A stretch of 35,727 nucleotides of DNA from an uncultured Tateyamaria sp. (GTDB lineage: Bacteria > Pseudomonadota > Alphaproteobacteria > Rhodobacterales > Rhodobacteraceae), in NCBI GenBank assembly GCA_905480645.1, contig CAJQRC010000047.1, forward strand, positions 1-35,727, in the 5' to 3' direction. Under the pieces are notes generated by a model that was not told the DNA's origin, searched no databases, and worked only from the letters and a program-made list of their open reading frames with translations. A program made the position numbers and the translations under genes. Positions 1 through 35,727 of the stretch are shown here, piece by piece; the stretch's first letter is position 1; each line of letters begins with the position of its first letter.

Positions 1-1311
1 CGCTTTGACCGCGTTAAAAGTAGCATCAACTGGCCCATCGCCTGTTTGAGTCGTCATTTGAAGTTGGTCATCAATAACCATAATCAAGTCGGCCACCTGT
101 GGCCCCTCAGTACCACATCGCACAGCCAGTTTTTCTATTTTGAGGCGTTCGTTGTCGTGTTCTGGCGCTGAATGCATTAATGCTATGAGGTCGTCATCAT
201 AGATTTCTTTTTTGCGATCAGCTAAAGCTTTAAAACGTACAAATACATCTTTAAGTTGGTTGGAGCCCAGTTCAAACCCAAGATCTTGAAGCTTGGATCG
301 CAAGGCTGCTCGACCTGAATGCTTGCCCATTACAATGTTTGTTTCTGATAGCCCTACATCTTCCGGACGCATGATCTCGAAGGTCTCAGAGTTTTTAAGC
401 ATGCCATCTTGGTGAATGCCAGATTCGTGTGCAAATGCATTCTTTCCGACGATTGCTTTGTTGAACTGCACAGGAAAGCCACTGACCGTCGCCACACGCC
501 TTGAAATATTCATAATTTTTGTACTGTCGACACCGGTCTGAAATGGCATGATATCATTGCGTACTTTCATTGCCATCACTACTTCTTCTAAAGCTGTATT
601 GCCTGCACGTTCTCCCAGCCCATTGACTGTACATTCGATTTGACGTGCACCTGCCTCAACGGCAGCAAGACTATTGGCTGTCGCCATCCCTAGATCATTA
701 TGGCAATGTGTAGCAAAAACCACACTGTCGGCACCAGGTACGTTCTTAATAAGCTTTTTAATTAATTCAGCGCTTTCTCGAGGAGCAGTATAGCCCACTG
801 TATCTGGAATATTTATTGTAGTTGCCCCTGATTTTATAGCAATCTCGACTACGCGATATAGGTAATCCAGTTCGGTGCGCGTCGCGTCCATCGGCGACCA
901 TTGGATGTTGTCGCAAAGGTTGCGAGCGTGTGTCACTGTTTGCTCAATACGTTCCGCCATTTCGTCCATTGTGAGATTTGGTATTGCGCGATGTAGAGGT
1001 GAAGTGCCGATAAAGGTGTGTATTCGCGGTCTTCGGGCGTGTTGTACTGCTTCCCAACACCGATCGATATCGCCAAATTGAGCGCGAGCAAGACCGCAAA
1101 TGATAGACGATTCTGTATTTTTAGCTATTTCTGAGACTGCATTAAAGTCACCCTCGGAGGCTATTGGGAAGCCTGCCTCTATAATGTCGACGCCCATATC
1201 ATCCAGCAGTCCGGCTATCTCAAGCTTTTCTGCGTGAGTCATTGTTGCACCGGGGGATTGTTCGCCATCTCGGAGGGTTGTGTCGAAGATAACAACGCGA
1301 TCTTGTGTCAT
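1..1311 (-). CDS. leuA: 2-isopropylmalate synthase, 3' end cut by window edge
   Basis: LeuA condenses acetyl-CoA with 2-oxoisovalerate, the first committed step of leucine synthesis in the cytoplasm. The frame is open from the ATG at 1309-1311 to the left edge, 437 codons with no stop, so roughly the last 80 residues are missing. The N-terminus carries the HMGL-like signature DTTLRDGEQSPG (residues 10-21, with catalytic Arg14 and metal ligand Asp15), and the metal-binding motif THCHNDLG has His202 and His204. The last residues seen (GDGPVDATFNAVKA) are typical of the start of the LeuA allosteric domain, where leucine feedback binds. This separates it from homocitrate synthase. A purine-rich AAGAGAAC precedes the start. 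The gene follows a leucine-rich leader peptide on the same strand, which indicates control by leucine supply. Confidence 0.95.
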   Translation of the reverse strand, partial: MTQDRVVIFDTTLRDGEQSPGATMTHAEKLEIAGLLDDMGVDIIEAGFPIASEGDFNAVSEIAKNTESSIICGLARAQFGDIDRCWEAVQHARRPRIHTFIGTSPLHRAIPNLTMDEMAERIEQTVTHARNLCDNIQWSPMDATRTELDYLYRVVEIAIKSGATTINIPDTVGYTAPRESAELIKKLIKNVPGADSVVFATHCHNDLGMATANSLAAVEAGARQIECTVNGLGERAGNTALEEVVMAMKVRNDIMPFQTGVDSTKIMNISRRVATVSGFPVQFNKAIVGKNAFAHESGIHQDGMLKNSETFEIMRPEDVGLSETNIVMGKHSGRAALRSKLQDLGFELGSNQLKDVFVRFKALADRKKEIYDDDLIALMHSAPEHDNERLKIEKLAVRCGTEGPQVADLIMVIDDQLQMTTQTGDGPVDATFNAVKA

Positions 1312-1342
1312 TTTAGTTCTCTTTTTATCTGATCCTGAAGCA

Positions 1343-1434
1343 TTTGGCGCGCTGACTATCCTCTGAGCGTACGCGCCTAAAGGCTGCGCTCAGAGGCAAA
1401 TTAGGAGCAGCAAGCCAAGCATACTGGCGCCAAA
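1343..1434 (-). promoter_or_regulatory. leuA leader with mutually exclusive hairpins (attenuator candidate)
   Basis: Read on the minus strand, CCTCTGAGCG (1387-1396) pairs perfectly with CGCTCAGAGG (1360-1369), a 10-bp stem with a 17-nt loop. Inside that loop GGCGCG (1372-1377) can instead pair with CGCGCC (1346-1351), which crosses and so excludes the first stem. The same downstream segment can alternatively pair with TTTGGCGC (1427-1434), within the leader peptide coding part. Such competing pairings around a Leu-codon run are what transcription attenuation uses. No U-tract follows either stem, so a textbook intrinsic terminator is not visible and the readout (termination or initiation of leuA translation) is open. 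Confidence 0.6.
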
Positions 1435-1470
1435 ATTGCGCAATCCCGATATATGCTGAGTGTACGACAT
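1390..1470 (-). CDS. leucine-rich leader peptide of leuA (leuL-like)
   Basis: A 26-codon frame ends in MLGLLLLICL and then TGA, so six of the last ten residues are leucine, four of them consecutive (codons CTG CTC CTA after TTG). This is the signature of an amino-acid attenuator leader: ribosomes stall on the leucine codons when charged tRNA-Leu is scarce. The first in-frame ATG is at 1468-1470. A -10-like TATGAT (1476-1481) sits only five bases before it, so the transcript may begin at the ATG itself (leaderless). An internal ATG at 1420-1422 gives a 10-residue alternative; neither has a clear Shine-Dalgarno sequence. The stop codon lies inside the first arm of a 10-bp stem. The peptide is too short for routine gene callers. 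The call rests on composition and position; the sequence is not known to me from a database. Confidence 0.75.
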   Translation of the reverse strand: MSYTQHISGLRNFGASMLGLLLLICL

Positions 1471-1475
1471 AGGTT

Positions 1476-1504
1476 ATCATACATCTGGTCTATCCCAAAT
1501 GAAA
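1476..1504 (-). promoter_or_regulatory. candidate promoter of the leuA leader
   Basis: On the minus strand TATGAT (1476-1481) matches the -10 consensus at five of six positions; 17 bases upstream is TTTCAT (1499-1504), a poor -35. It places the transcript start at about 1468-1470, the first base of the leader-peptide ATG. Confidence 0.4.
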
Positions 1505-1583
1505 AGAGTGGAATCCGAGTTAGTGTATTTATTAGATATTTCACTAACAAAGTTACTGGAATAGGGGATCTAAAGGACTAGTT

Positions 1584-2255
1584 ATGAGATCAATGGAACA
1601 AGTATTAATCATAGGGGCATCAGGCGGCATTGGGGCTGCTTTATCGGTGGAATTTGCTGAAAAAGGTTACTCCGTTGATGAAATTTCACGTTCAGTAGAT
1701 GGATTTGATTTGACAGACGATCGGTCAGTTGCAAAGCATTTGGAAGATCGTGGACCATATCATAGGGTTGTAATCGCTACGGGTGCTTTGGAAATTTCGG
1801 GCATATCTCCTGAAAAAACTGTAAAAAACTTAACTACTCAATCTATGGTTGATCAATTTACCGTAAACGCAGTAGGTCCAGCATTAGTTTTGAGACATGC
1901 CCACACTCTTTTACCACGTGACAAAGCGTGTGTGTTCGCAGTGCTTTCAGCGCGCGTAGGATCCATTGGTGATAATCGTATAGGTGGTTGGATCAGTTAT
2001 CGTAGTGCAAAGGCGGCTCTAAATCAGATTGTACGCACCGCTTCCATCGAAATTGCTCGGAGCCACCGGAAAGCGGTATTAGTAGCCTTACATCCTGGTA
2101 CAGTTGCCACGTCTTTCACCGAAAAATATGTAGATCGACACCCAACGGTCCCTGCAAAGATTGCCGCTCGGAATTTGATTGCTGTTATGGATCGCCTAGA
2201 AGTAGCCGAAACAGGTGGTTTTTTTGATTACACTGGTGCGCAGGTGCCGTGGTGA
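1584..2255 (+). CDS. short-chain dehydrogenase/reductase, C-factor-like
   Basis: A 223-residue classical SDR: a single Rossmann-fold, NAD(P)-dependent oxidoreductase of the cytoplasm. The nucleotide-binding motif GASGGIG is at residues 11-17, and the catalytic residues Ser122, Tyr139 and Lys143 (Y-R-S-A-K) are all present, so the protein should be active. The general look (short N-terminal region, few residues after the substrate loop) resembles CsgA/C-factor-like SDRs; the substrate is unknown. AAGGA at 1573-1577 is six bases from the ATG at 1584; a second ATG at 1593 is less well placed. Its stop overlaps the start of the photolyase gene, so the two are probably co-translated. SDRs of this type next to a cryptochrome/photolyase recur in alphaproteobacteria (my recollection), which hints at a link to photoprotection that the sequence alone does not prove. 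Confidence 0.88.
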   Translation: MRSMEQVLIIGASGGIGAALSVEFAEKGYSVDEISRSVDGFDLTDDRSVAKHLEDRGPYHRVVIATGALEISGISPEKTVKNLTTQSMVDQFTVNAVGPALVLRHAHTLLPRDKACVFAVLSARVGSIGDNRIGGWISYRSAKAALNQIVRTASIEIARSHRKAVLVALHPGTVATSFTEKYVDRHPTVPAKIAARNLIAVMDRLEVAETGGFFDYTGAQVPW

Positions 2256-3778
2256 CCCGATTAATTCTGATACTTGGTGACCAATTAAACATGAATTTAG
2301 CAGCATTAAAAACTGCTGATAAGCTCCATGATGTAGTGGTGATGGCTGAGGTGATGCAGGAGGCAACATATGTTTCACATCATCCTAAAAAAATAGCTTT
2401 AATTTTATCGGCCATGCGCAAGTTTTCGGCTCATTTAAAGGCAAACGGCTGGAAGGTTGCTTACTCAAGGTTAGAGGATGCAGACAATACGCAGTCTATT
2501 CCAGGTGAATTAATTCGTTACGCAGAGCGTTATGAAGCAAGCTCCGTTATCGTGACTGAGCCTGGTGAATGGCGTTTAATCACTTTGCTGCAAGAATGTC
2601 CCTTGCATGTAACTCAGTTAGAAGATGATCGGTTCATTGCTAGTCATGCTGTTTTTGAGAAGTGGGCTTCAGGACGAAAAGCCCTTCGCATGGAGTATTT
2701 CTATCGCGATATGCGCCGTAAAACTGGTTTGCTAATGGATGACGATAAACCGGCTGGGGGACGTTGGAATTTTGATCAAGAAAATCGCAAACCTGCTCCG
2801 GACGATATACACTATAACGGTCCTATGAAATTCCAACCGGATGATCTGGTTGAGGATGTCTTGAACTTGGTTGAGGTTCGTTTTAATCATCATTTTGGGG
2901 ACTTACGTCCGTTTTGGTTTGCCACGGATCAAGATCAAGCGCATCAGGCTCTTGCATTTTTCGTCAAATACGGGCTTGTCAAATTTGGTGACTATCAAGA
3001 TGCGATGCTGGCTGAAAACAAATTCTTATACCATGCACTAGTAGCGCCTTATTTAAACATGGGTCTGCTAGAACCACTTGAAGTTTGCAGAGCAGTTGAA
3101 AATGCTTGGAAAGCTGGTCACGTCCCCATTAATGCTGCTGAAGGCTTTATCAGACAGATCATTGGATGGCGTGAATATGTACGCGGTATCTATTTTCTTG
3201 AAGGTCAAGGGTATGCTGATCGTAATGGATTGAAACATCATCGCAAATTGCCCGAAATGTTCTGGGGGGGTGAAACTAATATGCGGTGTATTCAAAAGGC
3301 AGTTGAACAAACCCGAACAGAGGCCTACGCGCATCATATTCAAAGGTTAATGATTACAGGAAATTTCTCACTATTGGCTGGAGTTGATCCTAGCGAAGTT
3401 TCCCAATGGTATTTGGCTGTTTACGCGGACGCTTTCGAATGGGTTGAGGCTCCAAATGTAGTTGGTATGTCGCAATTCGCTGATGGGGGGGTTATAGCAT
3501 CTAAACCTTATGTATCTTCTGGAGCTTATATTAACAGGATGTCTAACTACTGTAAGGGTTGTGCCTACAAGGTTAGCGTGAAGATTGGTGAAGGTGCGTG
3601 CCCTTTTAACCTGTTATATTGGCACTTTTTAGACCGGCACAGGGCGCGATTTGAGCGCAATCCACGGATGGGTAATATGTATCGCACGTGGGATCGAATG
3701 GAGAGTGAAAAACGCTCCAGAGTTCTGGCCGAAGCGGATGAATTTCTTTTGCGGATGGAGGCTGGTGAAGTTTTATGA
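2249..3778 (+). CDS. phrB: iron-sulfur (6-4) photolyase / cryptochrome, PhrB type
   Basis: A 509-residue flavoprotein of the FeS-BCP (CryPro) branch, which repairs UV-induced (6-4) photoproducts using blue light, with FAD and usually a ribityllumazine antenna. Four cysteines that hold a [4Fe-4S] cluster in Agrobacterium PhrB (C350, C438, C441, C454 there) appear here at 347, 435, 438 and 451, a constant offset of three. The paired histidines needed for (6-4) repair are at 362-363 (AHHIQRL), followed by the MITGNFSLL helix and the FAD-binding region (about 390-415). The N-terminal antenna domain begins LILILGDQLN. Start: GTG at 2249, or GTG at 2252, whose GTGA overlaps the upstream TGA; both give nearly the same protein. 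It is co-transcribed with the SDR gene. A purely sensory cryptochrome cannot be excluded, but the repair residues favour photolyase. Confidence 0.93.
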   Translation: MVTRLILILGDQLNMNLAALKTADKLHDVVVMAEVMQEATYVSHHPKKIALILSAMRKFSAHLKANGWKVAYSRLEDADNTQSIPGELIRYAERYEASSVIVTEPGEWRLITLLQECPLHVTQLEDDRFIASHAVFEKWASGRKALRMEYFYRDMRRKTGLLMDDDKPAGGRWNFDQENRKPAPDDIHYNGPMKFQPDDLVEDVLNLVEVRFNHHFGDLRPFWFATDQDQAHQALAFFVKYGLVKFGDYQDAMLAENKFLYHALVAPYLNMGLLEPLEVCRAVENAWKAGHVPINAAEGFIRQIIGWREYVRGIYFLEGQGYADRNGLKHHRKLPEMFWGGETNMRCIQKAVEQTRTEAYAHHIQRLMITGNFSLLAGVDPSEVSQWYLAVYADAFEWVEAPNVVGMSQFADGGVIASKPYVSSGAYINRMSNYCKGCAYKVSVKIGEGACPFNLLYWHFLDRHRARFERNPRMGNMYRTWDRMESEKRSRVLAEADEFLLRMEAGEVL

Positions 3779-3793
3779 TTGCCCGCCAGTACA

Positions 3794-3830
3794 AGACAGA
3801 TCAGGCGTAGTGTATTAACTGTCTGTTTTG
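3794..3830. terminator. possible terminator between convergent genes
   Basis: AGACAG (3794-3799) and CTGTCT (3819-3824) form a 6-bp stem with a 19-nt loop, followed on the plus strand by GTTTTG. It lies just after the photolyase stop and overlaps the last codons of the convergent gene. The short stem and long loop make this weak. Confidence 0.3.
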
Positions 3831-4528
3831 AAATCTGATATACACACTTCGAAACTCTTAAGATCACGATTTTTACTGATCATTATGCTGCAGTCAGTCA
3901 CATGTTTCACGCACCGCAAGTTTAGCTTTGGAAATTGACATGCTGTCATAGCCGCAATTAGGGTTCTTGAGGCCGTGTTTTCCCAATCGGGACCGGATGC
4001 TACGCCCTCAATTTTGATTCCAAGTGCCTGCGCAATTGGTAAGCCTGCTTCCTCAAGAGACCAAATTGCTCTTATTTCAGTGCCATCTGCTAGCCGGAAC
4101 AAGCCGGTAACCGACGCTGCATTAATCAGATTAAGTAGTGTACCTGAAGTGGGGGCTTCTTCTTGCCCATGCCATAAGCGTGCTCGCAACGCACGTCCGG
4201 TGCTAAAGCCATATTCAACGAAACGCCCTGGCTCTTCCCGCAACTCAATTTCTTTGGTCGTAAAGCCTTCAGGTAAGATCTGGGCAACAACGCCAGTTTC
4301 TGCGAAATCGGGTGTATTTTCTGGTAGAGTAAACAGTATGTATACTCTACCATTTGGATTTCGGTATAAATTTAGTTTTATCCCGGTATCACTTGTAGTT
4401 TCGGCAGTCTGTAATTTAATTTTATTGATAGGATCGAGCCAAAATTCATAGTATTCCCAGTTTGCAAAAGCGGGAGTTGCACATAACCAAACTAGTAAAT
4501 TAATTATCCACAGTCGCGTTTTGTTCAT
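3815..4528 (-). CDS. secreted protein of unknown function, coupled to the MORN gene
   Basis: I do not recognise this 237-residue protein. It opens with a clear Sec signal peptide (MNKTRLWIINLLVWLCATPAFA, cleavage likely after AFA at about residue 22), and the rest is soluble-looking with no further membrane segment, so a periplasmic location is expected. The body is a mix of beta-rich stretches (KLNLYRNPNGRVYILFTLPE) and acidic loops; four cysteines lie in the C-terminal quarter, two of them in CQFPKLNLRC, possibly forming disulfides. The start ATG (4526-4528) overlaps the TGA of the upstream MORN gene as ATGA, so the two proteins are translationally coupled and probably made in similar amounts. 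That suggests partners in one envelope structure; any specific role would be a guess. Confidence 0.75.
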   Translation of the reverse strand: MNKTRLWIINLLVWLCATPAFANWEYYEFWLDPINKIKLQTAETTSDTGIKLNLYRNPNGRVYILFTLPENTPDFAETGVVAQILPEGFTTKEIELREEPGRFVEYGFSTGRALRARLWHGQEEAPTSGTLLNLINAASVTGLFRLADGTEIRAIWSLEEAGLPIAQALGIKIEGVASGPDWENTASRTLIAAMTACQFPKLNLRCVKHVTDCSIMISKNRDLKSFEVCISDFKTDS

Positions 4529-5907
4529 CCGTCATTGGGAAGAGCACCACTTTCCCATACTCCAATAGCCTCTTCGCCGTTAGCATATCTCATTGTGCCG
4601 GTGCCTTGCCGTTTACCATTTTGAAAGTTGCCTTCATAGATATCGCCGTTAGCGTAAGTAGCAATTCCTCCGCCGTTTATTTTGCCTTCCATCCACTCAC
4701 CTTCATACTGAAAGCCTGATGCCATAGTGATCTTACCAGTGCCGTGTCGCTGTCCATTCTCAAACTCACCAATATAAATTGTCCCATCAGGATATGTTGC
4801 AGTGCCTTGTCCATCCCGCTGTCCGTCAACCCAATTCCCCTCGTAACGGTAACCATCTGAATAAGTCATGGTCCCCCGCCCATGATTACGGGCATTTTTG
4901 TAGCTGCCTTCATAAACAACTCCATTAGCATATGTAGCCCGTCCCTCACCCTCGATTACGCCTGCCTCCCAATTGCCATCATAGGTGGAGCCATCAGTAT
5001 AAGTAATTTTACCTACACCTTGGGCCAAGTCATCGCGTAAAGCACCTTCATAAATTGCTCCATCAGGATAAATCACACGACCTTGTCCTTCGATTTGGCC
5101 GGCATTCCACTGGCCAACATAAGAATAGCCGTCATTTCCGGTGAAAGTCCCTTGTCCGTGACGTTGATCATCGGCAAAAGTGCCTTGGTAAATGTCACCA
5201 TTGGCATAGGTTACCACTCCATTACCTTCGCGTTTTCCAGAGATTAAATCTCCTTCATATATATCGCCGTTTGGTTGGGCCAGTGTACCTCTGCCATCAA
5301 TTTGTCCGTTTTTCCATAGTCCCTCATAGATCAATCCATCAGGCATAGTTAGTGTCCCGGTACCGTTGCGCTCTCCTGCAAAAATATCGCCGTTATAAAC
5401 TGCACCATCCGGATAGGTAATGGTACCGATTCCCTGCTTGACGCCGTCAACCCAGTCTCCTTTATACTCATATCCGCGAGGGCTTTGCATTGTACCTTTG
5501 CCATGGTGCTTGGAATTGCGAAATGATCCCTCGTAACGAATACCATTGGCATAGAGTGCAACGCCGTCACCTATAATTGATCCAGCTTGCCAACTCCCCT
5601 CATATGTTCCGCCATCTGCAAATATAATCTTACCGAAGCCTTCAGGTTTACCTTTAGAAAAATGGCCCTCATAGATTGAGCCATTTGGGAAGCGTGCGAT
5701 GCCTTGCCCTTTTATTTCCCCGTCCACCCAGTCGCCAGAATATTCATACCCGTTAGGAAGCCGGTACGTTCCGGTGCCGTGTTGTAGGCCTCCTCTGAAG
5801 GTACCTTCATAAACGCCTCCGTCATCATATTGCTTTGTGAGCACTGGCCCAGTTTGAGCTTGTACAAGTCCTGGCAGCAAAGCGAGGCAAAAAATTAAAT
5901 GGCGCAT
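4525..5907 (-). CDS. secreted MORN-repeat protein, about 18-19 repeats
   Basis: A 460-residue protein built almost wholly of MORN repeats (about 23 residues, pattern Y-x-G-x-W/F-x(2)-G-x(2)-x-G-x-G). I count 18 good copies plus a degenerate last one (EAIGVWESG). A signal peptide (MRHLIFCLALLPGLVQAQ) precedes them, so the beta-sheet solenoid sits in the periplasm or outside, unlike eukaryotic MORN proteins at membranes in the cytoplasm. Part of the array alternates between an IYEGxF-type and a YxYxGxW-type repeat, suggesting growth by duplication of two-repeat blocks. GAGG lies about six bases from the ATG at 5905-5907. Its stop overlaps the start of a second secreted protein. MORN solenoids bind lipid or protein partners; bacterial functions are mostly unknown. 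Confidence 0.9.
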   Translation of the reverse strand: MRHLIFCLALLPGLVQAQTGPVLTKQYDDGGVYEGTFRGGLQHGTGTYRLPNGYEYSGDWVDGEIKGQGIARFPNGSIYEGHFSKGKPEGFGKIIFADGGTYEGSWQAGSIIGDGVALYANGIRYEGSFRNSKHHGKGTMQSPRGYEYKGDWVDGVKQGIGTITYPDGAVYNGDIFAGERNGTGTLTMPDGLIYEGLWKNGQIDGRGTLAQPNGDIYEGDLISGKREGNGVVTYANGDIYQGTFADDQRHGQGTFTGNDGYSYVGQWNAGQIEGQGRVIYPDGAIYEGALRDDLAQGVGKITYTDGSTYDGNWEAGVIEGEGRATYANGVVYEGSYKNARNHGRGTMTYSDGYRYEGNWVDGQRDGQGTATYPDGTIYIGEFENGQRHGTGKITMASGFQYEGEWMEGKINGGGIATYANGDIYEGNFQNGKRQGTGTMRYANGEEAIGVWESGALPNDG

Positions 5908-5950
5908 AGAGTACCTCAGAAGATTCGTTCAGTTATTTCGTAGCGGTAAA

Positions 5951-5974
5951 CCCCCTGAAGTTAGGACAAGGGGG
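5951..5974. other. G/C-tract inverted repeat upstream of nadE
   Basis: CCCCC (5951-5955) and GGGGG (5970-5974) could form a short GC stem with a 14-nt loop in the 227-bp spacer between the divergent MORN and nadE genes. No T-run follows on either strand. It stands out only because the region is otherwise AT-rich. Confidence 0.3.
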
Positions 5975-6134
5975 AGGTAGGGGCAATGGGTTTTGGCCTG
6001 TCTTTGCCAAACGTGTAAATAACATGTTAATTAATTTCCTGTTCTACTCTAGGCGATAATCGCTTTGCGTCGCAGGTGGGTTTCTTTAGCTTAGCTTTCT
6101 GTTACACGTCCTCAAATTTTCAAGGAGAGCCATA

Positions 6135-7808
6135 ATGGCCGATAAGTTTCGCATAACTTTGGGGCAACTGAATCCCACTGTTGGAGACATAGACGGCAAT
6201 GCGGCCAAGGCGCGGTCCGTCTGGGAGGCTGGAAAGGCGGCTTCTGCTGACATGGTTGCTCTACCGGAGATGTTTATTACTGGCTACAATGCGCAAGATC
6301 TTGTTATGAAACCAGCCTTTCATTCTAGAGCAATGCAAGTTGTTGCAAAGTTAGCAGATGAATGTGCCGATGGGCCGGCACTTGCCATCGGGTGCCCTTG
6401 GGTTGAAGGCGCAGAACTTTTTAATGCTTATCTTATTTGTCAGGGCGGTGATATAACAACCCGCTTGTTTAAACATCATTTACCTAATGAGACAGTTTTT
6501 GATGAAGTTCGTGTTTTTAATGCAGGTCCATTGGGTGGCCCTTATTCAGTTGGAAATGCTAGGGTCGGAACACCGATTTGTGAAGATGCGTGGCACGGTG
6601 ATGTTGCCGAAACTCTTCAGGAAACTGGTGCAGAATTTCTTCTCGTACCAAATGGGTCACCTTATTATAGAAATAAATTTGAGACCCGCCTGAACCATAT
6701 GGTTGCCCGTGTCATCGAAACAGATTTGCCTTTGATTTATCTGAATATGGTCGGAGGTCAGGATGATCAGGTTTTTGACGGTGCTTCATTTGCTTTAAAC
6801 CCAGGTGGTGTTTTGATGATGCAGCAACCAGTTTTTGATGAGTCTGTAACACATGTTGATCTTGCTCGTGGAGCAAAGGGCTGGCTTATTTTATCGGGTG
6901 AGGTCGTAAACCATCCCGATGAATGGGAGCAGGATTATCGTGTTATGGTTACGTCGTTGCGGGACTATTGCGCAAAGACAGGCTTTAAAAAGGTACTTTT
7001 GGGCATGTCAGGTGGAGTTGATAGTGCTCTAGTCGCTGCTATTGCTGTGGATGCGCTTGGGCCAAAAAACGTGCGATGCGTAATGTTGCCATCCGAATAC
7101 ACATCAACCGGTAGTCTGGAGGATGCTAAAAGCTGTGCGGAGATTTTAGGATGTCAATACGATTTTGTTCCAATTTCAGATATTCGTGCAGCAGTTACAC
7201 AAACTCTGGCACCGCTTTTTTCCGGATCAGAGCCAGGTTTAACGGAAGAAAATATTCAATCTCGCATTCGTGGTCTTTTGCTAATGGCGATGTCTAACAA
7301 ATTTGGTGAAATGCTTTTAACTACGGGAAATAAGTCGGAGGTTGCTGTAGGCTATGCTACTATTTATGGTGATATGGCAGGGGGGTATAACCCTATCAAA
7401 GATTTGTATAAAACACGTGTGTTTGAAACTTGTCGTTGGCGAAATTCTAATCACCGTGATTGGATGATGGGTACAGCAGGTGAGATAATTCCTGCTAGTA
7501 TTATTGCAAAGCCGCCATCGGCGGAGTTGAGGGAAGATCAAAAAGATAGTGATAGTCTGCCGGATTATCCTGAACTTGACAGGCTATTAGAAATTTTAAT
7601 CGATCGTGACGGATCAATTTCGGATTGTGTTGAAGCTGGTTTTGATGTGGAAGTTTCGCGCCAAGTTGAGCGTTTGATATATTTAAGCGAGTATAAAAGA
7701 TTTCAATCGGCTCCGGGTACTCGTTTAACAAAACATGCGTTTTGGTTGGACCGGCGTTACCCAATCGTAAATCGTTGGCGAGACCCTTACTCGTCGCCAA
7801 TTAATTAG
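6135..7808 (+). CDS. nadE: glutamine-dependent NAD+ synthetase
   Basis: NadE converts nicotinate adenine dinucleotide to NAD+ with ATP, taking ammonia from glutamine. The 557-residue protein has an N-terminal nitrilase-fold glutaminase (about 1-260) with the complete triad Glu45 (PEM), Lys113 (LFKHHLP) and Cys149 (PICEDAW), and a C-terminal synthetase domain (about 265-557) with the ATP pyrophosphatase loop SGGVDS at 292-297. Further typical synthetase segments are LLTTGNKSE and IPASIIAKPPSAELR. Length fits the bacterial glutamine-dependent form. AAGGAGAG lies about eight bases before the ATG. The gene stands alone on the plus strand, 227 bp from the divergent MORN gene, and is followed by a structured non-coding stretch. 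nadD, which makes its substrate, lies some 20 kb away in the same window. Confidence 0.97.
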   Translation: MADKFRITLGQLNPTVGDIDGNAAKARSVWEAGKAASADMVALPEMFITGYNAQDLVMKPAFHSRAMQVVAKLADECADGPALAIGCPWVEGAELFNAYLICQGGDITTRLFKHHLPNETVFDEVRVFNAGPLGGPYSVGNARVGTPICEDAWHGDVAETLQETGAEFLLVPNGSPYYRNKFETRLNHMVARVIETDLPLIYLNMVGGQDDQVFDGASFALNPGGVLMMQQPVFDESVTHVDLARGAKGWLILSGEVVNHPDEWEQDYRVMVTSLRDYCAKTGFKKVLLGMSGGVDSALVAAIAVDALGPKNVRCVMLPSEYTSTGSLEDAKSCAEILGCQYDFVPISDIRAAVTQTLAPLFSGSEPGLTEENIQSRIRGLLLMAMSNKFGEMLLTTGNKSEVAVGYATIYGDMAGGYNPIKDLYKTRVFETCRWRNSNHRDWMMGTAGEIIPASIIAKPPSAELREDQKDSDSLPDYPELDRLLEILIDRDGSISDCVEAGFDVEVSRQVERLIYLSEYKRFQSAPGTRLTKHAFWLDRRYPIVNRWRDPYSSPIN

Positions 7809-7816
7809 TTATCCTC

Positions 7817-7837
7817 CACCGCCCACCGCCCACCGCC
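7817..7837. repeat. three tandem CACCGCC units
   Basis: The 7-bp unit CACCGCC occurs three times in perfect tandem (7817-7823, 7824-7830, 7831-7837) eight bases after the nadE stop. A TCCTCC just before it has the sequence of the 16S anti-Shine-Dalgarno. The run is strikingly GC-rich for this window. Confidence 0.85.
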
Positions 7838-7854
7838 GAAAGATTTCTTCATTC

Positions 7855-7985
7855 AGGCGAAAGGTCTTTTCGTCTCTGCCTGTTGAGACGGCGTAAGACC
7901 GGTAGACTTTCGTCTAAAGGCTATGTTTTGTGAAGCAGTAAGACTTGTCCCTAAGGACGAAGGGAAGTTACTTAGAGTCTTTTTA
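7855..7985 (+). ncRNA. candidate structured RNA with intrinsic terminator
   Basis: This stretch has no open frame but contains a series of stems on the plus strand: CGAAA/TTTCG (7858-7862 with 7868-7872), the competing CGTCTC/GAGACG (7871-7876 with 7885-7890), TAGAC/GTCTA with a TTTC loop (7903-7907 with 7912-7916), and a longer compound stem from TAAG (7939-7942) to CTTA (7971-7974) enclosing CCCT/AGGG (7949-7952 with 7961-7964). The last is followed by AGTCTTTTT, an intrinsic-terminator ending. It could be the nadE 3' end, or a separate small RNA. I checked by eye for the SRP RNA, RNase P and tRNA signatures and did not find them; 6S RNA could not be ruled out. Confidence 0.4.
7939..7985 (+). 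terminator. intrinsic terminator after nadE / candidate small RNA
   Basis: The compound stem TAAGACTT-CCCT / AGGG-AAGT-CTTA (7939-7974, with small bulges) is followed by a run of T at 7980-7984. An alternative outer stem AAGACT/AGTCTT (7940-7945 with 7976-7981) ends directly in the T-run. Confidence 0.55.
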
Positions 7986-8120
7986 ACTCGTTTATAAAAT
8001 TAGGTCTAAAGTTTTTCTAATACATTCATTTGTGGGTTAAAGTGTCGTGAATAAGACTGCTGTGTTATTTTGGAAATGTTTCTCATTGGTTTGAAATAGT
8101 TGAAACTAGCTCCAAGTCTC

Positions 8121-8195
8121 GACAGATTTCTTTAATCTGGATTTGTTCAGATCAATCTATTGTCGATCTGGACAACTCTAAGTCCTTGTGACAAG
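8121..8195 (+). promoter_or_regulatory. hairpin-rich leader of gltX
   Basis: Three inverted repeats lie within 75 bases just before gltX: CAGATT/AATCTG with a 5-nt loop (about 8123-8139); TTGTTCAGATC (8143-8153) with GATCTGGACAA (8165-8175), an 11-bp stem with one G-U pair and an 11-nt loop; and CCTTGT/ACAAGG (about 8183-8195). No T-run follows, so these are not obvious terminators. They would form a folded 5' untranslated region in any transcript reading into gltX. The remainder of the 7986-8120 spacer is AT-rich with no feature I can name. Confidence 0.5.
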
Positions 8196-8218
8196 GCAAG
8201 GTATCCACGGAGATGACC

Positions 8219-9544
8219 ATGACCACCACTCGTTTTGCACCTTCTCCCACTGGTTTTATCCATGTGGGTAATTTGCGCACAGCACTGATGAATTACCTGA
8301 TAGCGCGTAAATCGGGTGGCACTTTTATTTTACGTATTGATGATACGGATCCTGAAAGATCGAAAGAAGAGTATGTTGATGCTCTTAAGAAAGATCTTGA
8401 ATGGCTGGGCCTGCACTGGGATCGAGTAGAACGGCAATCCTTAAGGCTGGACAGATATGCAGATGCTGCGGACAGTCTCCGTAAAATTGGTCGATTTTAT
8501 GAGGCTTTTGAAACTCCTACGGAACTAGATCTTAAGCGCAAAAAACAACTTAACATGGGAAAGCCGCCAGTTTATGATCGGGCGGCTCTCTTAATGGGAG
8601 ATGTGGAGCGTGAAGTAATACGGGCAGAGCGTGGAAGGGGCGTTTGGCGCTTTAAGTTGGAACTGCAGCGCATTGAATGGGAAGACGGTATTTTAGGTGA
8701 AATTAGCATTGATTCTGCGAGCGTCAGCGATCCGGTGTTGATCCGACAGGATGGTCAAGTTTTGTACACCATTGCTTCTGTGGTAGATGACATGGATATG
8801 GGTATCACGGATGTAGTCCGTGGATCGGATCACGTGACAAACACTGCAACTCAAATTCAGATGATAGAAGCGCTGGGGGGCATTGTGCCTCATTTTGCAC
8901 ATCACTCACTTTTGACTGGGCCGCAAGGGGAATCCTTATCGAAACGGCTTGGTACTTTGGCTCTTCGTGATTTGCGAGAAAGTGGCGTGCAGCCTATGGC
9001 GTTATTGAGCATGATGGCGCGCCTTGGCTCATCTGATCCTATTGAGTTGCGCTCAAATATGGATGAGCTGATAAGTGGTTTCGAGATTAATCATTTTGGA
9101 TCAGCACCAACAAAGTTTGATGAGACAGATTTATTACCGTTGACTGGTAAATATTTACAGATGCTGCCGTTTAGTGAAGTGCAAGATAATATCTATGCAC
9201 TGGGTGTTCCGGTAGAGATGGCAGAGCTGTTTTGGTTGGTTATGCGTGATAATATTGAAACGCTGGGTGATCTTGAAAGTTGGTGGAAGCTATGTCGAGA
9301 CGGCGCAGAGCCTGTCATTGAAGAAGGAGATGCCGAATTCGTTGCTAAGGCAATGATTTTGTTGCCAGACGGTCCTTTTACATCAGAAACGTGGGGCACT
9401 TGGACAACGGCTGTAAAGGTGGCAACGGGAAATAAAGGTAGACAGCTATTCATGCCGCTGCGTAAGGCCCTCACTGGACAAACACACGGCCCCGACATGG
9501 CTTCTTTTATGCCTTTATTGCAGGTAGTAAAAGCGCGGGTGTGA
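8219..9544 (+). CDS. gltX: glutamyl-tRNA synthetase, GltX2-like
   Basis: A class I aminoacyl-tRNA synthetase that attaches glutamate to tRNA. The HIGH-type motif is FIHVGN (residues 13-18) after RFAPSPTG, and the KMSKS-type loop reads SLSKR (239-243), keeping the Ser-Lys but not the usual leading Lys. At 441 residues it is shorter than canonical GltX (about 470) and matches the second GltX carried by many alphaproteobacteria, one copy of which can also charge tRNA-Gln for the transamidation route; which role this copy has cannot be told here. Start: two in-frame ATGs lie at 8213 and 8219. The Shine-Dalgarno CGGAG (8208-8212) abuts the first but is six bases from the second, so 8219 is chosen. 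A folded leader lies directly upstream. Confidence 0.93.
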   Translation: MTTTRFAPSPTGFIHVGNLRTALMNYLIARKSGGTFILRIDDTDPERSKEEYVDALKKDLEWLGLHWDRVERQSLRLDRYADAADSLRKIGRFYEAFETPTELDLKRKKQLNMGKPPVYDRAALLMGDVEREVIRAERGRGVWRFKLELQRIEWEDGILGEISIDSASVSDPVLIRQDGQVLYTIASVVDDMDMGITDVVRGSDHVTNTATQIQMIEALGGIVPHFAHHSLLTGPQGESLSKRLGTLALRDLRESGVQPMALLSMMARLGSSDPIELRSNMDELISGFEINHFGSAPTKFDETDLLPLTGKYLQMLPFSEVQDNIYALGVPVEMAELFWLVMRDNIETLGDLESWWKLCRDGAEPVIEEGDAEFVAKAMILLPDGPFTSETWGTWTTAVKVATGNKGRQLFMPLRKALTGQTHGPDMASFMPLLQVVKARV

Positions 9545-9581
9545 CTTTTTAGAACGCTCGTTTAAACAAATGTGTGATTGG

Positions 9582-9612
9582 GTAAAACTGTTCGGGATTG
9601 AACTTATTTTAC
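9582..9612. terminator. possible bidirectional terminator, gltX / ABC permease
   Basis: Between convergent genes, GTAAAA (9582-9587) pairs with TTTTAC (9607-9612), and inside it GTTC (9590-9593) pairs with GAAC (9600-9603). The T-rich and A-rich outer arms give a usable U-tract in both directions, though the stem is weak. Confidence 0.35.
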
Positions 9613-9668
9613 AGTAGGATAAAGCGGAAATATCCAATATCTGTTTATGTTTCAATGTCTACATATTG

Positions 9669-12197
9669 TTATTCTCTATCACGCAAAACCCTTGCTGGAC
9701 GAGCGGAAAGTTGGCGCCAAATAAATATTAACCCAGCCCCTAAAGTTGCAATGACGCCGCCTGCAATAACTGCGAAAGCCGAGGTCCAGATTATGGAGTA
9801 ATCTGTCTCCATCATAAAAGTGCTTACCGCCCAGCCCCCTATAATTCCCACCAACAGTGCAATGATGCCTGCTCCTAAGCCTAGCATTGCAGCGCGTATC
9901 GAAAAGCTTAGCAAAATTTGATAACGTTTCGCGCCAAGGGTTTTGAGAATAGCGGCCTCATAAATACGCGCTTGCGTTCCTACCGCGGCTGCTCCAATCA
10001 GCACAAGAAAGCCAGTTAGTAGCGTTGCACCAGCTCCATATGATATAGCCTTTACAATGCTTGTAAGAATATCTTTCACTCGATTAATTGCCTCCTTTAC
10101 CCGAATAGCAGTCACGTTAGGATATTCGGTGGAAATCTCTTGTAGAATTTGAATTTCAGAAGACTCCTCTGCATATATTGTGGAAATATAGGTGTGTGGT
10201 GCGCCGTTCAGCGCAGTTGGGTTCATCGTAAGGATAAAGCCAATTTCAGCAGTTGAAAAATCAACATCTCTGAACGATGTAATTGTGCCTGTGATATCAC
10301 GCCCTAAAATGTTTATTGTCAGAGTATCTCCCAATTTCAGCCCGATTTCTGCGGCTTCCTCGGCAGCAAAGCTGATTTGTGGGGGGCCTTCATAGTTTTC
10401 AGGCCACCACTCACCTTTCGTTACTTGGGTCATTTGAGGCGGCTTATGTGCGTAGGTCACCCCGCGATCGCCTGATGTGACCCAGTGGCTACCTGCCACT
10501 TCCCTTGCAGGCGTGTTATTAATCTTTGTGATTACTCCACGTAGCATTGGAGCAGTGTCCAAGCGCTTAACCGCAGGATTTTCTTTCAGTCGTTTTGTAT
10601 AATCTTCAATTTGATTTGGTTGGATGTCGACTAAAAAATAACTGGGAGCAATCTCTGGTAGATTGGTTGAAATAGCATTGCGTAGGTTGCCATCAACCTG
10701 TCCTACTACAGAAAGCACTGATAAGCCGAGTCCTAGAGAAATGACCACAGATGTAGCTCCCTCTTGGGAGCCAGCAATTGCAGCAAGAGCCCACCGCAAA
10801 GCTGGAAAGCCTTTGATTTGTGCCGCTGTGGTGCCGGCTAGCCAGCGAATTCCGACTGCGGCAGCCGTCAGAATACCCAAAATTAGAGCAATACTGCCAG
10901 TCGTCCAAAATGTCATTTTCCAAGCGCCAGATAACAGGCCTGACAAGCTAATTACAGTTATGACGCCTATTGCAATCCACACCAAGTAGCGCGCTGCAGG
11001 CAAAATCGGTGTGCTGATCAACTCCTCCCGAAAGAGGTTAGCCGGACGAACATTTTCAGTGCGTGATAATGGCCATAACGTAAAAATGAATGCAGTAAGT
11101 AGACCATAAAGAGCAGCCTCTAACAAAGGGGCAGGATAAAGCTTGAATTGAGCTTGAACTGGTAGGCTGGCTTCTAAAAAAGGAGCTAGTGTAATTGGTA
11201 AAATTGCACCTAGAATCAATCCGATTGTTGTTCCTAACAGCGCAAAAACTCCAATTTGTATGAAATAAGTCTGAAAGATTATGCTACGTTCTGCTCCAAG
11301 TGTGCGAAGGATTGCGATAACGGATGTTTTACTAACAAGGTATGCACGCACTGCCGCAGAGATGCCGACACCTCCAACTGCGAGACCGGCTAGGCTCAAC
11401 AACACTAAAAATGTTCCAAGCCGATCTACGAATTTAGTGACACCCGGCGCTCCATTACGGAAATCTCTCCATCGTAAGCCACTATTTTGGAATCGCTTTT
11501 TTGTTTCGGTTTCAATATTTACAATATTAAAGCCGTTGGCGAAAATCATGCGGTATTTTGAGCTAAACAAGGTTCCAGGTGTTAATAATTTTACCTTCTC
11601 AAGGCTGGTGCGCATTACAATGGTGCGAGGTCCTAAGGTGAAGCCATCTCCCGCTTTGTCTGGTTCGTGCTCAAGGGCCGCCGAAAGGATAAAGTCTTGT
11701 GTGGCCAGTCGAAAAGTGTCTCCAATTTTAAGTCCCAACCGATCAATAAGTGCTGGGTCCATCACGGCCCCCGGTAATCCACCTTGATTTCCCAATGCAT
11801 CGCCTAGTAAAATATTAGGAAGCAGCTTAACCTTTCCAATCAGTGGATATGAACTGTCAACCGCTTTTACCTGTGTAAGGCTACGCTCTGTACCTTCACT
11901 ACGTTCAACAATGGCCATAGATTGGAAATCAGCAATTTCGGAAACTTTAATAGCGATGTTATCAATCCATTCGCGTTCATCCTCGTTTGCAAAACGATAA
12001 GTGAAATCAATTTCAGCGTCTCCACCTAGAATTACTGCCCCTTGATCGATTAAACTATTCTCGATTGCTGTTCGAACAGATCCAATTGCAGCAATAGCTG
12101 CAACTCCAAGAGCAAGACAGGCCATAAAGATTCGAAAACTGGAAAAACTACCGCGTAGCTCACGACGAGCAAGACGGATGGACGTCGTAAGGCTCAT
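9669..12197 (-). CDS. FtsX-like ABC permease, YbbP family
   Basis: An 842-residue permease of the MacB/LolE (type VII) class, partner of the ATPase encoded directly upstream. One membrane helix lies near the N-terminus (about 20-42, FRIFMACLALGVAAIAAIGSV), followed by a large periplasmic domain, a block of helices at about 265-480 (duplicated FtsX core, including VLLSLAGLAVGGVGISAAVRAYL and ALLGTTIGLILGAILPITL), a second periplasmic domain, and three C-terminal helices (about 725-830). This is the 10-helix plan of YbbP. These systems do not pump solutes through the membrane in the usual way but use ATP to act on lipids or lipoproteins in the periplasm. The start ATG overlaps the ATPase stop as ATGA. 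With tesA divergent alongside, this is the widespread tesA-ybbA-ybbP neighbourhood. The substrate is not established. Confidence 0.93.
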   Translation of the reverse strand: MSLTTSIRLARRELRGSFSSFRIFMACLALGVAAIAAIGSVRTAIENSLIDQGAVILGGDAEIDFTYRFANEDEREWIDNIAIKVSEIADFQSMAIVERSEGTERSLTQVKAVDSSYPLIGKVKLLPNILLGDALGNQGGLPGAVMDPALIDRLGLKIGDTFRLATQDFILSAALEHEPDKAGDGFTLGPRTIVMRTSLEKVKLLTPGTLFSSKYRMIFANGFNIVNIETETKKRFQNSGLRWRDFRNGAPGVTKFVDRLGTFLVLLSLAGLAVGGVGISAAVRAYLVSKTSVIAILRTLGAERSIIFQTYFIQIGVFALLGTTIGLILGAILPITLAPFLEASLPVQAQFKLYPAPLLEAALYGLLTAFIFTLWPLSRTENVRPANLFREELISTPILPAARYLVWIAIGVITVISLSGLLSGAWKMTFWTTGSIALILGILTAAAVGIRWLAGTTAAQIKGFPALRWALAAIAGSQEGATSVVISLGLGLSVLSVVGQVDGNLRNAISTNLPEIAPSYFLVDIQPNQIEDYTKRLKENPAVKRLDTAPMLRGVITKINNTPAREVAGSHWVTSGDRGVTYAHKPPQMTQVTKGEWWPENYEGPPQISFAAEEAAEIGLKLGDTLTINILGRDITGTITSFRDVDFSTAEIGFILTMNPTALNGAPHTYISTIYAEESSEIQILQEISTEYPNVTAIRVKEAINRVKDILTSIVKAISYGAGATLLTGFLVLIGAAAVGTQARIYEAAILKTLGAKRYQILLSFSIRAAMLGLGAGIIALLVGIIGGWAVSTFMMETDYSIIWTSAFAVIAGGVIATLGAGLIFIWRQLSARPARVLRDRE

Positions 12198-12883
12198 GCA
12201 GGAATAGCCTCTTCCGATAAAACGCGGCCATCAGCCAATTGGATTGTTCTATCGCAGCGTGCTGCCAACTCTGGTGCATGAGTTACTAACACTAAAGTCG
12301 TCTCATGACGATCACGTAGAGTAAATAACAAATCCATTATAGCCTCGCTGTTTGTACCATCCAAGTTGCCTGTTGGCTCGTCGGCCAGTAATATTGCAGG
12401 CCTATTAACGAGCGCACGGGCTATAGCCACTCGTTGTTGCTCACCGCCTGATAGTTGGTTGGGATAATGATGGAGCCTATGTTTTAATCCAACTGCTTGC
12501 AATTCAGCACGAGCACGATCATGTGCGTTCCGGACGCCCGCTATCTCGAGTGCGGTGGCAACGTTTTCCAGAGCAGTCATCGTAGGTATTAGATTAAATG
12601 ACTGGAACACTACTCCCATATTTTGGCTTCGAAAGTGGGCCAGCGCGTTTTCATTCATTTTGGTAAGGTCAAGTCCAAGAACTGTAATTGAACCTCCTGT
12701 CGTTTCTTCCAGTCCTGCCATTATCATTAGTAATGATGACTTGCCGGAGCCAGATGGACCAACTAACCCTACCGTTTCACCTTTTACGATATCTATGGAA
12801 ACCGAATGGAGGATATCGACAAGCCCAGCATTTCCATTTAGTGACAACGCTGCATTTTTTAGACTTATGGCTAGATTTGGCAT
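12194..12883 (-). CDS. ABC transporter ATPase, YbbA/LolD family
   Basis: A 229-residue ATP-binding subunit with Walker [10 protein letters not shown] (42-50), Q-loop [10 protein letters not shown] (about 91-100), signature LSGGEQQR (144-151), Walker B ILLADEP (164-170) and switch histidine in LVLVTHAPE. The LolD/MacB-type sequence and the adjacent FtsX-like permease identify the family. AAAGG lies about ten bases before the ATG. The gene overlaps the permease gene by four bases and is divergent from tesA across 51 bp, so the two transcripts share a very compact promoter region. Confidence 0.95.
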
Positions 12884-12934
12884 ACGGACTGGCCTTTTAT
12901 AGTTATTACGAAATCATATGGAAATCGGATCAAC

Positions 12935-13570
12935 ATGAGCAGGGTATTAGGCGCTATCATTTTAGTTTTTTCGGTTGAGTTTTCTTGGGCTAAAGAGGTT
13001 ACTATTGCCGCTTTAGGCGACAGTTTGGTTCAGGGCTATGGGCTGTCGATTGATGGTGGATTTGTTCCACAACTGGAAGCTTGGCTAATTGATCAGGGCG
13101 AAGAAGTCACTATTATTAATGCTGGTGTATCGGGTGATACAACTGCTGGTGGTCTATCGCGTGCCGCATGGACTTTATCGCCTAACGTAAATGCTATTAT
13201 AGTCGCATTAGGGGGTAACGATTTACTTCGAGGTATTGATCCTGCGACCAGTCGAGCCAACCTCGCGGGTATTTTGCAGCAAGCACGTGATGTCAAAATA
13301 CCTGTTCTCCTAATTGGTATGGTCGCACCTAACAATTATGGAACTGAGTATAAGAAGGTTTTTGACGTAATTTATCCTGAGTTAGCTTTTGAGTACGATG
13401 TTTTGTACCTCGACAGTTTTTTTTCAGGTTTAGGAGGGCCTGGTCTTGATCCGGCCCAGATACGCCAGTTTTTACAGGCTGATGGCATTCACCCTAATGC
13501 AATAGGGGTGACCCGTATTGTTGAAGCAATTGGGCCGTATGTAATTGATTTAATATCAGAAATTAAATAA
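12935..13570 (+). CDS. tesA: secreted SGNH/GDSL esterase, TesA-like (acyl-CoA thioesterase I)
   Basis: A 211-residue SGNH hydrolase. The nucleophile is Ser30 in the block I motif ALGDSLVQGYG; the oxyanion Gly lies in NAGVSGDTTAGG, the Asn in GGNDLLRG, and the Asp-x-x-His pair in ADGIHPN. The first 19 residues (MSRVLGAIILVFSVEFSWA) form a signal peptide, so it acts in the periplasm as thioesterase, lysophospholipase or arylesterase. Family members are broad in substrate. It is divergent from the YbbA/YbbP-type genes, the same pairing seen in E. coli and many proteobacteria, which suggests a shared envelope lipid task. The Shine-Dalgarno (ATGGAAA, about 12918) is weak. Confidence 0.92.
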   Translation: MSRVLGAIILVFSVEFSWAKEVTIAALGDSLVQGYGLSIDGGFVPQLEAWLIDQGEEVTIINAGVSGDTTAGGLSRAAWTLSPNVNAIIVALGGNDLLRGIDPATSRANLAGILQQARDVKIPVLLIGMVAPNNYGTEYKKVFDVIYPELAFEYDVLYLDSFFSGLGGPGLDPAQIRQFLQADGIHPNAIGVTRIVEAIGPYVIDLISEIK

Positions 13571-13618
13571 ATAACTGCGCATTCTATTGGAATGAACGGC
13601 AAAATTTGGGATAACCCT

Positions 13619-13650
13619 AAATGGCAGAATAACCAAATGGCAGAATAACC
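13619..13650. repeat. 16-bp perfect tandem duplication
   Basis: AAATGGCAGAATAACC occurs at 13619-13634 and again at 13635-13650 with no mismatch. It lies in the spacer just after tesA; a shorter related ATAACCCTAAATGG precedes it. Probably a slippage or replication product. Confidence 0.9.
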
Positions 13651-13752
13651 GTTTGCATATTTAACGTATACTACGAAAGCGATTAAGGGTAACGAAATCT
13701 GAAAGAACGCAGCCATTTTTTTGTAGATGAAATACATCTTTCACACTGAAAG

Positions 13753-13796
13753 CACTATGGTACTTGTAAGTGCCATAGTGATTCCCTTGTTTTTTG
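13753..13796 (+). terminator. intrinsic terminator downstream of tesA
   Basis: CACTATGG (13753-13760) pairs with CCATAGTG (13773-13780), and the pairing continues inward through T-G, ACTT/AAGT, giving about 12 bp with a tiny loop. It is followed by ATTCCCTTGTTTTTT. A second hairpin CTTTCA/TGAAAG (13738-13752) and GATG/CATC (13726-13738) sit directly before it and could serve the convergent cold-shock transcript on the minus strand. Confidence 0.6.
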
Positions 13797-13904
13797 AATG
13801 CGTGGTTAACAGCGGAATATTGGGAGCTGTTAAGCAGGCGTTCTCTTCGAGAAATAAGAAGTGAGTGTTAATAACTCGTAAACTTTAATTTGTTTATATC
13901 TTTA

Positions 13905-14111
13905 TTATACAAGTGAAATGTTCACCGCGCTCTCACGATCATCACGACCTGCCTCTAGATCGTATGTGACTTTCTGATTATCTGCTAGACCTGTTAGTCC
14001 TGAGCCTTCAACTGCTGAGATATGTACAAATATATCTTTGCCTCCGTCTTCAGGTGCAATAAAGCCGTATCCTTTTGTAGTATTAAACCATTTAACTGTG
14101 CCGTTTGCCAT
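13905..14111 (-). CDS. cold-shock domain protein
   Basis: A 68-residue single CSD protein that binds single-stranded RNA and DNA. It has both nucleic-acid binding motifs: KGYGFI (RNP1) and DIFVHIS (RNP2), after the standard N-terminus MANGTVKWFN. Length is exactly that of CspA-type proteins. The frame stays open upstream, but the ATG at 14109-14111 is chosen because AGGAGA lies eight bases before it and because MANGTVKWFN is the family N-terminus. The long AT-rich spacer upstream (to the divergent preT) leaves room for an extended 5' untranslated leader such as cold-shock genes often have. CspA paralogues are not distinguishable from sequence alone. Confidence 0.95.
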   Translation of the reverse strand: MANGTVKWFNTTKGYGFIAPEDGGKDIFVHISAVEGSGLTGLADNQKVTYDLEAGRDDRESAVNISLV

Positions 14112-14298
14112 AGTTGTATCTCCTAGTAGTTCTGCCCGCGTTATGCGGCAGCGTGGCTTGGTCATTATTTCGATTGACTGAGCCTTTAGCAGCAGTGGGT
14201 CGTTAATGATATAGCAACTACGGATAGTGTGTGATTGCAACAATTTTGCAAGTATTCTTTTGAAATTTATGGTTTTTTGGATTTTTTATCATTTCTAT

Positions 14299-14327
14299 TT
14301 GTAAATACTCAAAACGCAAAGTAAAAT
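14299..14327 (+). promoter_or_regulatory. predicted preT-preA promoter
   Basis: TTGTAA (14299-14304) and TAAAAT (14322-14327) are spaced by 17 bp, matching -35 and -10 consensus at four and five of six positions. The start site would fall inside the RutR-like palindrome that follows. Confidence 0.5.
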
Positions 14328-14343
14328 TTTACCAGTTGATAAA
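14328..14343 (+). promoter_or_regulatory. RutR-like operator in front of preT
   Basis: TTTACCAGTTGATAAA is an imperfect palindrome matching the E. coli RutR consensus (TTGACCA, two bases, TGGTCAA) at 11 of 14 defined positions. It begins directly after the predicted -10 element. Its left half TTTACCA is identical to that of the better site at 18177. Confidence 0.5.
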
Positions 14344-14394
14344 AAATTAAACCTATGTGAACTTTTGGTAAGTTTATTGAATGATGGAGCGATT

Positions 14395-15717
14395 ATGACG
14401 GAATTTCATTTATCCCCAGGCGTTACTGCGGGACGTTTAGGCGCAGAAGCCTATGCTGAAAATTTTTCTGATCTACATCCTGCACTGGATTCTCATGAAG
14501 CGCTTGTTGCTGCAGACCGCTGCTATTTTTGTCACGATGCACCCTGTATAACAGCCTGTCCAACTGACATTGATATCCCTCTTTTTATTCGGCAGATTGC
14601 CACTGGAACTCCAGATAGTGCTGCAAAAACGATCCTCAGTCAGAATATTTTGGGCGGTATGTGTGCTCGTGTTTGCCCTACCGAAACTTTGTGTGAAGAA
14701 GCCTGCGTACGTGAAGTTTCTGAAGGCAAGCCAGTATTGATTGGTCAGTTGCAACGTTTTGCAACAGATCATTTGCAAGCCCAAGAGGCACACCCATTTC
14801 AACGTTCAGCTTCCACTGGTAAAACGGTTGCTGTCGTGGGTGCTGGGCCGGCAGGATTAAGTTGCGCCCATAGATTAGCTATGCTCGGCCATGATGTGAC
14901 CGTTTTTGATGCGCGTTCTAAACTTGGTGGGCTGAATGAATTTGGGATTGCTGCATACAAAACGCCTGCGGGATTTGCTCAAGCAGAGGTGGATTGGTTA
15001 CTGCAGATTGGTGGAATCGAGATTGAGCAAGAAAAGATATTGGGCATTGATATTAATTTGGCTGCATTAAACGCAAAATTCAATGCTGTTTTTCTAGCTA
15101 TGGGCCTTAATGGTGTGAATGATCTGAATATCAATGGAGACGATAAATCGGGGGTGATTAGTGCGGTAGATTTCATCGCTGACTTACGCCAAATTGATGA
15201 TTTGTCTGCTATGCCAATAGGGCGTAATGTTGTTGTTATTGGTGGTGGAATGACAGCCGTAGATGCGGCAATACAGTCAAAATTGTTGGGGGCATTAAAC
15301 GTGACACTCGCGTATCGTCGTGGGCGAAAACAAATGAATGCTAGTAAGTTTGAACAGGATTTGGCTGCATCAAAAGGTGTTCACATTATGACTAATCTTG
15401 TTCCCGTTGCAATAAATGGAAATGGGTCAGTGCGAGAGATCCAGTTTGAATACGTGGATGCTGATATGAATGGTACCGGCCAGATGGTTCAGCTACCTGC
15501 AGACCAAGTTTTTTCTGCAATTGGGCAGACACTTGATTGTAGTGATTTGCCTGCGTTGGAACAAGGCAAGATTTCCGTGACTGGTGCTGGTAAAACATCA
15601 ATAGACGGAGTTTGGGCTGGGGGTGATTGTGCCACTGGTGGCGATGATTTGACTGTTACTGCAGTTGCCGAGGGACGTGATGCCGCAATGGACATCCACG
15701 CACATCTGATACGATGA
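14395..15717 (+). CDS. preT: NAD-dependent dihydropyrimidine dehydrogenase, electron-input subunit (PreT/PydX)
   Basis: This subunit takes electrons from NAD(P)H through FAD and Fe-S clusters and passes them to PreA for reduction of uracil and thymine. The 440-residue protein has an N-terminal region with eight cluster cysteines (43, 46, 51, 55, 90, 94, 100, 104), the FAD-binding motif GAGPAG (149-154) and a second Rossmann motif VVIGGGMTAVDAA (about 280-292) for the nicotinamide cofactor. It is related to the GltD small subunit of glutamate synthase, but the partner gene directly downstream settles the identity. The frame is open to a TTG at 14365; the ATG at 14395 is preferred because GGAG (14386-14389) lies five bases before it. 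It is the first gene of a two-gene operon with a predicted promoter and RutR-like operator upstream. Confidence 0.93.
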   Translation: MTEFHLSPGVTAGRLGAEAYAENFSDLHPALDSHEALVAADRCYFCHDAPCITACPTDIDIPLFIRQIATGTPDSAAKTILSQNILGGMCARVCPTETLCEEACVREVSEGKPVLIGQLQRFATDHLQAQEAHPFQRSASTGKTVAVVGAGPAGLSCAHRLAMLGHDVTVFDARSKLGGLNEFGIAAYKTPAGFAQAEVDWLLQIGGIEIEQEKILGIDINLAALNAKFNAVFLAMGLNGVNDLNINGDDKSGVISAVDFIADLRQIDDLSAMPIGRNVVVIGGGMTAVDAAIQSKLLGALNVTLAYRRGRKQMNASKFEQDLAASKGVHIMTNLVPVAINGNGSVREIQFEYVDADMNGTGQMVQLPADQVFSAIGQTLDCSDLPALEQGKISVTGAGKTSIDGVWAGGDCATGGDDLTVTAVAEGRDAAMDIHAHLIR

Positions 15718-15789
15718 AGCCGCATTTAGTTGTTAAGGCTGAAATGGTCTATCATGATATACTGAGATATAATTAAGAGGGATATTAAA

Positions 15790-17091
15790 ATGGCTAACCT
15801 TCAAAGTGATTTCGTTGGAATAAAAAGCCCTAACCCATTTTGGCTGGCCTCTGCTCCTCCGACTGATAAAGAGTACAACGTGCGTCGCGCTTTTGAGGCT
15901 GGCTGGGGAGGGGTTGTTTGGAAAACCCTAGGTTTGGATCCGCATGTAGTTAATGTAAACGGTCCACGTTATGGGGCTATTTACGGTGCTGATAGACGTT
16001 TATTGGGCCTGAACAACATCGAATTAATTACGGATCGTCCGCTGCAAACCAATCTTGATGAGATCAAACTTGTTAAACGTGATTATCCAGATAGGGCTAT
16101 GGTTGTATCGTTAATGGTGCCTTGTGAAGAAGACCCATGGAAAATGATATTGCCCCTTGTGGAAGAAACAGGTGCAGATGGTGTGGAGCTCAACTTTGGC
16201 TGTCCGCATGGAATGTCTGAACGGGGCATGGGCGCTGCTGTCGGACAAGTTCCTGAATATATTGAAATGGTGACCCGCTGGGCGAAGGCGAACACACGCA
16301 TGCCTGTTATTGTTAAGCTTACACCAAACATTACAGATATTCGCAAACCTGCAGCCGCTGCTATGGCTGGGGGTGCAGATGCAGTTAGTTTGATTAACAC
16401 AATCAATTCTATCACATCAGTCAATTTAGATTTATTTGCACCCGAGCCGACGATCGATGGCAAAGGTGCGCATGGAGGGTATTGTGGACCGGCGGTGAAA
16501 CCAATTGCCTTAAACATGGTTGCTGAAATTGCGAGAGATTTTGAATTAGCAGCTATTCCTATCAGTGGTATTGGTGGAGTGACTACATGGCGGGACGCAG
16601 CTGAATTTATGGCTTTGGGGGCTGGAAACGTTCAAGTCTGTACGGCCGCTATGACTTACGGTTTTAAAATAGTTCAAGAAATGATTTCTGGATTGTCAGA
16701 ATATATGGATGACAAAGATATGACGTCTACCAGTCAGCTTGTGCGTAAAGCGGTTCCAAATGTAACTGACTGGAAGTATTTAAATCTCAATTATGTCAGT
16801 AAAGCAAAGATAAATCAGGATTTATGCATCTCATGTGGGCGGTGTTATGCAGCATGTGAAGATACTTCGCACCAAGCGATTTCCATGTCCTCCGACCGAA
16901 TATTTGATGTGATTGATGGCGAATGTGTTGCATGTAATCTGTGCGTTAACGTTTGTCCCGTGGAAGATTGCATCACTATGGAGGCTATCAGTCCTGGCGT
17001 TGTAGATCCTCGCACTGGCAAAGTGGTTGAACGTGATTATGCCAACTGGACTACTCACCCTAACAACCCGGTGGCAACTGCAGCTGAATAA
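15790..17091 (+). CDS. preA: NAD-dependent dihydropyrimidine dehydrogenase, catalytic subunit (PreA/PydA)
   Basis: PreA reduces uracil and thymine to the 5,6-dihydro forms, step one of reductive pyrimidine breakdown. The 433-residue protein has an FMN-binding TIM barrel like dihydroorotate dehydrogenase (about 5-310) and two C-terminal [4Fe-4S] ferredoxin motifs (Cys 346, 349, 352, 356 and 379, 382, 385, 389). The active-site loop reads ELNFGCPHGMSERGMG, where Cys138 corresponds to the catalytic acid Cys671 of mammalian DPD; this cysteine distinguishes it from dihydroorotate dehydrogenase, which has Ser or a differently placed Cys. AGAGGGA precedes the ATG by about nine bases. The gene is 72 bp after preT with no terminator between, so the two form one operon. 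Confidence 0.96.
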   Translation: MANLQSDFVGIKSPNPFWLASAPPTDKEYNVRRAFEAGWGGVVWKTLGLDPHVVNVNGPRYGAIYGADRRLLGLNNIELITDRPLQTNLDEIKLVKRDYPDRAMVVSLMVPCEEDPWKMILPLVEETGADGVELNFGCPHGMSERGMGAAVGQVPEYIEMVTRWAKANTRMPVIVKLTPNITDIRKPAAAAMAGGADAVSLINTINSITSVNLDLFAPEPTIDGKGAHGGYCGPAVKPIALNMVAEIARDFELAAIPISGIGGVTTWRDAAEFMALGAGNVQVCTAAMTYGFKIVQEMISGLSEYMDDKDMTSTSQLVRKAVPNVTDWKYLNLNYVSKAKINQDLCISCGRCYAACEDTSHQAISMSSDRIFDVIDGECVACNLCVNVCPVEDCITMEAISPGVVDPRTGKVVERDYANWTTHPNNPVATAAE

Positions 17092-17095
17092 CTTA

Positions 17096-17205
17096 AAGAG
17101 ACCTCGGCCTAACTTCGTTATTGTAAGTATCTATAATTTTACTCAATAAAAACAATGGTGGATTTTCCAAACATCACCAATAATATTGTTTTTCTGAGGT
17201 CTCTT
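17096..17205. repeat. 110-bp inverted-repeat element after preA
   Basis: AAGAGACCTCGG (17096-17107) and CTGAGGTCTCTT (17194-17205) are inverted copies with 11 of 12 bases complementary (the remaining pair is G-T). Between them is a smaller stem-loop. The layout is that of a short element with terminal inverted repeats, but no target-site duplication flanks it and no second copy occurs in this window. Confidence 0.6.
17150..17193 (+). terminator. intrinsic terminator of the preT-preA operon
   Basis: AACAAT plus GGTG (from 17150) pair with CACC and ATTGTT (to about 17190), with a bulge on the 3' side, and run into TTTTTC. It lies within the larger inverted repeat, 60 bp after the preA stop. 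Confidence 0.5.
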
Positions 17206-17434
17206 CAAAAGATTTATGCATGAAAATTTTGTTTGGTCGCAGAAGGAAATTGCAAAGTTAGTTCAGCCATTATGACAGTTAAGCGTTCATATTTTTACTA
17301 ATGTGTTGTTCGCGGTTTCTACATTTTATGATTTAAAATTAATGATAAAATAATTTTAACGTGCTATTTTAAATTCGTCCTTTAGAGAATTACTGTGATT
17401 CTATATTAGTCTTAATAAAAAGCCTTCGCACGTT

Positions 17435-18046
17435 TTAGGAGGTTTTAAGAATATTGAAAAATAACGCTCGCAAATGGGTGTCGGCGTCTTCGATTTTTGG
17501 TCTGACTAAAACGTCAATTTGAGCAGCAAAATCGGCGTAATGTTGAGTTGTTGACCAAATTGAGAATATTAAATGTTGTGGATTTACTGGTGCGATTTTT
17601 CCTGCGTTACACCATTCCTGAATGACTGTACATTTTTGATCAAAGAGTGGCTTTAGATCTGCAGTTAAGTGTGGTTTCATCCGAGGAGCACCTTGTAATA
17701 TCTCATTTGCAAAAAGCCTACTCTCGCGAGGTAGTTCGCGTGCCATATCCAATTTACGTTGCACATAAGCTAATATTTCAGCCATTGGATCGCCATCTTC
17801 ATTCATATCTACCAAAGGGTCGAGCCAAGTTTCCATCAGTTGATTCAGTAATGTCAGGTGAACTTGTTCTTTATTAGAGAAATAATAGAGGATATTAGGT
17901 TTAGATAACCCAGCTGCAATAGCAATCTGGTCGAGAGTTGCGCCGCGGTAACCGTGTGCAGAAAACACATCTAACGCCGCATCAAGAATTCGATATCTAT
18001 TGCGTTGTTGTATTCGGCTGTTTTTTTTAATTTTTCTGTCTGGCAT
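17435..18046 (-). CDS. rutR: TetR-family regulator, RutR-like
   Basis: A 203-residue repressor. The N-terminal helix-turn-helix spans about 18-62 (ILDAALDVFSAHGYRGATL ... SKPNILYYFSNKEQV), and the C-terminal half matches the RutR ligand domain closely, including PQHLIFSIWSTTQHYADFA and RLFANEILQGAP. E. coli RutR is released from DNA by uracil or thymine and controls pyrimidine use. The gene lies between the two halves of a reductive pyrimidine pathway, and RutR-like palindromes lie in front of both. A half-site TTTACCA (18067-18073) stands in its own upstream region, compatible with autoregulation. The start MPDRK is preceded by AAAGGA about seven bases away. Its direct repression of these operons is inferred. 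Confidence 0.9.
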   Translation of the reverse strand: MPDRKIKKNSRIQQRNRYRILDAALDVFSAHGYRGATLDQIAIAAGLSKPNILYYFSNKEQVHLTLLNQLMETWLDPLVDMNEDGDPMAEILAYVQRKLDMARELPRESRLFANEILQGAPRMKPHLTADLKPLFDQKCTVIQEWCNAGKIAPVNPQHLIFSIWSTTQHYADFAAQIDVLVRPKIEDADTHLRALFFNILKTS

Positions 18047-18144
18047 GATTGGTCCTTTGAGCCAAATTTACCATTTTTAATGTAGGAATTTACAAAAAAT
18101 TAGTCAGATAATCGAACTTCATGCAATTCCGCTCAATCCAGTTC

Positions 18145-18173
18145 TTGACAGAAATGCGCAGCATGGCAATCCT
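18145..18173 (+). promoter_or_regulatory. predicted promoter of the amidase-hydantoinase-transporter run
   Basis: A perfect -35 TTGACA (18145-18150) is followed after 17 bp by AATCCT (18168-18173), a poor -10. The start site would again fall in the RutR-like palindrome immediately downstream, the same arrangement as at preT. Confidence 0.45.
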
Positions 18174-18176
18174 AGC

Positions 18177-18192
18177 TTTACCATTTGGTCAA
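18177..18192 (+). promoter_or_regulatory. RutR-like operator in front of the amidase gene
   Basis: TTTACCATTTGGTCAA differs from the E. coli RutR consensus (TTGACCA, two bases, TGGTCAA) at one of 14 defined positions. It lies between the predicted -10 and the ribosome-binding site of the next gene and 131 bp upstream of the divergent regulator start. Confidence 0.75.
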
Positions 18193-18235
18193 AAAGTGAT
18201 CGATCGAAATGAAATTAAGGCTGAAGGAACAAATC

Positions 18236-19486
18236 ATGACAGCATCTGGTCAAAACTTGCGCATTAATGCTGACCGTCTTTGGGACAGTCTTATGGAAAT
18301 GGCTCAAATTGGTCCGGGGATCGCGGGGGGCAATAATCGTCAAACACTTACTGATGAAGATGGTGAGGGTCGCGCTTTGTTTCAAGCTTGGTGTGAGGAG
18401 GCGGGTTGTCAAATGGGGTTGGACCAAATGGGTAATATGTTTGCAATGCGCTCAGGGACTGATCCAGATGCACTACCAGTCTATGTTGGAAGCCATCTTG
18501 ATACTCAACCAACTGGTGGAAAATTTGATGGAGTTTTGGGAGTTCTTGGCGGGCTCGAGGTCATAAGGAGCCTTAATGATCTTGATGTAAAAACAAAACA
18601 CCCAATTGTTGTAACGAATTTCACCAACGAAGAAGGTACGCGTTATGCTCCAGCTATGCTTTCTTCGGGTGTGTTTGCTGGCGTACATGCACAGGATTGG
18701 GCCTATGATCGAGTTGATGCAGAGGGAAAATCTTTTGGTGATGAGTTGAAAAGAATTGGTTGGTGTGGTGACGAAGAAGTAGGTACTAGAAAAATACATG
18801 CTTTCTTTGAGTTGCATATTGAACAAGGGCCAATTCTTGAATCTGAGGGCAATGATATTGGAGTTGTTACTCATGGTCAGGGACTTAGTTGGACGCAAGT
18901 AACAATAATAGGTAAAGACAGTCACACTGGTTCTACACCAATGCCAATGCGAAAGAACGCCGGGCTTGGAATGGCTCGTATTCTTGAGAAAGTCGATAAT
19001 ATTGCATGGTCCCATAAGCCGCATGCTGTGGGTGCAGCAGGGCATATCGATGTATATCCTAATTCGCGAAACGTTATCCCTGGTAAAGTGGTTTTTACAG
19101 TTGATTTTCGGTCACCAAATTTGGAGGTAATTGAGAGTATGGAGGAACGGTTACACACTGAGGGTCAAAAGATTGCAGATGAAATGGACCTTGAGATATT
19201 GTTTGAGAAAGTAGGTGGTTTTAATCCAGTTACTTTTGATCCTAAATGTGTGATGGCAGTTCGTAATGCTGCGGAGCGTCTGGGTTACAAGCACCAAAAC
19301 ATCATTTCAGGTGCTGGCCATGATGCCTGCTGGATCAATAAGGTTGCTCCAACAGCTATGATAATGTGTCCATGTGTAGACGGTTTGAGCCATAATGAAG
19401 CTGAGGACATAAGCAAAGAGTGGGCGACTGCGGGTACAGATGTTTTACTGCACGCTGTTGTTGAAACGGCCATAATTGTTTCATGA
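18236..19486 (+). CDS. N-carbamoyl-beta-alanine amidase / M20 carbamoylase
   Basis: A dizinc hydrolase of the HyuC/AmaB (M20) family that removes the carbamoyl group, here most likely from N-carbamoyl-beta-alanine, giving beta-alanine, CO2 and ammonia: the third step of reductive pyrimidine breakdown (PydC). Metal ligands are visible in order: His87 and Asp98 (GSHLDTQPTGGKFDG), Glu133 (TNEEG), His194 (FELHIEQGP) and His386 (LSHNEAE). A dimerisation lid domain lies at about 215-330. The frame extends to an ATG at 18209, but the ATG at 18236 has GAAGGA seven bases upstream and gives 416 residues, the usual length. Allantoate amidohydrolases and L-carbamoylases belong to the same family, so substrate assignment rests on the neighbours (hydantoinase next, dihydropyrimidine dehydrogenase nearby). 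Confidence 0.9.
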   Translation: MTASGQNLRINADRLWDSLMEMAQIGPGIAGGNNRQTLTDEDGEGRALFQAWCEEAGCQMGLDQMGNMFAMRSGTDPDALPVYVGSHLDTQPTGGKFDGVLGVLGGLEVIRSLNDLDVKTKHPIVVTNFTNEEGTRYAPAMLSSGVFAGVHAQDWAYDRVDAEGKSFGDELKRIGWCGDEEVGTRKIHAFFELHIEQGPILESEGNDIGVVTHGQGLSWTQVTIIGKDSHTGSTPMPMRKNAGLGMARILEKVDNIAWSHKPHAVGAAGHIDVYPNSRNVIPGKVVFTVDFRSPNLEVIESMEERLHTEGQKIADEMDLEILFEKVGGFNPVTFDPKCVMAVRNAAERLGYKHQNIISGAGHDACWINKVAPTAMIMCPCVDGLSHNEAEDISKEWATAGTDVLLHAVVETAIIVS

Positions 19487-19610
19487 ATAACGCGTTTTCT
19501 AATATGGAGAAACTGGTTCACTATAATTGGTATTGAAGGCTGTCGAAAAAAGGCGCTGCTTACTAGATATTTTTGGTAAACTAAATTTTGGCACGGAAAG
19601 GATTTTACAG

Positions 19611-21071
19611 ATGAATAAAGTGATTAAGGGTGGAACGGTTTGTACAGCGGACAGAACGTGGAAAGCTGACATCCTTATTGAGGGTGAAATCGTTAAAGAA
19701 ATTGGAGAAAATCTGGTAGGTGACGAGTATATCGATGCTGAAGGCGCTTATGTCATTCCGGGAGGTATTGATCCCCATACGCACTTAGAAATGCCTTTTA
19801 TGGGTACGACTGCCGCTGAGACATTCGAATCTGGCACTTGGGCAGCGGCAGTTGGTGGCACTACTATGATTGTTGATTTCTGTTTGCCTGGGGCAGACGG
19901 CAGCATCAAGAATGCCATCAATGAATGGCATAGAAAATCCGCACCCCAAATTTGTTCTGATGTTGGTTACCATATGGCCATAACAGGCTGGAATGAAGAC
20001 GTTTTCAATGAAATGGAAGACGCTGTCGAAATGGGCGTCAATTCGTTTAAACACTTTATGGCGTACAAAGGTGCATTAATGATTGAGGATGACGAGATGT
20101 TCGCCTCCTTCAAACGCTGCGCGGAATTAGGCGCTTTGCCGATGGTGCATGCTGAAAATGGTGATTTAGTAGCTGAAATGCAGCAAAAATATTTTGATCA
20201 GGGGATTACTGGACCGGAAGGGCATGCTTATTCGCGGCCACCCGAGTTTGAAGGTGAGGCTGCAAACCGCGCAATTACGATCGCTGATGCTGCAGGTGTT
20301 CCGTTATACGTCGTTCATGTTTCATGCGAACAATCACACGAGGCTATCCGGCGTGCGCGTCAAAAAGGTATGCGCGTTTATGGTGAACCTTTGATTCAGT
20401 TTTTGACATTAGATGAGAGTGCGTATTTCAATACTGACTGGGATTATGCTGCGCGGAGGGTTATGTCCCCTCCGTTTAGATCGAAAGATCATCAAAATTC
20501 ACTTTGGGCGGGGCTGCAGTCGGGATCTTTACAAGTTGTGGCTACGGACCATGCTGCGTTCAATACAGATCAGAAACGAGCAGGCCGCAATGATTTTCGT
20601 ATCATTCCAAATGGCTCTAATGGTTTAGAAGAGCGCCTAGCTGTTCTTTGGACCGAGGGTGTTGAGACCGGTCGTTTGACACCAAATGAATTTGTTGCTG
20701 TCACTTCAACAAATATTGCTAAAATCCTTAATATTTACCCTAAGAAAGGGGCTGTCGTCGAAGGAGCAGATGCAGATCTTGTTGTGTGGGATCCCAAAAT
20801 TAGCAAGACAATTTCCCCAAGTAACCACCATTCTGTCCTTGATTATAATGTATTTGAAGGTTTCGAGGTTCAAGCTCAGAGCCGTTACACGTTAAGTCGT
20901 GGTGAGGTTATTTGGGCTTGGGGTCAGAACTCTCAATCTAAACCAGGAAGAGGTAAGTTCGTACCTCGACCTGCTTTTTCTTCTGCATCGCAGGCGCTTT
21001 CGAAATGGAAAGCACTTTCTTCGCCAAAGAAAATCGAACGTGACCCACTGAACATTCCAGCAGGGATTTGA
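19611..21071 (+). CDS. hydA: dihydropyrimidinase / D-hydantoinase
   Basis: This amidohydrolase-fold enzyme opens the dihydrouracil or dihydrothymine ring to the N-carbamoyl beta-amino acid, step two of the pathway (PydB). The 486-residue protein shows all metal residues: His56 and His58 (DPHTHLEMP), the Lys153 that is carboxylated (FMAYKG), His180 (VHAEN), His236 (VVHVSC) and Asp313 (ATDHAAF). The frame runs upstream to a TTG at 19527, but the ATG at 19611 follows GAAAGGA by about eight bases and begins MNKVIKGG, the family N-terminus. It is 124 bp after the amidase gene and five bases before a small membrane-protein gene, in one transcription unit. Hydantoins could also be substrates. Confidence 0.94.
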   Translation: MNKVIKGGTVCTADRTWKADILIEGEIVKEIGENLVGDEYIDAEGAYVIPGGIDPHTHLEMPFMGTTAAETFESGTWAAAVGGTTMIVDFCLPGADGSIKNAINEWHRKSAPQICSDVGYHMAITGWNEDVFNEMEDAVEMGVNSFKHFMAYKGALMIEDDEMFASFKRCAELGALPMVHAENGDLVAEMQQKYFDQGITGPEGHAYSRPPEFEGEAANRAITIADAAGVPLYVVHVSCEQSHEAIRRARQKGMRVYGEPLIQFLTLDESAYFNTDWDYAARRVMSPPFRSKDHQNSLWAGLQSGSLQVVATDHAAFNTDQKRAGRNDFRIIPNGSNGLEERLAVLWTEGVETGRLTPNEFVAVTSTNIAKILNIYPKKGAVVEGADADLVVWDPKISKTISPSNHHSVLDYNVFEGFEVQAQSRYTLSRGEVIWAWGQNSQSKPGRGKFVPRPAFSSASQALSKWKALSSPKKIERDPLNIPAGI

Positions 21072-21076
21072 ACCAA

Positions 21077-21238
21077 ATGTGTAATGACCAAGATGAGCCC
21101 AAGACAGTAATAAAAGCTTTGTTCTTACATGCTCTTTTTGTTGGTCTGTCTGCAATAATTGAAATGGTTACCATCGGCATCCTACAAGGCTCTAGCAGTC
21201 CACGATTAGGTCCTTGGAAGTCCGAAGGTGAATGTTGA
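21077..21238 (+). CDS. small single-helix membrane protein, 53 residues (novel candidate)
   Basis: A short open frame fills the gap between hydA and the ABC ATPase gene almost exactly: it starts five bases after the hydA stop, and its own TGA overlaps the ATPase ATG as TGATG. The predicted protein has a charged N-terminus (MCNDQDEPKT), one hydrophobic helix (about residues 15-36, FLHALFVGLSAIIEMVTIGI) and a short polar tail ending GPWKSEGEC. GGGA lies ten bases before the ATG. The tight packing, the coupling and the coherent helix argue for a real gene that length cut-offs would miss. I recognise no family. By position it may be an accessory subunit of the transporter; an alternative is a chance frame in a short spacer. 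Confidence 0.62.
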   Translation: MCNDQDEPKTVIKALFLHALFVGLSAIIEMVTIGILQGSSSPRLGPWKSEGEC

Positions 21239-22056
21239 TGAATACTCAAAAAACTGCCCAGAAAGATACCGATACTGTGCAGAAAACGGTTATTTCTTCC
21301 AAAAATTTAGATTTAACTTTCCAAACTAAAGATGGCCCGGTTCAGGCCCTAAAAGATGTTTCGCTTGATATAATGAAAGGTGATTTTGTAAGCTTTATTG
21401 GACCGTCTGGTTGTGGGAAAACTACATTTTTGAGATGCATGGCTGATTTGGAAAAGCCAACTGGTGGAAAAATAACAGTTAATGGTGTAGCACCCGAAAT
21501 CTCTCGTAAAGCACGTTCTTATGGCTATGTGTTTCAGGCTGCGGGCCTGTACCCTTGGCGTACGATAAGTGGCAACATCAAATTACCTCTGGAAATAATG
21601 GGATATAACAAGCAAGAGCAACTCAAGCGTGTTGCTCGTGTTATCGAGCTTGTAGAACTATCAGGTTTTGAAAATAAATATCCTTGGCAATTATCCGGAG
21701 GAATGCAGCAGCGGGCCTCCATAGCGCGAGCGCTTGCATTCGATGCTGATATTTTGCTGATGGATGAACCTTTTGGTGCTTTGGATGAAATTGTACGTGA
21801 TCACTTAAATGAGCAATTGTTAAAACTTTGGGAGCGTACCGAAAAGACTATTGCTTTCGTCACGCATTCAATTCCTGAAGCTGTCTATCTTTCGACTAAG
21901 ATAGTAGTTATGAGCCCCAGACCTGGCCGAATTACTGATGTAATAGATAGCCCTTTACCCAAGAAAAGAACTTTAGGTATTCGTGAGACGCCAGAATTTT
22001 TGGACGTAGCGCACCGAGTGCGCGAGGGATTGCGGGCTGGACACGCCGATGATTAA
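21238..22056 (+). CDS. ABC transporter ATPase (pyrimidine-related import, SsuB/ThiZ type)
   Basis: A 272-residue importer ATPase of the nitrate/sulfonate/taurine class. It has Walker A GPSGCGKTT (55-63), Q-loop VFQAAGLYPW, signature LSGGMQQR (152-159), Walker B DILLMDEP (171-178) and the class-typical FGALDE and THSIPEAVYLS. Two in-frame ATGs are possible, 21232 and 21238. The second is chosen because GAAGG is nine bases away and it overlaps the TGA of the small upstream gene. It works with the two permeases and the NMT1-type binding protein downstream. A non-coding 240 bp separates it from the first permease. Confidence 0.93.
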   Translation: MNTQKTAQKDTDTVQKTVISSKNLDLTFQTKDGPVQALKDVSLDIMKGDFVSFIGPSGCGKTTFLRCMADLEKPTGGKITVNGVAPEISRKARSYGYVFQAAGLYPWRTISGNIKLPLEIMGYNKQEQLKRVARVIELVELSGFENKYPWQLSGGMQQRASIARALAFDADILLMDEPFGALDEIVRDHLNEQLLKLWERTEKTIAFVTHSIPEAVYLSTKIVVMSPRPGRITDVIDSPLPKKRTLGIRETPEFLDVAHRVREGLRAGHADD

Positions 22057-22300
22057 TTCAAATTTCCTAATGCTGCAGCAGGTTTTCCCTTCGTTACACG
22101 TGATTATATATTTGTTTTGCAAAAAGACCGTTATATCTATTTCGAATGATGGATCTCTTTGTAATATTTTACATTGTAGGTTGCGCCCTTGGAAACCATG
22201 CTTGATCCTTTCTGTGTGTGTAAACAGAGACTATTTTCCGGTCTTGGGTTGCATCTCAAGGAAGTTTCAAAAATGTAGCATCGGTGGCATGCGTGCATGA
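22049..22300 (+). other. doubtful 83-codon open frame in a gap inside the transporter operon
   Basis: The 240 bp between the ATPase stop and the first permease is unusually long for this operon. One frame is open across all of it: its ATG (22049) overlaps the ATPase stop and its TGA overlaps the permease ATG. However, the predicted protein is rich in Cys (seven), uses AGG/AGA arginine codons unlike its neighbours, has no Shine-Dalgarno and no recognisable domain. I think it is probably not a gene, but ribosomes reading it would couple the ATPase and permease. It may also be decayed sequence. Confidence 0.25.
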
Positions 22301-23157
22301 ATAAAATTTTGCCAGTTTTAACAGTTATTATAACAATTTTTATTGTTTGGTACATTGCAGCAATTTGGCTAAACTCGTCTTGGGCTTACGATAAGGCTAT
22401 GCGTGAAGGTAAACAACTTTCTTCCATAGAGTTGATCGCTGACACATGGTCGCAAGATAAACCAAAACTTCCTGCACCACATCAGGTTGCCCTTGAAATT
22501 TGGGAAACAACAGCCGAAAAAAAAATTACCTCTAAACGGTCGCTTATCTATCATACTTGGATAACCTTAAGTGCAACCCTACTTGGATTCTTGCTTGGTA
22601 CTAGTTTTGGAATTCTGCTGGCTATTGGTATAGTTTACAACCGAGTTATGGATCTTTCCGTGATGCCTTGGGTGATTGCGAGCCAAACAATCCCCATCTT
22701 AGCTTTGGCTCCTATGATCATAGTTGTTCTTAATGCCATCGGCATATCGGGGCTATTACCCAAGGCAATGATATCTATGTACCTTTCTTTTTTCCCGGTA
22801 GTTGTTGGCATGGTGAAGGGCTTGCGAAGTCCAGAGATAATGCAGCTCGATCAAATGTGGACATGGAATGCTAGCCCATCCCAGTTGTTTTGGAGGTTAA
22901 GATTGCCAGCCTCTACACCATTCCTTTTTGCTTCTTTGAAGGTGGGTGTGGCGGCCAGTCTCGTTGGTGCCATTGTTGGGGAATTACCAACGGGTGCAGT
23001 CGCTGGTCTTGGTGCTCGACTACTAGCCGGCAGCTATTATGGGCAAACAATTCAAATATGGTCTGCTCTAATTATGGCTGCGGCTTTGGCAGCGTTGCTT
23101 GTTTCTATCGTTGGGATAGTTCAGCGCTTGACGCTAAAACGAATGGGGATGGTGTGA
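22297..23157 (+). CDS. ABC transporter permease, subunit 1
   Basis: A 286-residue inner-membrane permease of the SsuC/TauC/ThiX class (BPD_transp_1). An N-terminal helix (about 4-28) is followed by a periplasmic stretch of about 50 residues, then five core helices between about 85 and 280. The EAA-type coupling loop reads LRSPEIMQLDQMWTWNASPSQLFWRLRLPASTPFLFASLK (about 180-215). The long periplasmic insertion after the first helix is more than most SsuC proteins have. No good Shine-Dalgarno precedes the ATG. Its TGA overlaps the next permease ATG (TGATG). It pairs with that protein as a heterodimer. Confidence 0.9.
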   Translation: MNKILPVLTVIITIFIVWYIAAIWLNSSWAYDKAMREGKQLSSIELIADTWSQDKPKLPAPHQVALEIWETTAEKKITSKRSLIYHTWITLSATLLGFLLGTSFGILLAIGIVYNRVMDLSVMPWVIASQTIPILALAPMIIVVLNAIGISGLLPKAMISMYLSFFPVVVGMVKGLRSPEIMQLDQMWTWNASPSQLFWRLRLPASTPFLFASLKVGVAASLVGAIVGELPTGAVAGLGARLLAGSYYGQTIQIWSALIMAAALAALLVSIVGIVQRLTLKRMGMV

Positions 23158-24002
23158 TGCAGTGGATTATTTTCGCGTTTGCTGCATGGGTTGTGGGTTG
23201 GGCCCTCAATATTTGGCTTTCAAATATGACTTTGAAAGGGTTTGTACGATTCGCCATACCAATCATCTTCGGTTTAACGCTGCTCACTATCTGGGAGGGC
23301 GTTGTAAGAGGATTTGATGTCTCTGCTGTGCTATTGCCTTCCCCTTCGGCAATAGCAGTTCGTTTTGCTGCATCAGGATCAATTTTATGGGAAGATTTTG
23401 TTCAAACAATGGTTAAAGGTGCTTTAAGTGGCTATATTATCGGGTGTGGTAGCGCTTTTTTAACTGCTGTTATAATTGATCGATTTCCATTTTTGCAGCG
23501 TGGGTTATTGCCTGTTGGAAATTTTGTGGCTGCTTTGCCCGTGGTTGGCATGGCTCCAATCTTGGTTATGTGGTTCGGATTTGATTGGCAATCGAAGGCT
23601 GCCGTGGTGTTTGTTATGGTGTTTTTTCCTGTTTTAGTAAATACAGTCCAAGGACTGCAAGCATCCAACGCAATGCAGCTTGACTTGATGGAAACCTATG
23701 CGGCGAGCCCACAGCAAACTCTTGTAAAATTACGTTTACCCATGGCTATGCCTTTTGTGTTTAATGGCCTTAAAATTGCTACGACCTTAGCCTTGATTGG
23801 TGCAATCGTTGCCGAATTCTTCGGTTCACCAATTCGTGGCATGGGTTTCCGTATTTCCGCGTCAGTGGGCCAGCTTGCACTTGATATGGTCTGGGCAGAG
23901 ATTGTTGTCGCCGCCATTGTTGGGTCTGCGGCTTACGGAGGTGTTGCACTCATAGAGAGAACAGTGACATTCTGGCATCCATCACAACGGGCCCGCTCTT
24001 AA
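23157..24002 (+). CDS. ABC transporter permease, subunit 2
   Basis: A 281-residue permease of the same class, with five to six membrane helices and the EAA loop LQASNAMQLDLMETYAASPQQTLVKLRLPMAMPFVFNGLK (about 165-205). The open frame extends far upstream inside the first permease gene, but that part is an out-of-frame shadow. The ATG at 23157 overlaps the TGA of subunit 1, and MQWIIFAFAAWVVGWALNIW is a sensible first helix. Two distinct permeases with one ATPase gene imply a heterodimeric channel with the ATPase as homodimer. Confidence 0.9.
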   Translation: MQWIIFAFAAWVVGWALNIWLSNMTLKGFVRFAIPIIFGLTLLTIWEGVVRGFDVSAVLLPSPSAIAVRFAASGSILWEDFVQTMVKGALSGYIIGCGSAFLTAVIIDRFPFLQRGLLPVGNFVAALPVVGMAPILVMWFGFDWQSKAAVVFVMVFFPVLVNTVQGLQASNAMQLDLMETYAASPQQTLVKLRLPMAMPFVFNGLKIATTLALIGAIVAEFFGSPIRGMGFRISASVGQLALDMVWAEIVVAAIVGSAAYGGVALIERTVTFWHPSQRARS

Positions 24003-24047
24003 TGAGGCCTGACTTAACTTAACTGAAAGCTAACAAGGAGAAAACTT

Positions 24048-25037
24048 ATGAAAACAATAGCAATCTTAGCCACGAGTGCCATTTTTGGCTTTTCTGGCAT
24101 AACAGCCCAAGCTGCAGATGATGTTACACTGCAGCTAAAATGGGTTACGCAAGCCCAATTTGCAGGATATTATGTCGCTCTGGATAAGGGTTTTTACGCC
24201 GAAGAAGATCTGGATGTGACAATTAAGCCCGGTGGTCCAGATATTGGCCCAGCGCAAGTTTTGGCTGGCGGTGGCGCTGACGTTACCGTGGACTGGATGC
24301 CAGCTGCTTTAGCGGCGCGTGAGAAAGGTGTCGCAATGGTAAATATTGCGCAGCCTTTCAAGTCGTCTGGCATGATGTTGACCTGTCGTAAAGATGCCGG
24401 AGTGAACAGTACCGATGATTTTGCAGGCAAGACGTTAGGTGTTTGGTTCTTTGGTAATGAATTTCCGTTTCTTTCATGGATGAGCCAACTGGGTATCGCG
24501 ACAGATGGATCGGAAGATGGGGTCACTGTACTTAAGCAGGGGTTCAATGTGGATCCAATCCTACAGGGACAAGCGGCTTGCGTTTCGACAATGACTTACA
24601 ATGAGTATTGGCAAATCATTGATGCGGGCCTTACTCCAGACGATTTGCAGGTATTCAAATACGAAGATCAGGGAGTTGCAACTCTTGAAGATGGTTTGTA
24701 CGTGCTTGAAAAAAATCTAGATAACCCAGAATTTGAAGATAAAATGGTGCGTTTTGTTCGCGCTTCTATGAAGGGTTGGAAATATGCTGAGGCGAACCCT
24801 GATGAGGCAGCAGAAATAGTGCTGGATAACGATGCCTCGGGCGCGCAAACTGAAATGCATCAAAAGAGGATGATGGGCGAAATTGCTAAACTGACGGCTG
24901 GATCTAATGGTACACTCGATCCTAGTGATTATGAGCGTACGGTTGCCTCTCTGCTTTCGGGTGGGTCAGACCCTGTAATATCTAAGGCGCCAGAGGGGGC
25001 TTGGACACACGTGATTACAGATAAAGCACTCAACTAA
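24048..25037 (+). CDS. ABC transporter substrate-binding protein, NMT1/THI5-like
   Basis: A 329-residue periplasmic binding protein. A signal peptide (MKTIAILATSAIFGFSGITAQA, cleavage near residue 22) is followed by the NMT1/THI5 hallmark LQLKWVTQAQFAGYYVALDKGFYAEEDLDV. The relatives ThiY and THI5 bind thiamine-pyrimidine precursors, so a pyrimidine-like ligand would suit both the family and the surrounding catabolic genes; the actual ligand (uracil, thymine, dihydropyrimidine or hydantoin) is an inference. AAGGAGAA lies about six bases before the ATG. It is the last gene of the unit and is followed by a strong hairpin terminator. Confidence 0.93.
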   Translation: MKTIAILATSAIFGFSGITAQAADDVTLQLKWVTQAQFAGYYVALDKGFYAEEDLDVTIKPGGPDIGPAQVLAGGGADVTVDWMPAALAAREKGVAMVNIAQPFKSSGMMLTCRKDAGVNSTDDFAGKTLGVWFFGNEFPFLSWMSQLGIATDGSEDGVTVLKQGFNVDPILQGQAACVSTMTYNEYWQIIDAGLTPDDLQVFKYEDQGVATLEDGLYVLEKNLDNPEFEDKMVRFVRASMKGWKYAEANPDEAAEIVLDNDASGAQTEMHQKRMMGEIAKLTAGSNGTLDPSDYERTVASLLSGGSDPVISKAPEGAWTHVITDKALN

Positions 25038-25040
25038 AAA

Positions 25041-25072
25041 ATTAATTGGTCTAATTATTAATTGGTTTAATT
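25041..25072. repeat. 16-bp near-perfect tandem duplication
   Basis: ATTAATTGGTCTAATT (25041-25056) is followed directly by ATTAATTGGTTTAATT (25057-25072), one mismatch. It sits between the binding-protein stop and the terminator. Each unit is itself partly palindromic. Confidence 0.85.
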
Positions 25073-25112
25073 CGTAGGTCCAATCTTTTGATTGGGCCTA
25101 TGAATTTTTATA
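25073..25112 (+). terminator. intrinsic terminator of the pyrimidine transporter operon
   Basis: TAGGTCCAATC (25075-25085) pairs with GATTGGGCCTA (25090-25100) around a TTTT loop: 11 bp with one G-T pair, extendable by two more. TGAATTTTTATA follows. Confidence 0.75.
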
Positions 25113-25167
25113 TGGCTTTTTCTTCTACTCGCTCCATTTAAACGTAAATTATGGGAGAGTAAAAAGA

Positions 25168-25431
25168 ATGAGTAACATGGAAAGCCTGCAGCCAAATATT
25201 GATGAGAAAGTTCGCCAAAATGAAGTGTATCAAGCAGCTTTGTCATCGATTGATGCATCCAAACGAAATTCAGAACGTAATGGTTATGCCATTTTAGCAG
25301 TAGCGATGAACTACGGCCTAATTGCTAATGGGGCTGGAGCCTTTGGCAAGGTAAGTCATGGCGCAAAGCTTTTCACAATAGGTTTTGCTGTTGCTTTGCC
25401 GCCATTGCTCGTCTGGTATATGTTGCTGTAG
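25168..25431 (+). CDS. small membrane protein of unknown function, 87 residues
   Basis: I do not recognise a family with confidence. The N-terminal half is soluble and helical (NIDEKVRQNEVYQAALSSID), then a short apolar stretch (about 42-58, AILAVAMNYGLIANGAG) and a clear C-terminal membrane helix (about 66-87, AKLFTIGFAVALPPLLVWYMLL), which suggests a tail-anchored or two-helix inner-membrane protein. GGAGAG lies about nine bases before the ATG at 25168; another ATG at 25177 is possible. It has its own position after the transporter terminator and 384 bp before the next gene, so it is probably monocistronic. Confidence 0.7.
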   Translation: MSNMESLQPNIDEKVRQNEVYQAALSSIDASKRNSERNGYAILAVAMNYGLIANGAGAFGKVSHGAKLFTIGFAVALPPLLVWYMLL

Positions 25432-25815
25432 TATGATCACTCATGATCTTTTAAAATGAATTATGGTGGTTCAAAAAGTAGACATACCGTTTTTGATCAT
25501 GGTGTCTTAGACTAGCTCGTATCAACGGCATTCCGGTGGGGCTTTTACATATTGGGATGGGTTTAGGATTCATTTTGGATCAAATAAAATGCCTACAATC
25601 GTAGCGATTTAAGTAAATTTTACTACTGCTTAAAGGGTTCATGTACAAATGCAAGGATCAAGAAACGCCTTAAGCCACCATGCTTTTATTTTGAGTATAT
25701 TAAGAAAACAAATTAATCTTAAGAAGAAAAAAGTTTGTTTTCGTAATTGCGCAAACTCCTATTTTAATTCTGAAACGACGTTCAAAAGATGATTTCGAAA
25801 AAATAAGCTTATGTA
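25432..25815. other. non-coding spacer with an AT-rich inverted repeat
   Basis: 384 bp between convergent genes. GAAAACAAA (25704-25712) and TTTGTTTTC (25734-25742) are perfect 9-bp inverted copies with a 21-nt loop and could act in termination for either neighbour. ATAAGCTTAT near 25803 is a short palindrome followed by a T-run on the minus strand, just past the ettA stop. I see no gene or RNA. Confidence 0.5.
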
Positions 25816-27471
25816 TTAACGAGCAAACTTTTTATGCTTCAGGCGCTTGGGTTCCAATGCGTCAGCTCCCAAACGGCGTTTTTTATCCTCTTCATAGTCC
25901 TCAAAGTTTCCTTCAAACCATTCAACGTGGGCGTTCCCCTCAAATGCTAGAATATGCGTGCAAATTCTGTCAAGGAAGAAGCGATCGTGCGATATAACTA
26001 CTGCACAACCGCCAAAATCAACCAATGCATCTTCTAGCGCCCTGAGCGTTTCAACGTCTAGATCGTTTGTCGGTTCGTCTAGTAGGAGAACATTACCACC
26101 TTCTTTTAAAAGTCTAGCCATATGTACGCGGTTACGCTCCCCGCCCGAAAGCAAACCAACTTTCTTTTGCTGGTCACCACCTTTGAAATTAAAGGATGAA
26201 CAGTAGGCACGCGAATTAACCTCTGCGTCGCCTAATTCGATCAGTTCCGCCCCGCCTGAGATTGCCTGCCAGACATTATCTTCAGAATTTAAGTCATCAC
26301 GAGACTGGTCAACGTAACTCATTTGCACAGTATCACCAATCTCAACTAAGCCAGCATCTGGTGTCTCTTGCCCAGTAATCATTTTAAATAGTGTAGATTT
26401 ACCTGCTCCGTTGGGTCCGATGACACCTATAATAGCTCCAGGAGGTATTGAAAAATCTAACCCTTCGAGCAAAAGCTTGTCACCCATGTGTTTTGTCAAC
26501 CCTGTAACATCAATCACTTTATTGCCTAACCGTTGCCCACTTGGAATGACGATTTGGGCATAGGATAGTTTCTCGCGCTCGGATTTATCCAGCATGTCAT
26601 TATAGGCACTAATCCTTGCTTTTGATTTTGCTTGTCGAGCCTTAGCACCCTGACGAATCCAATCAAGTTCACGTTCCAGTGTTTTTTGACGACTTTTATC
26701 TTCGCGAGATTCTTGACCAAGACGCTTCGCTTTTTGCTCAACCCAAGATGAATAATTGCCCTCCCACGGGACTCCTTTGCCGCGATCAAGCTCTAAAATC
26801 CAACTAGTAATACTATCTAGAAAATACCGATCGTGGGTAACTATAAGGATTGTTCCTTTGTAGTTGATTAGATGCTGCTGCAACCACGCGATGGTCTCTG
26901 CATCTAGATGGTTAGTTGGTTCATCTAGAAGTAGCATTTCTGGGGCCTCAAGGAGCAGTTTACATAAAGCAACCCGCCGCGCTTCGCCACCCGATAGAGT
27001 AGTTACATCTGCTTCGTCTGGTGGGCAGCGTAAAGCTTCCAATGAAACATCGATTTGGCTGTCAAGATCCCAAAGGTTTTCAGCATCAATTTGGTCTTGT
27101 AGCGCGCCCATTTCTTCAGCAGTTTCATCCGAATAGTTCATCGCCAGCTCATTGTAGCGATCAAGTACGGCCTTTTTTTTGGCTACGCCCAACATTACAT
27201 TTTCGCGTACATTTAGTTTTGAATCTAACCTTGGTTCCTGTGGGAGGTATCCAACTTTGGCACCTTCGGCGACCCAAGCTTCACCAGTAAAATCTTTATC
27301 TATGCCGGCCATGATCTTCATCAGCGTTGATTTCCCTGCTCCATTCACACCGACTACACCAATTTTAACACCTGGGAGAAAATTTAGGTGTATATTTTCG
27401 AAGCATTTTTTTCCGCCTGGATAGGATTTAGAAACGTCAGACATATGATAGATGTATTGATAAGCGGCCAT
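25816..27471 (-). CDS. ettA: ABC-F translation factor EttA (energy-dependent translational throttle)
   Basis: A soluble 551-residue ABC-F ATPase that binds the ribosomal E site and gates the first peptide bond according to ATP/ADP level. Two ATPase cassettes are present: Walker A GVNGAGKST (about 40-48) with signature LSGGEARR, and GPNGAGKST (about 351-359) with signature LSGGERNR. Both Walker B motifs read LLLDEPTN, followed by HLD and DLD. Between them is the P-site tRNA interaction linker (about 240-310, RLGQESREDKSRQKTLERELDWIRQGAKARQAKSKARI), of the arginine-rich form typical of EttA. Length matches the 555 residues of the E. coli protein. AAAGGAATC lies about nine bases before the ATG. 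It stands alone. Confidence 0.95.
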   Translation of the reverse strand: MAAYQYIYHMSDVSKSYPGGKKCFENIHLNFLPGVKIGVVGVNGAGKSTLMKIMAGIDKDFTGEAWVAEGAKVGYLPQEPRLDSKLNVRENVMLGVAKKKAVLDRYNELAMNYSDETAEEMGALQDQIDAENLWDLDSQIDVSLEALRCPPDEADVTTLSGGEARRVALCKLLLEAPEMLLLDEPTNHLDAETIAWLQQHLINYKGTILIVTHDRYFLDSITSWILELDRGKGVPWEGNYSSWVEQKAKRLGQESREDKSRQKTLERELDWIRQGAKARQAKSKARISAYNDMLDKSEREKLSYAQIVIPSGQRLGNKVIDVTGLTKHMGDKLLLEGLDFSIPPGAIIGVIGPNGAGKSTLFKMITGQETPDAGLVEIGDTVQMSYVDQSRDDLNSEDNVWQAISGGAELIELGDAEVNSRAYCSSFNFKGGDQQKKVGLLSGGERNRVHMARLLKEGGNVLLLDEPTNDLDVETLRALEDALVDFGGCAVVISHDRFFLDRICTHILAFEGNAHVEWFEGNFEDYEEDKKRRLGADALEPKRLKHKKFAR

Positions 27472-27952
27472 AGAAGATTCCTTTAAAAGCGCAGCTCGAT
27501 TGCAATGGTCAGATACAGGTGCGTTCTTGCGGACGCAATGGCGTGTTGCGCCTTATATTCTAAGCCGAAACTCCGAACTTATTTAATATTATTTTGTCAA
27601 CTATTAGGTCAGCCCCTAGATCGTATTTGTGTATTTCAGGCAGCTTTTATAGCACTTTCATGACAGTCGCATATGCGTTTGAACTGTATTTTTCTTTATA
27701 GGCTAAAAGATAATATTCAAGAATGAATAGATTTTTAATTGAGTGATGCTGCAAAGAATGGCTAAATATACAAGTTGCTGCTTTAAAATAAAGATTTTAT
27801 TTTAATTATGAATTTTGTGGAACGTACTTTGTGGTCTCAGATTATCATTAAGCGAGATATTTATTTGCTCCTTTAGATACAAACAACCTGAATGTTTCAA
27901 GGAGAGAAGGTGAGTTGATAATTGGATTCTGTTGCTAAAGGATTTATATCAG
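27472..27952. other. non-coding spacer between divergent ettA and nadD
   Basis: 481 bp holding the promoters of two divergent genes. AAAATAAA/TTTATTTT with a GAT loop (27785-27803) is a perfect but AT-only hairpin. AAGGAGAG at about 27899 looks like a Shine-Dalgarno, yet the nearby frame (GTG AGT TGA) closes at once; it may mark a lost or shifted start of nadD. I see no gene, tRNA or conserved RNA. Confidence 0.5.
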
Positions 27953-28591
27953 ATGTTTCGACTTGAACTGGACAATCAAGTAATGCGCCATGCCTTTCCC
28001 ATTGCTCGACCTGGCCAAGTAATTGGTCTGCTTGGTGGAACATTTGATCCAGCGCACGCTGGGCATGCTCTGATAACGCGGGAAGCATTAAAGCGTTTTG
28101 GTCTTGAGAAAGTCTGGTGGCTTGTAAGTCCTAGTAACCCTCTCAAAAGCAATGATCCGGCACTCTTAAGTTATCGTATGCGACATTCCCTTAAAGTTAT
28201 GTCGCATCCTCGCGTAGAAGTCACAGATCTCGAGACCCGCCTTGGAACGCGGTATACAGCACAAACGTTGTCAGCATTAAATGCACTGTATCCTAGAGTG
28301 CGTTTTGTATGGTTGATGGGAGCCGATAATTTAGCCCAATTTCATAAATGGCAGAACTGGAGATGGATCATGAATAATATACCAGTTGGAGTGCTAGCTC
28401 GACCTGGGGAGCGTATTTCTGCTAGGTTCAGCCCAGCAGCTCGTGTGTATCGTCATGCGCGAATTAAAGCCTATGAAAGCCAGATTTTAGGTCATATGAG
28501 GTCGCCCGCGTGGTGCTTTGTTAACGTGCCGATGTCGTCACATTCTTCAAGCGCCATAAGAGCATCTGGCTTTTGGAATTGTTTGACTTAA
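27953..28591 (+). CDS. nadD: nicotinate-nucleotide adenylyltransferase
   Basis: NadD joins ATP and nicotinate mononucleotide to make deamido-NAD, the substrate of NadE. The 212-residue protein has the nucleotidyltransferase start GLLGGTFDPAHAGH (25-38) with the T/HxGH signature His35/His38, the family segments VWWLVSPSNPLK and WLMGADNLAQFHKW, and a C-terminal SSSAIRAS in place of ISSTxIR. Start choice: the frame opens at TTG 27932; ATG 27953 has AAAGGA ten bases before it and is used; ATG 27983 (MRHAFPIARPGQ) resembles the N-terminus of relatives but has no Shine-Dalgarno. It is 45 bp upstream of dacB and probably shares its transcript. Confidence 0.92.
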   Translation: MFRLELDNQVMRHAFPIARPGQVIGLLGGTFDPAHAGHALITREALKRFGLEKVWWLVSPSNPLKSNDPALLSYRMRHSLKVMSHPRVEVTDLETRLGTRYTAQTLSALNALYPRVRFVWLMGADNLAQFHKWQNWRWIMNNIPVGVLARPGERISARFSPAARVYRHARIKAYESQILGHMRSPAWCFVNVPMSSHSSSAIRASGFWNCLT

Positions 28592-28636
28592 AATTAATTG
28601 GGTATTTGTTTTCTTTGTGGGTGATTAGAATTATTT

Positions 28637-30127
28637 ATGACTAACAAGTTTTCGAGACGTTTATTTATGGCAGCAACTGCCAGTCTACTGGGACAAGCTG
28701 CAGTTGCTACGCCGCCAATAATTTCTTTACGTCCACTTGCCCGTGGAACTGACCATTTTAAGAAAGCAGCAGAAGGCGGGGAAGCTATAATTTCTGCTGC
28801 AAAGCTGGATGGGCAGGTAGGTTACTCAGTTTTCAATGCCGAGACTGGATTACGTTTAGAAGGCTATAATAGCCAAATGGGGCTGCCTCCAGCTAGTGTG
28901 GCTAAAGCGATAACAGCTCTATATGCTTTGGATACTTTAGGTTCTTCTTACCGATTCACTACGCGGCTGTTTGCAACAGGTGGTGTATCTGAAGGAGTGA
29001 TATTGGGTGACCTCATTCTCGTGGGTGGCGGTGATCCAACCTTCAACACTGACGCACTTTCTGGACTTGCAAAGGCTCTTAAATCTGCCGGCATTCGCGA
29101 GGTGCGTGGTGCTTTTAAAGTAGATGAAAGCGCCCTGCCTTATATTCAAACTATTGATCAATCCCAACCTGACCACGTTGGTTATAGCCCAGCGATTAGT
29201 GGCATAGCACTTAACTTTAATCGAGTTCATTTTGAGTGGCGAAGGGCTGACAAAGGATATGGTGTTACGATGGACGCGCGGTCCAAGCGGGTGCGCCCTG
29301 AGGTTTCAATGGCTAAAATGCAAGTCGTGAAAAGAAGTCTCCCAATTTATACTTACACGGATGCTGAAGGATTAGATCATTGGACTGTGGCGCGGAGTGC
29401 GTTGGGTAATAGTGGAGCGCGATGGCTACCTGTGCGTAAGCCTGCCTTATATGCTGGAGATGTATTTCAAACGCTTGCTCGATCACAGGGGATAATTCTT
29501 AAAGAACCAAAAGTGATTAGTAGAGCGCCTATTGGAAAATTAATTGCTAGCCATCAAAGTGACGAATTAAGCCTTATTCTAAAGGGCATGCTCCGTTATT
29601 CGACAAATATTACTGCTGAAATGGTTGGTATGTCTGCAACTTTGAAGCGAATTGGAAATGTGCAAAACTTGGAATCTTCTGCATCTGAAATGAACAGATG
29701 GGCAGAAGTTACCATGGGGCTCCAAGATATCAGGCTGGTGGATCATTCTGGCTTAAGTGGTAGAAGCCGGATGAATTCAGACGATATGGTCATAGCCTTA
29801 ATTAAAGTTGATACAAAAGAGACGCTGCGTCCAATTTTAAAACCTGTTGCAATGCGTGACAATAAAGGGCGGCCCATAAAGGCACATCCGATTAAAGTGG
29901 ATGCAAAAACAGGAACTTTGAATTTTGTGTCTGGGCTGGCAGGTTATATCACTGCGCACGATGGAACTGTGATGGCTTTCGCTATTTTTGCCGCTGATAA
30001 TGAGACTAGGTCACAGCTTGCTAAAACTAATCGTGAAGCACCACAGGGTGCGCGACCATGGAATAGAAGGGCTAAGACAATGCAACAAAAATTAATTAAA
30101 AGGTGGAGCCTGATATATGGCACCTGA
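28637..30127 (+). CDS. dacB: D-alanyl-D-alanine carboxypeptidase / endopeptidase (PBP4, DacB), Tat-exported
   Basis: A 496-residue class C penicillin-binding protein that trims or cuts peptidoglycan peptides in the periplasm. Active-site motifs are SVAK (Ser87-Lys90), STN (322-324) and KTG (424-426). The large insertion typical of PBP4 lies between the first two. The signal sequence reads NKFSRRLFMAATASLLGQAAVA: the SRRLFM box fits twin-arginine export, so the enzyme is likely folded before crossing the membrane; with only a modest h-region, Sec cannot be excluded. The Shine-Dalgarno is weak. It lies 45 bp after nadD. No terminator is evident in the 274 bp after it, which contain only a short direct repeat (CTGAGAAA twice, near 30213). 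Confidence 0.94.
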   Translation: MTNKFSRRLFMAATASLLGQAAVATPPIISLRPLARGTDHFKKAAEGGEAIISAAKLDGQVGYSVFNAETGLRLEGYNSQMGLPPASVAKAITALYALDTLGSSYRFTTRLFATGGVSEGVILGDLILVGGGDPTFNTDALSGLAKALKSAGIREVRGAFKVDESALPYIQTIDQSQPDHVGYSPAISGIALNFNRVHFEWRRADKGYGVTMDARSKRVRPEVSMAKMQVVKRSLPIYTYTDAEGLDHWTVARSALGNSGARWLPVRKPALYAGDVFQTLARSQGIILKEPKVISRAPIGKLIASHQSDELSLILKGMLRYSTNITAEMVGMSATLKRIGNVQNLESSASEMNRWAEVTMGLQDIRLVDHSGLSGRSRMNSDDMVIALIKVDTKETLRPILKPVAMRDNKGRPIKAHPIKVDAKTGTLNFVSGLAGYITAHDGTVMAFAIFAADNETRSQLAKTNREAPQGARPWNRRAKTMQQKLIKRWSLIYGT

Positions 30128-30401
30128 AACATTAGTCAGTGCGTTGACAGCTAAATTGGTAAGATCTCTGTTTATATATACTCACTATTACGCTTGACCC
30201 GTTTGTGAAACTGAGAAACTGAGAAAGTGGGTTAGTTGTTAGATTATATTTCAAGCAGGATTTTATGCAATATTTTACCTATGTAGAGGTATGCGCCACC
30301 TCTGATTACTAAAGGCCTACATCTTAAAATTCGTATAATTACTGTGAATGACTTATAGATCACTAATTGAAATTTATTGCCTGTGAGGGGGACTGCCTGC
30401 C

Positions 30402-30827
30402 TTAGAGTGTCATATGGCGCGCTCGTGCGCCTCGCTCAATTGCTGCGGCATGTAGGCGATCAATTTCTAACTCATATCTAATTTCTTCAAGCAAGCGAAG
30501 CTCAGCTTCTCCAAGCTTACCATCTGCGGCGGCAGCGTCACACGATAAAGCATAAGCTGTTTCATAAAGTTGTTTCGGTAATGCTGTGCGGACAAGGCCG
30601 AAAAGCGCATCTAGCCCATCTTCCTGTTCAAACAAATCAAAAACTGTCTGCACAACTATATTGAACCGGTCTACATCGTAATTGGCAAAGACTGGAAGGT
30701 TGTTCACGGTTGAGTTAATCTTGACTAGTTCCGCTGTTCGAATGTCTTCATCTGAAGCAGAAACTGCAATCATGAGAGCAACGAGGGCGTCTTGGGCTGT
30801 GAGAGAATATGAAGTAGAATTAGACAT
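30402..30827 (-). CDS. TerB-like protein
   Basis: A 141-residue helical protein of the TerB/tellurite-resistance fold (DjlA-like N-domain): LTAQDALVALMIAVSASDEDIRTAELVKINSTVNNLP at about 8-44 and ALSCDAAAADGKLGEAELRLLEEIRYELEID at about 93-123, both with the acidic D-x-x-x-x-x-E patterns that bind a metal in TerB. A TTG-started extension to 30890 exists but lacks a ribosome-binding site; the ATG at 30825-30827 has AGGG about ten bases upstream. It is divergent from lysS. The stand-alone form is common in alphaproteobacteria and probably has nothing to do with tellurite; its role is unknown. Confidence 0.82.
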   Translation of the reverse strand: MSNSTSYSLTAQDALVALMIAVSASDEDIRTAELVKINSTVNNLPVFANYDVDRFNIVVQTVFDLFEQEDGLDALFGLVRTALPKQLYETAYALSCDAAAADGKLGEAELRLLEEIRYELEIDRLHAAAIERGARARHMTL

Positions 30828-31003
30828 TAAGAAAACCCTATGAGACGAAACGATCTTGCAGTCAATATTGACGCTAATGGCTGCCCGCAATAGGAAGCTG
30901 CGAGATCACACTAAGTGGGCGTGATTTCCGTCGGGCTGAATTGTGCGATGGGTTATTAAGATGCCACGGATAGTCTGTGGCGCAAGAATTTAGGACACAC
31001 CTG

Positions 31004-32581
31004 ATGTCGAGTTTTCGTGACGCTGCGATGATGAGTAAAGCATGGCCCTTCGAAGAAGCTCGTAAGGTGCTTAAACGTTATCAAAAGATTATACCTGAGA
31101 AGGAATTTGTTCTTTTTGAGACAGGCTACGGCCCGTCTGGATTGCCTCATATAGGTACTTTTGGTGAAGTTGCTCGGACATCAATGGTCATGCGTGCATT
31201 TCAAGCTATAAGTGATATTCCGGCCAAGTTGATCTGTTTTTCTGATGATCTCGATGGCATGCGTAAGGTGCCAAGCAATGTTCCAAACCCTGATGCGTTA
31301 GAACAGTATTTGCAAATGCCATTAACCTCTGTGCCTGACCCTTTTGGTACATATGAAAGTTTTGGTCATCATAATAATGCGATGCTGCGCCGTTTTTTAG
31401 ATACTTTTGGGTTTGAATATGAATTCATTTCTGCAACGGATTTTTATAAATCTGGCCAGTTTGATGAAGTGCTACTTCGTGCTGCTGAAAAGTATAGTGA
31501 TATAATGAAGGTCATGATGGCATCTCTGCGTGAGGAAAGACAGCAGACGTATTCTATTTTTCTACCAATACATCCTAAAACTGGTCGAGTAATGTACGTT
31601 CCGATGAAATCAGTAAACGCAGTTGATGGGACAGTTACTTTCGATGATGAGGACGGTAGGGAAATGACGTTGCCCATAACTGGCGGTAACGTTAAGTTGC
31701 AATGGAAACCTGACTTTGGAGCGCGCTGGGCAGCCCTTGGTGTTGATTTTGAAATGTATGGGAAAGACCATAGCACTAATACTCCGATCTATGATCGTAT
31801 TTGTGAGATATTAGGTCAACGTAAGCCAGAGCATTTTACCTATGAGCTATTTTTGGATGAGAATGGGCACAAAATCTCAAAGTCTTCCGGCAATGGTGTT
31901 AGCATTGATCAATGGCTTAACTATGCGAGTGCGGAAAGCCTATCGTACTTTATGTATCAAAAGCCTAAGACCGCAAAGAGGATGTATTTTGATGTAATTC
32001 CTAAAGCTGTGGATGAATATCATCAACAGTTGCGTGCTTATGAAACCCAAGATGAAAAAGCACGCTTAAACAATCCAGTATGGCACATACACAACGGTCA
32101 TGTTCCCAAGAGTGATATGGTAATTTCATTTGCTATGTTATTGAATCTTGCCTCGGTTAGTTCTGCAGAGACAAAGGAGACGTTGTGGGGCTTTATCCAG
32201 CGTTATGTGCCAGGCAGCGGTCCGGAAAGTCACCCAAGTATGGATCAGGCAGTAGGCTTTGCAGTGCGGTATTATAATGATTTTGTAAAACCCACCAAAA
32301 CGTACCGCACTGCTAGTAAAGTCGAACAGCAAGCACTGGAGGCTTTGCGCGATGCATTAATTGCTCACGACGGTGCAGTGGATGATGAAACGTTACAGTC
32401 GATTGTTTATGCTGAGGGACGTGAGCGATTTGATCCATTGCGCGACTGGTTCACTGCCATATACGAAGTTCTTCTGGGATCAAGTCAAGGTCCGAGATTT
32501 GGCGGTTTTATTGCGCTTTATGGTGTTGATGAAACAGTTAAATTGATTGATGAGGCTTTGAGTGGAAAACTGGTTCCATAG
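31004..32581 (+). CDS. lysS: class I lysyl-tRNA synthetase
   Basis: A 525-residue class I LysRS, the archaeal-type enzyme that alphaproteobacteria use in place of the class II form. The HIGH-type motif is PHIGTFGE (48-55) and the KMSKS-type motif KISKS (290-294) followed by SGNGVS; the anticodon-binding helical domain fills the C-terminal 200 residues. The frame can be read from a GTG at 30977, but the ATG at 31004 has AGGA eight bases upstream and starts with [19 protein letters not shown], as relatives do. The gene is divergent from the TerB-like gene across 176 bp. No convincing terminator is seen before the convergent uvrB. Confidence 0.95.
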
Positions 32582-32807
32582 TGTTTATAAGACTTGGGTC
32601 TGGATAAGATAAACTAACTGTTCTCCGGAAGATAGACTGACTAACCGAGCGATATTCACAAATTTATTGACCAATTAAAGCACGCAAACATGTCATAATT
32701 AAAAATACTAATTTTTGACACTTTAGACCCATTTTAACCGATGCATTATATTTGGTGACTCATAGAATGGAATAAATTTAGTCACTATAAGCTTTGCAGT
32801 GAGGCGT

Positions 32808-35006
32808 TTACCGCTTCCGGCGCCTCACATTTCCACCTCGCTGTCCGCCTCGTCCTGCCGTTGAGCGCCCTGATGATTTTTGTGCGTCATCCACGGCCTT
32901 TTCTACTGCGTATTGTCGTGCCATCGGATCATCTGCTACTGCTAAGTCAACCGCTTCTAAACGTTTTACTTCATCGCGTAAGCGGGCAGCCTCCTCGAAC
33001 TCTAAATTCTCAGCAGCCTTCCGCATATCTGCACGAAATCCATCGAGCACAGTTTGTAAATTACCGCCAGCGACAGCGTTATCTATTTTTGCTGTTACAC
33101 GACTTTGGTCCGTATCACCTTTATACAAGCCCGCAAGGATATCCTCGACATTTTTTTTCACCGTTTCTGGCGTGATACCATGCTTTAGATTATAAGCTTG
33201 CTGCTTGGCACGACGGCGATTGGTTTCCGCTAGTGCACGCTCCATAGAGCCAGTGATACGATCAGCATACATAATAACCCGGCCATTTACATTACGTGCG
33301 GCACGACCAATCGTTTGTACGAGAGATGTTTCTGAACGAAGAAACCCCTCCTTGTCAGCATCCAATATTGCCACTAAGCCACATTCTGGGATGTCGAGAC
33401 CTTCCCGCAGCAAATTGATCCCTATTAACACGTCAAAAGCACCAAGCCTTAAATCACGTAAGATTTCAATTCGTTCGATGGTATCGATCTCGGAGTGCAT
33501 GTAACGGACGCGGATACCTTGTTCATGCATGTATTCGGTGAGATCTTCAGCCATCCGTTTGGTCAGTGTGGTGCAGAGTGTGCGCATCCCATCATTTGCT
33601 ACTTTGCGCACCTCGTCGAGGAGATCATCAACTTGCATTTCAACGGGTCTAATTTCGACAGGAGGATCCAAAAGGCCAGTAGGACGAATGACTTGTTCTG
33701 TGAATACACCTCCCGTTTGCTCGATTTCCCAAGATGCAGGCGTGGCTGAAACAAATACTGATTGAGGCCGCATCGAGTCCCATTCTTCAAATTTAAGGGG
33801 CCGGTTATCCATGCAGGAGGGTAGGCGGAAGCCATGTTCTGCTAGAGTGAATTTACGGCGGTAGTCTCCTTTATACATTCCACCTATTTGTGGAACTGAA
33901 ACGTGTGACTCATCAGCGAAAACTATTGCATGGTCGGGTATGAATTCGAATAGGGTTGGGGGTGGCTCACCAGGGGCTCGACCAGTTAGATATCTTGAAT
34001 AGTTTTCGATACCGTTACAAACTCCGGTAGCCTCAAGCATTTCGAGATCAAAATTTGTTCGTTGTTCAAGCCTTTGGGCTTCAAGGAGCTTACCATCTCC
34101 AACAAGCTGATCAAGCCTGATCCGGAGCTCTTTTTTTATTCCCGATATAGCCTGTGACATTGCTGGTTTAGGCGTAACGTAATGTGAGTTGGCGTAGACG
34201 CGGATGTGTTCCATAGTGTCCGTCTTTTCACCAGTAAGTGGATCGAATTCAGTAATACTTTCAAGCTCTTCACCGAAAAATGATAATCGCCACGCACGAT
34301 CATCAAGGTGAGCTGGAAAGATCTCTAGACTATCACCTCTCACGCGAAAACACCCCCGAAAAAAGGCTGAGTCATTTCGTTTGTATTGCTGAGCAACTAA
34401 ATCAGCTATTACTTGGCGTTGTTCGTAATTGTTGCCGACTTTAATATCTTGCGTCATCGCGCCATAGGTTTCTACAGAACCGATTCCGTATATACATGAT
34501 ACTGATGCCACAATTATGACATCATCACGTTCTAATAGTGCACGGGTTGCTGAATGCCGCATGCGGTCTATCTGTTCATTTATCTGACTTTCTTTCTCGA
34601 TATAAGTATCCGAACGTGCTACGTAAGCTTCCGGTTGGTAGTAGTCATAGTAACTAACGAAGTACTCCACAGCGTTGTTTGGGAAGAACCCTTTGAATTC
34701 TCCATAAAGTTGGGCTGCCAACGTCTTGTTAGGCGCCAGAATAATCGCTGGACGTTGTGTATGTTCAATGACCTTTGCCATGGTATAGGTTTTTCCAGTG
34801 CCCGTGGCCCCAAGTAAAACTTGATCCTGTTCACCGTTGTTGACGCCTAAACTTAATTCTTTGATAGCGACAGGCTGATCACCCGCAGGCGTGAACTCAC
34901 TTTCCATCTGAAAAGCGATACCACCCTCCAGCTTGGGACGGTTCTGGGCTTCTGGTGCTGAATTGGCCAGTATTGCTTTAGATGAATCTGAATGGGCATA
35001 GGGCAT
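32808..35006 (-). CDS. uvrB: excinuclease ABC subunit B
   Basis: UvrB is the damage-verifying helicase-like subunit of nucleotide excision repair and hands DNA to UvrC. The 732-residue protein has Walker A GATGTGKT (66-73), the beta-hairpin that clamps DNA ([20 protein letters not shown], about 117-136), a DESH Walker B, helicase motifs to QTIGRAARN, and the C-terminal UVR coiled coil (about 655-690, [21 protein letters not shown]) that binds UvrC. It is longer than E. coli UvrB (673) because of about 30 extra residues at the N-terminus and a basic Gly-Arg tail ([16 protein letters not shown]). GCAGGAG lies about seven bases before the ATG. No GTTC-N7-GTTC SOS box of the alphaproteobacterial type is apparent upstream. 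Confidence 0.97.
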
Positions 35007-35428
35007 TGGCAGGCTCCTGCTATGTACGCTCTTATCTGTCTTTTATTCAGATTTAGGCAAGGGTGGTAGCAGCGTATTGTTTGAATAAAGTAAGTTTGTG
35101 CAAAATGCTATTTTGTCAACACAGCGATAGATTTGATACCTCAATGTTTTTTGATCTCTATAAAATAAATAAAGATGCTTTTTTATATGAAGGTTGTGAA
35201 ATATAAATGAGTTGTGGTAGATAGAATTCGTTTTCTTAGCAGACAGATAAGAAACTTAGTTTGGTTATTTTCTATAAAAATGCCAAGCTCGTCTATCATT
35301 TAAAGATTTTACTGGCTGTGACTACGAAATACGGTCATATAACACAGAACGGTTACTGTCTGCACCGAGTCCTATCGAAGTGTCCAAGCAGGGGCCAACT
35401 TGAATTTTGAATCTCTATGGAGCAACTC
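35007..35428. other. non-coding spacer between uvrB and the complex I-associated gene
   Basis: 422 bp between divergent genes, strongly AT-rich in the middle. It must contain both promoters, but I cannot single out convincing -35/-10 pairs. No tRNA, small RNA or open frame worth reporting is visible. Confidence 0.5.
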
Positions 35429-35727
35429 ATGCGCGCCCGTATTTTTCAGCCAGCAAAAACTGCGATGTCCTCTGGAACTGCTAAAACTAAACGTTGGATG
35501 CTGGAGTTTGTACCTGCAAGTGCTCGTTCAGTTGACCCGTTGATGGGATGGACGTCTTCTTCGGATACTCAGAGCCAGGTACACCTTGCCTTTGCGACCC
35601 GTCAAGAAGCAGAAGATTACGCGCGAGAACAGGGTATTGAGGCAGTTGTTCAAGAACCTAAGAAACGAAAAGCTAATATTCGTTTGGGCGGATATGGTGA
35701 AAATTTTTCTACTAACCGGCGTGGATC
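35429..35727 (+). CDS. NDUFS4-like 'ETC complex I subunit' protein, 3' end cut by window edge
   Basis: The frame runs 99 codons to the right edge without a stop; the family is only slightly longer, so a few residues are missing. It matches the ETC_C1_NDUFA4/NDUFS4-like family of alphaproteobacteria: the N-terminus [20 protein letters not shown], the middle [22 protein letters not shown] and the end [13 protein letters not shown] are all characteristic. The mitochondrial homologue is an accessory subunit of NADH:ubiquinone oxidoreductase, and the protein is assumed to attach to bacterial complex I. Two in-frame ATGs exist: 35417 and 35429. GGAG (35419-35422) is six bases before the second, which gives the family N-terminus MRARI and is chosen. 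Confidence 0.92.

Follow-up and report, generated by a model that had tools for sequence, protein, structure and literature searches.

A leucine-rich frame upstream of leuA

The 2-isopropylmalate synthase gene leuA of an uncultured Tateyamaria sp. is preceded by a short leucine-rich reading frame, which raises the question of whether leucine controls leuA through this leader and, if so, by what route. The whole stretch of DNA analysed, here called the window, comprised 35,727 nucleotides of contig CAJQRC010000047.1. leuA occupies positions 1 to 1311 on the minus strand and runs off the window. Its start codon is the ATG at 1311-1309, and it encodes HMGL-like, HCS_D2 and LeuA_dimer domains. A short-chain dehydrogenase gene at 1584-2255 on the plus strand is divergent from leuA. 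A gene for a deoxyribodipyrimidine photolyase-related protein lies at 2249-3778, also on the plus strand, and overlaps the dehydrogenase gene by 7 bases as listed.

The leader, a leucine-rich frame of 26 codons and a TGA stop, was present ahead of leuA on the same strand, at 1470-1390, as given in the preliminary description. Its translation is MSYTQHISGLRNFGASMLGLLLLICL*, ending MLGLLLLICL, and its Leu codons are located at 1443-1441, 1419-1417, 1413-1402 and 1395-1393. The leader ORF is probably leaderless. In enterobacteria, too, leuA is preceded by a leader peptide with leucine codons, that of the leu operon (leuL, Rfam Leu_leader). Attenuators in proteobacteria were reportedly surveyed by Vitreschak et al. 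in 2004. The Tateyamaria locus shares with leuL the leucine codons in a peptide upstream of leuA. Unlike leuL, it contains no terminator-like site and is not matched by any Rfam family: Rfam gave no matches up to an E value of 5 in window 1200-1620, and none at the gathering score in 10 relatives. No description of a leuA leader in Alphaproteobacteria was found in the literature searched, which covered few subscription papers.

Conservation of the leader peptide

Loci were sampled from named genomes (80 encoding related LeuA) and from the genome of the window and 60 relatives (30 loci). A looser leader rule recognised a leader in 84 of the 110 sequences; 16 failed for want of a recognised LeuA start motif and 10 had no leader. 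Fourteen of those 16 showed a leader by a strict rule. Seven of the 84 were left out, namely a duplicate and six that were of another type or fell outside the order, which gave a set of 77 Rhodobacterales leaders. Alignment A1 holds 66 of these, 10 having been removed because of a long gap to leuA or a leuA start that was not nearby, and one as a duplicate.

Counted back from the stop, Leu was encoded at codon -4 in 77/77 Rhodobacterales leaders, at -5 in 73/77, at -6 in 76/77 and at -7 in 66/77. The leucine leader peptide proposed for this locus was borne out by the Leu codons kept in the Rhodobacterales. Third positions varied at all four of these codons. They were restricted at two of them, codon -4 being CTT or CTA in 75/77 leaders and codon -5 CTC or CTT in 64/77. 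Such restriction is also what a pairing constraint would demand. By the strict rule, a leader ending xLLLLxRL* (Rhodobacterales) or GLLLLxCP* (many Rhizobiales) was found in 64 of 80 sequences, these being the window and 79 of the 80 named-genome loci. Several of the 16 sequences failing the strict rule showed a leader by the looser one. By the rules used, L051 had neither a leader nor the stem S1 described below, and L072 and L137 had no S1.

Class-wide (n = 80) the stop codon was TGA in 69 sequences, TAG in five and TAA in three, with TGG at that place in three, under a selection rule that favoured stop codons. Stop codon changes were matched in the 3' arm of S1 where TAA was used in L057 and L126 and where TAG was used in L063, L125 and L140. 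L136 had a TAA stop without a compensating change in that arm. Judged by its pattern of conservation, the leader looks like a translated ORF under RNA-structure constraint. In L058, L070 and L071 (Caulobacter and an uncultured Caulobacteraceae) S1 was kept and TGG took the place of the usual stop, which would extend the leader beyond this point.

The N-terminal half of the peptide varied widely except for an element at codons 6-7. The sequence CATATC stood there (M-x4-HI) in exact form in 44/77 Rhodobacterales leaders, a count that partly follows from the use of the M-x4-HI rule in choosing some of the start codons. The window has CATATA at this place (1455-1450, minus strand). CATATC was considered as a pairing partner and rejected, GATATG being found downstream in only one of the 44 leaders. 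A promoter-like pattern that included CATATC matched a single place in the genome, which is on a different contig.

Promoter and start of the leader

The TATGAT box reported five bases ahead of the leader ATG was confirmed at 1481-1476 (minus strand). A consensus scan placed a -35-like hexamer, TTTTCA, at 1505-1500 on the same strand, 18 bp upstream of TATGAT, and the pair scored 9/12 against the consensus at this spacing. In 77 relatives the first two positions of the -35 hexamer were T at frequencies of 0.90 and 0.83. In 65/77 Rhodobacterales, the window included, the leader ATG followed a TA-type -10 box at a distance of 5-9 nt, which was 7 nt in 46 of them. The same spacing was seen at 0/77 leuA ATGs and in 2/77 sequences in one shuffle of the upstream regions. 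By a loose rule, an SD-like site preceded 1/77 leaders compared to 59/77 leuA starts. The base before the leader ATG was C in 82% of Rhodobacterales leaders.

Transcription probably starts at or beside the leader AUG. The promoter geometry in 65/77 relatives is what favours the leaderless start that had been suggested for the leader. A leaderless leader ORF is also reported for trpL of Sinorhizobium, likewise an alphaproteobacterium, in the part of PMC7298713 available. There the amino acid is tryptophan and the leader is a transcription attenuator that releases the sRNA rnTrpL, whereas no terminator-like site was found here.

Stems at the stop codon

The stop codon of the leader was confirmed to lie within a stem of 10 bp, S1. 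Its 5' arm, CCTCTGAGCG, at 1396-1387 (minus strand) contains the stop codon and pairs with the 3' arm CGCTCAGAGG at 1369-1360. In A1, 98.5% of S1 cells were paired and 3/10 pairs showed two-sided changes. (Two-sided changes are counted here as sequences, not events.) Among 71 class-wide sequences (A2) two-sided changes were found in 8/10 pairs; A2 was chosen partly by S1 pairing and by the stop codon, so its S1 and stop figures are biased upward. The comparisons argue strongly for S1.

A second stem of 6 bp, S2, joins GGCGCG at 1377-1372, inside the S1 loop, to CGCGCC at 1351-1346 on the same strand. In A1 92.4% of S2 cells were paired, with five two-sided cells compared to 0.7 in shuffles, and the last pair was unpaired in 21/66 sequences. 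The swap test, in which own pairing is compared with swapped pairing, gave z -3.99 for S2 before thinning. After thinning to 37 divergent sequences it gave z -1.42, with 429/5000 permutations as good; by group z was -1.73 in 13 Rhodobacterales and -0.37 in 24 others. Because the thinned test gave no support, S2 is claimed for the Rhodobacterales and on the basis of A1. An inner GCC/GGC hairpin in the S1 loop was 94.9% paired with no two-sided change. It would be an alternative to S2, with which it would compete.

The preliminary description held that alternative pairings excluded one another. All of its pairings are present in the window (10, 6 and 8 bp), and the third does compete with the second. 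S1 and S2 cross but have no base in common; they could therefore form one pseudoknot and are not alternatives by themselves. In the window they would make an H-type pseudoknot with loops of 9, 2 and 8 nt. A possible pseudoknot is a better reading of the 10-bp and 6-bp stems than a pair of antiterminator and terminator. The third pairing, 1434-1427 with 1350-1343, can be formed by the sequence. It showed no conservation signal when the region before the Leu codons was compared with the downstream region, own against swapped, in 55 sequences (z 0.02). Minimum-energy folding of the sequence by itself gave z -1.10, with 34/200 shuffles as good. The best fold makes use of this third pairing and was not accepted as the main structure. 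The folding energy is unremarkable, and the case against chance is made by the comparative evidence.

Pairing of the Leu codons with the leuA start region

The preliminary description had missed a further helix, P0, between the leucine codons and the stretch before leuA. Its 5' arm in the window is formed by the Leu codons CTG-CTC-CT at 1410-1403 (minus strand), with one mismatched base, and its 3' arm is AGGATCAG at 1336-1329, 17 nt before the leuA ATG. In A1 68.2% of P0 cells were paired and 42 cells were two-sided, compared to 24.8 in shuffles. Column 15:111 (n = 66) had 17 two-sided changes, 19 cases of the common pair, 25 unpaired and five gaps. The arms varied together, with CTTAGCC facing GGCTAAG in some relatives and CCTAAGCC facing GGCTTAGG in others.

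At distances of up to 35 nt from the leuA ATG, own pairing exceeded swapped pairing both in the Rhodobacterales (70 sequences, z -8.36) and outside them (52 sequences, z -3.79). After thinning to 37 divergent sequences z was -4.85 and 0/5000 permutations were as good. Outside the Rhodobacterales unbroken helices of at least nine pairs were found in 10/52 own pairings compared to 24/520 swapped ones. In several distant genomes the Leu codons pair with an SD-like stretch near the leuA ATG; in L136, for instance, TCCTTAT pairs with ATAAGGA. In many Rhodobacterales, the window among them, the SD-like site is not covered by the 3' arm, which is placed upstream of it, as read off the sequences and not counted. 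P0 in the window consists of CTG and TCCT paired with CAG and AGGA, 7 bp with one mismatch, at -8.3 kcal/mol. It was no better than shuffles, 65% of which were as good. The evidence supports P0 as a pairing of the class, weak in the species of the window. In L029, L042, L047 and L111 an extra stretch was seen between S2 and the 3' arm of P0, with the GCTAAG-type arm kept nearer leuA.

In the comparison of leuA upstream regions across the Rhodobacterales that the preliminary description had suggested, the Leu codons of the peptide were kept and S1 and P0 covaried. A leader ORF and a conserved RNA element upstream of leuA are almost certainly real. Comparison among genomes speaks for the leader, its Leu codons and the promoter spacing as well as for S1 and the class-wide P0.

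Distribution of the element

Covariance model R1 was built from A1. A shorter, class-wide model, R2, was built from the 71 sequences of A2, 20 of them from the class search and one the window. R1 matched 193/199 sampled genomes of the family, at least nine of which had supplied model sequences, and 34/385 alphaproteobacterial genomes. R2 matched 114/385 alphaproteobacterial genomes; 21 of these matches, the window included, had helped to build it. In a sample of 398 genomes of the phylum, for which the share of the class is not given, R2 matched 81, of which 80 were Alphaproteobacteria. The one match outside the class had an E value of 0.009.

The LeuA start motif was found downstream in 28/30 loci fetched from R1 class matches, the window among them. 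LeuA was found downstream in 52/55 loci fetched from R2 matches, partly the same places as the 30. This check was a motif match in the fetched stretch and not a full annotation. In the genome of the window the leuA site was the only confident model match. A second genomic copy was looked for and rejected, the other matches having E values of 0.61 (same place, opposite strand) and 2.76. The element is real and conserved, and is of a known but poorly understood kind.

Relation to the actinobacterial LEU element

The LEU element was described in 2005 for Actinobacteria by Seliverstov et al., and its mechanism was left unsettled (PMC1262725). In the sections available of that paper leuA is preceded by a Leu-run leader ORF, whose leucine codons form a base stem with the Shine-Dalgarno box of leuA; a pseudoknot and an alternative hairpin complete the element. 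Mutations in the leuA leader of Streptomyces coelicolor are said there to have some effect inconsistent with classical attenuation; elsewhere in the same paper leucine-codon mutations are said to have no influence on regulation.

The alphaproteobacterial element shares with the LEU element the Leu-run leader ORF before leuA and the lack of a typical terminator. For the pseudoknot, S1 is strong and S2 is 92.4% paired in the Rhodobacterales, with a thinned swap z of -1.42. For the base stem, P0 is supported class-wide; in the window it is no better than shuffles and lies upstream of the SD-like site. The inner GCC/GGC hairpin may correspond to the alternative hairpin. The two differ in phylum, in the LeuA protein, which is distant (27.5% identity to Nocardia LeuA), in stem sequences and in the position of the P0 3' arm upstream of the SD-like site in many Rhodobacterales.

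The regions upstream of leuA in four actinobacteria (Nocardia, Tsukamurella, Nonomuraea and Microbacterium) were compared. All four had a leucine leader with an adjoining long stem. The 5' arm precedes the stop codon in these four, whereas S1 includes it. Nocardia and Tsukamurella have a crossing helix, GACCGGC/GCCGGTC. Microbacterium has a 10-bp base stem, GCTTCTTCTT/GAGAAGAAGC, with the leucine codons. The Nonomuraea and Microbacterium leaders have GLLLSC and GLLLLSC, respectively, beside the long stem. R2, built without actinobacteria, matched the Nonomuraea leader at E 5.4e-5 and the Microbacterium leader at E 2.1e-4, the latter mostly through the Leu-codon stretch. The control, Paracoccus, was matched at E 2.1e-8. 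The Nocardia and Tsukamurella leaders gave E values of 0.22 and 0.65, compared to 0.032 for an unrelated place in Nocardia. No such leader was found at a Streptomyces plasmid leuA.

Streptomyces lividans LeuL1, MRFGLLLLSCRGEGL, is a leaderless Leu-run leader before leuA without a typical terminator, as in the window, according to the portion available of PMC8079986. It resembles the GLLLLSC-type ends of alphaproteobacterial leaders. It differs in being reported there as an attenuator without further structure.

Two alphaproteobacterial loci with leuA of the actinobacterial type were also seen. One on Sinorhizobium meliloti pSymB (L152) has an upstream Leu-rich frame, SLLLLGLIRGCRVR, with an R2 match at E 0.054. 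The other, on a Sphingomonas plasmid (L153), has the frame LLLRSLRLIRP with a 16-bp stem at the stop codon and an R2 match at E 6.6e-5.

Common descent with the actinobacterial elements appears likely from these comparisons. A wider reading is a serious possibility, though short of probable. The LEU element may be a regulator common to Actinomycetota and Alphaproteobacteria, either old or transferred, in which the Leu codons that stall the ribosome would also be the anti-ribosome-binding strand that hides the leuA start, and a pseudoknot from the stop codon would join both.

Proposed mechanism and alternatives

No terminator-like site was found in the window. Among 77 relatives an octamer with six T was found in 6/77 and a run of five T in 3/77. 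Taken together, these results make an intrinsic terminator unlikely, in agreement with the missing U-tract reported earlier. Of the marks of a classical amino-acid attenuator, the Leu-rich peptide was found; a terminator hairpin with a U-tract, in competition with an antiterminator, was not.

The element is probably a leucine-responsive leader RNA of leuA with LEU-element anatomy, working by translational attenuation. Transcription would begin at or next to the leader AUG. A ribosome would translate the Leu-rich frame, the end of which, from its last codons through the stop, makes up the 5' arm of S1. The S1 loop would pair downstream as S2, giving the pseudoknot, and P0 would form between the leucine codons and the surroundings of the leuA ribosome-binding site. 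When leucine is plentiful the ribosome would finish and depart, P0 and the knot would refold and initiation at leuA would be hindered. When charged tRNA-Leu is scarce ribosomes would stall on the Leu codons and keep the 5' arm of P0 from pairing, which would allow translation of leuA. That leuA responds to leucine, that its translation is affected and that S1, S2 and P0 form jointly are inferences. Translational attenuation is favoured because the conserved pairing target is the leuA start region, and a mechanism at the level of translation seems reasonably probable. Evidence against it comes from the weak P0 of the window, the thinned swap result for S2, the three loci with TGG in the stop position and the leader mutants of Streptomyces coelicolor.

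The main rival to translational attenuation is Rho-dependent termination. Excess leucine would free the RNA between the leader stop and leuA, on which Rho would load and end transcription, and a stalled ribosome or the knot would prevent this. A leader peptide without an intrinsic terminator suits such a scheme, and the same idea was put forward for actinobacterial cys leaders in the text available of PMC1262725. Rho-dependent termination has no need of P0, however, which targets the region before the leuA start, and it is considered unlikely.

The RNA could instead be the binding site of a regulatory protein, with the peptide mattering little; such a site has been proposed for the LEU element of Actinobacteria. 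The compact crossing helices and base helix would fit a protein site, which the authors of PMC1262725 preferred in the part of the paper available. Such a site does not account for Leu codons that are kept despite third-position variation, nor for the several stop codon changes matched in the stem. The candidate protein ML1624 is reported there to be absent outside Actinobacteria, whereas a like element occurs class-wide in Alphaproteobacteria. A protein site is thus rather less probable than Rho.

The base model of the preliminary description was classical attenuation of transcription, in which S1 would be the antiterminator and S2 the terminator. It would explain a leader peptide with Leu codons and the crossing of S1 and S2, but it leaves the conserved P0 without a role and lacks a terminator-like site in the window and frequent T runs in the 77 relatives, and is very unlikely. 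A leader RNA or peptide that acts chiefly in trans, as do rnTrpL/peTrpL in Sinorhizobium meliloti, a member of the same class with a leaderless leader ORF (PMC7298713, as far as available), is hardly credible given the variable N-terminal half of the peptide, apart from the codon 6-7 element, and the lack of a terminator to release a short RNA.

Significance

The large and diverse alphaproteobacterial set adds covariation to what is known of the LEU element and points to pairing of the Leu codons with the leuA start region. If the alphaproteobacterial and actinobacterial sets are of one kind, the case for the actinobacterial candidate protein is weaker. On the wider reading of the LEU element given above, neither a terminator nor a regulatory protein would be needed. 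The mechanism becomes testable in easy hosts such as Rhodobacter and Caulobacter.
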